Source: a candidate division Zixibacteria bacterium HGW-Zixibacteria-1
GTDB lineage: Bacteria; Zixibacteria; MSB-5A5; GN15; PGXB01
NCBI GenBank assembly: GCA_002838945.1
Contig: PGXB01000024.1
Span: 4,930 to 62,972 of the forward strand
Direction: 5' to 3'
DNA length: 58,043 nucleotides
Shown here piece after piece: positions 1 through 58,043 of the stretch; position 1 is the first letter of the stretch; every line of letters begins with the position of its first letter. A program made the translations under genes and the position numbers. The notes under the pieces are model-generated. The model searched no databases and was not told the DNA's origin. It saw only the letters and a program-made list of their open reading frames with translations.

Positions 1-1
1 T

Positions 2-172
2 TATATGATCGACTATGTTTATTACAGCGGCAACGGACCGTATCCGTTCCTCCACCTTGGTGACGTTAACAACGATACCGTTGTCGACGGCGCTGATGTC
101 GCGTTCCTGGTTAATTATTACTTTAATTTTGGACCGTGCATCATGGGTGATTGGACACTGTCCGGTTATTGA
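2..172 (+). CDS. C-terminal end of a secreted dockerin-tailed protein (5' part outside window)
   Basis: The last 56 codons of a protein whose start lies before the window, read in the frame beginning at base 2. The tail contains GDVNNDTVVDGADVAFLVN, a dockerin-type calcium-binding loop (Asp/Asn at alternating positions followed by a hydrophobic helix). It resembles the tails of the three secreted proteins at 41623-49414, so it is probably another exported protein of the same set. The catalytic or binding part cannot be seen. The stop TGA is at 170-172, followed by a strong terminator. Confidence 0.6.
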   Translation, partial: YMIDYVYYSGNGPYPFLHLGDVNNDTVVDGADVAFLVNYYFNFGPCIMGDWTLSGY

Positions 173-196
173 TGACAACGATCGAAAATACAAGCA

Positions 197-224
197 AGCA
201 GGGCCCCGCGGCCCTGCTTTTTTT
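197..224 (+). terminator. Intrinsic terminator of the dockerin protein gene
   Basis: A perfect 9-bp GC-rich stem (197-205 with 210-218) with a CCGC loop is followed by a run of T at 219-224. It lies 25 bases after the stop codon at 172. Confidence 0.9.
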
Positions 225-252
225 GTGCTTATAAGCAGATTATATGTTATGG

Positions 253-281
253 TTGACACCCGCCTTGCACATTGATATTAT
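253..281 (+). promoter_or_regulatory. Sigma-70 type promoter for the truncated antiporter gene
   Basis: TTGACA at 253-258, a 17-bp spacer and TATTAT at 276-281. The -35 is perfect and the -10 has one mismatch. The expected transcription start is near 288, about 27 bases before the ATG at 315. It begins 29 bases after the previous terminator, so the antiporter gene is its own transcription unit. Confidence 0.75.
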
Positions 282-314
282 TTAAACAAGTGTCAATTCA
301 TAATAAGAAATATT

Positions 315-845
315 ATGTCGGAACTGCTGATGGTAATTGTCGGCGGATTGCTTCTCGGAATCGGTCTGTCCAAAACGATCGGCATATCATACCTGATGGT
401 CTACCTGATCATCGGCGCCATTACCAATAATATGTCAATGATGCATCGTCTGGTATATGCCGAGATGCGCCAGATAGAGATGCCTTTTTATATCGCTTTT
501 TTTGTACTTTCGGGGGCGAGTCTGGAATTAGCGCAGCTTGGAAACCTTGGATTGCTGGGCCTGGCCTATTTGATACTTCGTCCGACAGGCAAATTCCTGG
601 GGGCCTTTTTTGCCGGAAGAAAATCAGGCGCCGGCGAAATTATATATAGAAATCTCGGCTTGGCTCTTTTGCCTCAGGCCGGTGTGGCTATCGGATTGGT
701 GCTGACCGTAACGGAATCCCACCCGGAGATGGGTGGAATAATCGGCACGGTCATTTTTTCATCGGTTATAATTTACGAGGGAATCGGCCCGTTTCTGACG
801 AAATTCGCTATTGCCCGGGCCGGGGAAATACATCTCCAGGAATAG
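315..845 (+). CDS. Half-length CPA2-family cation:proton antiporter (C-terminal half of the membrane domain)
   Basis: A 176-residue, very hydrophobic protein that resembles the second half of the Na+/H+ exchanger (Kef/CPA2) membrane domain. Visible traits are MPFYIAFFVLSGASLEL, matching the conserved 'lPlFFvlvGasLdl' helix, and LGLALLPQAGVAIGL, matching the 'GLlprGevalvl' helix. Full CPA2 membrane domains are near 380-400 residues, so helices of the first half are absent, as are any TrkA-N domains. Upstream the frame is open only back to 276 and a good promoter sits at 253-281, so no N-terminal half is encoded here. It may be a decayed remnant or a stand-alone half protein. No strong Shine-Dalgarno precedes the ATG. 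Confidence 0.65.
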   Translation: MSELLMVIVGGLLLGIGLSKTIGISYLMVYLIIGAITNNMSMMHRLVYAEMRQIEMPFYIAFFVLSGASLELAQLGNLGLLGLAYLILRPTGKFLGAFFAGRKSGAGEIIYRNLGLALLPQAGVAIGLVLTVTESHPEMGGIIGTVIFSSVIIYEGIGPFLTKFAIARAGEIHLQE

Positions 846-983
846 GCCTGCAGACAATTATCAAGCTTATGTTTGAATTGGAAAACGATAATTAGCTTTT
901 TTGAATAGTACTCTTTTGTGGTGATTTGAATATTTTTAGCGTAAAACTATCTATCGCCCACCCAATCATTCAATTATGTCCAT

Positions 984-1009
984 ACCCGACAAAGGGTCGG
1001 GTTGTTTTC
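984..1009 (+). terminator. Possible terminator hairpin after the antiporter gene
   Basis: ACCCGAC (984-990) pairs with GTCGGGT (996-1002), followed by a short interrupted T stretch. It lies in the 318-base gap 846-1163, which otherwise shows only AT-rich sequence and the promoter at 1074-1101. Confidence 0.4.
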
Positions 1010-1073
1010 CGGATTCCACGAAAAATCAAGTTTTGGCATGGCTTGTATCTCCCTGTATTCTTGTTAATCGGGC

Positions 1074-1101
1074 TTGACAATTGAAAGTAAAGCGGTATAT
1101 C
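1074..1101 (+). promoter_or_regulatory. Promoter for the MarR-GNAT / S41 unit
   Basis: TTGACA at 1074-1079 and TATATC at 1096-1101 with a 16-bp spacer. The expected start is near 1108, about 55 bases before the ATG at 1164. No clear MarR-type palindrome was seen beside it. Confidence 0.55.
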
Positions 1102-1163
1102 TTAACGCTCACAAATTGACTTGCCAGAAGTTTGTAACCGAAGTTAAAGTATAGGAATATCTT

Positions 1164-2156
1164 ATGGATATTGTTAAGCAGCTCGGTATATTGGCTTTCG
1201 GGAGTCGTCTCAAGAGATTCACCGAGAGACTGATGAGAGATGTTTCTCGAATATATCGGGAGCAGGATATCGACTTTGAGGCCCGCTGGTTCCCGGTCTT
1301 TTATCTTCTTAAGCTGGAATCAGACATGGCCATTACTGAAATTGCTGCGACTCTGGGAATGACCCACCCGGCGATAAACCAGATTGCCGGAGAAATGTCG
1401 CGTGACGGTTTGATAATTTCGGTCAAGGATAAAAATGACGAACGGCGAAGGCTGCTCTCCCTGTCGGCCAGGGGGCGAGCTATGGTTCCCGCCCTTGAGC
1501 TGCTCTGGCAGGACATTAGCGACGCTACCAATGAGATCCTTGAGGAGGGTGATGCCGGTTTTCTTGAATCGGTTGACCGGATGGAAAACGCTCTTGACCA
1601 GAAAGAGCTGTATGATCGGATAACGGCGAGAATTAAGGTGCGCCAGTACGAAGCGATAAGAATTATTGAGTTTGAGTCCGGCCTGGAGAAACATTTCAAG
1701 GCGCTTAATTATGAGTGGCTGGAAAAATATCATCATGTCGAACCCGCCGATAAAATACTCCTCGATGATCCTCAGGGCAAGATCATAGCCAGGGGGGGAT
1801 GGGTGATTTTTGCCAGGCTGGATGATAAAGTGGTAGGCACAGGAGCCTTGATCAAACATGATGATCTGACATATGAGATCGCCAAGATGGCCGTTACGGA
1901 AAAATTGAGGGGGCGGCAGGCAGGGAAAAAATTAACCTGCGCATTAATTGACCGGGCGCTGGAAGTCGGCGCCAAAAGAATATTCCTTCAAACCAACCCC
2001 AATATGATTCCGGCCATCTCGCTTTACAGGAAACTGGGTTTTGTCGATTGTGGGGATATTGTTCCGCCCCGATATGAGCGGGAGTCGCTGACAATGATAT
2101 TAAATTTAAAAGATACAAAGTTGAGAGAAAAGGAAGATGAAAAGAGAAACGTATAA
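1164..2156 (+). CDS. MarR-family regulator fused to a GNAT acetyltransferase
   Basis: A 330-residue two-domain protein. Residues about 1-150 form a MarR winged helix: DIDFEARWFPVFYLL, then MAITEIAATLGMTHPAINQIAGEM as recognition region, then the wing DKNDERRRLLSLSARG. Residues about 160-315 are a GNAT domain: the substrate-side helix, the beta-4 strand YEIAKMAVTEKLRGRQAGKKL, which matches the acetyl-CoA-binding 'Q/RxxGxG/A' turn (RGRQAGKK), and ISLYRKLGF near the end. MarR-GNAT fusions are a known arrangement in which a small-molecule-responsive DNA-binding domain is joined to an N-acetyltransferase. The natural acceptor is unknown. The 3' end overlaps the next gene by 20 bases, implying translational coupling. 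Confidence 0.85.
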   Translation: MDIVKQLGILAFGSRLKRFTERLMRDVSRIYREQDIDFEARWFPVFYLLKLESDMAITEIAATLGMTHPAINQIAGEMSRDGLIISVKDKNDERRRLLSLSARGRAMVPALELLWQDISDATNEILEEGDAGFLESVDRMENALDQKELYDRITARIKVRQYEAIRIIEFESGLEKHFKALNYEWLEKYHHVEPADKILLDDPQGKIIARGGWVIFARLDDKVVGTGALIKHDDLTYEIAKMAVTEKLRGRQAGKKLTCALIDRALEVGAKRIFLQTNPNMIPAISLYRKLGFVDCGDIVPPRYERESLTMILNLKDTKLREKEDEKRNV

Positions 2157-3510
2157 AGCCGCCGCAAAAAGATTCATTACGATAGCACTGTTTGGGCTGT
2201 TGCTGATTCCTGTAACCGGAGAAATCGTCAGGGCTCAAATATCGCAGACGGAAGAAAGGGAAATTACTGCGGCCATTCAGGCCGAAATCATCGACAGCTT
2301 CAGTGCCGCGCTGAATGAGATATATGTCTTTCCCGATGTAGCCAAAAAAATGGAAAAACACCTTCGCAAAAGACTCAAGGAAAAGGCCTATGACGATAAA
2401 AAAACGCCGGGTGCTTTTGCCGATGCGCTGACCACTGACCTGCAGGAGATAAGCAAAGACAAGCATCTTGGGGTACGGCAAGTCACCCCTGAATTTGTAG
2501 AAAATTATCTTGGTGATACGCTGACGGATGACGCCAGGGAAGAAGATCTTCGGAGAAAAGAGTATAAGAATTTTGATTTTATCAAAGTCGAGCGCCTGAA
2601 CGGCAACGTCGGTTATTTGAAATTCAACAGTTTTGAGGAGGCCGAAACCGGAGGGGCCACGGCGGTGGCCGCCCTTAATTTTCTGGCTCATGTCGATGTA
2701 TTAATAATCGACTTGCGCGATAACGGGGGCGGCGAACCCAGTATGATACAATTGATAACGAGTTATTTTTTCGATTATCCGGTACATCTGAACAGTTTCT
2801 ACATTCGCCAGTTGGATTCCATCCAGCAATTCTGGACACAGGCTTATGTCGAAGGCCCAAGAATGAGCGATGTCGATCTCTAAATCCTGACCAGCAATTA
2901 CACTTTTTCCGGGGCCGAGGAGTTTTCATACAACCTGAAGAACCTTGGGCGGGCGACAATCATCGGCGAAACCACCGGCGGCGGCGCCCACCCGGTAGCG
3001 ACGCGCATTTTTCCAAATCTGTTGGTTTTGGCCAGGGTCTCTTATGGAAGGGCCATTAATCCGATTACAGGGACCAATTGGGAAGGTGTCGGTGTGAAAC
3101 CGCATATCGAGGTCGCCGCCAGTGAAGCATTCGATGTGGCCTATATCGAGGCATTGAAAAAGTTGAAAGAAAAGGCTGGTGAAGAGGGGAGGGCCTTCAC
3201 TCTGCAATGGGCCATTGACGGCTTGGAAGCCAAACTTCATCCGATTACAGTGGAACCGGAGAAACTGACAAGCTGTGTCGGCGTCTATGGTCCCAGAGTT
3301 ATAACGTTCGAAAACGGTTTGCTTTATTATCAGCGTGAGGAACGCCCCAAAATGGTTTTGACACCTATGGCTGAAGATTTATTTATGGTCGGAGATATTG
3401 AATATTTCAGGATAAGAATTGTCAGGGATAATGATGGTCGTGCAATTGCCCTTGATGGCATGTATGACAACGGGAATATAGATAATTCGCTTCGATCAGA
3501 CGGCAAATAA
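2137..3510 (+). pseudogene. S41-family (C-terminal processing peptidase / IRBP-like) secreted peptidase, interrupted by an in-frame TAA
   Basis: A signal peptide (KRFITIALFGLLLIPVTG) is followed by an N-terminal S41 helper domain (SAALNEIYVFPDVAKKMEK) and the core strand VLIIDLRDNGGGEP. Codon 249 (2881-2883) is TAA. Without any frame change the homology resumes at once with ILTSNYTFSGAEEF, which carries the S41 nucleophile Ser, then ATIIGETTGGGAHP and a C-terminal domain ending at 3510. In relatives this site usually reads like 'vYVLTSxxTFSGgEe', so TAA probably replaced a Tyr codon (TAT/TAC). The first ORF alone (248 residues) lacks the nucleophile and should be inactive. A base-calling error or stop readthrough are the alternatives. 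Confidence 0.85.
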
Positions 3511-3529
3511 TTAGTCTTGGAACTTTCGC

Positions 3530-3570
3530 CGGCGGGTCGGAAATAAATTAATTCAGCCCGCCGTTTTTTT
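3530..3570 (+). terminator. Intrinsic terminator after the S41 gene
   Basis: CGGCGGG (3530-3536) pairs with CCCGCCG (3557-3563), a 20-base AT-rich loop lies between them, and seven T residues follow at 3564-3570. The 3571-3819 stretch after it is AT-rich, with no gene seen. Confidence 0.8.
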
Positions 3571-3802
3571 GATTTTTTATTTATTTTTCAATAATCGCTC
3601 TATAAAATCGTAATGATTATGAATAGATTATTTTGAACAAATGGCCGTTGATTGAAGTCCGCCGCGCGCGAATAGCGGTTTGGACAATAAGTCAATGCCG
3701 TTCAAATAATTAGCGACAAATTCAAAGATTAATATATCCACGGGCATCTTAGAAGAGTTAAAAAAAGTATAAATGTGGGAACAAAAACTGTAAACTAACG
3801 GT

Positions 3803-3821
3803 AATAGTAATTATTACTAAT
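3803..3821 (+). promoter_or_regulatory. PerR/Fur-box-like palindrome overlapping the regulator start
   Basis: A perfect 7-1-7 inverted repeat, TAGTAAT-T-ATTACTA (3805-3819), resembles the PerR/Fur box (TTATAAT-N-ATTATAA). It sits directly before the Fur-family coding region and overlaps the most upstream ATG (3820), which suggests autoregulation and a start at 3832 rather than 3820. Confidence 0.65.
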
Positions 3822-3831
3822 GAGTTTTATT

Positions 3832-4254
3832 ATGAAAACAGAAAACATGCAGAGAATGACAGATCAACGCCGGGTAATCCTTGAGGAATTACGCGGTACC
3901 GTAGCCCACCCGACCGCCGATGAGTTGTATCGGACTGTCAGAAAACGGTTGCCCAAAATAAGTTTGGGCACTGTTTATCGAAATCTCGACATCCTGACAA
4001 AGGCAGGCTTGATTCATAAGCTTGATTTTGGGGCCGGCCAGAGCCGTTATGATGCTGATTTAAGCGAACATTATCATGTTCGCTGTGTCGATTGCAATCG
4101 TCTGGTTGATGTCATGGGTTTGCCGAGGTTTGATTATGACACGGAGATACTTTCACAGAGTCAATTTGAGATTATCGGTCACAGCCTGGAGTTTCTCGGC
4201 ATATGTCCCGACTGCCAGCCAAAACAGGCCGGCATGATGGAAATGCCGCACTGA
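3832..4254 (+). CDS. perR: Fur-family peroxide-type repressor (PerR-like)
   Basis: About 140 residues. An N-terminal winged helix (RMTDQRRVILEEL; HPTADELYRTVRKRLPKISLGTVYRNLDIL) is followed by a dimerisation/metal domain with SEHYHVRC, two CxxC pairs (CVDC and CPDC; structural zinc site) and HSLEFLGIC. The Asp and His pattern around RYDADLSEHYH is like PerR, in which two His undergo metal-catalysed oxidation, but Fur itself cannot be excluded. The cluster that follows is rich in peroxidases and ferritins, supporting the PerR reading. ATG codons at 3820, 3832 and 3847 are possible starts; 3832 was chosen because 3820 lies inside the operator. Confidence 0.8.
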   Translation: MKTENMQRMTDQRRVILEELRGTVAHPTADELYRTVRKRLPKISLGTVYRNLDILTKAGLIHKLDFGAGQSRYDADLSEHYHVRCVDCNRLVDVMGLPRFDYDTEILSQSQFEIIGHSLEFLGICPDCQPKQAGMMEMPH

Positions 4255-4321
4255 AAATCGGTTGGTGATTACTGTCATTAAAAAGAACGTGTGGAGAAAG
4301 AGGAATCCTGTAAAATTGGAT

Positions 4322-4349
4322 TTTACGACCTTAAAATCTTACTTATAGT
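4322..4349 (+). promoter_or_regulatory. Candidate promoter of the peroxide/iron cluster
   Basis: TTTACG (4322-4327), a 16-bp spacer and TATAGT (4344-4349), 31 bases before the ATG at 4380. A small dyad GATTTT (4319-4324) / AAAATC (4333-4338) lies over the -35 and spacer and could bind a regulator. Confidence 0.4.
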
Positions 4350-4379
4350 ACATTATTTAAAATTGGTGGAGGCAAGTTG

Positions 4380-4817
4380 ATGAGTACGAAGGAAATTCAG
4401 GAAAAAATCGTTGATAACATGAGGCGCTGGCAGAAAATCGAAAATGCTTCGGTCGCGTCTACCGGTAGAGTCATTGAGAAGACCGACAATCCAATTGTCC
4501 GTCTGGTCATGGAATTAATTCAAAGAGATTCTCAGTTTCACTATCGCGTTCAGCAAATGATAGCCGACAGCCTGGAAAGCAAGGCTATTGCCTTGAGTCC
4601 CGATGAACTGGGTGATGTTTGGGGGATGATTGAAGATCATATAAGGCTGGAGGAGAAAACGGTGGAACTGGCGCAGGAGGCGCTCGCGGCATTAAAAGGC
4701 AAGAAGATGCTGGTTCAGGAATATCTATTGAATTACCTGTTGGAAGACGAACTGAAGCATAACAAAATTTTGGACCACCTGCAGAAAATAAAAGCGGGCA
4801 TGTACCCGTACGCATAA
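4380..4817 (+). CDS. Ferritin-like helical protein
   Basis: A 145-residue, all-helical protein with carboxylate/His-bearing helices suited to a di-iron or ferritin-like fold: ELIQRDSQFHYRVQQM, DHIRLEEKTVELAQEAL and LLEDELKHNKILDHL. The family was not recognised beyond ferritin-like. The start at 4380 is set by GGTGGAGG at 4365-4372; a TTG directly upstream is not needed. It is the first gene of the run to 9446, with 23 bases to tpx, so it is probably co-transcribed and involved in iron handling or peroxide protection. Confidence 0.7.
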   Translation: MSTKEIQEKIVDNMRRWQKIENASVASTGRVIEKTDNPIVRLVMELIQRDSQFHYRVQQMIADSLESKAIALSPDELGDVWGMIEDHIRLEEKTVELAQEALAALKGKKMLVQEYLLNYLLEDELKHNKILDHLQKIKAGMYPYA

Positions 4818-4840
4818 CCATACAAGAAAAGGAAATTAAA

Positions 4841-5356
4841 ATGAGAGAAAGAAAGAATATCATAAAAATGAAGGGCAATCCGCTGACCCTGGTCGGACAT
4901 GAAGTAAATGTCGGCGACAATGCCCCGGATTTTACCGTTCTGGGTGAGAATCTTGAGCCGGTCACGCTTTCATCATTCAAGGGAAAGACGGTTGTTATTG
5001 TTTCGGTTCCGTCGATTGATACTCCGGTGTGCGATGTGGAAACCCGCCGGTTTAATCAGGAGGCCGTCAAGCTTGGTGATAAGGTGGCTATTCTGGGGAT
5101 CAGCATGGATCTTCCGTTTGCACAGAAGCGCTGGTGCGGCGCGGCCGGTGTCGAGAAAGTAAAAATGCTCTCGGATTATCGCGATGCTTCTTTCGGCAAT
5201 AATTTCGGTGTCCTGATAAAAGAGCTCAGGCTGCTGGCCAGAACGGTGTTTATTATAGATCCGAAAGGCAGAGTGGCTTATATACAATATGTCGAAGAGA
5301 CCACCACCGAGCCGAATTATGATGAAGTTCTGACGGCGCTGAAGAAAATGGCCTGA
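4841..5356 (+). CDS. tpx: Thiol peroxidase (atypical 2-Cys peroxiredoxin, Tpx)
   Basis: A 171-residue protein that reduces hydroperoxides with thioredoxin as electron donor. The Tpx signature is clear: FTVLGENLEPVTLSSFKGK, then SIDTPVCDVETRRFN with the peroxidatic Cys64, and RWCGAAGVEKVKMLSDYRD with the resolving Cys99. The length fits the family (about 165-170). An AGGAAA Shine-Dalgarno precedes the ATG. It sits between a ferritin-like gene and the fumarase/aspartase gene in a same-strand cluster under likely PerR control. Confidence 0.95.
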   Translation: MRERKNIIKMKGNPLTLVGHEVNVGDNAPDFTVLGENLEPVTLSSFKGKTVVIVSVPSIDTPVCDVETRRFNQEAVKLGDKVAILGISMDLPFAQKRWCGAAGVEKVKMLSDYRDASFGNNFGVLIKELRLLARTVFIIDPKGRVAYIQYVEETTTEPNYDEVLTALKKMA

Positions 5357-5395
5357 GCGGATACTCGGACCAATTATTGGCAGGATAAAAGGTAA

Positions 5396-6802
5396 ATGGA
5401 ATATAGAATAGAACGTGACACCCTTGGAGAAGTAAAGGTACCTAAAGACACCTATTACGGCGCCCAGACCCAGCGGGCCGTGGATAATTTCAAAGTAAGT
5501 TCTCTGCGGCTGCCACCGGCCTTTATTCGGGCTCAGGCTGTCATTAAGAAGGCGGCGGCGATGGCCAATATCGCTGCCGGTAATCTCGATAAAGCGGTCG
5601 GGGAAGCGATTATTAAGGCAGCCGACGAGGTGATGGCCGGGAAATTCGACGATCAATTCGTGGTCGATGTTTTCCAGGCCGGCGCCGGAACTTCCCAGAA
5701 CATGAATATCAATGAGATTCTGGCCGCCCGTGCATCGGAATTGCTTGGCGGAAAAAAGGGCGACTACAGCAAAGTGCACCCCAATGATCATCCCAATATG
5801 AGCCAATCGACCAATGATACGATTCATGTCGCCATTCATATTTCCGCCTATACCGAGATTCAAAAAAATCTGCTTCCGGCGCTGGAACGGCTGGAGAAAG
5901 CTCTCGGGGTAAAGGCGGCCGAGTATGATGGTATTGTCAAGTCGGGCCGGACGCATCTTCAGGATGCTGTTCCGATTCGGCTCGGCCAGGAATTCGGCGG
6001 CTATGCCGCCATGATCCGGAAGGGCCGCAATCGGGTCGCCCATGCTTCGGAGGCGCTGCTCGAACTATGCATCGGCGGAACCGCGGTCGGTACCGGTATC
6101 AACACCGATCCACATTATCGGGAAAATGCCCTGAGGGCCATCAATGAGATGACCGGATATGACTTTCGTGAACCGGAAAATATGTTCGAGGCGATGCAGA
6201 ATCTCGACGCCGTGGTCGAAATGGCCGGGGCCCTGCGGGTGGTTGTCACCAGTCTGCGCAAGATAGCCGATGATTTCCGCTTGCTGAGTTCCGGGCCGAG
6301 GACCGGCCTGGCAGAGATACAACTTCCGCCGGTTCAGCCGGGATCTTCGATTATGCCGGGCAAGGTGAATCCGGTTATGGCCGAGATGCTCGACATGGTT
6401 TGTTTTCAGGCCATGGGCTGCGATACCACGCTGGTGACGGCGGGCCAGGCGGGGCAGATTGAATTAAACGTCATGATGCCGGTTGTGGCTTATAATCTTC
6501 TTCTGGAGATTCAGATACTTTCGGGCGGCGTTGGCAGCTTTGTTGATCGCTGTGTGACCGGAATCACGGCCAACGAGAAACAGTGCCGATTGTATGCCGA
6601 AAAAAGCGCGGCTCTGGCGACCGCTTTGAATCCGCAGATCGGCTATCAGCGGGCGGCGGAACTGGCCAAAGAGGCGCTCGAAAAAGATGAACTGATTCGG
6701 GATCTGGTTATATCGAAAAATATTATGGATAAAGAAAAATTGGAAAATATACTCAACATCCACGACATGACCATTGACCCGGCCGACAAAAAAGAGAAAT
6801 AA
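5396..6802 (+). CDS. fumC: Class II fumarase / aspartase superfamily lyase (probably fumarate hydratase)
   Basis: 468 residues, the normal length for class II fumarases and aspartases. The N-terminus (MEYRIERDTLGEVKVPKDTYYGAQTQR) matches fumarases, with HPNDHPNMSQSTNDT as substrate loop and GSSIMPGKVNPV as the catalytic-Ser signature. The later part (SSGPRTGLAEIQLPPVQPG; GQIELNVMMPVVAYNLL) is more like aspartases, so fumarate hydration or aspartate deamination cannot be told apart by eye. An oxidation-resistant, Fe-S-free fumarase among peroxidases would make sense, because class I fumarases are peroxide-sensitive. Start ATG 5396 follows AAAGGT. Confidence 0.8.
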   Translation: MEYRIERDTLGEVKVPKDTYYGAQTQRAVDNFKVSSLRLPPAFIRAQAVIKKAAAMANIAAGNLDKAVGEAIIKAADEVMAGKFDDQFVVDVFQAGAGTSQNMNINEILAARASELLGGKKGDYSKVHPNDHPNMSQSTNDTIHVAIHISAYTEIQKNLLPALERLEKALGVKAAEYDGIVKSGRTHLQDAVPIRLGQEFGGYAAMIRKGRNRVAHASEALLELCIGGTAVGTGINTDPHYRENALRAINEMTGYDFREPENMFEAMQNLDAVVEMAGALRVVVTSLRKIADDFRLLSSGPRTGLAEIQLPPVQPGSSIMPGKVNPVMAEMLDMVCFQAMGCDTTLVTAGQAGQIELNVMMPVVAYNLLLEIQILSGGVGSFVDRCVTGITANEKQCRLYAEKSAALATALNPQIGYQRAAELAKEALEKDELIRDLVISKNIMDKEKLENILNIHDMTIDPADKKEK

Positions 6803-6891
6803 AGTTTTTTGCGAAGTAAAGCTCGATATTTGCCGGCAGAACCGTATCAAGTAAAACTTTTTGGATTTAATATTTAACGGAGGACTACAAC

Positions 6892-7347
6892 GTGAAGCTC
6901 GACTCGATTAACAAAGTTCTGGATTTCGCCATTGAAAAAGAACAGGACGCCGCCGACTTTTATACCGACCTGGCCAGCAAAATGAAGAAAAAGAATATGA
7001 AAGAGATATTCGAGCAATTTGCGCTTGAGGAGAAAAGCCATAAAGCCAAACTGCAGCAGGTCAAGGGCGGTAAGCTGGATCTCTCGCCGGTCAATCAAAA
7101 GATCATGGATTTGAAAATCGCGGAGACTCTTGCCGATGTCGATACCGACGGCAAATTTGACTATCAGCAGGCCCTGATCGTGGCCATGAAGAATGAAAAG
7201 AACTCGTACAGATTATATACCGATTTGGCCGGGATGATCGATGATCCGAGTGTAAAACAGCTTTTCCTGGGACTTGCTCAGGAAGAGGCCAAACATAAAT
7301 TACGTTTTGAAATTGCTTATGATGATGATATCCTGGTCGAAAATTAA
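6892..7347 (+). CDS. Rubrerythrin-type di-iron protein lacking rubredoxin
   Basis: A 151-residue four-helix protein starting with GTG at 6892 after a GGAGG. Paired E-x6-Y and ExxH motifs typical of rubrerythrins are present: EKEQDAADFYTDLA with LEEKSHKAKL, then KNEKNSYRLYTDLA with AQEEAKHKLRFE. There is no C-terminal rubredoxin CxxC domain, as in the 'rubrerythrin-like, ferritin-family' group. The likely role is peroxide reduction or iron binding. It lies 89 bases after the fumarase/aspartase gene and 39 before ferritin. Confidence 0.85.
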   Translation: MKLDSINKVLDFAIEKEQDAADFYTDLASKMKKKNMKEIFEQFALEEKSHKAKLQQVKGGKLDLSPVNQKIMDLKIAETLADVDTDGKFDYQQALIVAMKNEKNSYRLYTDLAGMIDDPSVKQLFLGLAQEEAKHKLRFEIAYDDDILVEN

Positions 7348-7386
7348 ACCGGACCATATTATCTCTTGAATAGAAAGGGGAATACA

Positions 7387-7905
7387 ATGTTAAGCAAGAA
7401 AATCGAAAAGGCCTTTAATGAACAAATAAATGCCGAGATGTTTTCATATTATATATATCTCGCCATGTCGGCCTGGCTGGACGAAAAGGGGTTCGTGGGT
7501 ATGTCGAAGTGGATGAGACTGCAGGCCGATGAAGAGATGATTCATGCCATGAAATTTTATGATCATGTTCTCGAGCGCAACGGCTCTATAAAGCTGACAG
7601 TCATTGAGGGCCCGAAAATTACATGGAAGGCGCCGCTCGATGTCTTTAAAGCCGGTCTGGAGCATGAGCAGATGATAACCGGGCGCATCAACAATCTGGT
7701 CAAATTGGCTCACGAGGAAAGTGACTATGCTTCGCATAGTTTCCTGCAGTGGTTTGTCGATGAACAGGTCGAGGAAGAGGCCAACGCCCAGACCATTATC
7801 GATCAGTTGACAATGGTTTCCGGAAACCCGGCGGCCCTGTTTCTGGTCGATCGTGAACTTGGCCTGCGTCAGCCGGCCGCGGCCGCCGATGCGGCTGCCC
7901 AGTAA
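7387..7905 (+). CDS. ftnA: Ferritin (bacterial non-haem, FtnA-type)
   Basis: 172 residues: MLSKKIEKAFNEQINAEMFSYYIYLAMSAW, then QADEEMIHAMKFYDHVLERNG and QWFVDEQVEEEANAQTIIDQL. These provide the Glu/His ferroxidase ligands of bacterial ferritin. Ferritin oxidises Fe2+ and stores it as a mineral core, limiting Fenton chemistry. The C-terminal tail is Ala-rich (QPAAAADAAAQ). The start at 7387 is preceded by AAAGGGG; a TTG 21 bases upstream is in frame but less likely. Confidence 0.95.
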   Translation: MLSKKIEKAFNEQINAEMFSYYIYLAMSAWLDEKGFVGMSKWMRLQADEEMIHAMKFYDHVLERNGSIKLTVIEGPKITWKAPLDVFKAGLEHEQMITGRINNLVKLAHEESDYASHSFLQWFVDEQVEEEANAQTIIDQLTMVSGNPAALFLVDRELGLRQPAAAADAAAQ

Positions 7906-7984
7906 AATTGAATTCGCGGTTAATGAACGGAGAGGCAAGCTCATACTGAATCCGGGGATTTGAATTTCTAAAGAGGAGTTTTTA

Positions 7985-8578
7985 ATGTCATTTCTAGTAA
8001 CAAAGCGGGCGCCCGATTTTACCGCAAAATCGGTTATGCCCGACAATACATTCGAGGACCTGACGCTGTCGTCATATCGAGAAAAATATGTCATCCTGTT
8101 TTTCTATCCGCTTGACTTTACCTTTGTCTGTCCGTCCGAAATAATCGCCTTCAATGCCAGGCTGGATGATTTTAAGAGCAGAAATTGTGAGGTAATCGGG
8201 GTCTCGGTCGATTCCGAATATTCACACTGGGCCTGGAAACAAACGCCGGTCAACAAGGGCGGAATCGGTAACATCCAGTATCCGCTGGTTTCCGATATCA
8301 CGAAGAAGATTTCCCGTGATTATGGGATTTTGTTTGAGGATTCGGTGTCGCTTCGCGGCCTTTTCCTGATCGACAGGGAAGGCGTTATCCGGCATGCCGT
8401 AATCAATGACCTGCCGCTCGGCCGCAGTGTCGATGAGGCGTTGCGTATGCTGGATGCCCTTCAATTCTGCGAGAAGCACGGCGAGGTTTGTCCCGCTAAC
8501 TGGAAAAAGGGTGATGAGGGGATGAAAGCGACGGCGGAGGGGGTCGCCAATTATCTTGCCACTCATGACGTAAAGTGA
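7985..8578 (+). CDS. Typical 2-Cys peroxiredoxin (AhpC/Prx1 type)
   Basis: 197 residues. The peroxidatic Cys49 lies in FYPLDFTFVCPSE and the resolving Cys169 in HGEVCPANW. The GGIG segment (GGIGNIQYP) associated with sensitivity to over-oxidation is present, although the C-terminal YF motif is not obvious (the tail ends ANYLATHDVK). It reduces peroxides, usually with thioredoxin or AhpF-like reductases; the ferredoxin-NADP reductase gene follows 52 bases later. RBS AGAGGAG precedes ATG 7985. Confidence 0.95.
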   Translation: MSFLVTKRAPDFTAKSVMPDNTFEDLTLSSYREKYVILFFYPLDFTFVCPSEIIAFNARLDDFKSRNCEVIGVSVDSEYSHWAWKQTPVNKGGIGNIQYPLVSDITKKISRDYGILFEDSVSLRGLFLIDREGVIRHAVINDLPLGRSVDEALRMLDALQFCEKHGEVCPANWKKGDEGMKATAEGVANYLATHDVK

Positions 8579-8630
8579 TGTATCGAACCGAAAACGAAAA
8601 GATGTATTGATTAGCCGGGAGCCGACGAAG

Positions 8631-9446
8631 ATGATAACAAAAGAAGCCAATGCCATCGTGGTTCAAAGAATCGAAATTGCGCCGGGATTAATAAAATTGA
8701 GAGTGGTTCCCGACGGATGGGAACTGCCCGTGTTTACCGCCGGGCAATACAGCCTTCTTGGGCTGCCGGGGTCGGCTCCCCGCTATCAGTCATCGGAAGA
8801 GGAAAAAGAGCCGCCGGATGCGAACAAGCTTATCTTGCGAGCTTATTCGGTCGCCTCATCATCGGTGGCCAATGAATATCTCGAATTTTATGTGGCGCTG
8901 GTGCGTTCCGGGAGGTTCACGCCGCGATTATTCAATCTGAAAATCGGGGACAGGCTCTGGCTCTCGACTCACTTTTCGGGCATGTTTACGCTGGCCGATG
9001 TTTCTCCCGAATTCAACGTCGTTCTTATTGCCACCGGAACCGGCGTGGCTCCTTATATGAGCATGATCCGCACCGAGGTTTATGAAGGGCTGCGGCATAA
9101 ATTCGCGGTCATACACGGGGCCAGGAATTCCTGGGACCTGGGTTATCATGAGCAGTTGACTACTCTCGACAAACTGAGCGATCACTTCTCATATATTCCC
9201 ATTATCAGTGATGCTCACAACGAAGCGGTTCCGTGGAAAGGGCATACCGGCTTCGTGCAGAAAATCTGGACCGACGGCGCCCTCGATGCCAAATGGGGTT
9301 TTCATCCGACTTCCCAGGACACCCATGTTTTTCTGTGCGGGAATCCAAATATGATCGATGATATGGTTAAGCTGCTGACGAGCGAAGGTTTTTACGAGCA
9401 GACCAAGGAAGCACCCGGTAATATTCACCTTGAGCGGTACGATTGA
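8631..9446 (+). CDS. fpr: Ferredoxin/flavodoxin-NADP+ reductase (Fpr type)
   Basis: A 271-residue FAD enzyme. The FAD-binding motif is RAYSVASS, the NADP-binding loop is ATGTGVAPYMSMI, and FLCGNPNMIDDM is the CGxP-type nicotinamide motif. It carries electrons between NADPH and ferredoxin or flavodoxin, which in an oxidative-stress cluster would feed reductive repair or peroxidases. The start was placed at ATG 8631 with GGGAG at 8617-8621 rather than the TTG at 8607. It is the last gene of the cluster and converges on ctaM. Confidence 0.9.
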   Translation: MITKEANAIVVQRIEIAPGLIKLRVVPDGWELPVFTAGQYSLLGLPGSAPRYQSSEEEKEPPDANKLILRAYSVASSSVANEYLEFYVALVRSGRFTPRLFNLKIGDRLWLSTHFSGMFTLADVSPEFNVVLIATGTGVAPYMSMIRTEVYEGLRHKFAVIHGARNSWDLGYHEQLTTLDKLSDHFSYIPIISDAHNEAVPWKGHTGFVQKIWTDGALDAKWGFHPTSQDTHVFLCGNPNMIDDMVKLLTSEGFYEQTKEAPGNIHLERYD

Positions 9447-9449
9447 TTC

Positions 9450-9471
9450 ATTTAATCCGTTCGGATTAAAT
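9450..9471. terminator. Bidirectional hairpin between convergent operons
   Basis: A perfect 10-bp palindrome (ATTTAATCCG at 9450-9459 with its complement at 9462-9471) fills the gap between the stop codons of fpr (9446) and ctaM (9473). There is no long T-run, so termination strength is uncertain. Confidence 0.6.
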
Positions 9472-9472
9472 C

Positions 9473-9886
9473 CTACAATTTATATAGCATTAAATAGATT
9501 GCAATTCCGCTGAGGGAGACGAACATCCAGACCGGCCAGATCCACCGGACGATTTTCCTGTGCTTTTCAAATCTGGAGCGGAAGGCGAAATACAGTGCCG
9601 CCAAAATAAACGGCACCATCACTCCGGCCAGGATGACATGAGGGACCAGGATAATATAGTAAACCGGCCGGGTCCAGTCGTGATAAGGATATGGGACCGA
9701 ACCGACCTGATAATGATAAATCAGATATGATATCAGAAATAAAGCCGAAGAAACCACGGAGCTCAGCATGATTTTCTTGTGAATGGCTCGATTGCCCTGT
9801 TTGATCTTGATATATCCGAACATCAGCAGGGCGGCGCTGACGGCATTGAGAAAGGCATTGATAGTCGGAAGCGAGGCAGTGGTCAC
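9473..9886 (-). CDS. ctaM: DUF420 membrane protein, CtaM-like cytochrome oxidase factor
   Basis: 137 residues, about four membrane helices: FLNAVSAALLMFGYIKIK, IHKKIMLSSVVSSALFLISYLIYHY, TRPVYYIILVPHVILAGVMVPFILA and IWPVWMFVSLSGIAIYLML. The conserved His (NRAIHKKIM, IYHYQVG, PHVILA, KHRKIVRW) are typical of DUF420. In Staphylococcus CtaM is needed for haem a-type oxidase activity. It overlaps the sco gene by 4 bases and ends the respiratory operon. Confidence 0.85.
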   Translation of the reverse strand: MTTASLPTINAFLNAVSAALLMFGYIKIKQGNRAIHKKIMLSSVVSSALFLISYLIYHYQVGSVPYPYHDWTRPVYYIILVPHVILAGVMVPFILAALYFAFRSRFEKHRKIVRWIWPVWMFVSLSGIAIYLMLYKL

Positions 9887-10488
9887 GGCATCTCCCGCAA
9901 AAGTTTACTGATATCAGTCTTGATATTATCGATACTGGTTTCGTCCATGCCGTCATGATAGCTGCGAATTCTGCCGAGTTGGTCGACCACCACGAATTTG
10001 GTCGTATGCCCCATGGGCAGTCCCTCGGCGGCCAGCATGAAGCCGTTTTCGCTCAGGTTAATGACCTCTTCCACCGGCGCCCAAAGAAAGACCCAGCGAT
10101 TATCTGTGACGCCGTGCTCTTCGGCATATCTGTTCAGCGTCTCAAGCGTATCACGCTCGGGATCGACCGTAATTGACACGATTTGCACCCTGTCGATGCC
10201 CTTGTAATACCCATACAACTCACCCATATTGACAACCATGATCGGGCATTTTGTTTTACAGTTCGAGAACATAAAATCAACCACACTGATCTTGCCCTTC
10301 ATGTTTTCCAATCCAAACGGCTCGCCGCCACGTTCGGTGAATTCGAAATCAGGTACCTGCCCGAGAATCGGCAGTTCGGAGCGTGAATGGTCGGCCTGGT
10401 TGATTACCAGAAGGGCCATGATGGTCAGGATTATCAGGGCGGCGACGATCAATACTACAAGTTTTGGCAGACTTCTTTCCGTGCTCAT
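9883..10488 (-). CDS. SCO1/SenC copper chaperone (second copy)
   Basis: 201 residues with one N-terminal membrane anchor (VVLIVAALIILTIMALLVI) and a thioredoxin-like domain. The copper ligands are visible: Cys77 and Cys81 in SNCKTKCPI and His161 in MGHTTKFVVVD. Sco proteins deliver copper to, or reduce, the CuA site of oxidase subunit II. It lies directly after ctaA, with no gap, in the maturation end of the operon. Confidence 0.92.
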   Translation of the reverse strand: MSTERSLPKLVVLIVAALIILTIMALLVINQADHSRSELPILGQVPDFEFTERGGEPFGLENMKGKISVVDFMFSNCKTKCPIMVVNMGELYGYYKGIDRVQIVSITVDPERDTLETLNRYAEEHGVTDNRWVFLWAPVEEVINLSENGFMLAAEGLPMGHTTKFVVVDQLGRIRSYHDGMDETSIDNIKTDISKLLREMP

Positions 10489-11430
10489 TTAATTCTCCTG
10501 TTTTTTTTTCATGGCTGTGTATAAAATAAGGCAGAGGCCGATAATCAGACTGGCTGTCCAGAGGTGCAACACCTGCATGACCGGCGGTATGGCTCCGATG
10601 TATAGCGTAATTCCCAGGAGCAGTTGAAGGCAGACCAGAATTATTATTCCAAAACTGCTTTGTTTGACCAGCGTTGAGGGCCGGCTGCCGCCTGCGAGTA
10701 ATCTGAATACGGCGAAAAATGCCAGAAAGGTTACGATTGTACCTAGAATGGTATGGACATGACTTATTATTCCCACTTTATCGAGCCAGGCCGATGCCGG
10801 CAGCTCCGGAAATTGGCGGGCATTGATTTCAATGGCCGATCGCACCTGTGTCCCCATTATTACCTGTATTATGACGACGATCCACAGCAAGCCGATCCAT
10901 AATTTCATACCGGCTGGGTATCGCGCATCTTTTTCGGCGTCAGGTTTGGCCAGATGACGCGCCTGCAGCGAGACGTAAAGCAGCAGGCTGACAATTATAA
11001 AGGCAATAACCATATGCGCGGTGACGATGATCGGCTCCAGTTCGGAGGCAACCACGCGGCTTCCCTGCCAACCCTGAAATGCGACCAGTAAGGCGGCCAG
11101 TATCGAGGGAACTATTATTTTGGGGCGGTTGCGAAAATTCCTGATGGCCAGAAAGGCGACGATTACGATTAAAAATCCGATTGTAACCCCGACCAACCGG
11201 TTGATATACTCTATCCAGGCAAGGGTAAAGTTAAACATGGCCGGGTCCATATCAGGCGGCAGTTGAGCGGCGCTTGTCGGGGGAACCCAGCGGCCGAAGC
11301 ACTTCGGCCAGTCGGGACAGCCTAACCCGGCTCCCGAAACGCGTACCAGTCCGCCGACAAAGATCAGGAAATAGGTGGCAACTGTGGCAATGATGGCAAA
11401 TTTCTTGAAATTCTTTATTTTCTCAAGCAT
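10489..11430 (-). CDS. ctaA: Haem A synthase (CtaA/COX15)
   Basis: A 313-residue protein with eight predicted helices. COX15 motifs are LIFVGGLVRVSGAGLGCPDWPKCFGRW, WIEYINRLVG, a second His pair in EPIIVTAHMVIAF and SHVHTILGT, and VLHLWTASL near the end. It oxidises haem O (made by CtaB at the start of this cluster) to haem A for the caa3 oxidase. The CxxxxxxC pair in the first extracytoplasmic loop (CPDWPKC, C-x5-C) is kept. Confidence 0.95.
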   Translation of the reverse strand: MLEKIKNFKKFAIIATVATYFLIFVGGLVRVSGAGLGCPDWPKCFGRWVPPTSAAQLPPDMDPAMFNFTLAWIEYINRLVGVTIGFLIVIVAFLAIRNFRNRPKIIVPSILAALLVAFQGWQGSRVVASELEPIIVTAHMVIAFIIVSLLLYVSLQARHLAKPDAEKDARYPAGMKLWIGLLWIVVIIQVIMGTQVRSAIEINARQFPELPASAWLDKVGIISHVHTILGTIVTFLAFFAVFRLLAGGSRPSTLVKQSSFGIIILVCLQLLLGITLYIGAIPPVMQVLHLWTASLIIGLCLILYTAMKKKQEN

Positions 11431-11510
11431 CGGATCACCCGGAAAATTTTCCAGTATTTAACGCCGCAGTGAATCTTGAGTCAATATAAAAATAACCGCG
11501 GGCTCTATGA

Positions 11511-11930
11511 TCAATGGCCCCGATCCGGTAAAACAGACGCAGTATCGTCAATAATCTCTATCTGCAGTGAGTCGGCGGCTTTTTTCTCGTACATCGCAGC
11601 CTCATTTTTAATCGGTGAAGATGTGTCGGGGTTGACCTGGCCGCGAAGGACAATATCAAACATGGTCAGGGCAATGAACAGCCCCAGAAAGAGAAGCGCC
11701 GTTACGAAGATAATCATGTATATCTTTTTATCATACAACAGGTGCATGAAAAACAGTGCCACCAGCAGGCCCTTGATAGTGGCCACACCGAAAGCAATGA
11801 CGGCGTTCCAGCCGCCGAGATGAATGAATGACACACTGACCGTGATGATCGTCAGAATAAACAGGGCCACGGCCACAGCCAGATAGGTCCTGACGGGTAT
11901 TACATGTTCTTTATATTTGCTTTCACTCAT
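11511..11930 (-). CDS. coxD: Cytochrome c oxidase subunit IV (prokaryotic type)
   Basis: About 139 residues with three helices (TYLAVAVALFILTIITVSVSF, WNAVIAFGVATIKGLLVALFFMHLLY, MIIFVTALLFLGLFIALTMFD). The KGLLVALFFMHL segment is characteristic of the small COX4_pro subunit. Start ATG 11930 has GAGGTG upstream; a TTG 18 bases earlier overlaps the coxC stop. It lies 10 bases after coxC. Confidence 0.9.
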   Translation of the reverse strand: MSESKYKEHVIPVRTYLAVAVALFILTIITVSVSFIHLGGWNAVIAFGVATIKGLLVALFFMHLLYDKKIYMIIFVTALLFLGLFIALTMFDIVLRGQVNPDTSSPIKNEAAMYEKKAADSLQIEIIDDTASVLPDRGH

Positions 11931-11940
11931 ATCAATCACC

Positions 11941-12591
11941 TCAACCAATCAGATAAAGCAGCGGAAAGAGATAAATCCAAATCAGGTCAACCAGGTGCCA
12001 GTATAGACCCGTCATTTCCACCGGGGTGTAGTACTCCGCCGAAAAATCATTGCGAATTGTTCTGAACAGTATCCAGCCGATCGCGCCCATCCCGGCGAGA
12101 ACATGAATCCCGTGCAATCCGGTCATGGCGAAATAAATACCGAAAAATATATGCGGGTTATTTCCGGCGACACCGGTAAAGGTGTAATATTTTCCGGGAA
12201 GCTGCCCCAGGTGAAATTTATGACTGTATTCAAAATACTTTATTACCAGAAAGACGGCCGCCAGCGCCAGTGTTGTTATCAGAAATATTATCGTCTTTTT
12301 TCTGTTGCCTGTCTGGATAAAGCGAATGGCCAGCGCCATTGTCAGCGAGCTGGAAATCAGCACAAAAGTATTAATGGTGCCGAGAGTAACATTCAGAAAT
12401 TTATGGGCATTGTAAAACATGTCCGGGTTCCAGGCCCGATAGACGGTGTAGGTGACAAACAATCCGCCGAACAGGAGAACCTCGGTCAGGAGGAATATCC
12501 ACATGCCCATCTTGGCCGAATCGCGCTGTTGTTCGACTTCGCTGAAATGGTGTGCCAGATGAGCCGGATGGCTGTCGTGCTGATCACTCAT
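11941..12591 (-). CDS. coxC: Cytochrome c oxidase subunit III
   Basis: 216 residues, with seven helices expected for subunit III. Recognised features are MGMWIFLLTEVLLFGGLFVTY near the N-terminus, SSLTMALAI, the FFGIYFAMTGLHGIHVLAGM segment and ETGLYWHLVDLIWIYLFPLLYL-like C-terminus (EMTGLYWHLVDLIWI). It is part of the core oxidase and is immediately adjacent to coxA. Confidence 0.95.
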   Translation of the reverse strand: MSDQHDSHPAHLAHHFSEVEQQRDSAKMGMWIFLLTEVLLFGGLFVTYTVYRAWNPDMFYNAHKFLNVTLGTINTFVLISSSLTMALAIRFIQTGNRKKTIIFLITTLALAAVFLVIKYFEYSHKFHLGQLPGKYYTFTGVAGNNPHIFFGIYFAMTGLHGIHVLAGMGAIGWILFRTIRNDFSAEYYTPVEMTGLYWHLVDLIWIYLFPLLYLIG

Positions 12592-14202
12592 TTATGGATA
12601 GGTCCTTTCCGGGACGATTTTGTCATAGTCATATGGTCCATGTGTAAATACCGGAGTTTTCTCGAAATTCTCTCTGGGCGGGGGAGAAGTCGATTCCCAT
12701 TCGAAGGTCAAAGCGCCCCAGGGATTATTGCCGGCCGGTTGGCCTTTTTTGAGGGAGTGAATCAAATAGACCGCCATTATTATGAACCCGACCGCCATGA
12801 TCCATGAACCGTACGAAGAAAATGCATGCAGCGGCTGGTACTGGTCAAGATAACTGTAGTACCTTCGCGGCATTCCTTTCGCGCCAAGAATAAACTGAGT
12901 AAAGAACGTCACATTAAATCCGACAAAAACGAAAATCCAGGCGACAAAGGCCCACTTTTGATTGAACATCCGACCCCATATTTTGGGCCACCAGTAATGC
13001 AGTCCGCCCAAAAAGGCCATGACCGTTCCGCCCACCATTACATAATGGAAATGAGCCACAACGAAGTAAGTGTCATGCAGGTGGACATCGATCGCCAGCG
13101 CCCCGAGAAAAATGCCGGTTAAGCCGCCGATAGTAAAAAGGAACAGAAAGGCCAGAGTGTAGAGCATCGGGGTACCGAATTCGATCCGCCCCTTATACAG
13201 TGTTGCCAGCCAGTTGAAGACCTTAATACCGGAAGGGATACCGACCAGAAATGTAAGAAACGAAAATATGGTTGCGGCCAATTGCGACTGCCCGCTGACA
13301 AACATGTGATGTCCCCAAACCAGGAAACTGATAAAAGCAATGGCCAGCGACGAAAAGGCGATGGCTTTATAACCGAAAATCTTTCTGCGTGAAAAGACCG
13401 AAATGAGCTCGCTGATAATGCCCATTCCCGGAAGAATCATGATATAAACGGCCGGATGCGAATAAAACCAGAAGAAATGCTGGTACAGAACCGGATCGCC
13501 GCCCATGGCCGGGTCGAAAATTCCGATTCCGAATGATTTTTCCAGTATCAGCAGGATCAAAGTTATGCCCAGAACCGGTGTCGCCAGAACCTGAATTATG
13601 GCTGTGGCATATAGTCCCCAGACGAACAGCGGCAGTTTGAACCAGGTCTGGCCGGGCGCGCGAAGTTTATGGATGGTGACAATGAAATTCAAACCGGTGA
13701 ATATCGAGGAAAACCCGAGGATGAAAACGCCAAGGGTCATCGATATGACGGAACTGGTCGATTGCGTGCTGTATGGCGTATAGAAGGTCCAGCCGGTATC
13801 GACGGCGCCGGTATAGATTGAATAAACGGCAAACAAAGAACCGAAAATGTATATATACCAGCTGGCGAGATTAAGCCGGGGAAAGGCTACATCTTTGGCG
13901 CCCAGCATTTGCGGCAACACAAAATTTCCCAGTGCCGCCGGGATCGAGGGAATGATGAACAGGAAGATCATAATGGCGCCGTGCAGCGTAAAAAACTGGT
14001 TGTACGTTCCGGCATCGACAATGTCCTTACCCGGGTGCAGGAGCTCGATTCTTACGAGTATGGCGAAAATGCCGCCGACTAGGAAGGCGGTCATTATGCT
14101 GAATAGATACAACACGCCGATCCGTTTATGATCCAGAGTGAACAGCCAGGATAATATTCCTTTCGGATCATTCAGGTAATTTTTTTCAGGCATCGTGTTC
14201 AT
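12592..14202 (-). CDS. coxA: Cytochrome c oxidase subunit I, A2-type haem-copper oxidase
   Basis: 536 residues, twelve helices. Redox ligands: low-spin haem His74 (FTLHGAIM), CuB ligands His249 (YSHPAVY), His298 and His299 (WGHHM), and haem ligands in [12 protein letters not shown] (His384, His386). In A1-type oxidases the D-channel ends at a Glu in 'xGHPEVY'. Here the motif is FYSHPAVY, the Tyr-Ser replacement that defines A2-type oxidases such as Rhodothermus marinus caa3. The cross-linked Tyr253 is present. It reduces O2 to water and pumps protons. Confidence 0.97.
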
Positions 14203-14217
14203 AAATATTTATCCGTG

Positions 14218-15165
14218 TTACTTCAATGTCTTTAAAAATGCAATGATGGCATCTATCTCGCGATCGCCAAGCAGACCCTGGTAGGTCGGCATGACCGGTT
14301 CGAAGCCGGCCACCACATGGGCCTGCGGTTCCAGGACGGATTGGCGAATGTAATTTTCATCGGCGGTCAATTTGTCGCCCTTGGTGAAAACACGGGTTTT
14401 GCCGAAGATACCATTGAAAGCCGGCCCGACCAGCGTTTTATTTTCGATGCTGTGGCAAGTGTTGCAGGCCTTGGCGACATAAAGTTTCTGCCCGTACTCC
14501 TCCAGCGACATGCCTTCGCCGCCACTCGATCCCGCTTCCAGCCAGGCAGCATACTCTCTTTCCGAAACCACCTTTACCTTCCCGATCATGGTAGAATGTC
14601 CGTCACCGCAAAACTCGGTGCAAAAGAGATTGTAATTACCGACATGGGTCGCCTCGAACCATGTTACCGAATAGCGATTGGGGAGAACGTCCATTTTGAT
14701 TCGAAAATCCGGCACGAAGAAACTGTGAATAACGTCTTTGGAAGACATCAGCAGTTTGACCGGTTTACCGACCGGGACCACCAACTCATTGACCGTTTTG
14801 GCTCCTTCCGGATAATCAAATGACCAGAACCATTTCTGGCCGGTGACTTTCACCTCCATGGCGTCCTTGGGTACGACATTCATTTTCATATAAATTTTGA
14901 ATCCCCAGAAAAATACAATAATCACCAGAATAGTGGGAATTACAGACCACAATAACTCCAGTTTGAGGTTATGTGTCATTCCCTTAGTCGGTTCGGGGAC
15001 TTCTTTTTTCCGGCGGCGATAACGGATGCTTAAAAAGACGATTCCAAATAAGACAATGGCGAAAAGTGCCAGCGACGCATAAAACAGAAAATAAAATAAA
15101 GCGTCAACTTCGCCCGCAATAGTCGATCCGCCCGGGGGCAGGAACAATGTGCCCGTAGTGTCCAT
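14218..15165 (-). CDS. coxB: Cytochrome c oxidase subunit II fused to cytochrome c (caa3 type)
   Basis: 315 residues. Two membrane helices (about 23-47 and 73-90) precede the cupredoxin domain with CuA ligands His147 (IHSFFVPD), Cys182 and Cys186 (FCTEFCGDGH), His190 and Met193. From about 220 a cytochrome c domain follows with CNTCH (haem at Cys234/Cys237/His238) and a likely Met axial ligand in EPVMPTYQG. The fusion makes the enzyme a caa3 oxidase able to take electrons directly from ACIII or a carrier. Confidence 0.95.
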   Translation of the reverse strand: MDTTGTLFLPPGGSTIAGEVDALFYFLFYASLALFAIVLFGIVFLSIRYRRRKKEVPEPTKGMTHNLKLELLWSVIPTILVIIVFFWGFKIYMKMNVVPKDAMEVKVTGQKWFWSFDYPEGAKTVNELVVPVGKPVKLLMSSKDVIHSFFVPDFRIKMDVLPNRYSVTWFEATHVGNYNLFCTEFCGDGHSTMIGKVKVVSEREYAAWLEAGSSGGEGMSLEEYGQKLYVAKACNTCHSIENKTLVGPAFNGIFGKTRVFTKGDKLTADENYIRQSVLEPQAHVVAGFEPVMPTYQGLLGDREIDAIIAFLKTLK

Positions 15166-15210
15166 AAAAAAAGATCCTCAAAGCCAATTATTCTGTAACA
15201 GCAAAAAGGT

Positions 15211-16050
15211 TCAAACTGTTCTGGTTTTTTTTCGACTTCCCTTCAGCCACAAAAAGAAAATCAGGGCGCCCAGCAAAACAAGGGTTGCCAGCCCGCCCAG
15301 TTTCATAATATTGGCGGCAAAAATGGTATAGCTGCCGGCGCTGGGATCATAGTGATAGCAGTATAATATCAGCCTGTCAATGGTGTTCCCGACCTTGCCT
15401 TCGGCGGCCTCCATCAAAGCCAGCCGAACATCCAGTTCCTTGAATTGAATTCCGTAGAAATATCGCGATATTTTGCCATCAGGAGTCAGAATTGTTATGA
15501 CCGCCGCATGGGCATACTGCTTATTATCTTCATCATAATAATACTCGAACCCGATGGCATCGGCCAGGGCCCGTGACCGCTGTGCCGGGCCGGTAAAAAA
15601 GACCCAGCCATTCTCTACTCCCGCTTTGTCGATGCTTTCAATGTAATTTTTCTTCTTGGCCGCCGCCAGGACCGGCGTTTCGGTCGAGTCAATACTCACG
15701 GTCAGAATCTGAAACTGCTTTCCGGGCACCCAGTCCATTTCTTTGACCACATCGCGGACCCCGTTAAAGACCAGGTTGCATAACATCGGGCAGGTATAGT
15801 AGCCCATGATCAGAATAACCGGTTTGCCCTGATTAAAATACTCGGCCAGCTTCACTTCCCGGCCGTCATCGGCGGTAAAAGTCAGGTCAAGCGGAATTTG
15901 GTTCCCCGGATGCTCATTGACACCGATCCCCTTGAGTTTTTTTGGGTTTTCTTCAATCACCTGCCCGGGTGAGACCGAAAAAAGAACCATGATTATTAAT
16001 AAAACAATGACTGCCTTTGGGGCAGTCCGAAAGTTTGAATAATTTTTCAT
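15211..16050 (-). CDS. SCO1/SenC-family copper protein with C-terminal membrane anchor
   Basis: 279 residues. An N-terminal hydrophobic segment (AVIVLLIIMVLFSV) is followed by a Sco domain with copper ligands Cys87 and Cys91 in YYTCPMLCN and His181 in YAHAAVITILTP. A second transmembrane helix near 245-268 (IMKLGGLATLVLLGALIFFLWL) ends the protein. The CPxxC spacing and C-terminal helix are typical of the Sco gene found between ACIII and caa3 genes in other bacteria. It lies next to coxB, whose CuA site it likely loads. Confidence 0.9.
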   Translation of the reverse strand: MKNYSNFRTAPKAVIVLLIIMVLFSVSPGQVIEENPKKLKGIGVNEHPGNQIPLDLTFTADDGREVKLAEYFNQGKPVILIMGYYTCPMLCNLVFNGVRDVVKEMDWVPGKQFQILTVSIDSTETPVLAAAKKKNYIESIDKAGVENGWVFFTGPAQRSRALADAIGFEYYYDEDNKQYAHAAVITILTPDGKISRYFYGIQFKELDVRLALMEAAEGKVGNTIDRLILYCYHYDPSAGSYTIFAANIMKLGGLATLVLLGALIFFLWLKGSRKKTRTV

Positions 16051-16061
16051 AATCAGTTTTG

Positions 16062-16418
16062 CTATTGCTTGCCGGCCTTGGCCATTCTCTCGCGATAGGC
16101 TTCATCGGCCGTAAGCTGTTTGGCGCGCTCGATGGGGATTCGGAACACCGAATCCGCCGAATTCAGCAGCTTATAGCTGCCCAGCTCCTCGATTTCACGG
16201 GCACGCAATTCCCGGAGCGGCGCCGACTCCGGCCTTAAAACCTGCTCATAAACAATTTCTTCCTTCATGGCTGAAAATTGATCAACCACAAAGATAATTA
16301 CGATAATCAGAAGGATAATTCCCAATATACCGTAAAGAAAAACCTTCTTTAGATTGACATCACTTTTTTCGTAGCCGATGTCATGAGATTCGCTGTTATT
16401 TTTATCGATATCAGCCAT
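16062..16418 (-). CDS. Small membrane protein of the ACIII-oxidase cluster (position of ActG)
   Basis: 118 residues with one strong helix (VFLYGILGIILLIIVIIFVVDQF) and a charged C-terminal part rich in Glu, Arg and Lys. The position between actF and sco matches the small extra gene described in some ACIII clusters (ActG), but the sequence was not recognised. The frame is open further upstream (to 16484), but the start at 16418 avoids a long overlap with actF and has CTGGA before it. It may be a supernumerary subunit or an assembly factor. Confidence 0.7.
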   Translation of the reverse strand: MADIDKNNSESHDIGYEKSDVNLKKVFLYGILGIILLIIVIIFVVDQFSAMKEEIVYEQVLRPESAPLRELRAREIEELGSYKLLNSADSVFRIPIERAKQLTADEAYRERMAKAGKQ

Positions 16419-16428
16419 ATTTCCAGAG

Positions 16429-17613
16429 TTAATTACTAATAAATTTAATCGACGATTCAAGATTCGGATCGCCGACCGGCACAATTGGATTGGCCGTCAT
16501 TCTCTTCCAGAAAAGCCACAGGAAGATGCCGCCGATTCCCATCATGGCGGTCAGGTCCATCCATGACAGATGCAGGCCGTGCTGATGCAGGTTCGGCATA
16601 ACAATCCAATATATATCCACCCAGTGCATTATCAGGATCCATATCGTTATAATTTTCAACAAGGTCGGGTTCCTTTTGGGTGTCTGCGGGAAAAGTATGA
16701 AAAACGGAATGATGAAGTGCCCGAAGACAAGTATCAGGCTGACCGTTTTCCATGTCCCCGTCCAGCGATGCAAGAACCAGATCGTTTCTTCGGGAATATT
16801 CCCGTACCAAATCAGGAAATACTGCGAAAAGGCCATATAGCCCCAGAATATGGTAAAGGCGAAGATCAGTTTCCCCAGGTCATGATAATGTTCACCGGTG
16901 ATGCTTCCTTCAAGGATACCGCGGCTTTTGAGTCTCAATATTACAAAAGTAATAAATGAAAGCATGGCCAGCAGGGCGCCGGAAAATATATATACCCCGA
17001 AAATAGTCGAATACCAGTGGGCATCAAGTGACATCAGCCAGTCGAAGGAGGCAAAGGTGATCGTCAGCGCAAACAGAATCGTTCCGGGAGCGCTGACAAT
17101 TCTCATTCTTCCGGCCAGAACCTCGCTGTGTCCGCGATCCTGCTGCAATGATGCTCCGCAGAGTATCCGGCAGATGGTGAACCATATCAGGAAATAGACG
17201 ACGGCGCGTATTATAAAGAAGGGCACGTTCAGGTAGCCGGATTTGCCCTGAAGGAGGGCGTCGTCGGCGACGACATCGCTATGCGACCAATGATAGAGAT
17301 CATGCAGGCCGAAAATAATCGGAATGAAAAATATAATCATAAAGGGAACGATCATCGCCAGATTCTCGGTAAAGCGCCTTATGACAACGCTCCACTTGGC
17401 GCCGACCAGGTGATGCAGCATCGAGAAAAACAATCCGCCCAGTCCGATTAACAGCCAGTAAACGAACGCAGTCAGGTAAGAATGATAAAACTGCGCGGTA
17501 TCGACAAAGTAACCGACAATACTGAGCGCCAGTCCGATAACGCCGATCACCAGAGCGATGGTTCCAAATTTGCCTGCATCCGTCAGGCGGTATGTCTTGC
17601 TGTCGAACTTCAT
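16429..17613 (-). CDS. actF: Alternative complex III subunit ActF (NrfD/PsrC-like quinol-binding membrane protein)
   Basis: 394 residues, about ten membrane helices, homologous in plan to ActC. Marker stretches are HHLVGAKWSVVIRRFTENLA, FASFDWLMSLDAHWYSTIFGVY, GKLIFAFTIFWGYMAFSQYFLIWYGNIPEE and HWVDIYWIVMPNLH. The last two are hallmarks of ActF ('YFLIWYGNxPEE'). It forms the membrane platform of ACIII with ActC; ActC is thought to hold the quinol site. Confidence 0.92.
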   Translation of the reverse strand: MKFDSKTYRLTDAGKFGTIALVIGVIGLALSIVGYFVDTAQFYHSYLTAFVYWLLIGLGGLFFSMLHHLVGAKWSVVIRRFTENLAMIVPFMIIFFIPIIFGLHDLYHWSHSDVVADDALLQGKSGYLNVPFFIIRAVVYFLIWFTICRILCGASLQQDRGHSEVLAGRMRIVSAPGTILFALTITFASFDWLMSLDAHWYSTIFGVYIFSGALLAMLSFITFVILRLKSRGILEGSITGEHYHDLGKLIFAFTIFWGYMAFSQYFLIWYGNIPEETIWFLHRWTGTWKTVSLILVFGHFIIPFFILFPQTPKRNPTLLKIITIWILIMHWVDIYWIVMPNLHQHGLHLSWMDLTAMMGIGGIFLWLFWKRMTANPIVPVGDPNLESSIKFISN

Positions 17614-17623
17614 AATTACTTTA

Positions 17624-18253
17624 CTATTTTACCGTTTCTCTCAACTCGACCGGAATATCTTGAATGGCGGCATTCTGGCTTCTTTGCAGCGCCCGCAAAT
17701 AGGCCACAATGGCCCAGCGATCTTCGGGCGGAATCTGGTTCCGGTATGACGGCATGTTCCTGACACCGTGCGTGATAATGTCGAATATCCTTGCGTCGGG
17801 GAATTCCCTGATACGGTCGGAGTGAAAACTCGGCGGCGGAACATAGCCGCGCGTTATCATAATGCCCTTGCCGTCGCCCACGCGGCTGTGACACGGTGAA
17901 CAATATATTTTAAACCGCTCCTGGCCGCGGTCGAGAAGTTGCATGGTTACCTCGACCGGAGCCTTTTTCACGAAGTTGTCTTTGTCATCTTTGCCCTTGT
18001 AAAAGACATCGTCATCTTCAAGTTCACCCCGAGCCACTGTTCCGGCAACCGGTGTTCGCATAGTGGCGCTGTCATTGAAAAAAGCGCTCTTCGACTGCGT
18101 CTTGTATTTGGGCTGGTTATCCATATCCGGGTTCAGGTGTATCGGCGGTTTTTCCGAGGGCCGTTTGCGGGCACAACCCAAAGACAGCATCACGAATGTG
18201 CACGCTATCAGCGTAAGTGCGATATATATTCTAAATTTTTTCATATCAAACAT
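17624..18253 (-). CDS. actE: ACIII subunit ActE, mono-haem cytochrome c lipoprotein
   Basis: About 209 residues. A lipoprotein signal (MLSLGC) is followed by KPPIHLNPDMDNQPKYK, the conserved 'PPiHlnpNMdxQpky' motif of ActE, and one haem motif CSPCH within YCSPCHSRVGDGKG, with a Met candidate in NMPSYRNQI. It is expected to pass electrons from ActA/B to the acceptor (here the coxB cytochrome domain). ATG 18253 overlaps the actD stop by one base (TGATG); ATG 18244 is also possible. Confidence 0.93.
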   Translation of the reverse strand: MFDMKKFRIYIALTLIACTFVMLSLGCARKRPSEKPPIHLNPDMDNQPKYKTQSKSAFFNDSATMRTPVAGTVARGELEDDDVFYKGKDDKDNFVKKAPVEVTMQLLDRGQERFKIYCSPCHSRVGDGKGIMITRGYVPPPSFHSDRIREFPDARIFDIITHGVRNMPSYRNQIPPEDRWAIVAYLRALQRSQNAAIQDIPVELRETVK

Positions 18254-18801
18254 CACGGCTCTTTCAGAACCTCCGGATTTGTCCCACCGATTGATTCCAA
18301 AAAACTTCTTGTTTTTTCCGTGTCGTACATCGGATCATCAGCTTCGATGCTGATAAAGAAACCGTCATCGGAAGCTTTAACAAAACGATCCGAATAGAAA
18401 ATCGGATGATGCAGCCGCGGCAGGCCGTTCAGGATTAACATGGCCAGCAGTGCGGTAACTGCCGACAGAAGCACGCCCAGGGCAAATGTCACCGGCACAT
18501 AGGCCTGGAAACTGAAAAACGGTTTACCCGAAATCACCAGCCGGTAATCGACAGTGCTAGTCCACCACTGCAGACCTAATGCGGCCGATGTTCCAAACAG
18601 CGCCGCGAGTCCGACAATCCACCCGAGCGGCGACCGTTTCAGGCCCATGGCCCGGTCCATACCATGAATCGGAAAGGGCGAGTGGCAATCGAATTTCTTA
18701 TAGCCGGCATCACGGATTTTTTCCGCCGCCTTCAGCAAAGCCGCTGGGCTCGAAAATTCGGCCAGGATTCCCTCAACTTTATGTTTCACGACTTCACTCA
18801 T
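18253..18801 (-). CDS. actD: ACIII subunit ActD (DUF3341)
   Basis: 182 residues. DUF3341 features are [44 protein letters not shown], then two helices ([17 protein letters not shown] and [23 protein letters not shown]) and a C-terminal cytoplasmic part [17 protein letters not shown]. It is a peripheral/membrane subunit of ACIII. It overlaps actC by 8 bases and actE by 1, so translation is coupled. Confidence 0.93.
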
Positions 18802-20191
18802 GCCGGTCTCCTTCGGTGTGGTGCGGATCGGCCTGCGGCAGAACGCCTTTTACCTCCGCCATTGCAATCATCGGCAGGAAGCGTATGAACAGCAGAAACA
18901 GCGTAAAGAACAGGCCGAATGATCCGACGAAAGTGCTTATATCCCAGATAGTCGGGGCGTAATAACCCCAGCTCGACGGCAGGAAATCTTTCGACAATGA
19001 AGTGACCACGATTACAAACCTTTCGAACCACATACCGACATTTATCAGGATCGATGCAATAAACATGACCGGGATGCACCGCCGCAGTTTCTTGAACCAG
19101 AACATCTGGGGGATAAGAACATTGCAGCTGATCATAATCCAGTACGCCCAGGCGTACTGCCCGAAGGCCCTGTTGATAAAAACAAATTGCTCGTAGATAT
19201 TGCCGTTGTACCAGGCGATGAAAAACTCAATGCTGTAGGCATAACCAACCATCATTCCGGTCAGGAGCATAATCTTGTTCATTTTCTCCAGATGACCGAG
19301 AGTGATAATATGCTCGAGATGGAATAATTTGCGGGCAATGATGGTCAGTGTTACTACCATGGCGAACCCGGAGAAGATGGCCCCCGCCACGAAATACGGC
19401 GGGAAGATGGTCGTATGCCAGCCGGGAAGAATCGACACGGCAAAGTCGGTACTGACAACACTATGCACCGAGAGAACCAGCGGCGTGGAAATACCGGCCA
19501 GAATCAGGTAGGCCAGTTCATAATGTTTCCATTGCCGGTTGCCACCGCGCCAGCCCAGTGAGAGAAATCCGAAAATTATCTTTTTGATTCTGGTTTTGGC
19601 CCGGTCCCTGAATGTGGCCAGGTCGGGTATCAATCCGGTGTACCAGAACAACAACGACGCTATAAAGTACGTACTTACGGCAAAAACGTCCCAGAGCAGA
19701 GGGGAACGGAAGTTCGGCCACATCGACATCTGGTTGGGAACCGGGAACATCCAGTACACCACCCAGATACGTCCGACATGTATCGCCGGAAATATCAGCG
19801 CGCAGGATACCGCAAAGAGCGTCATGGCTTCGGCAAACCTGTTGATCGAGGTCCGCCAGCGCTGCCGCAGCAGGAAGAGAATGGCCGATATCAATGTTCC
19901 GGCATGGCCGATACCGACCCACCAGACAAAATTAATAATCGCCCAGCCCCAGCCGACCGGATTGTTCAGGCCCCAGATACCGACTCCCTCGAAGATCAGA
20001 TAACCGATCGAGCCGAACAGGACAAACATCAGCGAAACCGCCGCGCCGAGGGCAAGATACCAGACACCGGGCGTTTTACGCTCGGTGATCCGGCTTATTT
20101 CTTCGGTAATGCTTCCGAAGGTCGGATTCTTCTCGATCAGCGGGGAATCCCCGCCGGGAATAATCCCTGAATCTGTTATACCTTTACTCAC
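18794..20191 (-). CDS. actC: ACIII subunit ActC (NrfD-like membrane subunit)
   Basis: 465 residues, ten helices. Typical ActC elements are [71 protein letters not shown] and [30 protein letters not shown]. In ACIII structures ActC is proposed to carry the quinol-oxidation site. The gene lies 10 bases downstream of actB and overlaps actD. Confidence 0.95.
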
Positions 20192-20201
20192 AGCTTCATC
20201 T

Positions 20202-23162
20202 TTATCCGGTTTCGTGGTCCTCGATTTTTTCCAGTTTCGGATTGGGATTTCTTATTTTGGCCAGATATGAGTTTCTTGGCCGTACATTTAATTCACCCAG
20301 CAACGCATAATTGCGGTCGATTTTCTTCATTGCCGTCACGGCGCTGTCGGGGTCATTTATATTGCCGAATCTTATCGCCTTCGTCGGGCAGGCCTGCTCG
20401 CAGGCGGTCATGATTTCACCGTCGCGGACCGTCCGGCCCTCCTGTTTGGCCCTGATTTTGGCGCGGTTGATGCGCTGGGTGCAGAAAGTACATTTTTCCA
20501 TGACACCTCGCGACCGTACCGTCACATCCGGGTTTTGTGCCATCTTAATCGTCTCGGAGTATTTTCCGGTATAGTTGAAAAAGTTAAACCGCCGCACTTT
20601 GTACGGACAGTTGTTGGAGCAGTAGCGCGTCCCGATACAGCGGTTGTAGGTCATATTGTTGAGACCTTCTTTATCGTGCACGGTCGCGGCGACCGGGCAG
20701 ACCGACTCGCAGGGCGCGTTTTCGCATTGCTGGCAGGCCACCGGCATATGCACTATTTGCGGATCGTCCTCATCTCCGACAAAATAGCGGTCGTTTCTGA
20801 TCCAGTGCATTTCGCGCCCCTTGGAAACCTGCAGCTTGCCGACAATCGGGATATTATTTTCGCTCTGGCAGGCAATGGTGCAGGCACTGCAGCCGATGCA
20901 GGCATTGAGATCGATGACCATACCCCATTGATATCCGTGGCCGTAATCATGCTCCGGATAAATGGAATCCAGCGGGGGATGCTCGACCATTTCTGCGGCA
21001 AACTCCGGATGGCCTCGATATTCATCGAGGACGGCCTCGCGGACTATCGGCCGGCCGTGCATACTGCCATGATCCTGGGTTCCGGCCATTTCGATTACGG
21101 CGCCGGTTTTTACCAGTTTGACACCGCGATAGAACGATGAATTATTCGAATTCCGGAGAGTATAAGTGTTGGCGCCGACGCCATCGGCCACTTTACCGAT
21201 GCCATTGCGGCCGTATCCGAGCGCAACGGCCACCGTATAATTGGCCTGGCCCGGCGAGATCCAGACCGGTATTTCAAGTTTTGCACTATCTGTTTCGATA
21301 TTTACCATGTCGCCGTTGGCTAATTCCAGCTCGGCCGCGGTTTTGGTGCTTAACAGAGCAGCGTTGCCCCAGGTGAGTTTATTGATCGGGTCGGGAAGTT
21401 CCTGCAACCAGCCGTTATTGGCAAAGCGACCGTCATATATCTTGGATGGATAAAAATTCAATTCGAGATTGTCTTTCGACAATTCCTTTTCGGGTTTGGG
21501 CGGCTCGATTGCAGCGGCACTTAATTTTATTATTTCATCAGGAAGAGCACTATCGGCCAACAGGCCGTCATGCAGTACCTTTCGCCATCTCTTTTCGAAA
21601 TCGCCGCCTTTGAGGTAACTCTGCCAGGTCTCCCTGATAATATCATACCCGCGCTGGTCACGACCGGTAGCCAACAGTGCATAAATTTCGCTATCGACAG
21701 GCGCGTCGTACAATGGCTCAATCATCGGCTGAATGACACTTAAAGTGCCATCAACAGCTCTGGCATCGCCCCAGCTTTCAAGGAAATGGGCCCGCGGAAT
21801 ATGCCATTTGGTCAGCTTCGATGTTTCATCCATATATTCGCTGAAATGCACACTGTTTTCGCATTTTGACAGGACCGACGCAAAATCAGAGTCCGCAGGG
21901 GCATTGTACACCGGATTACCACCAAAAATAATAATAGTGGAGATTGCCCCCGATTTCAATCTTTCTGTGACAGTCTTTAATACGCCCATATCAGGCAAAA
22001 GGGCATCATCGGTATTGCGATAAGTGACAGTCTGTCCGATATTGCCGAGAGCATCATTGAGGATTATAACCTGCTTATGCACCCAGATGGGCTGGCGACT
22101 GCCAGCGACAATTAGCGAGCGGCCTTTTGCACTATATAAGTCATCGGCAAGCGCTTCTATCCATTCTTTATTGAAATCAGAGCCGTCATATTCGGCGGAA
22201 CCGGGGATATTTAATCCGCGCTTTCGCAGTGCCTCTGCGATGGCCAAAGCCAGCCGGCCGATATGGGCGCTACTTATTCGCAGACGGTGATCCGCCATGC
22301 TCCCGGTTATACTGAAGGCGCTCTCCGCCGCATAAAGGCGATTCATGCCGGTTTTGTCGTCATCCGGCTTTCTTTTTGCGGCAAATCCGCGGGCGGCCTT
22401 TATATTTTCGTTTTCAGTCAGAAGGAAATCAGCATCAAGCGACAGAATAACATCAGCCTTATTATAATGATATACCGGTCGGAGTAACCTGGCCGTGAGT
22501 TGACTGACGGCCTGATAATGTTTTTCATCGCTGACAGGCTCATAACAGATCCATGGAGCGTTCGGATATTTTTTCAGAAAATCCTTTCTCAGCCGCATCA
22601 GAGTGGGGGAGGAGAAGGATTCGGAAATAACAGCCAGCCCTTCGCCTCTGTTCGCGGCAAATTTTAATCCCTGCTCGCGCCAGAATGATACGAAATCATT
22701 GTAGGTCGATTCCGCACCGGCATGCATCACCTTTTTTGAACGATCCGGATCATAAAGCCCGAGAATGGCCGCTTCAAGAAATATGTCGGCCGAGCCGAGA
22801 GTCGAGGGATGCTTTGGGTTTCCTTCGATTTTTGTCGGCCGCCCCTCGTGTGATTCAACCAGAATACCGTAGGCGGATGTCCCCAGCGGCATCGTTGATG
22901 CATAATATTGAGGGACCCCGGGAATGACTTCCTCCGGCATGACAACATACGGTACAATTTTTTCCACCGGGCGGCGGCATCCAGCCAGACCGGCCAGGGC
23001 CAGCGAGGCGCCCATTATGCCGAGAAAGCTGCGGCGCGAAAAACCTCCGCTGGTTTCACCGTTTTCCTCATGATACCTATCCCGCAGATTTCTGCGATAT
23101 TCTTTCGTATCATGAAGCTGATCCGGACTGAGCCAGTATTTTTTATTTTCTTTATTCATCAT
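20202..23162 (-). CDS. actB: ACIII subunit ActB (molybdopterin-like plus iron-sulfur domain)
   Basis: 986 residues. A twin-arginine signal ([21 protein letters not shown]) ends in a lipobox-like LAGC; in Flavobacterium ACIII the mature ActB Cys is lipidated. Residues about 60-720 resemble molybdopterin oxidoreductases but ActB binds no Mo cofactor. From about 750 a ferredoxin-like part carries four Cys clusters: [35 protein letters not shown] and CTFCTQRI...CEQAC. These are expected to hold three 4Fe-4S and one 3Fe-4S cluster. ATG 23162 overlaps the actA stop. Confidence 0.95.
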
Positions 23163-23812
23163 CTATGACACCCCGAGCAGTCTTGCGGCGGCGCAATTGC
23201 CTTCTCCTTAATGACCTGCTCGGCAAATTTCATTTGCTCTTCTTTATCGGGTGGTACCCAGTACATATTGGTCAACTCTACGTGGGGCCGCAGATGCATC
23301 TCCGGATTGCGGTGGCATTCCAGGCACCAGCCCATACTGAGCGGCTTGACCTGCATGACAACTTCCATCTCCGCGATATTCCCGTGGCAATCGGCGCACC
23401 CGACACCGGCATACAAATGCGCGCTGTGGTTGAAATAGCAGTAATCGGCCACTTTATGCACGCGAACCCACTCGATCGGTTTCTTGGTCCCCCAGCTTTC
23501 CCGCACCGGCAGGAGCTTCTCGCTCTCGGTCAATATTATAGAATGGCAGTTCATACAGGTTTGAGTCGGGGGAACGTTGGCCGACGCTGATTTTTCGGCA
23601 AGGTTATGACAGTAGCGGCAGTCCAGACCCAGATCACCCGCATGCAGCTTATGGCTGTATGGAACCGGTTGAACGGGACGATAGCCGACGACGGTGTACC
23701 ATGGCGATCCATAGTACCAGAAGAAACTAACCACGGCAACAGCGATGAAGACCGCACCACTGGCGATATATGTCTGAATATTATTCGTCCATTTTGGAAA
23801 TATCTGTGCCAA
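23159..23812 (-). CDS. actA: ACIII subunit ActA, pentahaem cytochrome c
   Basis: 217 residues. An N-terminal helix (IASGAVFIAVAVVSFFWYYG) anchors the protein. Five CxxCH haem sites are visible: CRYCH, CMNCH, CADCH, CLECH and CSGCH, the number known for ActA. Conserved His in PVPYSHKLHAG and YFNHSAHL supply axial ligands. It moves electrons from the ActB Fe-S clusters to ActE. It lies first in the act block, 50 bases after ctaB. Confidence 0.95.
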   Translation of the reverse strand: MAQIFPKWTNNIQTYIASGAVFIAVAVVSFFWYYGSPWYTVVGYRPVQPVPYSHKLHAGDLGLDCRYCHNLAEKSASANVPPTQTCMNCHSIILTESEKLLPVRESWGTKKPIEWVRVHKVADYCYFNHSAHLYAGVGCADCHGNIAEMEVVMQVKPLSMGWCLECHRNPEMHLRPHVELTNMYWVPPDKEEQMKFAEQVIKEKAIAPPQDCSGCHR

Positions 23813-23862
23813 TGGTTAACCCTCTGCGGCCAATTATAGCAAAATAAAAAAAATAACGCAAC

Positions 23863-24723
23863 CTAAAATATTGCATCCAGCATCAGCGATACAAAAATTA
23901 CGAACAAATATATTATGGAAAACCTGAACATGGCCCAAATCAGTACACTATCCTTATTTTTTCTGGCCCGGTAAGCTTTTATTATAAACCAGGGACCAAG
24001 TATTGATACGGCGCTAAAATAGAACCAGCCAAAATTTATTGCCAGTAAAATTATGCTGGAGACAAAAAGCAGCAGGGTATAAATGAAAATCTGGTTGAGC
24101 ACAGCTCCGGTGCCTTTGATAACCGGCAGCATGGGCAGGCCGGTGATGCGATAATCGTTCCTGTAATAATGCGCCAGGGCCCAGAAATGCGGCGGTGTCC
24201 AGAAAAAAATAATCAGAAACAATATCCAGGGCTGAAGGGCCATGGTTCCGGAAGCGGCGGTCCAGGCTCCGACCGGCGCCATTGCTCCGGCGATTCCGCC
24301 GATTACAATATTCTGACTGGTATGCGGTTTGAGCCACAACGTGTAAAATAGCGAGTAAAACAAGATGGTTCCAATCGCCATTAACGCGGTCAGGGCATTA
24401 AAAGCCAGAAATAAAACAAAAACGCCGATTATTCCGATTCCGATCGAGAAAATAAGAGCCTCTCCGGATGAAAGTCTTCCCAAAGGAAGCGGCCTTCGGC
24501 CGGAAGTGCGGCTCATCCGGGCATCGAGATCCCGCTCGAAATATTGGTTCAATGCATTGGCACTGCCGCCGGTCAAATATAAGGCAATTATGAAAATGAG
24601 AAAATCGATCGGCCGCCGAAGCAGGCTGCCCTCCATAAACAATGCGGTCGCCCCGCCTGCCAGGACCAGAATCATTATTTTTGGTTTTGTGAGTTGAAAA
24701 AAAGCTGATATTTTGTTACTCAT
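23863..24723 (-). CDS. ctaB: Protohaem IX farnesyltransferase (haem O synthase)
   Basis: 286 residues of the UbiA-type prenyltransferase family, with nine helices expected. The first Asp-rich motif is in NALNQYFERDLDARMSRTSGRRPLPLGRLS, and the second polar region is FFWTPPHFWALAHYYRNDYRITGLPMLP, both diagnostic of CtaB. It converts haem B to haem O, the substrate of CtaA. It is the first gene of the respiratory operon, 37 bases from the predicted transcription start. Confidence 0.95.
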   Translation of the reverse strand: MSNKISAFFQLTKPKIMILVLAGGATALFMEGSLLRRPIDFLIFIIALYLTGGSANALNQYFERDLDARMSRTSGRRPLPLGRLSSGEALIFSIGIGIIGVFVLFLAFNALTALMAIGTILFYSLFYTLWLKPHTSQNIVIGGIAGAMAPVGAWTAASGTMALQPWILFLIIFFWTPPHFWALAHYYRNDYRITGLPMLPVIKGTGAVLNQIFIYTLLLFVSSIILLAINFGWFYFSAVSILGPWFIIKAYRARKNKDSVLIWAMFRFSIIYLFVIFVSLMLDAIF

Positions 24724-24766
24724 TTTGTCCCGGGGTTAAATGAAAATCGCCACCACATTTTTGGGG

Positions 24767-24795
24767 AATATAGGCGCTATAAATATTTTTGTCAA
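24767..24795 (-). promoter_or_regulatory. Promoter of the ACIII-caa3 operon
   Basis: On the minus strand, TTGACA (24795-24790), a 17-bp spacer and TATATT (24772-24767). The expected start is near 24760, about 36 bases before ctaB. It is the only good promoter seen for the 15 kb minus-strand run. Confidence 0.75.
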
Positions 24796-24879
24796 TTGCA
24801 AAATGCTCTAAGTATAATTCTTTTAAAGGTTTCATGGGTCAATCATGGATACAAATGGCCGATTAATTGGAAACATCAA

Positions 24880-24908
24880 TTGACTTGGGGGTGGCGATAT
24901 TATATAAT
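24880..24908 (+). promoter_or_regulatory. Promoter of the 2-oxoacid dehydrogenase operon
   Basis: TTGACT (24880-24885), a 17-bp spacer and a perfect TATAAT (24903-24908). It is divergent from the ctaB promoter, with 84 bp between the two -35 elements. Confidence 0.8.
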
Positions 24909-25132
24909 AAAGACTTTGAAATATTATGGCGGAAGACGGAGTTTCGAAGCATAATATCGGGATGTCCATCGCTTATTGATATTTTGGCGTATATATATGG
25001 ATATACCAGGAATTTAAAGGGGTTGCTTGAGGTAAAGACTGTTGAGGCAAATATTTTGAAACGATGCCCGTCAAATCACATTTTTTTCACTGAAATAAAT
25101 TATAATGGCCTATACAGGAATTAGGAGGTTTA
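24909..25132 (+). other. Long untranslated leader of the 2-oxoacid dehydrogenase operon
   Basis: About 215 bases lie between the predicted start and the E1-alpha ATG. No known riboswitch, terminator or convincing ORF was recognised. Short AT-rich self-complementary segments occur (for example around 24989-25011), and AGGAGG lies just before the ATG. Confidence 0.35.
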
Positions 25133-26164
25133 ATGCCTGCCACCAGGAAAGCCGCTAAACCATCCCTGAAGCAGATTGGCCTGCCCGAGGAAACCCTTCT
25201 GGGGCTATATGCCAACCTGCTTAAAACCAGGATGCTGGATGAGCGCTTTAGAAAACTGTTCCGCCAGGGGCGGTTTGCCGGGACCTATTTCTCGGCCGTC
25301 GGCCAGGAAGCCACCACGGTCGGGCCGACCTATGGTCTTCGTGATGAAGATATAATCGCTCCTTCGCACCGCGAAATCGGAGCGGCCGTAACCAAAGGCA
25401 TTCCGCTGGTTCATATTGTGGCCCAGATTTATGCTCGAATCAATTCGCCCGATAAAGGCAAGACCCATCCCTGCCACTATGGCTGGAAGGAAAAGGGCTT
25501 TATCAGCCCGTCCTCGACCCTGGCCGGCCAGACGGTAACTGGAACCGGCTGTGCCATGGGATTCAAAATTCAAAAAAAAGATAATGTCGTCATCGCGTTC
25601 TTCGGCGAAGGCGCCACCGCGCGGGGCGGCTGGCATGAAGCGGTCAACTATGCCGGTATTCATAAGCTCCCGATCGTTTATCTCTGCCAGAACAATCTCT
25701 GGGCCGAATCGGTCCCGGCGAGCCTTCAGGCCGGTATCAAAGACTTTTCCGAGCGCGCCAGGGCTTATGGTTTTCCAGGGATTACCATTGACGGCAATGA
25801 TGTTGTCCTGGTGCATAAAACCGCGGCCGAGGCGGTTGCCAGGGCGCGCAAAGGAGAGGGCCCGACCCTGATTGAGTGCAAGACTTATCGGTGGTATGGT
25901 CATTCCGAAATAGATCCGGCCGACTATCGGCGGGAAGAAGAAATCGTTGAATGGAAAAAAGGCGATCCGATCGCCCGCGCCGAAACATTATTGATGGAAC
26001 TGGGGATTCTTACCACTCAGCAGCGGGAAGCTATAGTCGAGCAGTTTAATCATGAAATCGAGGAGGCCGTGGCCATCTGCGAGAAAGAAGAATATGCCGA
26101 ACCGGAAGAGGCCTACAATGATGTCTATTCGAAAAATTTCCCGGTAAGACGCGATGAATACTAA
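25133..26164 (+). CDS. 2-oxoacid dehydrogenase complex E1 component, alpha subunit
   Basis: 343 residues. The thiamine-diphosphate motif begins at GEGATARGGWHEAVNYAG and ends with YLCQNN, as in E1-alpha of pyruvate, branched-chain or acetoin dehydrogenases. Further markers are GRFAGTYFSAVGQEATTVG near the N-terminus and YRWYGHSEIDPADYRREEE, containing the conserved 'YRxxGHS' loop. Substrate specificity (pyruvate or branched-chain oxoacids) cannot be settled by eye. The gene opens a complete E1a-E1b-E2-E3 operon, with an AGGAGG before its ATG. Confidence 0.92.
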   Translation: MPATRKAAKPSLKQIGLPEETLLGLYANLLKTRMLDERFRKLFRQGRFAGTYFSAVGQEATTVGPTYGLRDEDIIAPSHREIGAAVTKGIPLVHIVAQIYARINSPDKGKTHPCHYGWKEKGFISPSSTLAGQTVTGTGCAMGFKIQKKDNVVIAFFGEGATARGGWHEAVNYAGIHKLPIVYLCQNNLWAESVPASLQAGIKDFSERARAYGFPGITIDGNDVVLVHKTAAEAVARARKGEGPTLIECKTYRWYGHSEIDPADYRREEEIVEWKKGDPIARAETLLMELGILTTQQREAIVEQFNHEIEEAVAICEKEEYAEPEEAYNDVYSKNFPVRRDEY

Positions 26165-26200
26165 TATATCCGTATTGAAAATAAGGTATCAGGAGATAAA

Positions 26201-27184
26201 ATGAAAAAGACGACATTAATCGAGGCCATCAACCAAGCGCTTTTTGAAGAAATGGAGCGCGATAAAAGGGTCTTCCTGATCGGCCAGGATATCGGAGTCT
26301 ATGGCGGCGTTTTCAAAGCCACCAAGGGGCTGCTGGATCGTTTTGGCCCGGAAAGAGTCATCGATTCACCGATTTCCGAAGTATATATCGCGGGCGGCTC
26401 GGTTGGTGCGGCCATGGTTGGTTTGCGCCCGGTTCCCGAAATCCAATTCGCCGATTTTATTACCCCCTCGATGGATCAGATTATACAACAGGCCGCCAAA
26501 TTACGTTACCGCACCGGCGGCCAGTGGACCTGTCCGATGACCATCAGGGTCTGCTGCGGCGGCGATGTCGGCGGCGGGCTGTATCATTCTCAAATAAATG
26601 AGCAGTGGTTTTTCTCGCAGCCCGGTTTGCAGGTGGTCATGCCGGCCACGCCTTATGATGCCAAGGGGCTTCTCAAGTCGGCTATCCGGGGTGATGACCC
26701 GGTCATATATTTCGAACACAAACGACTCTATCGATGGGTAAAAGAGGAACTCCCCGAAGGCGACTTCACTGTCCCCATCGGCAAGGCGGCCATCCGTAAA
26801 GAAGGCAGCGCTATTACCATTGTTGCCTATGGTTTCATGTATCACCGTTCGATGGAAGCGGCGGCGGCTCTCGAGAAAGAGGGCATATCGGCCGAAGTTA
26901 TCGATATGCGGACCATCAGTCCCTGGGACAGAGAGATGATATTCGAGTCGGTGAAGAAGACATCCAGAGTTGTCCTGGTGCAGGAAAGCTCCAAGACCGG
27001 CGGCGTTATGGCCGAAGTGGCCGCATCCATCACCGAAGAAATGTTTGATTATCTCGATGCCCCGATCAGCCGCGTCTGCGGACTTGATGTTCCGGCGATA
27101 CCTTTTGCGCCGCCGATGGAACACTTTTTCCTGCCGAACGCTGAGAAGATTTCCCGGGTTGTAAAAAAAGTTATGGAATATTGA
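26201..27184 (+). CDS. 2-oxoacid dehydrogenase complex E1 component, beta subunit
   Basis: 327 residues. Typical E1-beta stretches are TLIEAINQALFEEMERDKRVFLIGQDIGVYGGVFKATKGL, ERVIDSPISEVYIAGGSVGAAM, PEIQFADFITPSMDQI and the C-terminal transketolase part (VIDMRTISPWDREMI, VVLVQESSKTGGVMAEVAA). It pairs with E1-alpha in a heterotetramer that decarboxylates the 2-oxoacid and acylates lipoyl-E2. It lies 36 bases after E1-alpha with an AGGAG site and 10 bases before E2. Confidence 0.95.
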   Translation: MKKTTLIEAINQALFEEMERDKRVFLIGQDIGVYGGVFKATKGLLDRFGPERVIDSPISEVYIAGGSVGAAMVGLRPVPEIQFADFITPSMDQIIQQAAKLRYRTGGQWTCPMTIRVCCGGDVGGGLYHSQINEQWFFSQPGLQVVMPATPYDAKGLLKSAIRGDDPVIYFEHKRLYRWVKEELPEGDFTVPIGKAAIRKEGSAITIVAYGFMYHRSMEAAAALEKEGISAEVIDMRTISPWDREMIFESVKKTSRVVLVQESSKTGGVMAEVAASITEEMFDYLDAPISRVCGLDVPAIPFAPPMEHFFLPNAEKISRVVKKVMEY

Positions 27185-27194
27185 GGGAGGCAAA

Positions 27195-28478
27195 ATGGAA
27201 TATAAAGTTGTTGTTCCGCCGCTGGGTGAATCGGTTGTCGAAGGTACGATTGTCAAGTGGCTGAAAAAGGAAGGGGATCAGGTCAAGGTCGATGATCCGA
27301 TTGTCGAGATCATGACGGATAAGATCAATGTCGAGATACCTTCTCCCCATGACGGTGTCATGACCAAACATATCGTCCCGGTCGATATGGTTGTCCAGAT
27401 CGGCCAGGAAATCGCCGTCATGGAGGTCAAGGGCGAAGTGACCCAGGCCCGGACATTCCAGACCAGGCCGGATTCGGGTGAGGAGAGAATCCCCCAGGAA
27501 CAGGAAGTTAAGGAGCCTCCCAAAGAATTTATCGGGACGGTCGAGCACCATGAGAAAATGGGTATTCATGCCGATAAGGAAGCCATCGAGGGCGGTATCA
27601 AGGAGGTCAAATCCTCGCCGGTGGTGCGCCGCCTGGCCCGCGAACATTTTATCGACCTGAGGCTGATTAAAGGGACCGGCCGCGACGGGCGCGTCTCCAA
27701 GGAAGATGTCGTTAAGTACATTAATATGAGACATTCGGCCGACAAAGTGAAACCTGATTTTGTCTGGCCCCAGCAGGAAGAAGAGGAGATTATTCCGATC
27801 ACCGGTGTCCGCAAAGTGATTTCGGAACACATGGTGAAGTCGGCTTTTACCATTCCGCATGTGACCACTTTCGACGAGTGCGATATGTCGGAGCTTCGTG
27901 ACTGGCGACGGCAGAATGTCGATAAGATCGAGAAAATGCATGGTGTCCGGATCACCTATCTTCCGTTCATCGCCAAGGCCATAATTTTTGCCGCCAAGGA
28001 TTTTCCATGGATCAATTCCACACTGGAAGACGATACCCTTCATGTAAAAAAGTATTTCAACATCGGCATGGCCGTTGCCCGGGACAATTCGCTCATCGTG
28101 CCGGTAATCAAACATTGCGAACAGAAATCATTGCTTCAAATATCCAAGGACATGCGGGATCTCGCCGATAAGGCCAATCAGGATATTCTTAAAATGGATG
28201 AGATCACCGGAGGCACAATTTCAATCACCAATGCCGGCGGCATGGGTGCCCTCGGCTCGACCCCGATCATTGCCAAGCCGCAGGTAGCCATTCTGGGTGT
28301 CCATAAAATCGTTGATAAACCGGTTGTCAGAAACGGAGAAATTGTCATCCGCCCGATTCTTAACTTCGGGCTGTCATTTGACCACAGGGTCATCGACGGC
28401 GGCTATGCCGTTCAGTTCCTTCGCCGGATGATCGAATATCTTGAGGATCCGCAGGGTTGGCTGATTGGAGTTATTTAA
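27195..28478 (+). CDS. Dihydrolipoamide acyltransferase (E2)
   Basis: 427 residues in the classic order. A lipoyl domain (1-78) has the acceptor Lys43 in MTDKINVEIPS. A linker is followed by a peripheral-subunit-binding domain (SSPVVRRLAREHFIDLRLIKGTGRDGRVSKEDV; near 138-175). The catalytic domain has the active-site SFDHRVIDGG near the end, plus GGTISITNAGGMGALGSTPI. It transfers the acyl group to CoA. Only one lipoyl domain is present. Lipoylation would be served by the LipB encoded at 31566-32288. Confidence 0.95.
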   Translation: MEYKVVVPPLGESVVEGTIVKWLKKEGDQVKVDDPIVEIMTDKINVEIPSPHDGVMTKHIVPVDMVVQIGQEIAVMEVKGEVTQARTFQTRPDSGEERIPQEQEVKEPPKEFIGTVEHHEKMGIHADKEAIEGGIKEVKSSPVVRRLAREHFIDLRLIKGTGRDGRVSKEDVVKYINMRHSADKVKPDFVWPQQEEEEIIPITGVRKVISEHMVKSAFTIPHVTTFDECDMSELRDWRRQNVDKIEKMHGVRITYLPFIAKAIIFAAKDFPWINSTLEDDTLHVKKYFNIGMAVARDNSLIVPVIKHCEQKSLLQISKDMRDLADKANQDILKMDEITGGTISITNAGGMGALGSTPIIAKPQVAILGVHKIVDKPVVRNGEIVIRPILNFGLSFDHRVIDGGYAVQFLRRMIEYLEDPQGWLIGVI

Positions 28479-28496
28479 CCGATTTGAGGTATAAAA

Positions 28497-29894
28497 ATGG
28501 CTGAAAAATACAAAGTGGTTGTAATCGGCGCCGGACCGGGGGGCTATGTGGCGGCGATACGGGCGGCCCAGCTGGGAATGAAAACCGCCATTGTCGAAAA
28601 AGAATATATGGGCGGCGTCTGCCTGAATTGGGGCTGCATACCGTCGAAAACGCTTCTTTATGTCACCGAATTGAAAAGAACCGTCGAGGCTGCCAAACGC
28701 ATCGGCCTGGTGGTCGATAAGGTCGAGATTGATCTGGATAAGCTGCGCAAACATAAGGATGACACGGTCAAGCGCCTGACCGGAGGAGTCGGCCTCCTTC
28801 TGGACAAAGCCAAAGTCACGAAATTCGACGGGGAAGCATCATTTGTCTCTGACAAGGAAATTCAGGTCATCAAAGGCGACTCGAAGGTGAAAATCGAAGC
28901 CGAGAATTTTATTATCGCTACCGGTACCTCGCCCATCGATCTGCCGATGCTTAAATCCGATGGCAAGACCATTATCGGCGCCCGCGAAGCGGTCGGCCTG
29001 CCCGATGTCCCCAAGACCATGCTGGTGGTCGGGGCCGGGCCGATCGGTGTCGAAATGGCCACCGTTTACAATACACTCGGATCAAAGGTGACGATCGTCG
29101 AAATTCTTGATACGGTCCTGCCGTCATTGGATGCAGAAATCTGCGCCGCTTCCGAAAAAGCCCTGAGAAAACAGGGACTTGAGATTATGCTTTCATCGAA
29201 GGTTCTCTCATCCAGAATGAGCGGCAAGCAGATCAATGTTGTCATTGAGACCAAAGATGGCAATAAGAATTTGAGTTTCGACAAGGTTCTCGTGGCGGCC
29301 GGGATGAGGCCGAATACCCGGGACCTCAACCTCGAAAAGGCTGGCGTCAAGCTCGATGCCAAAGGATTTGTCCAGGTGGATCAGCACATGCGTTCCAATG
29401 TTGCTCATATTTTCGCCATTGGCGATGTTGCCGGCGGACTCCTGCTGGCGCACAAGGCATCTCATGAGGGTATTGCCGCGGTCGAAGCCATCGCCGGGGC
29501 CTCCCTGGGCGCCGACTGGAAGGCGGTGCCCTATGCCGTCTTCACCGATCCCGAAATTGCCGGTATCGGCATGACCGAAAAGGAAGCAGTCGATTCCGGG
29601 CGCAAGGTGAAAATCGGGCGGTTCCCTTACCGGGCGGTTGGAAAAGGAATTGCCACGCTGGCAATCGAGGGATTTGCCAAAGTTATTGCCGACCAGGAAA
29701 CCGATCTCATCCTGGGAGTGCATATTTTCGGCCCCCACTCGGGCGATATTATTTATGCCGCGACCACGCTGATGGAGTGTGACGGTACCGCCGAGGATCT
29801 CGGTCATATGATGGCGATTCACCCGACTCTGTCCGAGGCCTTGATGGAGGCGGCCCTGAATGTCAATAAACAGGCGATTCATATTATTAATTGA
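28497..29894 (+). CDS. lpdA: Dihydrolipoamide dehydrogenase (E3)
   Basis: 465 residues. FAD motif VVIGAGPGGYVAA, redox disulfide Cys42/Cys47 in GGVCLNWGCIPSK, NAD motif VVGAGPIGVEMATVYNTLG, second FAD motif IFAIGDVAGG, and the C-terminal catalytic HPTLSEALMEAA (His-Glu pair). It reoxidises the dihydrolipoyl group of E2 with NAD+. It is the last gene of the operon, followed by a terminator. Confidence 0.97.
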   Translation: MAEKYKVVVIGAGPGGYVAAIRAAQLGMKTAIVEKEYMGGVCLNWGCIPSKTLLYVTELKRTVEAAKRIGLVVDKVEIDLDKLRKHKDDTVKRLTGGVGLLLDKAKVTKFDGEASFVSDKEIQVIKGDSKVKIEAENFIIATGTSPIDLPMLKSDGKTIIGAREAVGLPDVPKTMLVVGAGPIGVEMATVYNTLGSKVTIVEILDTVLPSLDAEICAASEKALRKQGLEIMLSSKVLSSRMSGKQINVVIETKDGNKNLSFDKVLVAAGMRPNTRDLNLEKAGVKLDAKGFVQVDQHMRSNVAHIFAIGDVAGGLLLAHKASHEGIAAVEAIAGASLGADWKAVPYAVFTDPEIAGIGMTEKEAVDSGRKVKIGRFPYRAVGKGIATLAIEGFAKVIADQETDLILGVHIFGPHSGDIIYAATTLMECDGTAEDLGHMMAIHPTLSEALMEAALNVNKQAIHIIN

Positions 29895-29939
29895 TGATAT
29901 TTGACCATTCCCGATTTTTTTGAAAATAGAGATGGTTTG

Positions 29940-29971
29940 GCAGGAATTCTTAATCGGATTCCTGCTTTTTT
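29940..29971 (+). terminator. Intrinsic terminator of the 2-oxoacid dehydrogenase operon
   Basis: GCAGGAAT (29940-29947) pairs with ATTCCTGC (29958-29965), followed by T at 29966-29971, 46 bases after the lpdA stop. Confidence 0.85.
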
Positions 29972-30006
29972 ATGGTTGTTTTAATATTTTTATTATATAT
30001 TAAAGC

Positions 30007-30819
30007 ATGTTCGAAGTGTACGAAAGGGGTATAAAACTCTGGCATTTCGAGAACCTGCAAAAGTATACTGACATCACGCACTTTGTCTCGACCCGCCATG
30101 GAGGGAGCAGCGTCCCGCCCTTTAATTCGCTCAATCTCGGATTGAGTTCCGGCGATAACCCGGTCAGGGTAATGGAAAACCGCCGACGGCTGGCGGCGGC
30201 GCTCGGCTTTAATGTCGAAAGCATCATTACCAGCTGGCAGGTGCATGGCGACGATGTCAGGATCATCACCAGGGAATCGATTGCCGAGGATGCGTCATTT
30301 TGCAAAATCCCCAAAGTTTCGGCTGATGCCATGGTGACCGATATTCCCAATGTCTGCATCACGGTCATTGTCGCCGACTGTGTCCCGGTAATGTATTTTG
30401 ATCCGACCAAAAAAGTCATCGGCATTGCCCATGCCGGCTGGAAAGGGACCGTCAAGGGGATTGCTCGAAAAGTCGTCAAAACGCTTGAAGAAACCTTCGG
30501 CTGCTCACCGAAAGATATTATCGTCGGGATCGGGCCGTCGATCGGCCCCTGCTGCTATGAAGTCGGCCCGGATGTGGTCGGAATCGTCAAAAAAGTGTTC
30601 GATAGCCCGGAGGGCATGGTCAAGGAAATCGATGTGAAAGGCAAGGGGCTTTTCAATCTGTGGGAGGCCAACCGCCGGGAATTAGTCGATGCGGGTATCC
30701 CCGACAATAATATCGAAATATCCGAGGAGTGCACCAAATGCCACCACAATACCTTTTTTTCCTACCGTTATCAGGGTGAAAAATCCGGCCGCCTCGGGGC
30801 GGGGATCATGATTCGTTGA
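30007..30819 (+). CDS. pgeF: Laccase-domain protein, purine nucleosidase/peptidoglycan editing factor (PgeF/YfiH family)
   Basis: 270 residues. The family's zinc/copper-site residues are His80 (SWQVHG), Cys125 (VADCVPV) and His142 (AHAGWKG), with the flanking STRHGGSS and GPSIGPCCYEVG. Members act on purine nucleosides (YlmD/FAMIN type) and, in E. coli, edit peptidoglycan precursors (PgeF), so both roles are possible. The gene stands between two terminator-separated units; its own promoter was not clear in the AT-rich 36 bases before it. Confidence 0.9.
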   Translation: MFEVYERGIKLWHFENLQKYTDITHFVSTRHGGSSVPPFNSLNLGLSSGDNPVRVMENRRRLAAALGFNVESIITSWQVHGDDVRIITRESIAEDASFCKIPKVSADAMVTDIPNVCITVIVADCVPVMYFDPTKKVIGIAHAGWKGTVKGIARKVVKTLEETFGCSPKDIIVGIGPSIGPCCYEVGPDVVGIVKKVFDSPEGMVKEIDVKGKGLFNLWEANRRELVDAGIPDNNIEISEECTKCHHNTFFSYRYQGEKSGRLGAGIMIR

Positions 30820-30926
30820 TTTGTCGATAGCGTCGTTCAGCCCTTAATTCAATACAAAAATACCGTCAGCTCCGCCTGAAGGCTAATGCGACCCTGTGAT
30901 AATATGTAATGAATAAATAATACGAA

Positions 30927-31559
30927 TTACAGCTTGATCGCCATCCCGAGGCCGTCGCGGATCGGGATTATCATCGAAAGCAGATCTTTTGAGCCGAAAA
31001 GCATCTTATTGAATTCAAGAATCCCGCGGGTCGATTCCGCCGGTTCATCGTCAAGAACCCGCCCGCTCCAGAGAACATTATCGGTGATGAATATCCCGCC
31101 CTTGCGGAGTTTCGGAATTGCCATTTCGAATACTTCGGGATACTGCTCCTTATCGACATCGTTGAGAATTATGTCGAACGGACCGTCATATTGTTTTAAG
31201 ACATCCTGCGCGTAGCCGACATGAAAATCAACCATCGAACCGAAACCGCCTCTTCGCAGATATTCCATGGCCCGTTTCTTATTGTCTTCGGAGCCTTCCG
31301 TGCAGATAATTTTGCCGTCTTTGGGCATGCCTCCGGCAAACCAGTAAGCCGAATAGCCGTATCCCGAACCCATCTCGAAAATCGATTTGGCCTTTATGGC
31401 CATGGCTAACTGCCTGAGAAATATCCCGCACATCGGGCCGATAATGGGGAAATTATTTTCGCGGGCATAGGTTTCCATCTCCTTCAGAATATCATCCCGT
31501 TCGGGCATCAGGTTCATGATATAATCTTTTATCCGTGGTTCGGTGATATGCATGGCCAT
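30927..31559 (-). CDS. SAM-dependent O-methyltransferase (family 3, COMT-like)
   Basis: 210 residues. Motif I of the methyltransferase is KSIFEMGSGYGYSAYWFAGG, the acidic loop is IICTEGSEDNKKRAMEYL, and FDIILNDVDKEQYPEVFEMAIPKLRKGGIFITDNVLWSGRV matches the 'D-x-x-K-x-x-Y...lLr.GG.ii.DN.LwsG.v' block of bacterial catechol-type O-methyltransferases. The natural substrate is unknown. It follows lipB by 6 bases and shares its transcript. Confidence 0.9.
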   Translation of the reverse strand: MAMHITEPRIKDYIMNLMPERDDILKEMETYARENNFPIIGPMCGIFLRQLAMAIKAKSIFEMGSGYGYSAYWFAGGMPKDGKIICTEGSEDNKKRAMEYLRRGGFGSMVDFHVGYAQDVLKQYDGPFDIILNDVDKEQYPEVFEMAIPKLRKGGIFITDNVLWSGRVLDDEPAESTRGILEFNKMLFGSKDLLSMIIPIRDGLGMAIKL

Positions 31560-31565
31560 CTCCGG

Positions 31566-32288
31566 TTAGAGTTCAATGATTCTGTCCGGCGCGCTGTGCT
31601 CGGCGATTAATTCTTCGGCGCTGTCGATCGACTCGACTTCGTAGTAAAACAGGTCCGCGAAATTTTCGACCAGCAGTTCATTGAGGTATTCCATTTCGAT
31701 ATCGACGCCTAATATTCCGGCAATGGAACCGACCGGGTGGTCGGTGATGCCGCACGGATTGATCAGGTTAAAATACTTCAGGTCGGTGTTGACATTCAGG
31801 GCCAGCCCGTGATAAGTCACCCATCTGGAAACAGCCACTCCGATGGCCCCGACTTTGTGTCCGTTGACCCAGATTCCGGTCATGCCCTTTTTGGTATAGG
31901 CTTCCAGGCCGATTTGCTGCAGGGCCATGATGACAAAATATTCCAGGTCGCGCAAATACTGGTGGACATCCTGGTTCCGGTCGTGTAAATCAAGAATTGG
32001 ATAAAGAACGGTCTGACCCGGGCCATGAAAAGTAATATCACCGCCCCGCTCGATTTCGTACAGTTCGACTTTTTTCTTCTTAAGTTGATCGGTCGAAACA
32101 AGAAGATTCTTTCTCGAGGTGCCCCGCCCCATAGTAATTACCGGCTCATGCTCAGTCACGATCAGGCAATCCGGAATCTTCTCCTGAGCGCGGATTTTGA
32201 CCAGCTTCTTTTGAATATCCCAGGCCGTTTTATACTTCGTTCGGCCCAGTTCTATTTTGATAAGTTTCTTGAATCCTCGGCTGCGCAT
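31566..32288 (-). CDS. lipB: Lipoyl(octanoyl) transferase LipB
   Basis: 240 residues. The LipB motif is EIERGGDITFHGPGQ, the catalytic Cys179 lies in INPCGITDHPVGS and the supporting Lys145 in NGHKVGAIGVAV. It transfers octanoyl from ACP to lipoyl domains such as E2 at 27195. LipA is not in the window. The order lipB then O-methyltransferase suggests a small operon convergent with pgeF. Confidence 0.96.
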   Translation of the reverse strand: MRSRGFKKLIKIELGRTKYKTAWDIQKKLVKIRAQEKIPDCLIVTEHEPVITMGRGTSRKNLLVSTDQLKKKKVELYEIERGGDITFHGPGQTVLYPILDLHDRNQDVHQYLRDLEYFVIMALQQIGLEAYTKKGMTGIWVNGHKVGAIGVAVSRWVTYHGLALNVNTDLKYFNLINPCGITDHPVGSIAGILGVDIEMEYLNELLVENFADLFYYEVESIDSAEELIAEHSAPDRIIEL

Positions 32289-32526
32289 GTCGGCTACAGT
32301 CTCACCAGGTTAGTAATTTTATAAGCATGCCTAATATATATCCAAGAATCGCGTGTGGTCAAGCAGTTCTATTCAGAATATTTTAATATCCTGTTTTTAT
32401 TACGATAGTTTCCGTGAATAATTGAAAGAATATGAAGCTCTTTTTAATCTTGCCAGGCTGTTTCATTCGTATTATTATAATCTTCAATCAGGGGTGATAA
32501 TAATATGAAATGGCAAGGATAACGGC

Positions 32527-33360
32527 ATGGATTTAGTCGGGTGGTTTACTGAACTCCATCCTGTGAAACAGGCGCTGATAGGCACGATTTTTACCTGGTT
32601 GATGACTGCGGCAGGAGCCGCCGGCGTCTTCCTGGCGCGAGAACTGAAGCGCAAAACGCTTGACGGCATGCTCGGCTTTGCCGCCGGCGTTATGATCGCC
32701 GCCAGTTTCTGGTCACTGCTGGCCCCGGCAATAGAGATGTCCGAGGGCAAAAGCCTTCCGGCCTGGCTGCCGGCTCTGATCGGGTTCCTTCTCGGCGCGG
32801 CCTTCCTTCGCCTGGTGGATCTGGTTCTGCCGCATCTGCATGTCGGCTTTGACAAGGAATCAGCCTCGCATGAGGAACGCGAAGGCGTGAAAACCAGCTG
32901 GCATAGAACCACGCTTCTGATTGTCGCTATCACCCTGCATAATTTTCCCGAGGGCCTCGCGGTCGGCGTGGCCTTCGGCGCCGTGGCCGCCGGGTTTGAA
33001 TCCGCTTCTCTGGCCGGCGCGGTGGCTCTGGCCATTGGCATCGGTATTCAAAACTTTCCCGAGGGAATGGCAGTTTCTATGCCGCTCAGGCGGGAAAAAA
33101 TCTCCCGGTTTAGAAGTTTTTGGTACGGCCAGCTATCAGGAATTGTGGAACCGATAGCCGGTGTCCTGGGCGCGGCGCTGGTTATTGTCGCCCAGCCGAT
33201 TTTACCCTACGCGCTGGCTTTTGCGGCCGGAGCCATGATATTCGTCGTTGTTGAAGAGCTTGTCCCCGAATCCCATATCGGCGGCAACTCCCACGCCGCC
33301 ACCTGGGGGGCCATTATCGGTTTTGCCGTGATGATGACCCTTGACGTCGCCCTCGGCTGA
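32527..33360 (+). CDS. ZIP-family metal transporter (GufA/ZupT-like)
   Basis: 277 residues, eight helices. Metal-binding helices carry TLHNFPEGLAVGVAFG and IGIQNFPEGMAVSMPL, the twin HNFPEG / QNFPEG motifs of the GufA subfamily. The cytoplasmic loop is short with His-poor sequence. ZIP proteins import divalent metals such as Zn2+ or Fe2+. RBS AAGGAT precedes ATG 32527. The gap 32289-32526 is AT-rich without recognised features. Confidence 0.92.
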   Translation: MDLVGWFTELHPVKQALIGTIFTWLMTAAGAAGVFLARELKRKTLDGMLGFAAGVMIAASFWSLLAPAIEMSEGKSLPAWLPALIGFLLGAAFLRLVDLVLPHLHVGFDKESASHEEREGVKTSWHRTTLLIVAITLHNFPEGLAVGVAFGAVAAGFESASLAGAVALAIGIGIQNFPEGMAVSMPLRREKISRFRSFWYGQLSGIVEPIAGVLGAALVIVAQPILPYALAFAAGAMIFVVVEELVPESHIGGNSHAATWGAIIGFAVMMTLDVALG

Positions 33361-33420
33361 TTGAAAATCTCCCCGGCTGTTTCCCCAAAAAATATTGCCG
33401 TAAGGGAACATGCTGTTTCC

Positions 33421-33450
33421 TTGATTGTTCTATAATTTAGTTTTTATAAT
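33421..33450 (+). promoter_or_regulatory. Promoter of the DUF2892 gene
   Basis: TTGATT (33421-33426), an 18-bp spacer and TATAAT (33445-33450), 66 bases before ATG 33517. Confidence 0.6.
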
Positions 33451-33516
33451 GGATTGTTGATATCTATTTAAGAATTTACTTTTTGATTGTTTCACATATA
33501 GAAAGGCGGTGAGCAT

Positions 33517-33711
33517 ATGAAAACGAATATGGGCAGTGTTGATCGCATTATCAGATTAATTATTGGACTGGTTGTTATTGCGCTGGGAATTTATTACGGA
33601 AGCTGGTGGGGATTGCTTGGTCTGGTTCCTATAATCACAGCACTCATCGGTTTCTGTGGATTTTATGTTCCGTTCGGAATCTCGACCTGTAAGCTGAAAA
33701 AAGAAGCGTAA
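33517..33711 (+). CDS. DUF2892 (YgaP-type) small membrane protein
   Basis: 64 residues with two helices (RIIRLIIGLVVIALGIYYGSWWGLLGL and VPIITALIGFCGFYVPFGIS). The MGSVDRIIRLIIG start and the ...GFCGFYVPFGISTCK end are characteristic of DUF2892 proteins. RBS AAGGCGGTGAG precedes the ATG. In E. coli the domain is fused to the rhodanese YgaP; here it stands alone. The role is unknown, perhaps in sulfur metabolism or as a membrane anchor. Confidence 0.88.
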   Translation: MKTNMGSVDRIIRLIIGLVVIALGIYYGSWWGLLGLVPIITALIGFCGFYVPFGISTCKLKKEA

Positions 33712-33720
33712 GTTTTAAAG

Positions 33721-33767
33721 AAGCGTGCAAAATCATAAAGGGGGCTATGAATATTGCGCGCTTTTTT
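33721..33767 (+). terminator. Terminator after the DUF2892 gene
   Basis: AAGCGTGCAA (33721-33730) pairs with TTGCGCGCTT (33754-33763), with one G-U pair, followed by T to 33767. Confidence 0.75.
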
Positions 33768-33885
33768 ATTTTTAAATAATAATCGATCGGATATCGGTAA
33801 AAGAGAAGCAAATAAATCTGCGTCAAATGCGTTTAATTAATTATAGAATTGAATTCGCGAAAACTATCAGTCAAATGAGATAAAA

Positions 33886-34644
33886 ATGTATCCTGAGTTA
33901 AAAGGGAAGACCGCCTTGATTACCGGAGCGGCCCGCGGCTTCGGGCGGGCCATCACTCTGCGACTGGCCGACGAAGGTGTCAATGTTATTGTCAATTACC
34001 GGCGAAGCATGAATGATGCCAATGCCGTCGTGGAGGAAGCAAAATCACGCGGCGTCACGGCCGTAGCCATCAGGGCCGATATCGGCAAAGAAGACCAGCT
34101 TGACAAAATGTTTGACCGGATAAAGGAATTAACCGGAAAACTCGACATTGTGGTGGCCAATGCCGCTTTCGGCGTTCCGGGGAGTCTGATGGATGCCACC
34201 TCGAAGCATTGGGATATAACGCTCGCCGCATCGGCGCGTTCGCTGCTCGATCTGGCCAGGCGGGCCGTACCCCTGATGAATGGCAATTACGGTCGAATAA
34301 TAAGTATTACCAGCGACGGCGGGCAAAAAGTAATTCCGGGATATGGGGTTGTCGGTCCGGCCAAGGCGGCTCTGGAATCGATCACCCGCGGTCTTGCTTT
34401 TGAGTTGGCTCGAAAAGGAATCATCGTCAACGGCGTTCTGGCAGGTCTGGCCGATACCAAATCGGCCCGTTCGATCCCGGGGGCTCATGAAGTCATCGAT
34501 CATGCCAAGTTTCATACTCCGGCCGGGCGAATCGTCGAACCGGAAGATATTGCCAAGGTCGTTGCCTTCCTGGCATCGGATGATGCCGCCATGATTTGCG
34601 GGCAATTTATTGTTGTTGACGGCGGCAGGAATATTGTGGGATAA
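33886..34644 (+). CDS. fabL: Short-chain dehydrogenase, FabL-type enoyl-ACP reductase
   Basis: 252 residues. The cofactor loop is TGAARGFGRAI, followed by VANAA. The active Tyr-x6-Lys is in GYGVVGPAKAALESITRGLA, and HTPAGRIVEPEDIAKVVAFLASDDAAMICGQ matches the C-terminal FabL pattern (compare 'NTPAGRMVEIKDMV' in B. subtilis FabL). FabL reduces enoyl-ACP with NADPH in fatty-acid elongation. A generic FabG-like SDR remains possible. Confidence 0.7.
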   Translation: MYPELKGKTALITGAARGFGRAITLRLADEGVNVIVNYRRSMNDANAVVEEAKSRGVTAVAIRADIGKEDQLDKMFDRIKELTGKLDIVVANAAFGVPGSLMDATSKHWDITLAASARSLLDLARRAVPLMNGNYGRIISITSDGGQKVIPGYGVVGPAKAALESITRGLAFELARKGIIVNGVLAGLADTKSARSIPGAHEVIDHAKFHTPAGRIVEPEDIAKVVAFLASDDAAMICGQFIVVDGGRNIVG

Positions 34645-34675
34645 TATATTAGAAAATCGATTATAATTAAAATAT

Positions 34676-34746
34676 CAGGCAGGTCTTATTACTGATTGCT
34701 GGAAGGGGGGATCGTATTTAGGGCCTGCCTGCTTTTATTTATGCGG
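34676..34746. terminator. Large-loop hairpin between the convergent fabL-like and SUF genes
   Basis: CAGGCAGG (34676-34683) pairs with CCTGCCTG (34734-34741) across a 50-base loop, then CTTTTATTT. Probably a terminator for the plus-strand gene. The loop is large, so efficiency is uncertain. Confidence 0.5.
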
Positions 34747-35055
34747 CTACCAAAGACCCAATTCGTCTTTGGCTTCATCGGATGCCATCTCATAGGGATC
34801 CCAGGGCGGGTCCCAGACAATATCCACAACCACACTTTTGACTTCTTCGAGCTCTTCTATTTTTTCCTTTATCTGCGACACCAGTTCCGGTCCGATCGGA
34901 CACATCGGTGAAGTCAATGTCATGGTCACTTTGACGATAGAATCCTCGGTTATATCGACATCATAAATCAGCCCCAGGTCCACCAGTCCGATACGAATTT
35001 CCGGATCTTCAATTGGAGAAATATGCTCCAGTATCAGTTCTTTGGTCAGTTCCAT
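34747..35055 (-). CDS. sufT: DUF59/MIP18-family Fe-S assembly protein (SufT-like)
   Basis: 102 residues. The DUF59 core is IEDPEIRIGLVDLGLIYDVDI followed by LTSPMCPIGPELVSQIKEKIEEL with the conserved reactive Cys, and the end VWDPPWDPYEMASDEAKDELG. Such proteins act late in Fe-S cluster delivery and are often the last gene of SUF operons. It lies directly after sufU with no gap. Confidence 0.88.
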   Translation of the reverse strand: MELTKELILEHISPIEDPEIRIGLVDLGLIYDVDITEDSIVKVTMTLTSPMCPIGPELVSQIKEKIEELEEVKSVVVDIVWDPPWDPYEMASDEAKDELGLW

Positions 35056-35523
35056 TTATTTCTCCGTGGATGTGATATGTATGGATTTATCGGCCTGGCC
35101 GGCATTGATGGCATCGACCAACGTTGTCCATGACAGCAGGGCACATTTCACTCTGAGTGGAAATTTCTTTACACCGCGAAGCGCCTCAAGATCACCCAGA
35201 TCATGTTTTTCATCGATATCTTCGCCCTTGAGCAGTTTTTTTACGACCTCGGCTATTTTCTTTATCTCCGGTAATGTTTTGCCTTCGATAATTTCCGCCA
35301 GCATCGAGCCGGAAGCGACCGAGATGGCGCAGCCGACACAATTGACCGATATATCTTCAACCTTCTCGCCGGCCATCTTCAGTTTGATCTCGATCTCATC
35401 CCCGCAGACAGGATTCTGGCCCTGGTTGGCGATATCCGGATTATCCACATGATGATGTCCGCGCGGGAACCGATAGTGCTCCATGATAATATCGCGATAC
35501 AGATCGGAAAGCTGATCACTCAT
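35056..35523 (-). CDS. sufU: SufU-type Fe-S scaffold / sulfur-transfer protein
   Basis: 155 residues. Ligands are Cys40 in NPVCGDE, Cys62 and Cys65 in VNCVGCAIS, and Cys127 in RVKCALLSW, with the SufU-type insertion (KGEDIDEKHDLGDLEALRGVKKFP). SufU accepts sulfur from SufS and is found instead of SufE in Firmicutes-like systems. It overlaps sufS by 8 bases. Confidence 0.93.
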   Translation of the reverse strand: MSDQLSDLYRDIIMEHYRFPRGHHHVDNPDIANQGQNPVCGDEIEIKLKMAGEKVEDISVNCVGCAISVASGSMLAEIIEGKTLPEIKKIAEVVKKLLKGEDIDEKHDLGDLEALRGVKKFPLRVKCALLSWTTLVDAINAGQADKSIHITSTEK

Positions 35524-36808
35524 ACTTAAAATACCTCCGTGCTTCCTTCAAGGCATCGAAAAGCTGATCGATTTCATTTTTGGTGTTATAGATATAGAAA
35601 CTTGCCCGGGCCGTTGAGCCGACTCCAAGAAGCCGCGCCAGCGGCTGGGCGCAATGATGCCCGGCCCTGACGGCGATGCCCCGGGAATCGAGAAACTGGG
35701 CCAGATCGTGCGGATGGATATCCCTGTCCGTAAATGAAACCGCGCCGCCGCGATGTTCGACATTGCGGGGCCCGTAAATTTTGAGCGAATCTATTCCCGA
35801 GAGCCTTTCAAGAGTATATCCGGTCAGTTCCTTTTCATGCCTCCGCACCGCCTTCATGCCGATTTGTGATAGGTAATCCAGAGCGGGGGAGAAGGCGACC
35901 GCATCGGCAATATTGGGCGTACCGGCCTCGAATTTCCAGGGAAGCTCGGCCCATGTGACATCACTGAAAGTCACCAGGCTGATCATCTCGCCGCCGAATG
36001 TGACCGGTTCCATTTTGCGAAGCAGTTCTTCTTTTCCGTAAAGAATTCCGATGCCGGTCGGCCCGAGCATCTTGTGCGCGGAAAAAGCCAGAAAATCGGC
36101 ATCCATTGCTTTTACATCAACCGGCATATGCGGCACGCTCTGGGCGCCGTCGATCAGCGCTATCGCGCCGACCTTGTGAGCGAGGGCGATTATTTCCTCG
36201 ACCGGATTTATGGTCCCCAGGACGTTTGACATATGGGTCAACGCGACCAGTCTGGTTTTCGAATTTATTATTTCGTTTATATGACTGAGGTCGAGATAGC
36301 CGTCGGCATTAATCGGAATGTACTGCAGATCGGCTCCGTTTCTTTTGGCCAGCATCAACCAGGGAATAAGATTGGCATGATGTTCCATCTGCGTGATGAC
36401 AATACGGTCGCCGGGCTTGATATTATCCGCTCCCCACGAGGAGGCCACCATATTGATGGATTCGGTGGCATTGCGGGTGAAAATGATTTCCTCGCGCCTG
36501 ACACCCCCTATAAATGCCGCCACCTTGTCGCGGGTCGCCTCATAAGCGGCAGTAGCTTCTTCCGCCAGAGTATGAAGTCCCCGATGTACGTTGGCGTTGG
36601 TTTGGCTATAATACGCCTCCAGCACATCAAGGACAATTTTCGGTTTCTGGGTGGTCGCGGCACTGTCCAGATAAACCAGTTTCCGGCCGTTTACCCGGCG
36701 TTCAAGTAGCGGAAAGTCTTTTCTGATTTTTTCCGGATCGATTGAATCCACCCTTGAAGCTGAAATTTTCGGCGTGTCCGCCTCGGTTATTATCCGCCCC
36801 GATTTCAT
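35516..36808 (-). CDS. sufS: Cysteine desulfurase SufS (group II)
   Basis: 430 residues. PLP Lys lies in FSAHKMLGPTGIGILYG, and the persulfide Cys in VRAGHHCAQPLARLLG, the RxGxHCAxP site of type-II desulfurases. It supplies sulfur to SufU and the SufBCD scaffold. An open frame reaches up to 36964, but the ATG at 36808 has AGGGGTGG ideally placed and leaves 10 bases to the Rieske gene, so it is the chosen start. Confidence 0.95.
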   Translation of the reverse strand: MKSGRIITEADTPKISASRVDSIDPEKIRKDFPLLERRVNGRKLVYLDSAATTQKPKIVLDVLEAYYSQTNANVHRGLHTLAEEATAAYEATRDKVAAFIGGVRREEIIFTRNATESINMVASSWGADNIKPGDRIVITQMEHHANLIPWLMLAKRNGADLQYIPINADGYLDLSHINEIINSKTRLVALTHMSNVLGTINPVEEIIALAHKVGAIALIDGAQSVPHMPVDVKAMDADFLAFSAHKMLGPTGIGILYGKEELLRKMEPVTFGGEMISLVTFSDVTWAELPWKFEAGTPNIADAVAFSPALDYLSQIGMKAVRRHEKELTGYTLERLSGIDSLKIYGPRNVEHRGGAVSFTDRDIHPHDLAQFLDSRGIAVRAGHHCAQPLARLLGVGSTARASFYIYNTKNEIDQLFDALKEARRYFKYE

Positions 36809-36818
36809 CTTCCACCCC

Positions 36819-37136
36819 TTATTTGTCGACGGCGACATAGACATCACCGTCTTCGATTTTAACTTCGTAGGTATCAAGTTCGGCCACGGCCGGCATTTGC
36901 GTCGCCTCACCGGTTTTAATATCGAACCGGGCGCCATGCCGCGGACATTCGATCTGCCCGTCAATTATATCCGCATCGCCCAAAAGACCGCCGTCGTGCG
37001 TGCACATATTTTGCAGGGCAAAAACCTCGCCGTTCAGCTTTGCCAGTAGAATCGTGCGGCCTTCGATCTCAACCACTCTGGTTGCACCGGCGAGGATGTC
37101 TTCGACGCGGCATACCTTAACAAATTGTCCCGTCAT
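36819..37136 (-). CDS. Rieske [2Fe-2S] ferredoxin inside the SUF operon
   Basis: 105 residues. Rieske ligands are NMCTHDGGLLGDADI (C-x-H) and IECPRHGARFDIKTG (C-x2-H), the two-box pattern of NirD/bphA3-type stand-alone Rieske ferredoxins. Start ATG 37136 is just after the sufD stop (37141). Rieske genes between sufD and sufS occur in various bacteria, possibly providing electrons for Fe-S assembly; that function is inferred. Confidence 0.9.
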   Translation of the reverse strand: MTGQFVKVCRVEDILAGATRVVEIEGRTILLAKLNGEVFALQNMCTHDGGLLGDADIIDGQIECPRHGARFDIKTGEATQMPAVAELDTYEVKIEDGDVYVAVDK

Positions 37137-37140
37137 ACCG

Positions 37141-38427
37141 TCATCCCTCCAGCTTTCGCAATATAAGGTCGAGCAGGGCGCTCGCCAGGTCGGCCGGCAC
37201 CTGTGCCAGAGTCGGCTCGACAAATCCGGTTATCAGGGTCCTTACTGCTTCTTGATAGTTCAGGCCGCGGCTCTTAAGGTAAAACACCATGTCCGGATCT
37301 ATCGGGCCGGTCGTCGAACCATGACTGCATCGTACCTGATCACATAATATCTCGAGCTCAGGTATCGATTCGGCTCTCGTGCCTTTATTCAGCAGCAGAT
37401 TTCGATTTAGCTGATATGCTTCGCAATTCTGCGTATCCTGGTTGATCTTTATCAGGCCCGTGTAGGCCGAGACCCCTTTATCCTTCAGGATAACCTTGAA
37501 ATCGATGTTTGAAAATGATTCACTGGCTTTATGATGATGCAGGGTGTGATAGTCGAAATGCTGGCTGGCGTTGGCAAAAACCACGCCCGACATTTTGCTG
37601 TCGGCGCCCCGTCCGGCCAGGATGGTCCCGGCGTTTACCTTGGAAATATTTCCTCCAAGGCCGCCGTAAACCGTATGTATCCGGGCATTATCGGCCAGCC
37701 GTGCCCGCTGTGTAATGTACGACCGGCAATTATCTTCGAACCGCTGAGTGTTAGCATACCGGACATTTGATGATTCGCCCACGAAAATTTCGGCGACACT
37801 GTTGTTAACCGCATCCGATTCCCGGCATTCCCCCGAATAATCATCGATTATTGTCGCCTCAGAATTTTTGCCGACGATTACGAGCAATCTCAGAAAGGTC
37901 ATCGGGCCCGCAGGATGTCTCTGCAGCCGGATCGGTTTTTCGATGATCGTGTTGTCCGGGACATACAAAAACAACCCGGAACTCCAGAGAGCGGCATTCA
38001 TGGCCTCGAACTTTCCGAACGATCCGTCCACCAGATGTCCCAGGTGATTGCCGACAAGATCTTCATTTTCGCTCGAGGCCGCATAGAGGTCCTTAAAAAT
38101 CACGCCTGAATTGGCCGTGGATTCGTCCAGAGCCGCCATTGTCAGATGATCCGGGCGGTTGTAGCCGTAGCCGGAATACTCCGGCTTGATCGACAGGCCG
38201 ATGGAATTATCGGCCGGGGCCGGGGAAATCCTCATGGCTTCATGCATATCATTTATAAGAAAGTATTCGGGATCGGTGTATTTCCAGAGATGTACCATCC
38301 GCTCGGGAAGAGCCATATTCATAAAGCTGTTCCAGCTGTTTTTCCGGAAATTGTACAGCCAGGGCGGCTCCTGTTTATTGCTTTTCCTGAAATCTATTTT
38401 GCTAATATCTATTACTTGCGTACTCAT
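37141..38427 (-). CDS. sufD: SufD-like scaffold component
   Basis: 428 residues of the SufB/SufD beta-helix family. SufD marks are ALPERMVHLWKYTDPEYF at the N-terminus, the repeated strand core, and SIPELEILCDQVRCSHGSTTGPIDPDMVFYLKSRGLNYQEAVRTLITGF. It forms the SufBC2D complex with the neighbouring SufB and SufC, in which cluster assembly takes place. Confidence 0.93.
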   Translation of the reverse strand: MSTQVIDISKIDFRKSNKQEPPWLYNFRKNSWNSFMNMALPERMVHLWKYTDPEYFLINDMHEAMRISPAPADNSIGLSIKPEYSGYGYNRPDHLTMAALDESTANSGVIFKDLYAASSENEDLVGNHLGHLVDGSFGKFEAMNAALWSSGLFLYVPDNTIIEKPIRLQRHPAGPMTFLRLLVIVGKNSEATIIDDYSGECRESDAVNNSVAEIFVGESSNVRYANTQRFEDNCRSYITQRARLADNARIHTVYGGLGGNISKVNAGTILAGRGADSKMSGVVFANASQHFDYHTLHHHKASESFSNIDFKVILKDKGVSAYTGLIKINQDTQNCEAYQLNRNLLLNKGTRAESIPELEILCDQVRCSHGSTTGPIDPDMVFYLKSRGLNYQEAVRTLITGFVEPTLAQVPADLASALLDLILRKLEG

Positions 38428-38456
38428 AATAATCCTCGATAACGGGACAGGCGGCC

Positions 38457-39887
38457 TCAGCCGACAGATCCCTCCATTTCAAGTTCGATCAGCCTGTTGA
38501 GCTCGACCGCGTATTCCATCGGGAGCTCCTTTGTAAACGGCTCTATAAAACCGTTGATGATCAACAGACGCGCCTCATCTTCCGAAAGGCCGCGGCTGGT
38601 CAAATAGAATATCTGCTCTTCAGCCACCTTGCTGACTCTGGCTTCATGCTCGATTCGGACATTTTCGGCGTCGATTTCCATGGTCGGATAGGTATCGGAA
38701 CGCGAGGCATTATCAATCAAAAGAGCATCGCATTCAACCGAGACCTTGCTGTTTTCCGCCTTGGGATACACTTTTACCAGGCCGCGGTATGACGCCCGGC
38801 CGCCCGCCTTGGAAATCGATTTCGAAGTAATTCTGGAGCTGGTATTGGGCGCGGCATGGATGACTTTAGCTCCGGCATCCTGATGCTGTCCGTTGCCGGC
38901 GAAAGCGATCGAAAGGATCTCGCCTTTGGCGCCCTCGCCCACGAGATAAATACAGGGGTATTTCATGGTCAGGCGCGAGCCGATGTTCCCATCCACCCAT
39001 TCCACTGTCGAATTTTTGTGAGCCACCGATCGTTTGGTGACCAGATTAAGGATATTATGCGACCAGTTTTGTATGGTCGTGTATCTGATATAAGAGCCCT
39101 CGAGCGCAATAAGCTCGACCACGGCCGAATGCAGCGAGTCGGTAGTATAAACCGGCGCCGTGCACCCTTCGATATAATGAATCCGTGATCCCTTGTCGGC
39201 TATTATCAGGGTTCGCTCGAATTGCCCCATATTTTCAGCATTGATTCTGAAATACGCCTGCAGCGGTATCTTGACATCAACGCCCGGCGGCACGTAGATA
39301 AACGAACCTCCCGACCAGACGGCGGAGTTGAGGGCCGCAAATTTGTTGTCGTTGGGCGGAATCACCGTGGAAAAATATTTTTTGACGATTTCGGGATGCT
39401 CCCGAAGGCCGCTGTCCATATCCAGAAATATAACGCCCTGGTCCTCGAGGTCCTTTTGAAAGGAATGATAAACAACCTCGGATTCATACTGCGCCGAAAC
39501 GCCGGCCAGAAACTTCTTCTCGGCTTCGGGTATGCCGAGCCGGTCGAAAGTATTTTTGATATAAGCGGGGACATCATCCCAGGTCTGGCCGCGCTCCTCG
39601 ATAGGTTTTATATAGTAGAAAATATTATCAAAATCGATTGAATTCAAAATTTCGGTATTGCCCCATTTGGGCATCGGCTTGGCGAGAAAAATATCCAGCG
39701 CCTTATGGCGGAATTCCCGCATCCAGTCCGGCTCTTTCTTCATCCGCGAGATCATCTCAACCACTTCATGGTTGATCCCCCTGGCCCCCTTGTGGAAGTA
39801 TTTTTCCGGATCATGAAAGCCGTATTTTTCGGCATAATTGTCGCCGATATCGGAGACTTTGCCATTTTTTATTACAGTATCGCTCAT
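38457..39887 (-). CDS. sufB: SufB Fe-S scaffold
   Basis: 476 residues. Strong SufB stretches are [80 protein letters not shown] and the C-terminal [19 protein letters not shown]. SufB is the main scaffold subunit. It lies 15 bases downstream of sufC and 29 upstream of sufD. Confidence 0.97.
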
Positions 39888-39902
39888 TTTTTTACTCCTG
39901 AC

Positions 39903-40661
39903 TCAGGCCGCGTGGGAATTCAACCAGTCGTATCCCTGGTCTTCCAGTTTCAGGGCCAGTTCCGGGCCGCCGGAACTGACAATGTGCCCGTTCATCATGA
40001 CATGGACTTTGTCCGGCTTAACATAGTTCAACAGCCGCTGATAATGTGTGACCAGCAGCACGCCTCCGTCGGTCGGGGCCGACTCATTTATGCCATTGGC
40101 GACAACCTTGAGAGCGTCGATATCAAGGCCGGAATCGGTTTCATCCAGAATGGCCATTCTTGGTTTGAGGACAGCCATCTGTAATATCTCCAGCCTTTTC
40201 TTTTCCCCGCCCGAGAAGCCGTCATTGACATAGCGAGTCGCGAATGTCTGATCGATCTCGAGTAATTTGAACTTTTCCATCAAATCCTTGCGGAAGGTCT
40301 TCAGGCTCGAATCATCGCCGACATTCCGTGCCTTTACAGCCGAGCGAAGGAAATTGGCCACTGTCACGCCCGGTATGGCCAGCGGATATTGAAAGCACAA
40401 GAAAAGACCGGCCAGGGCCCGTTCTGTCGCATCCATCTCCAGCAGATTCCGACCCTCCAGATAAGCCTCTCCGGATGTTATGGTATAGCTGGGATGACCC
40501 GCCAAGGCGTTGGCCAGCGATGACTTGCCGGAACCGTTCGGTCCCATAATGGCGTGCTTTTCACCCCGCTTGATCTCAAGAGAAACCCCTTTAACAACTT
40601 CCTTACCCTCGATTTCAACATGGATATCATGAAATGAAAATATTGTCTCATTGTTTTTCAT
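39903..40661 (-). CDS. sufC: SufC ATPase
   Basis: 252 residues, ABC-type ATPase. Walker A is GPNGSGKSSLANALAG, the signature FSGGEKKRLEILQM and Walker B MAILDETDSGLDIDAL, which matches SufC's 'lLDEtDSGLDiDAL'. It provides ATP-driven conformational change to SufBD. It is the first suf gene after rrf2. Confidence 0.97.
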   Translation of the reverse strand: MKNNETIFSFHDIHVEIEGKEVVKGVSLEIKRGEKHAIMGPNGSGKSSLANALAGHPSYTITSGEAYLEGRNLLEMDATERALAGLFLCFQYPLAIPGVTVANFLRSAVKARNVGDDSSLKTFRKDLMEKFKLLEIDQTFATRYVNDGFSGGEKKRLEILQMAVLKPRMAILDETDSGLDIDALKVVANGINESAPTDGGVLLVTHYQRLLNYVKPDKVHVMMNGHIVSSGGPELALKLEDQGYDWLNSHAA

Positions 40662-40739
40662 AATTAACCTCTATTAATACCTGATAAATATTATCCTGTT
40701 TATATATGAAGTTTTCCCATATGGTTATAGTTCAAAAAA

Positions 40740-41207
40740 TTAGGCTGTCTCTTTTTGTTGGGGAAGTGGTTCCCTGGATTCGGGGAAATCCAATTTTCCA
40801 TTGGCCAAATCTGCCAAAGTGACCTTTCCCAGAATACCATCTATAAAGCGGTCAAATGTGCTCCACATATGCCTGACACGGCAATCTTCGTCATGAGCAC
40901 AAACGTCACTTTCGCCGGCGTAACGCGCGCAGTGATGGTTCCCGAAGAATGGCTCGCCCAAAGCGCCAAAAATTTCTCTCAACGGGATTTGGTCGGCCGG
41001 TTTGGATAAAACATAACCCCCATTGCGGCCCCGAACCGCCCTGACAAGCCCGGCCTGTTTCAATATCATTAATAGCTTGCCGGCGTAAGGGATAGAGAGT
41101 TTCTCGGTTGAACTGATTTCCGGTATGGTAAGCGGGCCGCCATTGTTTTTTCCCACAAACAGCAGCATACAGCGTAATCCATATTCTTCTAAAGCCGTTA
41201 CTTTCAT
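40740..41207 (-). CDS. Rrf2-family Fe-S-sensing regulator (SufR/IscR-like)
   Basis: 155 residues. An Rrf2 winged helix (ALEEYGLRCMLLF; SIPYAGKLLMILKQAGLVRAVRGRNGGYVLSKPADQIPL) is followed by a Cys cluster Cys93-x9-Cys103-x5-Cys109 (HHCARYAGESDVCAHDEDC), suited to an Fe-S cluster. It is the leading gene of the SUF run, with an upstream dyad, and so probably autoregulates the operon according to Fe-S status. Confidence 0.9.
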   Translation of the reverse strand: MKVTALEEYGLRCMLLFVGKNNGGPLTIPEISSTEKLSIPYAGKLLMILKQAGLVRAVRGRNGGYVLSKPADQIPLREIFGALGEPFFGNHHCARYAGESDVCAHDEDCRVRHMWSTFDRFIDGILGKVTLADLANGKLDFPESREPLPQQKETA

Positions 41208-41243
41208 TTTTTATGATCCTCTGTTGTTTTTCCTATACCTTTT

Positions 41244-41276
41244 ACAATTACTATACAATAAAGTATGGTAAATTGT
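41244..41276 (-). promoter_or_regulatory. Inverted repeat, candidate operator for the Rrf2 regulator
   Basis: Arms ACAATTACTATAC (41244-41256) and GTATGGTAAATTGT (41263-41276) are inverted repeats apart from one mismatch and one extra base, with a 6-base spacer. They lie 37-69 bases upstream of rrf2, and a TATAGT-like -10 on the minus strand falls inside. Confidence 0.5.
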
Positions 41277-41469
41277 TCCCATATAGGACTATTTCTATCA
41301 AAATTATCTTCTTTTGCAATATATTAAAACACACAATAAAGTAAACAAAAAAGTAAACAAAAAAACCGGGATTGTTCAGCCACCGCTTCGATATTTGGCA
41401 GATGGAATGTTTAACATATTTCAGGGGAATTTTTCGAATCCCGGGATTTTATGAGCGTCGATTCTGTGC

Positions 41470-41498
41470 TTGACTTTTTCCGGCCGATTGCTGATACT
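41470..41498 (+). promoter_or_regulatory. Promoter of the first TSP3/dockerin gene
   Basis: TTGACT (41470-41475), a 17-bp spacer and GATACT (41493-41498). The resulting leader is about 120 bases. The 415-base gap 41208-41622 otherwise contains the Rrf2 operator region and AT-rich sequence with short AAAGTAAAC repeats near 41338-41360. Confidence 0.4.
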
Positions 41499-41622
41499 TA
41501 AAAATCAGTCAGGAAAAGATTGCATCAAGATATATACATATTTCTTAAACCCAAGCCGGAGTACCGGGCATTCCATCCGGGCATTCTGGTGAGCCCTTTT
41601 AAGTACCTCAGGAGGAGCCGCC

Positions 41623-44600
41623 ATGAAGTCGATTCCAGGATTAGCAGTTTTTTTAACAGTCCTGCTTTTGTTCCCGTCTGCATGGGCAATCAGCTTCCGG
41701 GCTGACGCATCCCCGCAGGCGGTACCGGACACCATTCAAGTCGGTGTACCCTTCACTGTCGATATATACATGGATAACAATGATGGCTATGATCATATGG
41801 GCTATAGCTGGCCGATGCATTTTTATAGCCCGGACCAGAGTATCTCGAATGTTATTCACCGCAATGTTCATGGTTACAGTGCCGACAGTATTCCATATAC
41901 GTATTCATATTATGACAGTTCGATTCTGATGGTCAATGGTTACGATGTCTATTGGAATGTGATGAATAAATGGTTCGGTTTCAGCTGGGATGGATCCCTC
42001 CCGGACACCATCAACCATACCGCAGCGTCGACAAACGGCTGGCCATCCGGCCTGGGAGAACAACTTTACGTTCAATTCGCATTTCAGATTTATGAAACCG
42101 GAACCTTCTGTATAGACTCCATCGATCATCCAAATGATATCTATGACTGGTTATTTGAGCCGGAAGGCTCAAATCATCCGTTTAACGGTCCCTATTGCTG
42201 GACCATAGTGGCCTGTTACAATGATCAGGATTGCGATGGCATCGACGATGCGATCGACAACTGTCTCGCCCTTGCCAATCCCGGTCAGGAGGATCTGGAT
42301 CAGGACGGTGTCGGTGACAGCTGTGATAATTGTCCCGGGACCTCAAATGCCGATCAGACTGAAACTGATGGGGATGGTTTGGGGGACGCCTGCGACAACT
42401 GCCCGACTGTCGGCAACACCGATCAGTCTGATCTGGATGAGGATAATGTGGGCGATTCCTGTGATAATTGCTTGAATACGGTCAATGCCGACCAGGTAAA
42501 TTCCGATACTGATGAATTTGGCGATTCCTGTGACAATTGTACTGAGCTGAGCAATCCCGACCAGTCTGACATAGATCAAGACGGTGTTGGTGATACTTGT
42601 GACAACTGCCCGTTTGATGTTAATGAGAATCAGCAAAATTCGGATGGTGATGCGCATGGTGATCTGTGTGACAACTGCCCGACTGTTGACAATCCCGACC
42701 AGGCCGACTTGGATAACGATTCAATTGGTGATCTCTGCGATGACTGTACGGACCGGGATGGGGACGGGTTGGGAGACCCCGGATATGCCGCAAATGACTG
42801 CCCCGATGACAACTGCCCTCAAGTTGCGAATCCGGGACAGCAGGATTTTGACGGGGATGGAAAAGGGGATGAATGTGATATTTGCACGGACACCGATGGA
42901 GACGGCTATGGAAATCCGGGCTTCTTCCGCAATACCTGCCCTGAAGACAAGTGTCCCGATGTTTACAATCCCGGGCAGGAAGACAGCGATGTCGACGGTC
43001 TCGGCGATGCCTGCGATCCCGGCTATGTTGATTTTTCGGCCGGAATGCGCTGCGGATCGGCGCCTCTGGGTGTCCAGTTTACCGACCTTTCGGTTCCCAT
43101 GTCGGGGATAACAGAATGGTTCTGGAGTTTTGGCGATGGCGGCAGCAGTACCGAGCAAAATCCTTATCATGAATATACGACAATTGGCGAATTTGATGTC
43201 ATGTTGAAAATTTCCGATGGCATCAACTATGACTCACTGGTCGTCCCCGGATATATAACTTCGCAGGAAGGGATAACGACCAATTTTGAAGGATTTCCCC
43301 ATACGGGGAAAGCGCCGCTGACAGTTATGTTCGAACCCATTCTTACCGGTATTGCCAATGCTTATTTCTGGGATTTTGGCGACGGCAATACCAGCACGGA
43401 AATGAATCCGGTTCACATCTACACGACGCAGGGTAAATTTAATGTAAAATTGAGAGTCGGATTACAGCTTGACGGCTGCAATCAGGTCGATTCACTTATA
43501 AAAAATGAATATATTGTCGTAAGTGATGTGGATGCTCTTTTCAAGGCGACCCCCAGGTCCGGTATATATCCGCTCAGTGTTCAATTTACCGATACCAGCA
43601 GCGGCGAGCCGGACGGCTGGCTTTGGAAATTTGGCGATGGAACCACCAGTACTCTTCAGAATCCGATTCATGAATATACCCAGCCGGGACAATATGATGT
43701 CTTTCTGTGGGTTCAAAATTCGGCATTTAATGATGCCGACAGCACCATGAAGCTGGGTTATATTACAGTGTTTGATTTGCCTTACACCGACATGCAGGTG
43801 GATGGTTATGACTGGGGAGCCCGCCCGGGATTTGATATGTGGGTTGCCGGTCTTTGGACAAATATCGGCTCCAACCCCGCCGATGATGTTGTCCTGAAGA
43901 TCTTGCCACCACCGGAAATGACTTACTACGGCACACCCTATATTGAACCGGGGTTTCTCTACACCGGCACTTATAGCGGATATTATTTCAGCGGCGATAC
44001 CATGGTGGTGCCCCTGGATAGTGTCGATCCTTCGGTATGGTATGGCGGATATGTCATAGTATTTGGAAGGCTTTCCGAGTTCGTGCCTATTGGCGATACC
44101 ATCTACATGGAGGCCTGGCTGACGACATCCAGCTCGGAAGAGGACACTCTTAATAATTATATCTGTTATCCCATTGAGGTCACCGGATCTATTGATCCTA
44201 ATGATAAGTCGGCCGAACCGGTTGGAAAAAACGATTCTCATGATATTGAGCCGGGCCAGAGAATCACTTACCTGGTCCAGTTCGAGAACAAGAAAGAAGC
44301 GACGGCAGATGCCGTCTATGTCCGGGTTGTGGATACCCTGGATCAGGATCTTGACTGGTCTACGCTGGCGTTTGGCGCCATGAGCCACCCGGAACCATGC
44401 AAATATGAATTTGATCCCTATACGGGCATTATCACCTGGTTCTGCGACAGTATAATGCTGCCCCCGAATCAGAATCCGCCGGAAGGGGAGGGGTACTTCA
44501 TCTATTCAGTATCTCCCCGGAAAGATCTCCATGACGGCACGGTTATTTCCAATATGGCGTGGATCCGTTTTGATTATAATGCCTGGCTGCAAGCCCCCGA

Positions 44601-44850
44601 GGAAGGTCCGGTCATCAGGACCATCATGTCGCCTTTCATTTGCGGCGATGTCGATGCGGATAAAAATGTCAACCTCCTTGATGTCCTTTATTTGATAGTC
44701 TATTTTTACAGAGCCGGACCGGAACCGGTGATCCCTCAATCTTCGGATGTCAACAGTGATCATGCTCTAAATATTCTCGATATTGTATATTTGATAAACT
44801 ACATTTATCGGGCCGGGCCGGCTCCGGTCTGCCCGGTTTATTGGCCGTGA
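41623..44850 (+). CDS. Large secreted protein with TSP type-3 repeats, PKD domains and dockerin tail
   Basis: 1075 residues after AGGAGG. Signal peptide 1-22 (ends PSAWA). Residues about 25-195 are a domain shared with the next gene. TSP type-3 repeats run about 197-463 (roughly nine, as DxDxDGxGDxCDNC). Three PKD domains follow about 466-716 (WSFGDGGSSTEQNP, WDFGDGNTSTEMNP, WKFGDGTTSTLQNP). An unassigned part (719-855) precedes a DUF11-like region (856-1000). A dockerin-like tail with two calcium loops (CGDVDADKNVNLLDVLYLI, VNSDHALNILDIVYLI) ends it. It is probably a surface or extracellular protein whose TSP3 part binds calcium. Its role is unknown. Confidence 0.9.
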   Translation: MKSIPGLAVFLTVLLLFPSAWAISFRADASPQAVPDTIQVGVPFTVDIYMDNNDGYDHMGYSWPMHFYSPDQSISNVIHRNVHGYSADSIPYTYSYYDSSILMVNGYDVYWNVMNKWFGFSWDGSLPDTINHTAASTNGWPSGLGEQLYVQFAFQIYETGTFCIDSIDHPNDIYDWLFEPEGSNHPFNGPYCWTIVACYNDQDCDGIDDAIDNCLALANPGQEDLDQDGVGDSCDNCPGTSNADQTETDGDGLGDACDNCPTVGNTDQSDLDEDNVGDSCDNCLNTVNADQVNSDTDEFGDSCDNCTELSNPDQSDIDQDGVGDTCDNCPFDVNENQQNSDGDAHGDLCDNCPTVDNPDQADLDNDSIGDLCDDCTDRDGDGLGDPGYAANDCPDDNCPQVANPGQQDFDGDGKGDECDICTDTDGDGYGNPGFFRNTCPEDKCPDVYNPGQEDSDVDGLGDACDPGYVDFSAGMRCGSAPLGVQFTDLSVPMSGITEWFWSFGDGGSSTEQNPYHEYTTIGEFDVMLKISDGINYDSLVVPGYITSQEGITTNFEGFPHTGKAPLTVMFEPILTGIANAYFWDFGDGNTSTEMNPVHIYTTQGKFNVKLRVGLQLDGCNQVDSLIKNEYIVVSDVDALFKATPRSGIYPLSVQFTDTSSGEPDGWLWKFGDGTTSTLQNPIHEYTQPGQYDVFLWVQNSAFNDADSTMKLGYITVFDLPYTDMQVDGYDWGARPGFDMWVAGLWTNIGSNPADDVVLKILPPPEMTYYGTPYIEPGFLYTGTYSGYYFSGDTMVVPLDSVDPSVWYGGYVIVFGRLSEFVPIGDTIYMEAWLTTSSSEEDTLNNYICYPIEVTGSIDPNDKSAEPVGKNDSHDIEPGQRITYLVQFENKKEATADAVYVRVVDTLDQDLDWSTLAFGAMSHPEPCKYEFDPYTGIITWFCDSIMLPPNQNPPEGEGYFIYSVSPRKDLHDGTVISNMAWIRFDYNAWLQAPEEGPVIRTIMSPFICGDVDADKNVNLLDVLYLIVYFYRAGPEPVIPQSSDVNSDHALNILDIVYLINYIYRAGPAPVCPVYWP

Positions 44851-44863
44851 TGATTTTCATATG

Positions 44864-44892
44864 CTCGGCATGAGGTAAATCCTTGTGCCGAG
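44864..44892 (+). terminator. Weak hairpin after the first TSP3 gene
   Basis: CTCGGCA (44864-44870) pairs with TGCCGAG (44886-44892), followed by TTT. The T-run is short, so termination is uncertain. Confidence 0.4.
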
Positions 44893-44957
44893 TTTACTTC
44901 CCAGTCTTAAATACATTTGGTTTTCCTATTAGACTCGCGGAGTGCTCGAAAAAAGAC

Positions 44958-44987
44958 TTGACAAAAAAGTGGTTTTCCCGGTATATT
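44958..44987 (+). promoter_or_regulatory. Promoter of the second TSP3/dockerin gene
   Basis: TTGACA (44958-44963), an 18-bp spacer and TATATT (44982-44987). The leader to ATG 45174 is about 180 bases, in which no known element was recognised. Confidence 0.6.
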
Positions 44988-45173
44988 ATTTCTATAAAGG
45001 GAATCGGAATAAGGCGAACGCATATTATTTATACACTGAAATTATTTAATTCGTCGGCCCCTACTGAAACAGACATTTTAATTAGTCGGACATTCTTCGG
45101 GAGGATTACCCTTTTTATTGTTTGTCATGTGTGTCCAAAATCTAATAAACACCAATATCTCAGGAGGGATGTT

Positions 45174-47861
45174 ATGCGTAATCTGTCCCTGCTTCTGACC
45201 CTTGCCTTGGTGCTGCTGCTGGCCGGGCAAGCCGGCGCCATTACCTTTCGCGCCGAGGCATCACCAGAATTATCTCCCGGCGTTGTTCTGGTCGGGACCC
45301 CGTTTACCGTCGATCTATACATGGAAAATAATGACGGTATTGATCAAATCGGTTATAGTATGCCGCTGTACTTTTACAGTCCGGATCAGAGTCTTACGAA
45401 TATCATTCATCGAAATGTGCAGGGCTACAGCGCCGATGATATTCCTTTTGTCACCTCCTATAATGACAGCTCAATTCTTATGCTCAATGGTTATAGCACC
45501 TTTTGGAATGCCATGAATAGGTGGTTCGGTTTCAGCTGGGATGGAGTCCTGCCCGATACGATCAATCACACCACCGCTTCCACAACCGGATGGCCGCCCA
45601 ATATCGGGGAGCAGCTTTTTATCCAGTTTGCCTTTCAGATCAACGAGGCGGGGACATTCTGTATTGATTCATTGAGTCATCCCGACCCTACTTATGACTG
45701 GCTTTTTGATCCCCCGGGTGCGAACCAGGCCTTTAACGGCCCATACTGCTGGATAATCGGCTGCACCAATGACTATGACTGTGATGGTATAAATAATGCC
45801 CAGGATAATTGTCCCTATGATCACAATCCCACCCAGCAGGATTCGGACGGCGACGATATCGGGGATGTCTGCGATGTCTGTCCCAATGACGCCGACAACG
45901 ATGCCGATGGCGACGGCGTCTGCGGGGACGTCGATAACTGCCCGACTATCTATAATCCAACTCAGGCGGATTCCGACGGTGACGGGATCGGAAATGATTG
46001 TGACAACTGCATTAGCACCTATAATCCCAATCAGGAAAATCCAGATGGCGATCAATTCGGCAGCGCCTGTGACAATTGCCCCCTGGATCCGAATAATAAT
46101 CAGGCGGATTCCGATTTCGACACCCACGGCGATGTCTGCGACAACTGCCCCGCTGATTACAATCCGACGCAAGCCGATAATGATGCCGATGATATCGGCA
46201 ACACCTGCGATAATTGCCCGGATGACGCCAATACCAGCCAGACAAATTCCGATAATGATGCTTTCGGCGATGCCTGCGATAACTGTCCGACCATAGATAA
46301 TGAAAACCAGCAGAACTCCGATTCCGACAGTCATGGCGATCTCTGCGATAACTGCATCAACGTCACCAATGAAAATCAGGCCAATTCCGATGCCGATGCA
46401 TATGGAAACGCCTGCGACAATTGCCCGACAGTTACCAATCCCGATCAGTCCGATGTGGACACCGACACCGTCGGCGACCTGTGCGACAACTGCCCCGACG
46501 ATGCCAATCAGAACCAGCAGAATTCGGATGCCGACAGTTATGGCAACGTCTGCGATAACTGCCCCACCGTGGCCAATGAAAACCAGGTCAATTCCGATGC
46601 TGATACCTATGGCGATGCCTGCGACAACTGCCCCGATGTCACCAATCAGGACCAGGCCGACGCCGACGGTGACGGTATCGGTGATGCCTGCGATACCTGC
46701 CCCAATGATCCCAATAATGATAGCGACGGCGACGGCATCTGCGGCGATGTGGATAACTGCCCGACCGGCTATAATCCGGGCCAGGAAGATGCCGACACAG
46801 ACGGCCTTGGTGATGTCTGCGACAATTGTCCCAATGCCGGTAACCCCAATCAGGAAAATTGGGATAATGACAGCCATGGCAATGTCTGCGATAACTGTCC
46901 GCTGGTCGGCAACGAGGCCCAGCTGAATTCCGACGAAGATACTTTCGGCGATGCCTGTGATAATTGCCCCGATAACACCAACCAGGATCAGGCGGATGCC
47001 GATGACGATGAAATCGGCGACGTTTGCGATGCCTGCCCCAGCGATCCCGACAATGATATCGATGAGGATGGGGTTTGCGGCGACGTCGACAACTGCCCGA
47101 CGACCTCAAACAGCGATCAGGCCGATATCGATGAGGATACGATCGGTGATGCCTGCGACAACTGTCCCGACAATGCCAATACCAGCCAGCAGAATTCTGA
47201 CGGCGACAGCTTTGGCGATGTCTGCGACAACTGCCCTCAGACAACCAATGGGAATCAGCAGAATTCCGACCTGGACAGTTTTGGCGATGTCTGCGACAAC
47301 TGCCCCGGTGTCACCAACGAGAATCAGCAGAATTCCGACTCCGACAGCCATGGCGATGTCTGCGACAACTGCCCGACTGCGGCTAATGAGAACCAGTTGA
47401 ATTCGGACGCGGACAGCTATGGCAACGCCTGCGATAATTGTCCCGCTACGACTAATGAGGACCAGCAAAATTCGGATAATGATTCGCACGGCGATGTCTG
47501 CGATAACTGTCCTTATGCGGATAATGAGAATCAATTGAATTCGGATACTGACAGCCACGGCGACGCCTGCGATAATTGCGATTTTGATGCCAATGAGGAT
47601 CAGGCCGATTCCGATAGTGATGGCATCGGTGATGTCTGCGCCTTTATCTGCGGCGATGTCAATAATAATGGCAGTATAAATTTGCTTGATATTTCTTATC
47701 TGATAAACTTCTTATACCGGGGAGGACCGCCGCCGGTGTTTTACCAGGCGGCCGACGTAAACAATTCGCTGACAATTAATATCCTCGATGTCGTCACGCT
47801 TATTGCTTATATCTACAGGGGCGGTCCTGAGCCCAATTGCCCGACGGTTTGGCCTTATTGA
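45174..47861 (+). CDS. Secreted TSP type-3 repeat protein with dockerin tail, paralogue of the previous gene
   Basis: 895 residues. The frame is open upstream to 44883, but ATG 45174 follows AGGAGG (45162-45167) and begins a clear signal peptide (LLLTLALVLLLAGQAGA). Residues about 25-195 match the 41623 gene closely (for example YSPDQSLTNIIHRNVQGYSAD against YSPDQSISNVIHRNVHGYSAD). About two dozen TSP3 repeats with DNCP follow (about 196-822). The tail is a dockerin-like pair (CGDVNNNGSINLLDISYLI and VNNSLTINILDVVTLI). PKD and DUF11 domains of the paralogue are absent. Confidence 0.9.
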   Translation: MRNLSLLLTLALVLLLAGQAGAITFRAEASPELSPGVVLVGTPFTVDLYMENNDGIDQIGYSMPLYFYSPDQSLTNIIHRNVQGYSADDIPFVTSYNDSSILMLNGYSTFWNAMNRWFGFSWDGVLPDTINHTTASTTGWPPNIGEQLFIQFAFQINEAGTFCIDSLSHPDPTYDWLFDPPGANQAFNGPYCWIIGCTNDYDCDGINNAQDNCPYDHNPTQQDSDGDDIGDVCDVCPNDADNDADGDGVCGDVDNCPTIYNPTQADSDGDGIGNDCDNCISTYNPNQENPDGDQFGSACDNCPLDPNNNQADSDFDTHGDVCDNCPADYNPTQADNDADDIGNTCDNCPDDANTSQTNSDNDAFGDACDNCPTIDNENQQNSDSDSHGDLCDNCINVTNENQANSDADAYGNACDNCPTVTNPDQSDVDTDTVGDLCDNCPDDANQNQQNSDADSYGNVCDNCPTVANENQVNSDADTYGDACDNCPDVTNQDQADADGDGIGDACDTCPNDPNNDSDGDGICGDVDNCPTGYNPGQEDADTDGLGDVCDNCPNAGNPNQENWDNDSHGNVCDNCPLVGNEAQLNSDEDTFGDACDNCPDNTNQDQADADDDEIGDVCDACPSDPDNDIDEDGVCGDVDNCPTTSNSDQADIDEDTIGDACDNCPDNANTSQQNSDGDSFGDVCDNCPQTTNGNQQNSDLDSFGDVCDNCPGVTNENQQNSDSDSHGDVCDNCPTAANENQLNSDADSYGNACDNCPATTNEDQQNSDNDSHGDVCDNCPYADNENQLNSDTDSHGDACDNCDFDANEDQADSDSDGIGDVCAFICGDVNNNGSINLLDISYLINFLYRGGPPPVFYQAADVNNSLTINILDVVTLIAYIYRGGPEPNCPTVWPY
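45770..47640 (+). repeat. Tandem array of about two dozen TSP3-coding repeats (mostly 69 bp)
   Basis: Each unit encodes about 23 residues of the form DNCPxxxNxxQxNSDxDxxGDxC. Three interspersed longer units carry CPxDxDNDxDGDGVCGDVDNC. Units between about 46260 and 47590 are most alike, consistent with recent duplication. Confidence 0.85.
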
Positions 47862-47877
47862 TAGTTAATTCAAGTCT

Positions 47878-47907
47878 GGCCGGCGGTAATGACCGCCGGC
47901 CTTTTTT
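47878..47907 (+). terminator. Intrinsic terminator of the second TSP3 gene
   Basis: A perfect 10-bp stem (47878-47887 with 47892-47901), loop AATG, then six T to 47907, 16 bases after the stop codon. Confidence 0.92.
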
Positions 47908-47952
47908 ATTATTGTCTCTTGCGGACCTGATGCCCGCCCCGGATAAAACTTG

Positions 47953-47980
47953 TTGACAATATTGGATTTAAGTCTATAAT
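47953..47980 (+). promoter_or_regulatory. Perfect-consensus promoter of the cysteine peptidase gene
   Basis: TTGACA (47953-47958), a 16-bp spacer and TATAAT (47975-47980). The predicted start near 47987 leaves almost no leader if ATG 47993 is used. Confidence 0.8.
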
Positions 47981-47992
47981 ACTATATACAGT

Positions 47993-49414
47993 ATGAAATA
48001 CCTGCCGATAATGGATGTTATGAAGTTGACATACTTGAAGTTTGCACTTTCTTTTCTGATTTCCTTTCTGATATTAGGCGTTATTCCAGCGGCCGCCGCC
48101 GATAAATCGCCCGAAGAAGAACTGGCCGAAATACGGCAAAAAATAGCCAGTGAAAATCTCGACTGGACCGCGGACCTGAACCCGGTCGTCCTGCAATATT
48201 CTCCCGAGGAAAGAGAGCAGATGCTGGGCCTTAAGTTGCCCGACAACTGGCAGGCTATTTGGGAAGAACATCTTTCCGATGATTTTGTTGTCAAGTCCGC
48301 CGAAAGTCTTCCAGCCTATTTCAACTGGGAAGATTCCGGCGTTATAACCGGTGTTCGCAATCAGGGCGGCTGCGGCTCCTGCTGGGATTTCGCGGCCACT
48401 GCTGCTCTCGAGGCCAGTTATTTCCGGTTTCGAGGCGTCAATCTCGATCTCTCCGAACAGGCGGTCCTTTCCTGCGCCACTCCCGGCTATGGCTGCGAGG
48501 GCTCCTATACCGAAGTTGCGTACAATCATTTTCGTCTGCATGGCGCCATTGCCGAAGCAAATATGCCTTACCTGGCCAATGATGACATCCCCTGCACCCA
48601 ATACATTTACCCTGACCTGGCAAAAGTCATCAAATGGACCTCGGTGCCATCACCGAGAAATTACCTGAAAACGGCCATAATGACCGCCCCCATTGCCGTT
48701 TCATTTCAGGTTTTCAACGACTTTTATTATTATTCGGGGGGGTGCTATTCCAACGGGATGCCGACCGATGAAATCAATCACGCCATTCTGGTCGTCGGCT
48801 GGGATGACAATATGTGCCACGGCGAAGGAGCCTGGCGCTGCAAAAACAGCTGGGGAAGCTGGTGGGGGGATGACGGCTTTTTCTGGATAAGATATGATAA
48901 CTGCAATTTCGGGCAGCAGGCTTTCCTGATTGAGATCGATACGTCCTTTAATATCGCGACCCCGGCCCAACTGCCCCAGGCCGACATGTGCCAGGATTAT
49001 GGCTTTCAACTGGAAGCGGTCAATGGTGTCCCACCCTATAAATGGGGCGTTATCGGCGGAAATTTTCCTGCCGGCCTGACTCTTGACAGCAGCGGCTTTA
49101 TTCATGGCCACGCGGGCTCTGCGGGCAGTTTTAATTTCACTATTCATGTCGAAGATTCTGGCATGTTATCGAAGGTTTGGTTTAAAAATGTCGCACTTAA
49201 TATAGTCGATGCTTTGAATGGTGATGCCGATTGCAGCGGATCTTACAATATTCTGGATATTTCTTTCCTGATAGGTTATTTGTATAAAGAAGGCGAAGAG
49301 CCTCAATCGTCGCAGGGTTGTGACTGCAATTGCAGTTCCAATTGCGATATTCTGGATGTTACATTTTTGATAAATTATCTCTATAAGGGCGGCGCCGCCC
49401 CCTGCAGTAATTAA
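47993..49414 (+). CDS. Secreted papain-family (C1A) cysteine peptidase with Ig-like and dockerin domains
   Basis: 473 residues. A hydrophobic signal (YLKFALSFLISFLILGVIPAAAA) precedes a propeptide to about 105. The C1A domain has catalytic Cys130 in NQGGCGSCWDFAA, His263 in INHAILVVGW and Asn285 in CKNSWGSWWG. An Ig-like putative domain (about 325-405; NGVPPYKWGVIGGNFPAGLTLDSSGFIHG) precedes two dockerin-like loops (GDADCSGSYNILDISFLI, CNCSSNCDILDVTFLI). ATG codons at 48011 and 48020 would also fit; 48020 gives a canonical signal peptide (MKLTYLKFALS). It probably digests protein outside the cell. Confidence 0.92.
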   Translation: MKYLPIMDVMKLTYLKFALSFLISFLILGVIPAAAADKSPEEELAEIRQKIASENLDWTADLNPVVLQYSPEEREQMLGLKLPDNWQAIWEEHLSDDFVVKSAESLPAYFNWEDSGVITGVRNQGGCGSCWDFAATAALEASYFRFRGVNLDLSEQAVLSCATPGYGCEGSYTEVAYNHFRLHGAIAEANMPYLANDDIPCTQYIYPDLAKVIKWTSVPSPRNYLKTAIMTAPIAVSFQVFNDFYYYSGGCYSNGMPTDEINHAILVVGWDDNMCHGEGAWRCKNSWGSWWGDDGFFWIRYDNCNFGQQAFLIEIDTSFNIATPAQLPQADMCQDYGFQLEAVNGVPPYKWGVIGGNFPAGLTLDSSGFIHGHAGSAGSFNFTIHVEDSGMLSKVWFKNVALNIVDALNGDADCSGSYNILDISFLIGYLYKEGEEPQSSQGCDCNCSSNCDILDVTFLINYLYKGGAAPCSN

Positions 49415-49458
49415 TCAATAAACAAACTTGAAATAATCCGGTCGGCTGATCCTGATGA

Positions 49459-49926
49459 TCAATCGATCATGTCCGGAAGCAGTACCCAGCAAATAACCCA
49501 GTTACCGCTTTCTTCTCGTGATAGGCAGACAATCCCGCCATTTTGAAAGTTTACAATGGCATTGTCGGGATTGCCGCAAAGCAACACCGATGTTATTCTT
49601 TTGATATTGGGCAGATGACCCACCAGCATGAGATCATCTTTTATGTCGGAAACCCGCTCGGCCCAGATTTCGGGATCATCCATCGGGCTCAGGTACTCCA
49701 GCGCCTTCATGCCGCCGGCCGGCTTAAGATGCTCCATAAAAATCTGCGCCGTTTGCTCGGCTCTGGCCGCTCCGCTGTGGATAATTTGATGCGGTTTGAC
49801 ATTAAGATGTTTTGCGGCATATGAGGCGATCCGTCTGACGTTGCCGATGCCGATGTCGGTCAGCGGACGCGACGAATCTTCTTCCTTTGTTTTGGCCTCG
49901 CCATGTTGTATTAGATATAATTTCAT
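49459..49926 (-). CDS. sixA: Phosphohistidine phosphatase (SixA-like, histidine phosphatase family)
   Basis: 155 residues. The catalytic His8 sits in LIQHGEAKTKEEDSSRPLT, where the usual RHG is QHG, followed by the SixA pattern of a conserved T/L-rich 'RPLTDIGIGNVRRIASY' helix, SGAARAEQTAQIF with Arg, and MLVGHLPNIKRI for the second His. SixA removes phosphate from phosphohistidine in signalling proteins. It lies just downstream of the ABC exporter on the same strand but beyond that operon's terminator. Confidence 0.88.
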   Translation of the reverse strand: MKLYLIQHGEAKTKEEDSSRPLTDIGIGNVRRIASYAAKHLNVKPHQIIHSGAARAEQTAQIFMEHLKPAGGMKALEYLSPMDDPEIWAERVSDIKDDLMLVGHLPNIKRITSVLLCGNPDNAIVNFQNGGIVCLSREESGNWVICWVLLPDMID

Positions 49927-50052
49927 ACGCCTAATCCTCCATCCTCTCTAATAGAATATATAAATATTGAATATTGTTATCAACTCTAATGACCAAAAAT
50001 ACACAAATTCGCCGATTATTAAGCGACGGCAAGTTGAAAAACTCGAAAAAAT

Positions 50053-50086
50053 CAAAAAAGCCCGGAATTTATGATCTTCCGGGCTT
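50053..50086 (-). terminator. Terminator of the ABC exporter operon
   Basis: On the minus strand AGCCCGGAA (50085-50077) pairs with TTCCGGGCT (50067-50059), followed by a T-run (A-run at 50054-50059 on plus). It is 15 bases after the second ABC gene. Confidence 0.88.
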
Positions 50087-50101
50087 CTAAAGTGCCGTTG
50101 A

Positions 50102-51901
50102 CTAGGCCCCGACCACTTCCTCTTCGAGCCGAAAACGACGATATATCCTGGCGTAATGACCTTCCCGCGCGACCAGTTCAAAATGTGTTCCTGATTCGGC
50201 AATCATGCCATTTTCCATGACATATATCATGTCGGCCTGCTCGAGAGTGTCCGGGCGATGTGTGACCAGAATGGCGGTCATATCCGGCATCACTTCGTGA
50301 AGCCTGTCCCAAAGGGCCGCTTCGGTCCGCGAATCCAGCGCCGAGGTGCAATCGTCGAGAATTAATATTCTCGGTTTCCCAACCAGCGCCCTGGCCAGGG
50401 CCAGACGCTGCTTTTGCCCCCCCGAGATCGACATCCCGCGCGTTCCAATCGGCGTTTCGATTCCCTTGGGAAACGTCCCGATCTCTTCTTTCAACTGCGA
50501 CACCTCGATCGCCCATTCCAGCAGGATATCCGAAATGTCTTTGCGGCCGAAAGTGATGTTGTTGCGAACGGTATCACTGAACAGGACCGGTTCCTGCGGG
50601 ACATAGCCGATTATACGGCGCAGATCCTCGAGACGGTATTCCCTGAGATCATGACCATCGAGCCTGATGACGCCCCCGGTCGGATCGACCAGGCGCGGGA
50701 TCATATTGGCCAGCCAGCTCTTTCCAGAACCGACTTTGCCAACCAGAGCCACCGTCTGACCCGCCTTAATATCGAATGACACACCATCGATAATCCTGCG
50801 CTCCGAACCGTCAAACGCCAGAGAAATCTTCTCGAAACTGAGATCCCCCTTCGTTTCACCGTTGCAGGGGAGGGTCCCCTTGTCCGCCACCATCGGAGGC
50901 ACATTTTCAAGTTCCATCAAGCGGTTGATCGAAACCGTCGACTGGCGCGATTTCACCAGAAACTGCCCGATGTCGAACATGGGGAAAATCATATATACGA
51001 CATAGTATATGAATGCAACCAGTTTCCCCATCGACAGATTTGAGTGTATGGCCATATATCCACCCGACAGAAGGACAATCAGAATTCCAAACTGCCAGAT
51101 GTACATATATATCGAATCCACAATTGTCGTTGCCTTGATCGAGGAAATCTCGGCATCGCGCCGCTCATGCACCGCTTTGTCGAATTTGCCCTTTTGGGCC
51201 TTTTCCTTGACATAGGCCTTGACGACCCGAATGCCGTAAAAACAGGCCTCCATCACATCATTCAGGACCGATATCTTTTTCTGGAGGAAATCGTATCTCT
51301 TATCGAGATGCGATGAACTCTTAAAAAAGATCAATATCAGAATCGGCAGCGGTCCAGCCGACAACAGTGTCAGCTTAGGATTGATCGAAACCATCATGGC
51401 CAGCGCAAAACTTACCATGATAACCGCCTCATAAAACCTGAATATGCCGGAGCAGGCGAACCACGACAACTTCTCCGCCACATCATCGGTCATACGCGTC
51501 ACCAGGTCGCCGGTCCGGAACTTGTTAAAAAAGTCCGGCCCTTTATCGGTGATGCCGTTGAAGGCATTTTGCCGAAACAGCCATTCCAGCTTGATATTCA
51601 TCCAGGCCCGGTGCGACTGCACGAAAGTGTAAAGCATGCTGGCGGCGAATCCGATCCAGATAAGTGCCAGCATGAAGGTCGCCTCCGTCGAGAGGCCCAG
51701 CGTCTGGCCGTAATTGTTCAGCCATACCGCCACTTCATTGTCCGATACTTTGCCGCTCTTTACATAATCGACCATGAATTCGATCAGCCTCGGTATCGAA
51801 ACCTGAAAAGCCGCCTGAACCGGTGTCAGCAGGATAAGGACCGCCAGAACATATTTATAGTCTCTGTAATATTTCCAAAACCATTTTATCTTACTTAGCA
51901 T
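50102..51901 (-). CDS. ABC exporter subunit with degenerate Walker B (second gene; BmrC/D-type half)
   Basis: 599 residues. An N-terminal six-helix TMD is followed by an NBD with Walker A GKVGSGKSWLANMI, Q-loop GYVPQEPVLFSD, signature ISGGQKQRLALARAL, Walker B ILILDDCTSALD and H-loop LVTHRPDT. The catalytic Glu after Walker B is Asp (LDDCTS), as in the degenerate half of heterodimeric exporters. The start at 51901 is supported by GGGGTGG; ATG 51916 is also in frame and overlaps the first ABC gene. Its partner is encoded just upstream. Such heterodimers export drugs or lipids. Confidence 0.9.
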   Translation of the reverse strand: MLSKIKWFWKYYRDYKYVLAVLILLTPVQAAFQVSIPRLIEFMVDYVKSGKVSDNEVAVWLNNYGQTLGLSTEATFMLALIWIGFAASMLYTFVQSHRAWMNIKLEWLFRQNAFNGITDKGPDFFNKFRTGDLVTRMTDDVAEKLSWFACSGIFRFYEAVIMVSFALAMMVSINPKLTLLSAGPLPILILIFFKSSSHLDKRYDFLQKKISVLNDVMEACFYGIRVVKAYVKEKAQKGKFDKAVHERRDAEISSIKATTIVDSIYMYIWQFGILIVLLSGGYMAIHSNLSMGKLVAFIYYVVYMIFPMFDIGQFLVKSRQSTVSINRLMELENVPPMVADKGTLPCNGETKGDLSFEKISLAFDGSERRIIDGVSFDIKAGQTVALVGKVGSGKSWLANMIPRLVDPTGGVIRLDGHDLREYRLEDLRRIIGYVPQEPVLFSDTVRNNITFGRKDISDILLEWAIEVSQLKEEIGTFPKGIETPIGTRGMSISGGQKQRLALARALVGKPRILILDDCTSALDSRTEAALWDRLHEVMPDMTAILVTHRPDTLEQADMIYVMENGMIAESGTHFELVAREGHYARIYRRFRLEEEVVGA

Positions 51902-53702
51902 TGACAACCACCCCATTTCTGTTTTTGAACTGTAAATGGAACAGTTTTGAATAATAGCCGTTTTTTAAAATCAATTCCGTATGGGTTCCGCGCTCGATAA
52001 TTTCGCCGCGCCGAATCACCAGAATCTCATCGACATCGAGAATCGTCGAGAGCCGATGCGCTATCACCAGCGAGGTCCGCCCGGCCATAAGTTTCCGGAG
52101 CGATTCCTGGATAGTCCGCTCGGTTTCCGGGTCAACCGAACTGGTGGCCTCATCGAGCACCAGCACGTCAGGGTCAACCGCCAGAGCCCGCGCAAACGAA
52201 AGCAGCTGCCGTTCGCCCCGGCTGAAATTGGCGCCCTTCTCGGAAACCTCGGTCTCGAAACCCTTGGGCAGCCGCCCGATAAACTGATCGGCCTGCACGG
52301 TGGCCGCGGCTGATTTCACGCTCTCTTCGCTGATATTTTCCGATTCCAGCGATATATTGGACTTCACGTCGCCGGGGAAGAGGATTATATCCTGCAGCAC
52401 CAGCGCAAACCGCCGGCGAAGTTCATCACGGCTGATATTGCGAATATCGATGCCGTCAACCAGAATCCGCCCCTTTTGCGGATCGTATAACCGAAGCAAC
52501 AGTGATATCACCGTGGACTTGCCGCCGCCGGTAACACCCGCCAGGGCGATCCGTTTGCCGACCGGGATCTCGAAATTGGCATCCTTCAGCGCCCAGTTTT
52601 CGTCGCCGGTGTACGAGAACCAGACATTCTCGAACCGGATACTCTTTTCGAGTTTCTTCCACTCGACCGGCTGCGCCGGATCATATATGACCTGCTCGGT
52701 TGCGAGCAGCGCGAATACTCGCCTGGCTCCCGCAATGCCCTTCTGAATTGTCGACAACTGCTCCGAAGCGCGCCAGATCGGGTCGAATGTCCGCCAGATC
52801 AGGATGATGAACATGCCGATCGTCCCGACCGTTATCGTGCCCGACTGAACCCACTTGACACCGAAATACAGAGTCAGTGCAATCATCAGGTACTGGAAGA
52901 AAAAGACGGTGTTGAAGAAAATACATACGCCGATATTGACGAAAACATCATCCTTGAACTTCGCCTCGTTGGCCCGGTAAACCTGCTCGCGGGCATAGGC
53001 CCCGCGGTGAAATATCTGAATAATCGACATCCCATGCAGGAACTCGGCCAGCTTCGCGGTAACCTCGGCCATTTTCTTGCGCACCTCGAAAAAGCGGGGA
53101 GTGGTGATCTTCTGGAAGATGTACATAAGCGTCGCCACCACAGGAACAATCACTATCAGGATCGAGGCCAGTCTCCAACTGTAATAGAACATGATGCTGT
53201 AAATGCCGGCTATCAGAATCAAATCACCGATTACCAGCACGACCGTGTTGGTGAACAGCATCCTGAGCGATTCGGTGTCCGATTCCACCCGCGCCATCAG
53301 GCGTCCGACCGGATTCTTGTCGAAAAACGACACATCCAGCGACAAAATATGGTTAAACAGTTTTCGCTTGAGATCGACCATTATATTCTGGCCGATGGTC
53401 TCCAGCTTGATTCTCTGTATATATTGCAGCGTCAGCGTCGTCAACTGTATCAGGCCGATCGCTCCGACCGTAATCAGAAGTCCCTTGAAATCGCCGTCTT
53501 TTATATTAACATCCAACGCCCGTTTCAGCAGGATCGGCCAGGAAATCGATAGAAGTGTCCCGCCGGTCAACAGGAACAGGCAAACCAGCAGGCCGTGCCG
53601 GTGGACGCGTAGAAGCGGAAGCAATTTGGCGAAAGCCATGCGCGATTTTATCGCTTTCTCTTCCGGCTTTATCTTTTCGTCTTCGTATAATTCGCCAATC
53701 AT
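51891..53702 (-). CDS. ABC exporter subunit with altered signature motif (first gene; BmrC/D-type half)
   Basis: 603 residues. TMD helices occupy roughly residues 30-330. NBD: Walker A GVTGGGKSTVISLL, Q-loop LVLQDIILFPGD, signature FSRGERQLLSFARAL, Walker B VLVLDEATSSVD (catalytic Glu kept), H-loop VIAHRLST. The canonical LSGGQ is changed to FSRGE. Paired with the partner's LDDCTS, this builds one degenerate and one canonical ATP site, the hallmark of TM287/288 or BmrCD-like heterodimers. It overlaps the second ABC gene. It is preceded by a leader ORF and terminator. Confidence 0.92.
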   Translation of the reverse strand: MIGELYEDEKIKPEEKAIKSRMAFAKLLPLLRVHRHGLLVCLFLLTGGTLLSISWPILLKRALDVNIKDGDFKGLLITVGAIGLIQLTTLTLQYIQRIKLETIGQNIMVDLKRKLFNHILSLDVSFFDKNPVGRLMARVESDTESLRMLFTNTVVLVIGDLILIAGIYSIMFYYSWRLASILIVIVPVVATLMYIFQKITTPRFFEVRKKMAEVTAKLAEFLHGMSIIQIFHRGAYAREQVYRANEAKFKDDVFVNIGVCIFFNTVFFFQYLMIALTLYFGVKWVQSGTITVGTIGMFIILIWRTFDPIWRASEQLSTIQKGIAGARRVFALLATEQVIYDPAQPVEWKKLEKSIRFENVWFSYTGDENWALKDANFEIPVGKRIALAGVTGGGKSTVISLLLRLYDPQKGRILVDGIDIRNISRDELRRRFALVLQDIILFPGDVKSNISLESENISEESVKSAAATVQADQFIGRLPKGFETEVSEKGANFSRGERQLLSFARALAVDPDVLVLDEATSSVDPETERTIQESLRKLMAGRTSLVIAHRLSTILDVDEILVIRRGEIIERGTHTELILKNGYYSKLFHLQFKNRNGVVVNAK

Positions 53703-53760
53703 GGTAATACCTTTAAGTTTAACTGTTCATTCGGGTTGCTGCCGATCCGAACAGGTAACA

Positions 53761-53798
53761 AAAAACCCGCCGAACCTTTTCCGGTGCGGCGGGTTTTT
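53761..53798 (-). terminator. Leader terminator upstream of the ABC exporter (candidate attenuator)
   Basis: A strong stem joins CGGCGGG plus T (53787-53798) with CCCGCCG plus A (53761-53772), with an additional 3-bp inner stem. On the minus strand it ends in six T (A-run 53760-53765 on plus). It lies between the leader ORF and the first ABC gene, so exporter transcripts from the promoter at 53986-54013 must pass it. Confidence 0.7.
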
Positions 53799-53817
53799 GC
53801 AAACTTTGTGACGTTTT

Positions 53818-53907
53818 TCACAATCGAGGGGAACCTCCACCGCCGCGGAAACATACATTAAGCCCAATGGCAAATGCGCGCTTGTATGTAAGTTGAATCA
53901 TGCTCAT
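53818..53907 (-). CDS. Leader peptide ORF of the ABC exporter operon (29 codons)
   Basis: ATG at 53907, stop TGA at 53820-53818. The peptide starts MSMIQLTYKRAF and ends GGGGSPRL, with AIGLNVCFR between. A Shine-Dalgarno-like AAGGAA lies 11 bases upstream. The ORF sits about 70 bases after the predicted transcription start and 20 bases before a strong terminator hairpin, the order seen in ribosome-mediated attenuation. Its Gly codons contain GCGGCGG (minus strand, 53846-53840), complementary to CCGCCGC in the 5' terminator arm (53792-53786). Not in any family I recognise. The open frame is short, so coding is an inference. Confidence 0.5.
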   Translation of the reverse strand: MSMIQLTYKRAFAIGLNVCFRGGGGSPRL

Positions 53908-53985
53908 CAAAACGCTGTTCCTTTTTTGCGACGAGTTAGTTCATATTATTTATCGATTACGATAAAACCTTTCAGTTGTTTCGTC

Positions 53986-54013
53986 AAAATAAAGAATAAT
54001 TTTACCTTGTCAA
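53986..54013 (-). promoter_or_regulatory. Promoter of the leader ORF / ABC exporter operon
   Basis: On the minus strand, TTGACA (54013-54008), a 16-bp spacer and TATTTT (53991-53986). The predicted start is near 53979. The gap 53703-54295 holds this promoter, the leader ORF and terminator, and the REP-like palindrome at 54141-54157. Confidence 0.6.
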
Positions 54014-54140
54014 GAAAAATATTTGACTTACTCGATTTTTAATGGGAAATGTGATATAAGGTCAATTTGAGGAATAATCAGGAGCTCACTAATCACTAGC
54101 TCGTTAATTCCTTTTAAGTCTCAGCCTATCGTAATGTCAT

Positions 54141-54157
54141 TTCCGCGACGGCGGGAA
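54141..54157. repeat. REP-like palindrome
   Basis: TTCCGC-GACGG-CGGGAA sits within GTCATTTCCGCGACGGCGGG, resembling the GTCATTCCCGCG-type dispersed palindromes of many genomes. Only one copy is seen here. Confidence 0.3.
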
Positions 54158-54295
54158 TCCATTTAATAAGCTGATAATGAAATGACCAGGAAACTTTTCA
54201 TTGGCCACATCTGCCTGTGATCGGCGGGCCATATTCGGGCGTTAAATTAAATTCATCTCATGTTAAGATATCGTTGTACTATAATAGGAGGACTG

Positions 54296-54493
54296 ATGGC
54301 TCGAAATATGTATTTAATAATATCAGGCATCATTTTTGGCCTGGTGGCCTTACTCCACTTGGGGAGGCTGGTCTATGGATGGGAAGTTCAGTTTGGAGCC
54401 TGGACAGTACCATTCTGGCTGTCGTGGGGTGGATTCTTCGGTGCGGGAATTCTTTGCTTCTGGGCATTTTGGCAATTGCCGGTGACCAAATAG
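54296..54493 (+). CDS. Small two-helix membrane protein
   Basis: 65 residues with two helices (MYLIISGIIFGLVALLHLGRLVYGW and VPFWLSWGGFFGAGILCFWAFW). An AGGAGG lies 4 bases before ATG 54296. The segment LHLGRLVYGWEVQFGAWTVPFW is like a small family of unknown-function membrane proteins in diverse bacteria. It converges on the last gene of the radical SAM unit with a 12-base gap. Function unknown. Confidence 0.65.
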   Translation: MARNMYLIISGIIFGLVALLHLGRLVYGWEVQFGAWTVPFWLSWGGFFGAGILCFWAFWQLPVTK

Positions 54494-54505
54494 TTGGATT
54501 CGATG

Positions 54506-55060
54506 CTATATCACTCCCCGTGCCTTGAGAGTGTCGATGAACTCCCCGACTACTGTTTCCAGATGCTTCTTATAATCGTCGTCTTTATAAACCGGTTCAA
54601 TCGTTTTGATATATGGCCCGTCTTGAGCGGTCAACTCATTAAGCCGGGATATGACCTCCGGAGTATATTCATCATTGTCCCTGATGCTGTCCTCGATGCT
54701 AATATATTCATATCCCGTTTTAAGGGAATCATTGAAGCCATCGACACTCAATTCCACCGAATCGCCGGGTGCAGTCTCGATCTTGAGGATAACATCTTCG
54801 GTAAGATTAATCCCATTCGCACTGAAAACCGAATCCACCACCTCCCGCGCTTCGTTCTCGGTCACCATACCCGGCGGAATGGGGGGAGGCCCGGCGATTC
54901 CGTTACCAATGCACCCGATGTTTTCAAGCGCCGTGATGATGACCGCCGCCCCCAGGCCATATTTGACGATATTTTCATGCATCGCCGGTATCCGGCGGTA
55001 AAAGTAATATTTCGGATACCTGGCCCGGTTATATTTGGCTATTCGTTCGTGCTTAAGCAT
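54506..55060 (-). CDS. Radical SAM-associated protein, second paralogue (candidate modified substrate)
   Basis: 184 residues, not recognised. It shares a plan with its neighbour at 55070: basic/aromatic N-terminus (KYNRARYPKYYFYRR), a hydrophobic stretch (VKYGLGAAVIITALENIGC), the GPPPIPP motif, MVTENEAREVVDSVF, VDGFNDSLKTGYEYISIED, and an EFIDTLKARGVI end. It follows the first paralogue by 9 bases and is convergent with the 54296 gene. With the radical SAM gene it forms a three-gene unit. It may be a modified substrate or a partner protein; no function can be stated. Confidence 0.75.
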   Translation of the reverse strand: MLKHERIAKYNRARYPKYYFYRRIPAMHENIVKYGLGAAVIITALENIGCIGNGIAGPPPIPPGMVTENEAREVVDSVFSANGINLTEDVILKIETAPGDSVELSVDGFNDSLKTGYEYISIEDSIRDNDEYTPEVISRLNELTAQDGPYIKTIEPVYKDDDYKKHLETVVGEFIDTLKARGVI

Positions 55061-55069
55061 GGCTCGTAC

Positions 55070-55642
55070 CTAAATTATCCCTTCCGATTTTAAGGAATCT
55101 ATAAAGGATTCTACCGTTTGTTTGATTTTCATTTGGTAATCTTCGCTCTTTGATTGAGGATCAATAATTAAAATATTCGGTCTTTCAGTTCTTTTGGGAC
55201 CGGTAAGTTCTGCCCTTACCTGATAATCAATCTCACCTGGATCTTCAATGCCCAAATATTCATAACCAACATCGAGTCTGCTATCAAACCCGTCCAGAAC
55301 CAGTCGTCGGCTATCACCATTACTCAGGACAAAATTGATCTCAAAATCAGGTTCGAGTTTTATATTTTCCTCTTCAAAAATATGATTGATTACCTCTCTG
55401 GCTTCATTTTCTGTTATAAATTCCGGAGCCATTGGCGGCGGTCCCATAACGCCGACTCTATTTAATCGCATGCCGGTTTTTGACGAGCAATCCAAATCGC
55501 ACCCCTCAAACAGCGCCAGAATTGAAAATGCGATTGGTGAGTATTTCAACAATAGCTCCAACTTACCCAGCGGTTTTTTATAGTAAAACTCCTTTGGATA
55601 TTGCGCCAACCTGTAACCGTCAATCCTGGCTATTCTGAGCAT
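55070..55642 (-). CDS. Radical SAM-associated protein, first paralogue (candidate modified substrate)
   Basis: 190 residues, not recognised. It has GYRLAQYPKEFYYKKP, a hydrophobic segment (LLLKYSPIAFSILALF) with a Cys-rich stretch CDLDCSS, then GPPPMAPEFITENEAREVINHIF, VLDGFDSRLDVGYEYLGIED and an ESFIDSLKSEGII end. RBS GGGAGG is present before ATG 55642. It overlaps the end of the radical SAM gene by 23 bases, so translation is coupled to the enzyme. The pairing suggests the protein is modified by, or works with, that enzyme. Much larger than usual RiPP precursors. Confidence 0.78.
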   Translation of the reverse strand: MLRIARIDGYRLAQYPKEFYYKKPLGKLELLLKYSPIAFSILALFEGCDLDCSSKTGMRLNRVGVMGPPPMAPEFITENEAREVINHIFEEENIKLEPDFEINFVLSNGDSRRLVLDGFDSRLDVGYEYLGIEDPGEIDYQVRAELTGPKRTERPNILIIDPQSKSEDYQMKIKQTVESFIDSLKSEGII

Positions 55643-56798
55643 TGGTCCCTCCCGGGGAAATCATACAGTCCTCAATATATGACGAAATAGCGAATGATTT
55701 ATCATAAAATTTTCGACGGAATAATTCAACATTTTTTTTCCACAGGCGGGAAGCGGTCCGGTCCACAATCGGCATCAGCATCCGCTCATGCTCACAGATA
55801 ATCGGCGGTATTTGATTTAACTGCCCGGTGGCGCGCCAGTTAACACAGCCGCAATATGTTGCGCAGCGCCCGTTAAGGGCGCACTCACGGCAGGTCTCTT
55901 TTTCCATATAATTCTGCTCGATATAATAGGCCCGTCGCGTTTTATCAAACCCTGTGAAAACATCGCCGATGCCATTGTCCCTCTGTTTTTCATCATCGTT
56001 TCCGACAAACTGCACACAGGGATAAATCTGTCCCGAGGCGGCAATGGCGATCTGCGAATTAGCCAGGTCGCACAGATCGCCTTTACCGTATGGTTTCTGC
56101 GCCCAGGTTTTGATCCGCTCGTCGAACGGGCTGTAATATATTTTGTGCCCTTTTTTCAACTCCTCGAAATAATAGCCGGCCATTTCTTTGTACTGCCGTT
56201 TCAGGGCCGCGATATCTTTCTTTTTCCAAACAGCGGAGTAGTCGAGGGTTTGAAGCACATACCTGAATCCGTGCTCGAAAAGGCTTTTCACCCCTTCGGC
56301 CAGATATTGCACCGTTTCCGGGACAATAACCGACACCGCGATAGTGTAGGGATTGATTGCGAGTATATCCGCCAGTTTGCTGGTGATAATGTCGTAGGAG
56401 CCTCTTTGATCGGCATAATGCCGGACCGCGTCATGCTGCTCTTTACCGCCATCGATACTGAGTACGAAAAAGATTTTGTTTGCGGCCAGATATTCCAGCT
56501 TCTTTTTGTCCAGCAAAGTGCCATTGGTGCTCATCCGGAAGGCGAGCGCCTCACCGTATTCAGCCTTGGAATACTTGATGATTTTTTTGATAAGATTGAA
56601 CTCCAGAAGCGGTTCACCGCCGAAAAAAGTGATAATACATTCCCCGCCCGATTGACTGTGCAAAAAGTCCAGCGCCCGGCAGGCGGTCTCATAAGTCATC
56701 CGATTCTTTATCTTATCCCCGGCATAGCAGTAGCGACAGCGCAGATTACAATTGTGAGTCAGGCAAAGAGCGGCATATTTGACCGTTTGGAATTCCAT
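55620..56798 (-). CDS. Radical SAM/SPASM peptide-modifying enzyme
   Basis: 392 residues from the ATG at 56798 (the open frame begins with TTG 36 bases earlier). The radical SAM cluster is Cys17-x3-Cys21-x2-Cys24 in THNCNLRCRYCYAG, followed by FFGGEPLLEF and MSTNGTLL. The C-terminal SPASM part has CDLANSQIAIAASGQIYPC, then CRECALNGRCATYCGC and CEHER, giving ligands for auxiliary 4Fe-4S clusters. SPASM enzymes usually modify peptides (thioether, C-C or epimerisation). The downstream genes are translationally linked paralogues, candidates for its substrate. A minus-strand TTGATA-TATATT promoter sits right at the start, so the mRNA may be leaderless. Confidence 0.88.
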   Translation of the reverse strand: MEFQTVKYAALCLTHNCNLRCRYCYAGDKIKNRMTYETACRALDFLHSQSGGECIITFFGGEPLLEFNLIKKIIKYSKAEYGEALAFRMSTNGTLLDKKKLEYLAANKIFFVLSIDGGKEQHDAVRHYADQRGSYDIITSKLADILAINPYTIAVSVIVPETVQYLAEGVKSLFEHGFRYVLQTLDYSAVWKKKDIAALKRQYKEMAGYYFEELKKGHKIYYSPFDERIKTWAQKPYGKGDLCDLANSQIAIAASGQIYPCVQFVGNDDEKQRDNGIGDVFTGFDKTRRAYYIEQNYMEKETCRECALNGRCATYCGCVNWRATGQLNQIPPIICEHERMLMPIVDRTASRLWKKNVELFRRKFYDKSFAISSYIEDCMISPGGTNAQNSQD

Positions 56799-56804
56799 AT
56801 ATTT

Positions 56805-56834
56805 AATATAGTCGATCCTTACAGGAAATATCAA
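56805..56834 (-). promoter_or_regulatory. Promoter of the radical SAM unit
   Basis: On the minus strand, TTGATA (56834-56829), an 18-bp spacer and TATATT (56810-56805). Transcription would start at or next to ATG 56798, giving a leaderless or nearly leaderless mRNA. Confidence 0.4.
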
Positions 56835-56956
56835 TCATTTATTATCAGACGCCTTTTGCCTATCATTTAACCATAAAAAAAGTCGCATATATGTTGTAAG
56901 GCGTCGTCGTGTCAGGTCCTGTTCCGACTTGGCGGGAGATATGATCTGACAGTGGT

Positions 56957-57024
56957 AAGCGAAGCATCAGGGAATACTGAATTCATTATTTTCGATATTG
57001 AAATAGGCAATCCCTGATTCGCTT
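56957..57024. repeat. Long-arm inverted repeat in the gap before tRNA-Arg
   Basis: AAGCGA plus ATCAGGGA (56957-56973) pairs with TCCCTGAT plus TCGCTT (57011-57024) with a 3-base bulge and a 37-base loop. The 384-base gap 56799-57182 contains this dyad, the radical SAM promoter and the tRNA promoter; no ORF was seen. Confidence 0.45.
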
Positions 57025-57102
57025 TAATCTTGCAGAGTCTAACCGGCTGACTATAAATTGGTTAGTCGGGCGACAAAATCCCCCTTGTAACATAATTTCC
57101 TG

Positions 57103-57131
57103 TTGCCATGCCGGACTAAAATAATTATCTT
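57103..57131 (+). promoter_or_regulatory. Possible tRNA-Arg promoter
   Basis: TTGCCA (57103-57108), a 17-bp spacer and TATCTT (57126-57131), about 45 bases upstream of the mature tRNA 5' end. Confidence 0.35.
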
Positions 57132-57182
57132 TGCCGCCGTAAGAATATATATATATCGGGCCGCCGGGCCCGGGAATCCTAT

Positions 57183-57256
57183 GCCCCCGTAGCTCATTAG
57201 GATAGAGCATCTGCCTTCTAAGCAGAGGGTAGCAGGTTCGAATCCTGCCGGGGGTA
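57183..57256 (+). tRNA. tRNA-Arg (anticodon TCT)
   Basis: A 74-nt cloverleaf. Acceptor GCCCCCG pairs with CGGGGGT (57249-57255), D-arm GCTC/GAGC, anticodon stem TCTGC/GCAGA with loop CTTCTAA giving anticodon TCT (reads AGA/AGG), T-arm GCAGG/CCTGC with TTCGAAT. The discriminator is A57256; CCA is not encoded. Confidence 0.97.
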
Positions 57257-57348
57257 TTTTAATTACTACCGGACAACGACTTCCAGCGATTACTCCCACG
57301 TTAAAACGAGGCCAAAAAGGCAAAAAGGGCCTCTGACTAGGAGAAGTC

Positions 57349-57792
57349 ATGGAAGATCATCTAAAGCGACTTTACGAATTGGTCGATGAATTTAAGGTGG
57401 GATCAAACTGGAAGACATACGTCGATGCGTTTGTCTTCGGCTGCAAGATTAGGAACTTGGCACCACGCACGCTCAACGTCTATGCAGAGCGTCTCGGATA
57501 TCTCATCCGGTACCTCGAAGCAAAAGGCATCGACATAGAGAGCATTACGAAGCAGGGCATTCAAGACTACCTGCTCTCGCTGATTGGCAACGTTTCGGAC
57601 GAAACGGTCAACGGCCGAATACGCGTCTATCGCCGCTTCTTTAACTACCTCGAGGAAGAAGGTCTCTGGGACAAGCCGAATCCGACACATAAGATCAAGA
57701 TGATTAAAGCGGAAAAAAGAGTCAAACAGGTTCTCTCCCCGGAACAAATTCAAACTGCCTTACAAACTCTTAATAAAAAAACTTATGAAGGA
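57349..57792 (+). pseudogene. Tyrosine recombinase (phage-type integrase), 3' part lost
   Basis: Residues 1-148 match the SAM-like core-binding domain of tyrosine recombinases (FVFGCKIRNLAPRTLNVYAERLGYLIRYLEAKG, IRVYRRFFNYLEEEGLWDKPNPTHKIKMIKAEKRV, LSPEQIQTALQTLNKKTYEG). Normally the catalytic domain with R-H-R-Y follows, but after KTYEG the frame turns into unrelated sequence (LSGRQMWTSAAQ) to its stop at 57996. The gene is cut by an insertion or rearrangement near 57793. It lies 92 bases after tRNA-Arg, the usual position of an integrase using the tRNA as attachment site. Confidence 0.8.
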
Positions 57793-57800
57793 TTAAGTGG

Positions 57801-57824
57801 GCGGCAGATGTGGACATCTGCTGC
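57801..57824. repeat. Inverted repeat at the integrase breakpoint
   Basis: GCGGCAGATGT (57801-57811) and ACATCTGCTGC (57814-57824) are inverted repeats with one G-U/T mismatch around a GG centre. It starts about nine bases after integrase homology ends, so it may mark the junction of an inserted element. Confidence 0.55.
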
Positions 57825-58037
57825 GCAAAATAATAAGGAGCCGCTAATCATGAAAAATATCATAATCTATTCGGGTCGATTTTCAATGATTTGGGGGGGA
57901 ATATTATTCTTTCTTGCCTTATATCGAATCATTGATGATGTAATAGTGAAGTTCCCCCGATTTAGTGGACACGGAGAAAGGATACTATTATTATGATTCT
58001 TTCTCATCCTGAGTCCCGAAGGACAGGAGGTGTTCAG

Positions 58038-58043
58038 ATGTTG
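58038..58043 (+). CDS. Possible gene start running off the window
   Basis: ATG at 58038 is preceded by AGGAGG (58025-58030) at 7 bases. Only two codons are visible. It lies just after sequence resembling the end of an insertion element (TTTAGTGGACACGG, 57961-57974), so it could be a transposase gene. Very little can be said. Confidence 0.25.

Follow-up and report, generated by a model that had tools for sequence, protein, structure and literature searches.

A radical SAM/SPASM enzyme of Zixibacteria and its adjoining, putatively exported partner proteins: a candidate protein-modification system

Introduction

To our knowledge, few radical SAM/SPASM enzymes modify proteins instead of short peptides, and a gene for a Cys-rich precursor beside the enzyme is usual for peptide maturases. 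The window analysed here, a stretch of 58,043 nucleotides from a Zixibacteria genome, encodes a radical SAM/SPASM enzyme followed by two related full-length proteins, and the question it raises is whether these proteins are the substrates of the enzyme and, if so, how they would be recognized, modified and exported. anSME and QhpD are established examples of SPASM enzymes with protein targets (PMC5682303), so a protein substrate would not by itself be a novelty. If the system works as proposed below, its export signal would lie inside the recognition segment, and such a minimal arrangement would offer a simple way of placing modified proteins at the surface or in the periplasm, and a clean model for how radical SAM/SPASM enzymes choose large substrates. 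It would also point to targets for new chemistry in phyla of which few members have been cultured, and genome mining restricted to short precursors would overlook such substrates.

The enzyme and the layout of the locus

The three genes lie on the reverse strand of the window. The enzyme (P0003, 392 residues; 55620..56798) starts at an ATG, with an open frame that extends past it to an alternative TTG start at 56834. The first partner, B1 (P0001, 190 residues; 55070..55642), overlaps the enzyme gene by 23 bases, and the second, B2 (P0002, 184 residues; 54506..55060), follows B1 after a gap of 9 bases, as described in an earlier sequence-only reading of this DNA. The same reading judged the two partners to be paralogues of about 30-40% identity sharing GPPP-x2-P, TENEAREV and C-terminal G(I/V)I motifs; alignment gives 34% identity (E 4e-28), which is far above chance, and all three motifs are present in both proteins. 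B2 is the more typical copy, while B1 is more diverged and departs from the consensus at N120-D121 and in the GPYIK segment.

The radical SAM domain of the enzyme scores above the Pfam cut-off, and the radical SAM motif CNLRCRYC (residues 17-24; 56727..56750, reverse strand) is invariant in ten relatives. So are the seven canonical SPASM cysteines in the region from C243 to C335 (55794..56072, reverse strand), which follow the arrangement C243-x12-G-x4-C261; C303-x2-C306-x5-C312-x3-C316; C335. With both CX3CX2C and the CX9-15GX4C...CX2CX5CX3C...C pattern that defines the SPASM subgroup, the enzyme is a member of that subgroup of the radical SAM superfamily. The motif begins at residue 17, which leaves no space for a leader-binding domain (RRE) ahead of the enzyme core, and the Pfam and NCBIfam models gave no RRE match.

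Placement in a known family is less straightforward. The PapB, NlpM, SCIFF and QhpD models all give highly significant scores, yet far under their curated cut-offs. The best is PapB (NF047865), with 249.8 bits against a cut-off of 340, and every other maturase model scores lower, including QhpD (TIGR03906), with 144 bits against 453. Nor is the enzyme an anaerobic sulfatase-maturase, which the sequence-only reading had named as an identity that would speak against its proposal: the anSME model (TIGR03942) gives 87.5 bits against a cut-off of 349.

Distribution and co-occurrence

Relatives were found by a relative search, by profile searches and by one scan of species genomes. They comprise eleven further loci, from metagenome-assembled genomes labelled Zixiibacteriota/GN15, Cloacimonadota, Latescibacterota, Chitinivibrionia, Electryonea and Bacteroidetes, with the same adjacency of enzyme and partner. 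These are L006 (G004), L022 and L023; L007 (G042; GN15), which is on the same contig as L020; L019 (G097; Zixiibacteriota); L015 (labelled Cloacimonadota), with partners on both sides of the enzyme; L016 (Latescibacterota); L017 (Chitinivibrionia); L018 (Electryonea); L021 (Bacteroidetes), where the end of the contig truncates the partner; and the diverged L082 (G710), from the phylum group of the L015 genome, with two partners upstream of the enzyme. Counting the window, a partner adjoins the enzyme in 12 of 12 loci, and the gap, measured at ten complete junctions, lies between -32 and +1 bases. GN15 and Zixiibacteriota contigs recur among the phylum mates of the window and place it in that phylum.

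Presence across genomes follows the same pattern. In the window's phylum the enzyme, counted at a score of at least 700 bits, occurs in 6 of 132 genomes and a full-length partner in the same six, and the L015 genome's phylum has the two genes in the same 2 of 147. Only two partner-like matches lack the enzyme. One is a remnant in G087 (L013, C287:11784-12011), a partner gene that carries stop codons, lies close to where its contig ends and has no enzyme adjoining; genes resembling a type VI secretion cluster are found next to it. The other, in G080 (L014/L076; L076 5142-5854), is a lipoprotein homologous to the C-terminal domain of the partners, which lacks the long N-terminus and ends in a Lys/Glu-rich tail. 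Its 5.9-kb contig has no enzyme, and this is a single sequence on a contig that is possibly a contaminant of the genome bin. The coupling of full-length proteins to the enzyme thus has strong support, from the pairing in twelve independent loci and the reciprocal co-occurrence in two phyla, and the genome searches for both genes did not find the opposite pattern of partners living mostly without the enzyme, which the sequence-only reading had named as a refutation of its proposal. The tandem duplication of the partners, which had been put forward together with this coupling, holds for the window and not as a rule, most loci having a single partner.

Elsewhere the searches returned little. A sample of 395 Bacteroidota genomes gave one enzyme, the already known one whose partner is cut by the contig end. 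Viral contigs searched with enzyme and partner profiles contained other radical SAM families and no partner; phages and plasmids contained no partner relatives, the plasmid enzymes being NlpM, PeaB, freyrasin-type and others at about 25-32% identity. A weak match in G006 was noise. The system is thus found rarely and patchily among little-studied bacterial phyla, and the family databases and papers that we searched do not describe it.

Anatomy of the partner proteins

Searches of B1 and B2 against Pfam, NCBIfam, PHROGs and PDB sequences gave nothing significant, but the partners can be divided into four segments. The first, residues 1-33, is basic and carries Y10 and Y15-P16; it is a putative leader and signal n-region (B1, 55544..55642; B2, 54962..55060, both on the reverse strand). 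These three residues are unchanged even in the L082 partners, which are otherwise very different, and the partial L021 partner keeps Y15-P16 and apparently, by eye, has Arg at position 10. The second is a hydrophobic stretch of 13-17 residues that ends in G/A/S-Cys at positions 47-50 in 12 of 12 close relatives; in B1 it covers residues 34-48 (Cys48; 55499..55543, reverse strand) and in B2 residues 34-50 (Cys50; 54911..54961, reverse strand), with the Cys in a putative lipobox. A variable linker, frequently with GPPPxxP, leads to the fourth segment, an alpha/beta domain of about 110 residues predicted for B1 at residues 77-190 (55073..55414, reverse strand; about 90 pLDDT over most of it) and, confidently, for B2 at residues 67-184 (54509..54862, reverse strand; pLDDT 87, pTM 0.80). 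T77, E78, A81, R82, D117, G126-Y-E-Y129, D134 and P155 are invariant in twelve partners. Mean pairwise identity is 0.43 over residues 1-24 and 0.44 over the domain, and apart from the Cys it falls to 0.21-0.27 between them.

In bacterial lipoproteins a basic n-region precedes a hydrophobic stretch, and the lipobox Cys has G, A or S directly before it and small or hydrophobic residues at -3 and -2. The partners have the n-region, the stretch, G/A/S at -1 and the Cys, and this Cys keeps a constant distance from the N-terminus, not from the domain. The n-region is unusually long and the -2 position is atypical, with Glu, Asp or Gln in most partners and in 0 of 9 ordinary lipoproteins from these loci. 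In the L082 partners a site resembling that of signal peptidase I (VA-Q, TA-Q), and not Cys, comes after the hydrophobic stretch, with the leader positions kept. We dropped the idea that the Cys is absent from the L082 form, and hence purely a lipobox residue, because the L082 partners carry a Cys shortly before the domain, where no hydrophobic stretch precedes it. The basic n-region, the stretch that is short for a membrane span, the lipobox-like Cys and the Pro-rich linker after it suggest, at the level of sequence, that the partner is a lipoprotein with an unusually long n-region. This division into putative leader, signal-like segment and folded domain, which the sequence-only reading did not make, tells most about how the partner is built.

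The predicted domain has the element order alpha-beta-beta-beta-alpha-beta-alpha. PD-(D/E)XK nuclease-like folds are common among its top Foldseek matches, although none of the matches in the PDB is significant (none below 1e-3; best E 0.05, TM at most 0.54) and nothing significant was found among viral proteins. D117 and E128, invariant in the enzyme-linked partners, would fit such a fold, and the motif LDG(F/Y)N...GYEY may resemble the pattern of Vsr-like nucleases. In contrast, the conserved catalytic Lys is missing from its expected place, and a protein bound for export is an odd setting for a nuclease. As neither a significant structural match nor the D...(D/E)XK motif was found, we treat the resemblance of the predicted model to these nucleases as a weak lead only.

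Proposed mechanism and its alternatives

We infer from linkage and conservation that the partner is the substrate of the radical SAM/SPASM enzyme. The enzyme would itself recognize the partner by its conserved N-terminal segment and introduce a radical-made modification while the partner is still in the cytosol. The same segment would double as the long n-region of a signal peptide, so that the modified protein could be exported by Sec, after which signal peptidase II would cut at the lipobox-like Cys and remove leader and signal together; in the diverged L082 form, signal peptidase I may take this role. The product would be a modified alpha/beta domain, membrane-anchored or secreted. Cytosolic timing, export route and leader removal we infer as well. 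Taken together as a compact enzyme/substrate system with N-terminal recognition, cytosolic modification, Sec export and signal-peptidase processing, we put this reading at an even chance. The further idea of a type of system, dispersed among candidate phyla, in which a lipoprotein/Sec signal n-region serves as leader, a folded domain of about 110 residues takes the place of the 'core', and export itself removes the leader, with no need for a protease, transporter or RRE of its own, is more tentative and somewhat less likely than not.

Several observations point to the enzyme/substrate reading: the constant adjacency and co-occurrence of the two genes, the single clade formed by the enzymes with partners, while the nearest enzyme outside the family in the phylum adjoins a short Cys-rich peptide gene, the invariant Y10, Y15 and P16, the conservation of leader and domain, the hydrophobic stretch and Cys in all twelve close relatives, and the leaderless lipoprotein that occurs apart from the enzyme. 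This last protein has the domain and lacks the long n-region, with no enzyme beside it, which suggests that the conserved N-terminus serves the enzyme in the manner of a leader. The neighbourhoods of the loci share no transporter, protease or other gene, and the simplest account of why protease and transporter are not conserved is that the export machinery would remove the leader, which would also explain why no RRE match is shared. The reading is weakened by the atypical lipobox, by a weaker distance correlation when one pair of sequences is left out (see below), and by the leaderless comparison being a single sequence. As candidate modification sites we rank first the invariant domain residues (E80, D117, Y127/E128/Y129), next the Cys and the acid close to it, and last the leader. 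Since N120-D121 and GPYIK are missing from B1, the site may lie elsewhere; otherwise B1 would be modified in another way or escape modification.

The -2 residue is the main doubt, and it keeps alive a rival in which the apparent lipobox is itself the modification site, with a PapB/QhpD-type thioether joining Cys 47-50 to a nearby Glu or Asp in a protein anchored by its hydrophobic stretch or not exported. PapB is the nearest family by score, the Cys is present in all close relatives with an acid 2-4 residues ahead in most, the L082 partners retain a Cys before the domain, away from any hydrophobic stretch, and PapB tolerates widely varied spacings (Cys-Xn-Asp, n 0-6; PMC9413430). We nevertheless consider this rival unlikely: the spacing from Cys to acid is not fixed, no C-X3-[DE] occurs around Cys 47-50, several members have no acid within six residues downstream and three have none within seven upstream, and the Cys is held at a set distance from the N-terminus, as a lipobox would be, and not from the domain.

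The partner might also be an obligate accessory, acting as scaffold, electron donor or membrane tether, with the target of the enzyme encoded elsewhere. Its large, predicted folded domain is unlike most precursors of this enzyme class, and it is present once or twice, upstream or downstream of the enzyme. Such a role seems to us improbable, because the partners evolve much faster than the enzyme, an export-type segment would be needless in a helper of a cytosolic enzyme, partners were doubled independently, and no other gene is common to the neighbourhoods. More doubtful still is a signal-anchored membrane protein whose cytosolic N-terminal segment is itself modified, for example at Tyr10 or Tyr15. 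The Tyr and Pro of this segment are among the few invariant positions and the lipobox is atypical, but 13-17 hydrophobic residues are short for a membrane span and L021 seems to carry Arg for Tyr10. Finally, an ordinary maturase of a known family beside an unrelated gene pair is largely refuted and very improbable, since the highly significant PapB, NlpM, SCIFF and QhpD scores are all well under the curated cut-offs and the pairing with the same partner recurs at 12 loci from several phyla.

Comparison with known systems

PapA-type precursors are short and Cys/Asp-rich. PapB, QhpD and the anaerobic sulfatase maturases are the closest precedents for the proposed enzyme/substrate system. PapB (freyrasin type) resembles it in having radical SAM and SPASM domains, a similar length and a substrate encoded beside the enzyme, whereas the partners of the window family are folded proteins of 170-290 residues that lack conserved C-X3-[DE] motifs; the Cys-X3-Asp/Glu expected of PapB substrates occurs once, in isolation, in 14 partners (G042 Cys131). 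PapB is also reported to use an RRE (PMC9413430). QhpD/PeaB, also a SPASM enzyme, modifies a protein subunit whose gene comes immediately after its own (PMC5682303), but the window-family enzymes have no dehydrogenase subunit genes among their neighbours, and the partner is not a gamma subunit and does not have the cysteine pattern of one. anSME likewise acts on a full-length exported protein (PMC5682303), and here the difference is that the partners match no sulfatase model. Text searches of RiPP papers for radical SAM enzymes together with a lipobox, Sec or signal peptidase gave no such system, which is weak evidence, as few subscription journals and preprints were among the papers searched.

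Evolution of the system

All partnered enzymes, including that of L082, fall into a single clade (97/93). Few forks within it are resolved, and the enzymes from the window's phylum do not cluster there; lateral transfer of the system is plausible. Pairwise identities are 56-90% for the enzymes and 31-88% for the partners, so that the partners evolve much faster. The distances of enzymes and partners are correlated with r 0.86 (p 0.0006), or r 0.56 (p 0.025) once one near-duplicate pair is removed. Partners are doubled in the window, in L015 and in L082; in the partner tree the two L015 copies are close together, as are the two L082 copies, while B1 and B2 are not sisters, and for this reason the doubling seems, from these sequences, to have happened more than once. 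The nearest enzyme outside the family that was found in the window's phylum, at L038 (G111; 1480-3088), is a SPASM enzyme beside a precursor-like gene. This gene, upstream of the enzyme, encodes a 146-residue Cys-rich protein with repeated CxxC that looks like the precursor of a ranthipeptide or sactipeptide.

Neighbouring genes

The sequence-only reading saw no transporter nearby, and this has to be corrected: two overlapping ABC exporter genes (50102..53702), MsbA-like and probably a heterodimer, lie some 800 bp downstream of B2 and on its strand. We rejected this pair as the export route, as no other locus has such a pair. It is probably unrelated to the enzyme system, given that a terminator-like site intervenes between B2 and the exporter genes, of a kind no commoner than expected by chance, and that no relative has an adjoining pair. 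On the other side of the enzyme, at 57182..57996, a tRNA-Arg (TCT) is followed on the same strand by the N-terminal half of a tyrosine recombinase, which is broken off close to the end that the window shares with contig C24. This is probably where an integrated element begins that extends to the right and is outside the enzyme system.

Directly downstream of the partner in L022 (1-1467) and L023 (4102-5748), two genomes of one genus, there is a conserved large lipoprotein-like gene that was not seen at the other loci. Two adjacent SPASM enzymes are encoded at L039 (G107; 979-3677), where one frame continues, by eye, into an apparent signal-peptidase-type (S24/S26) domain.
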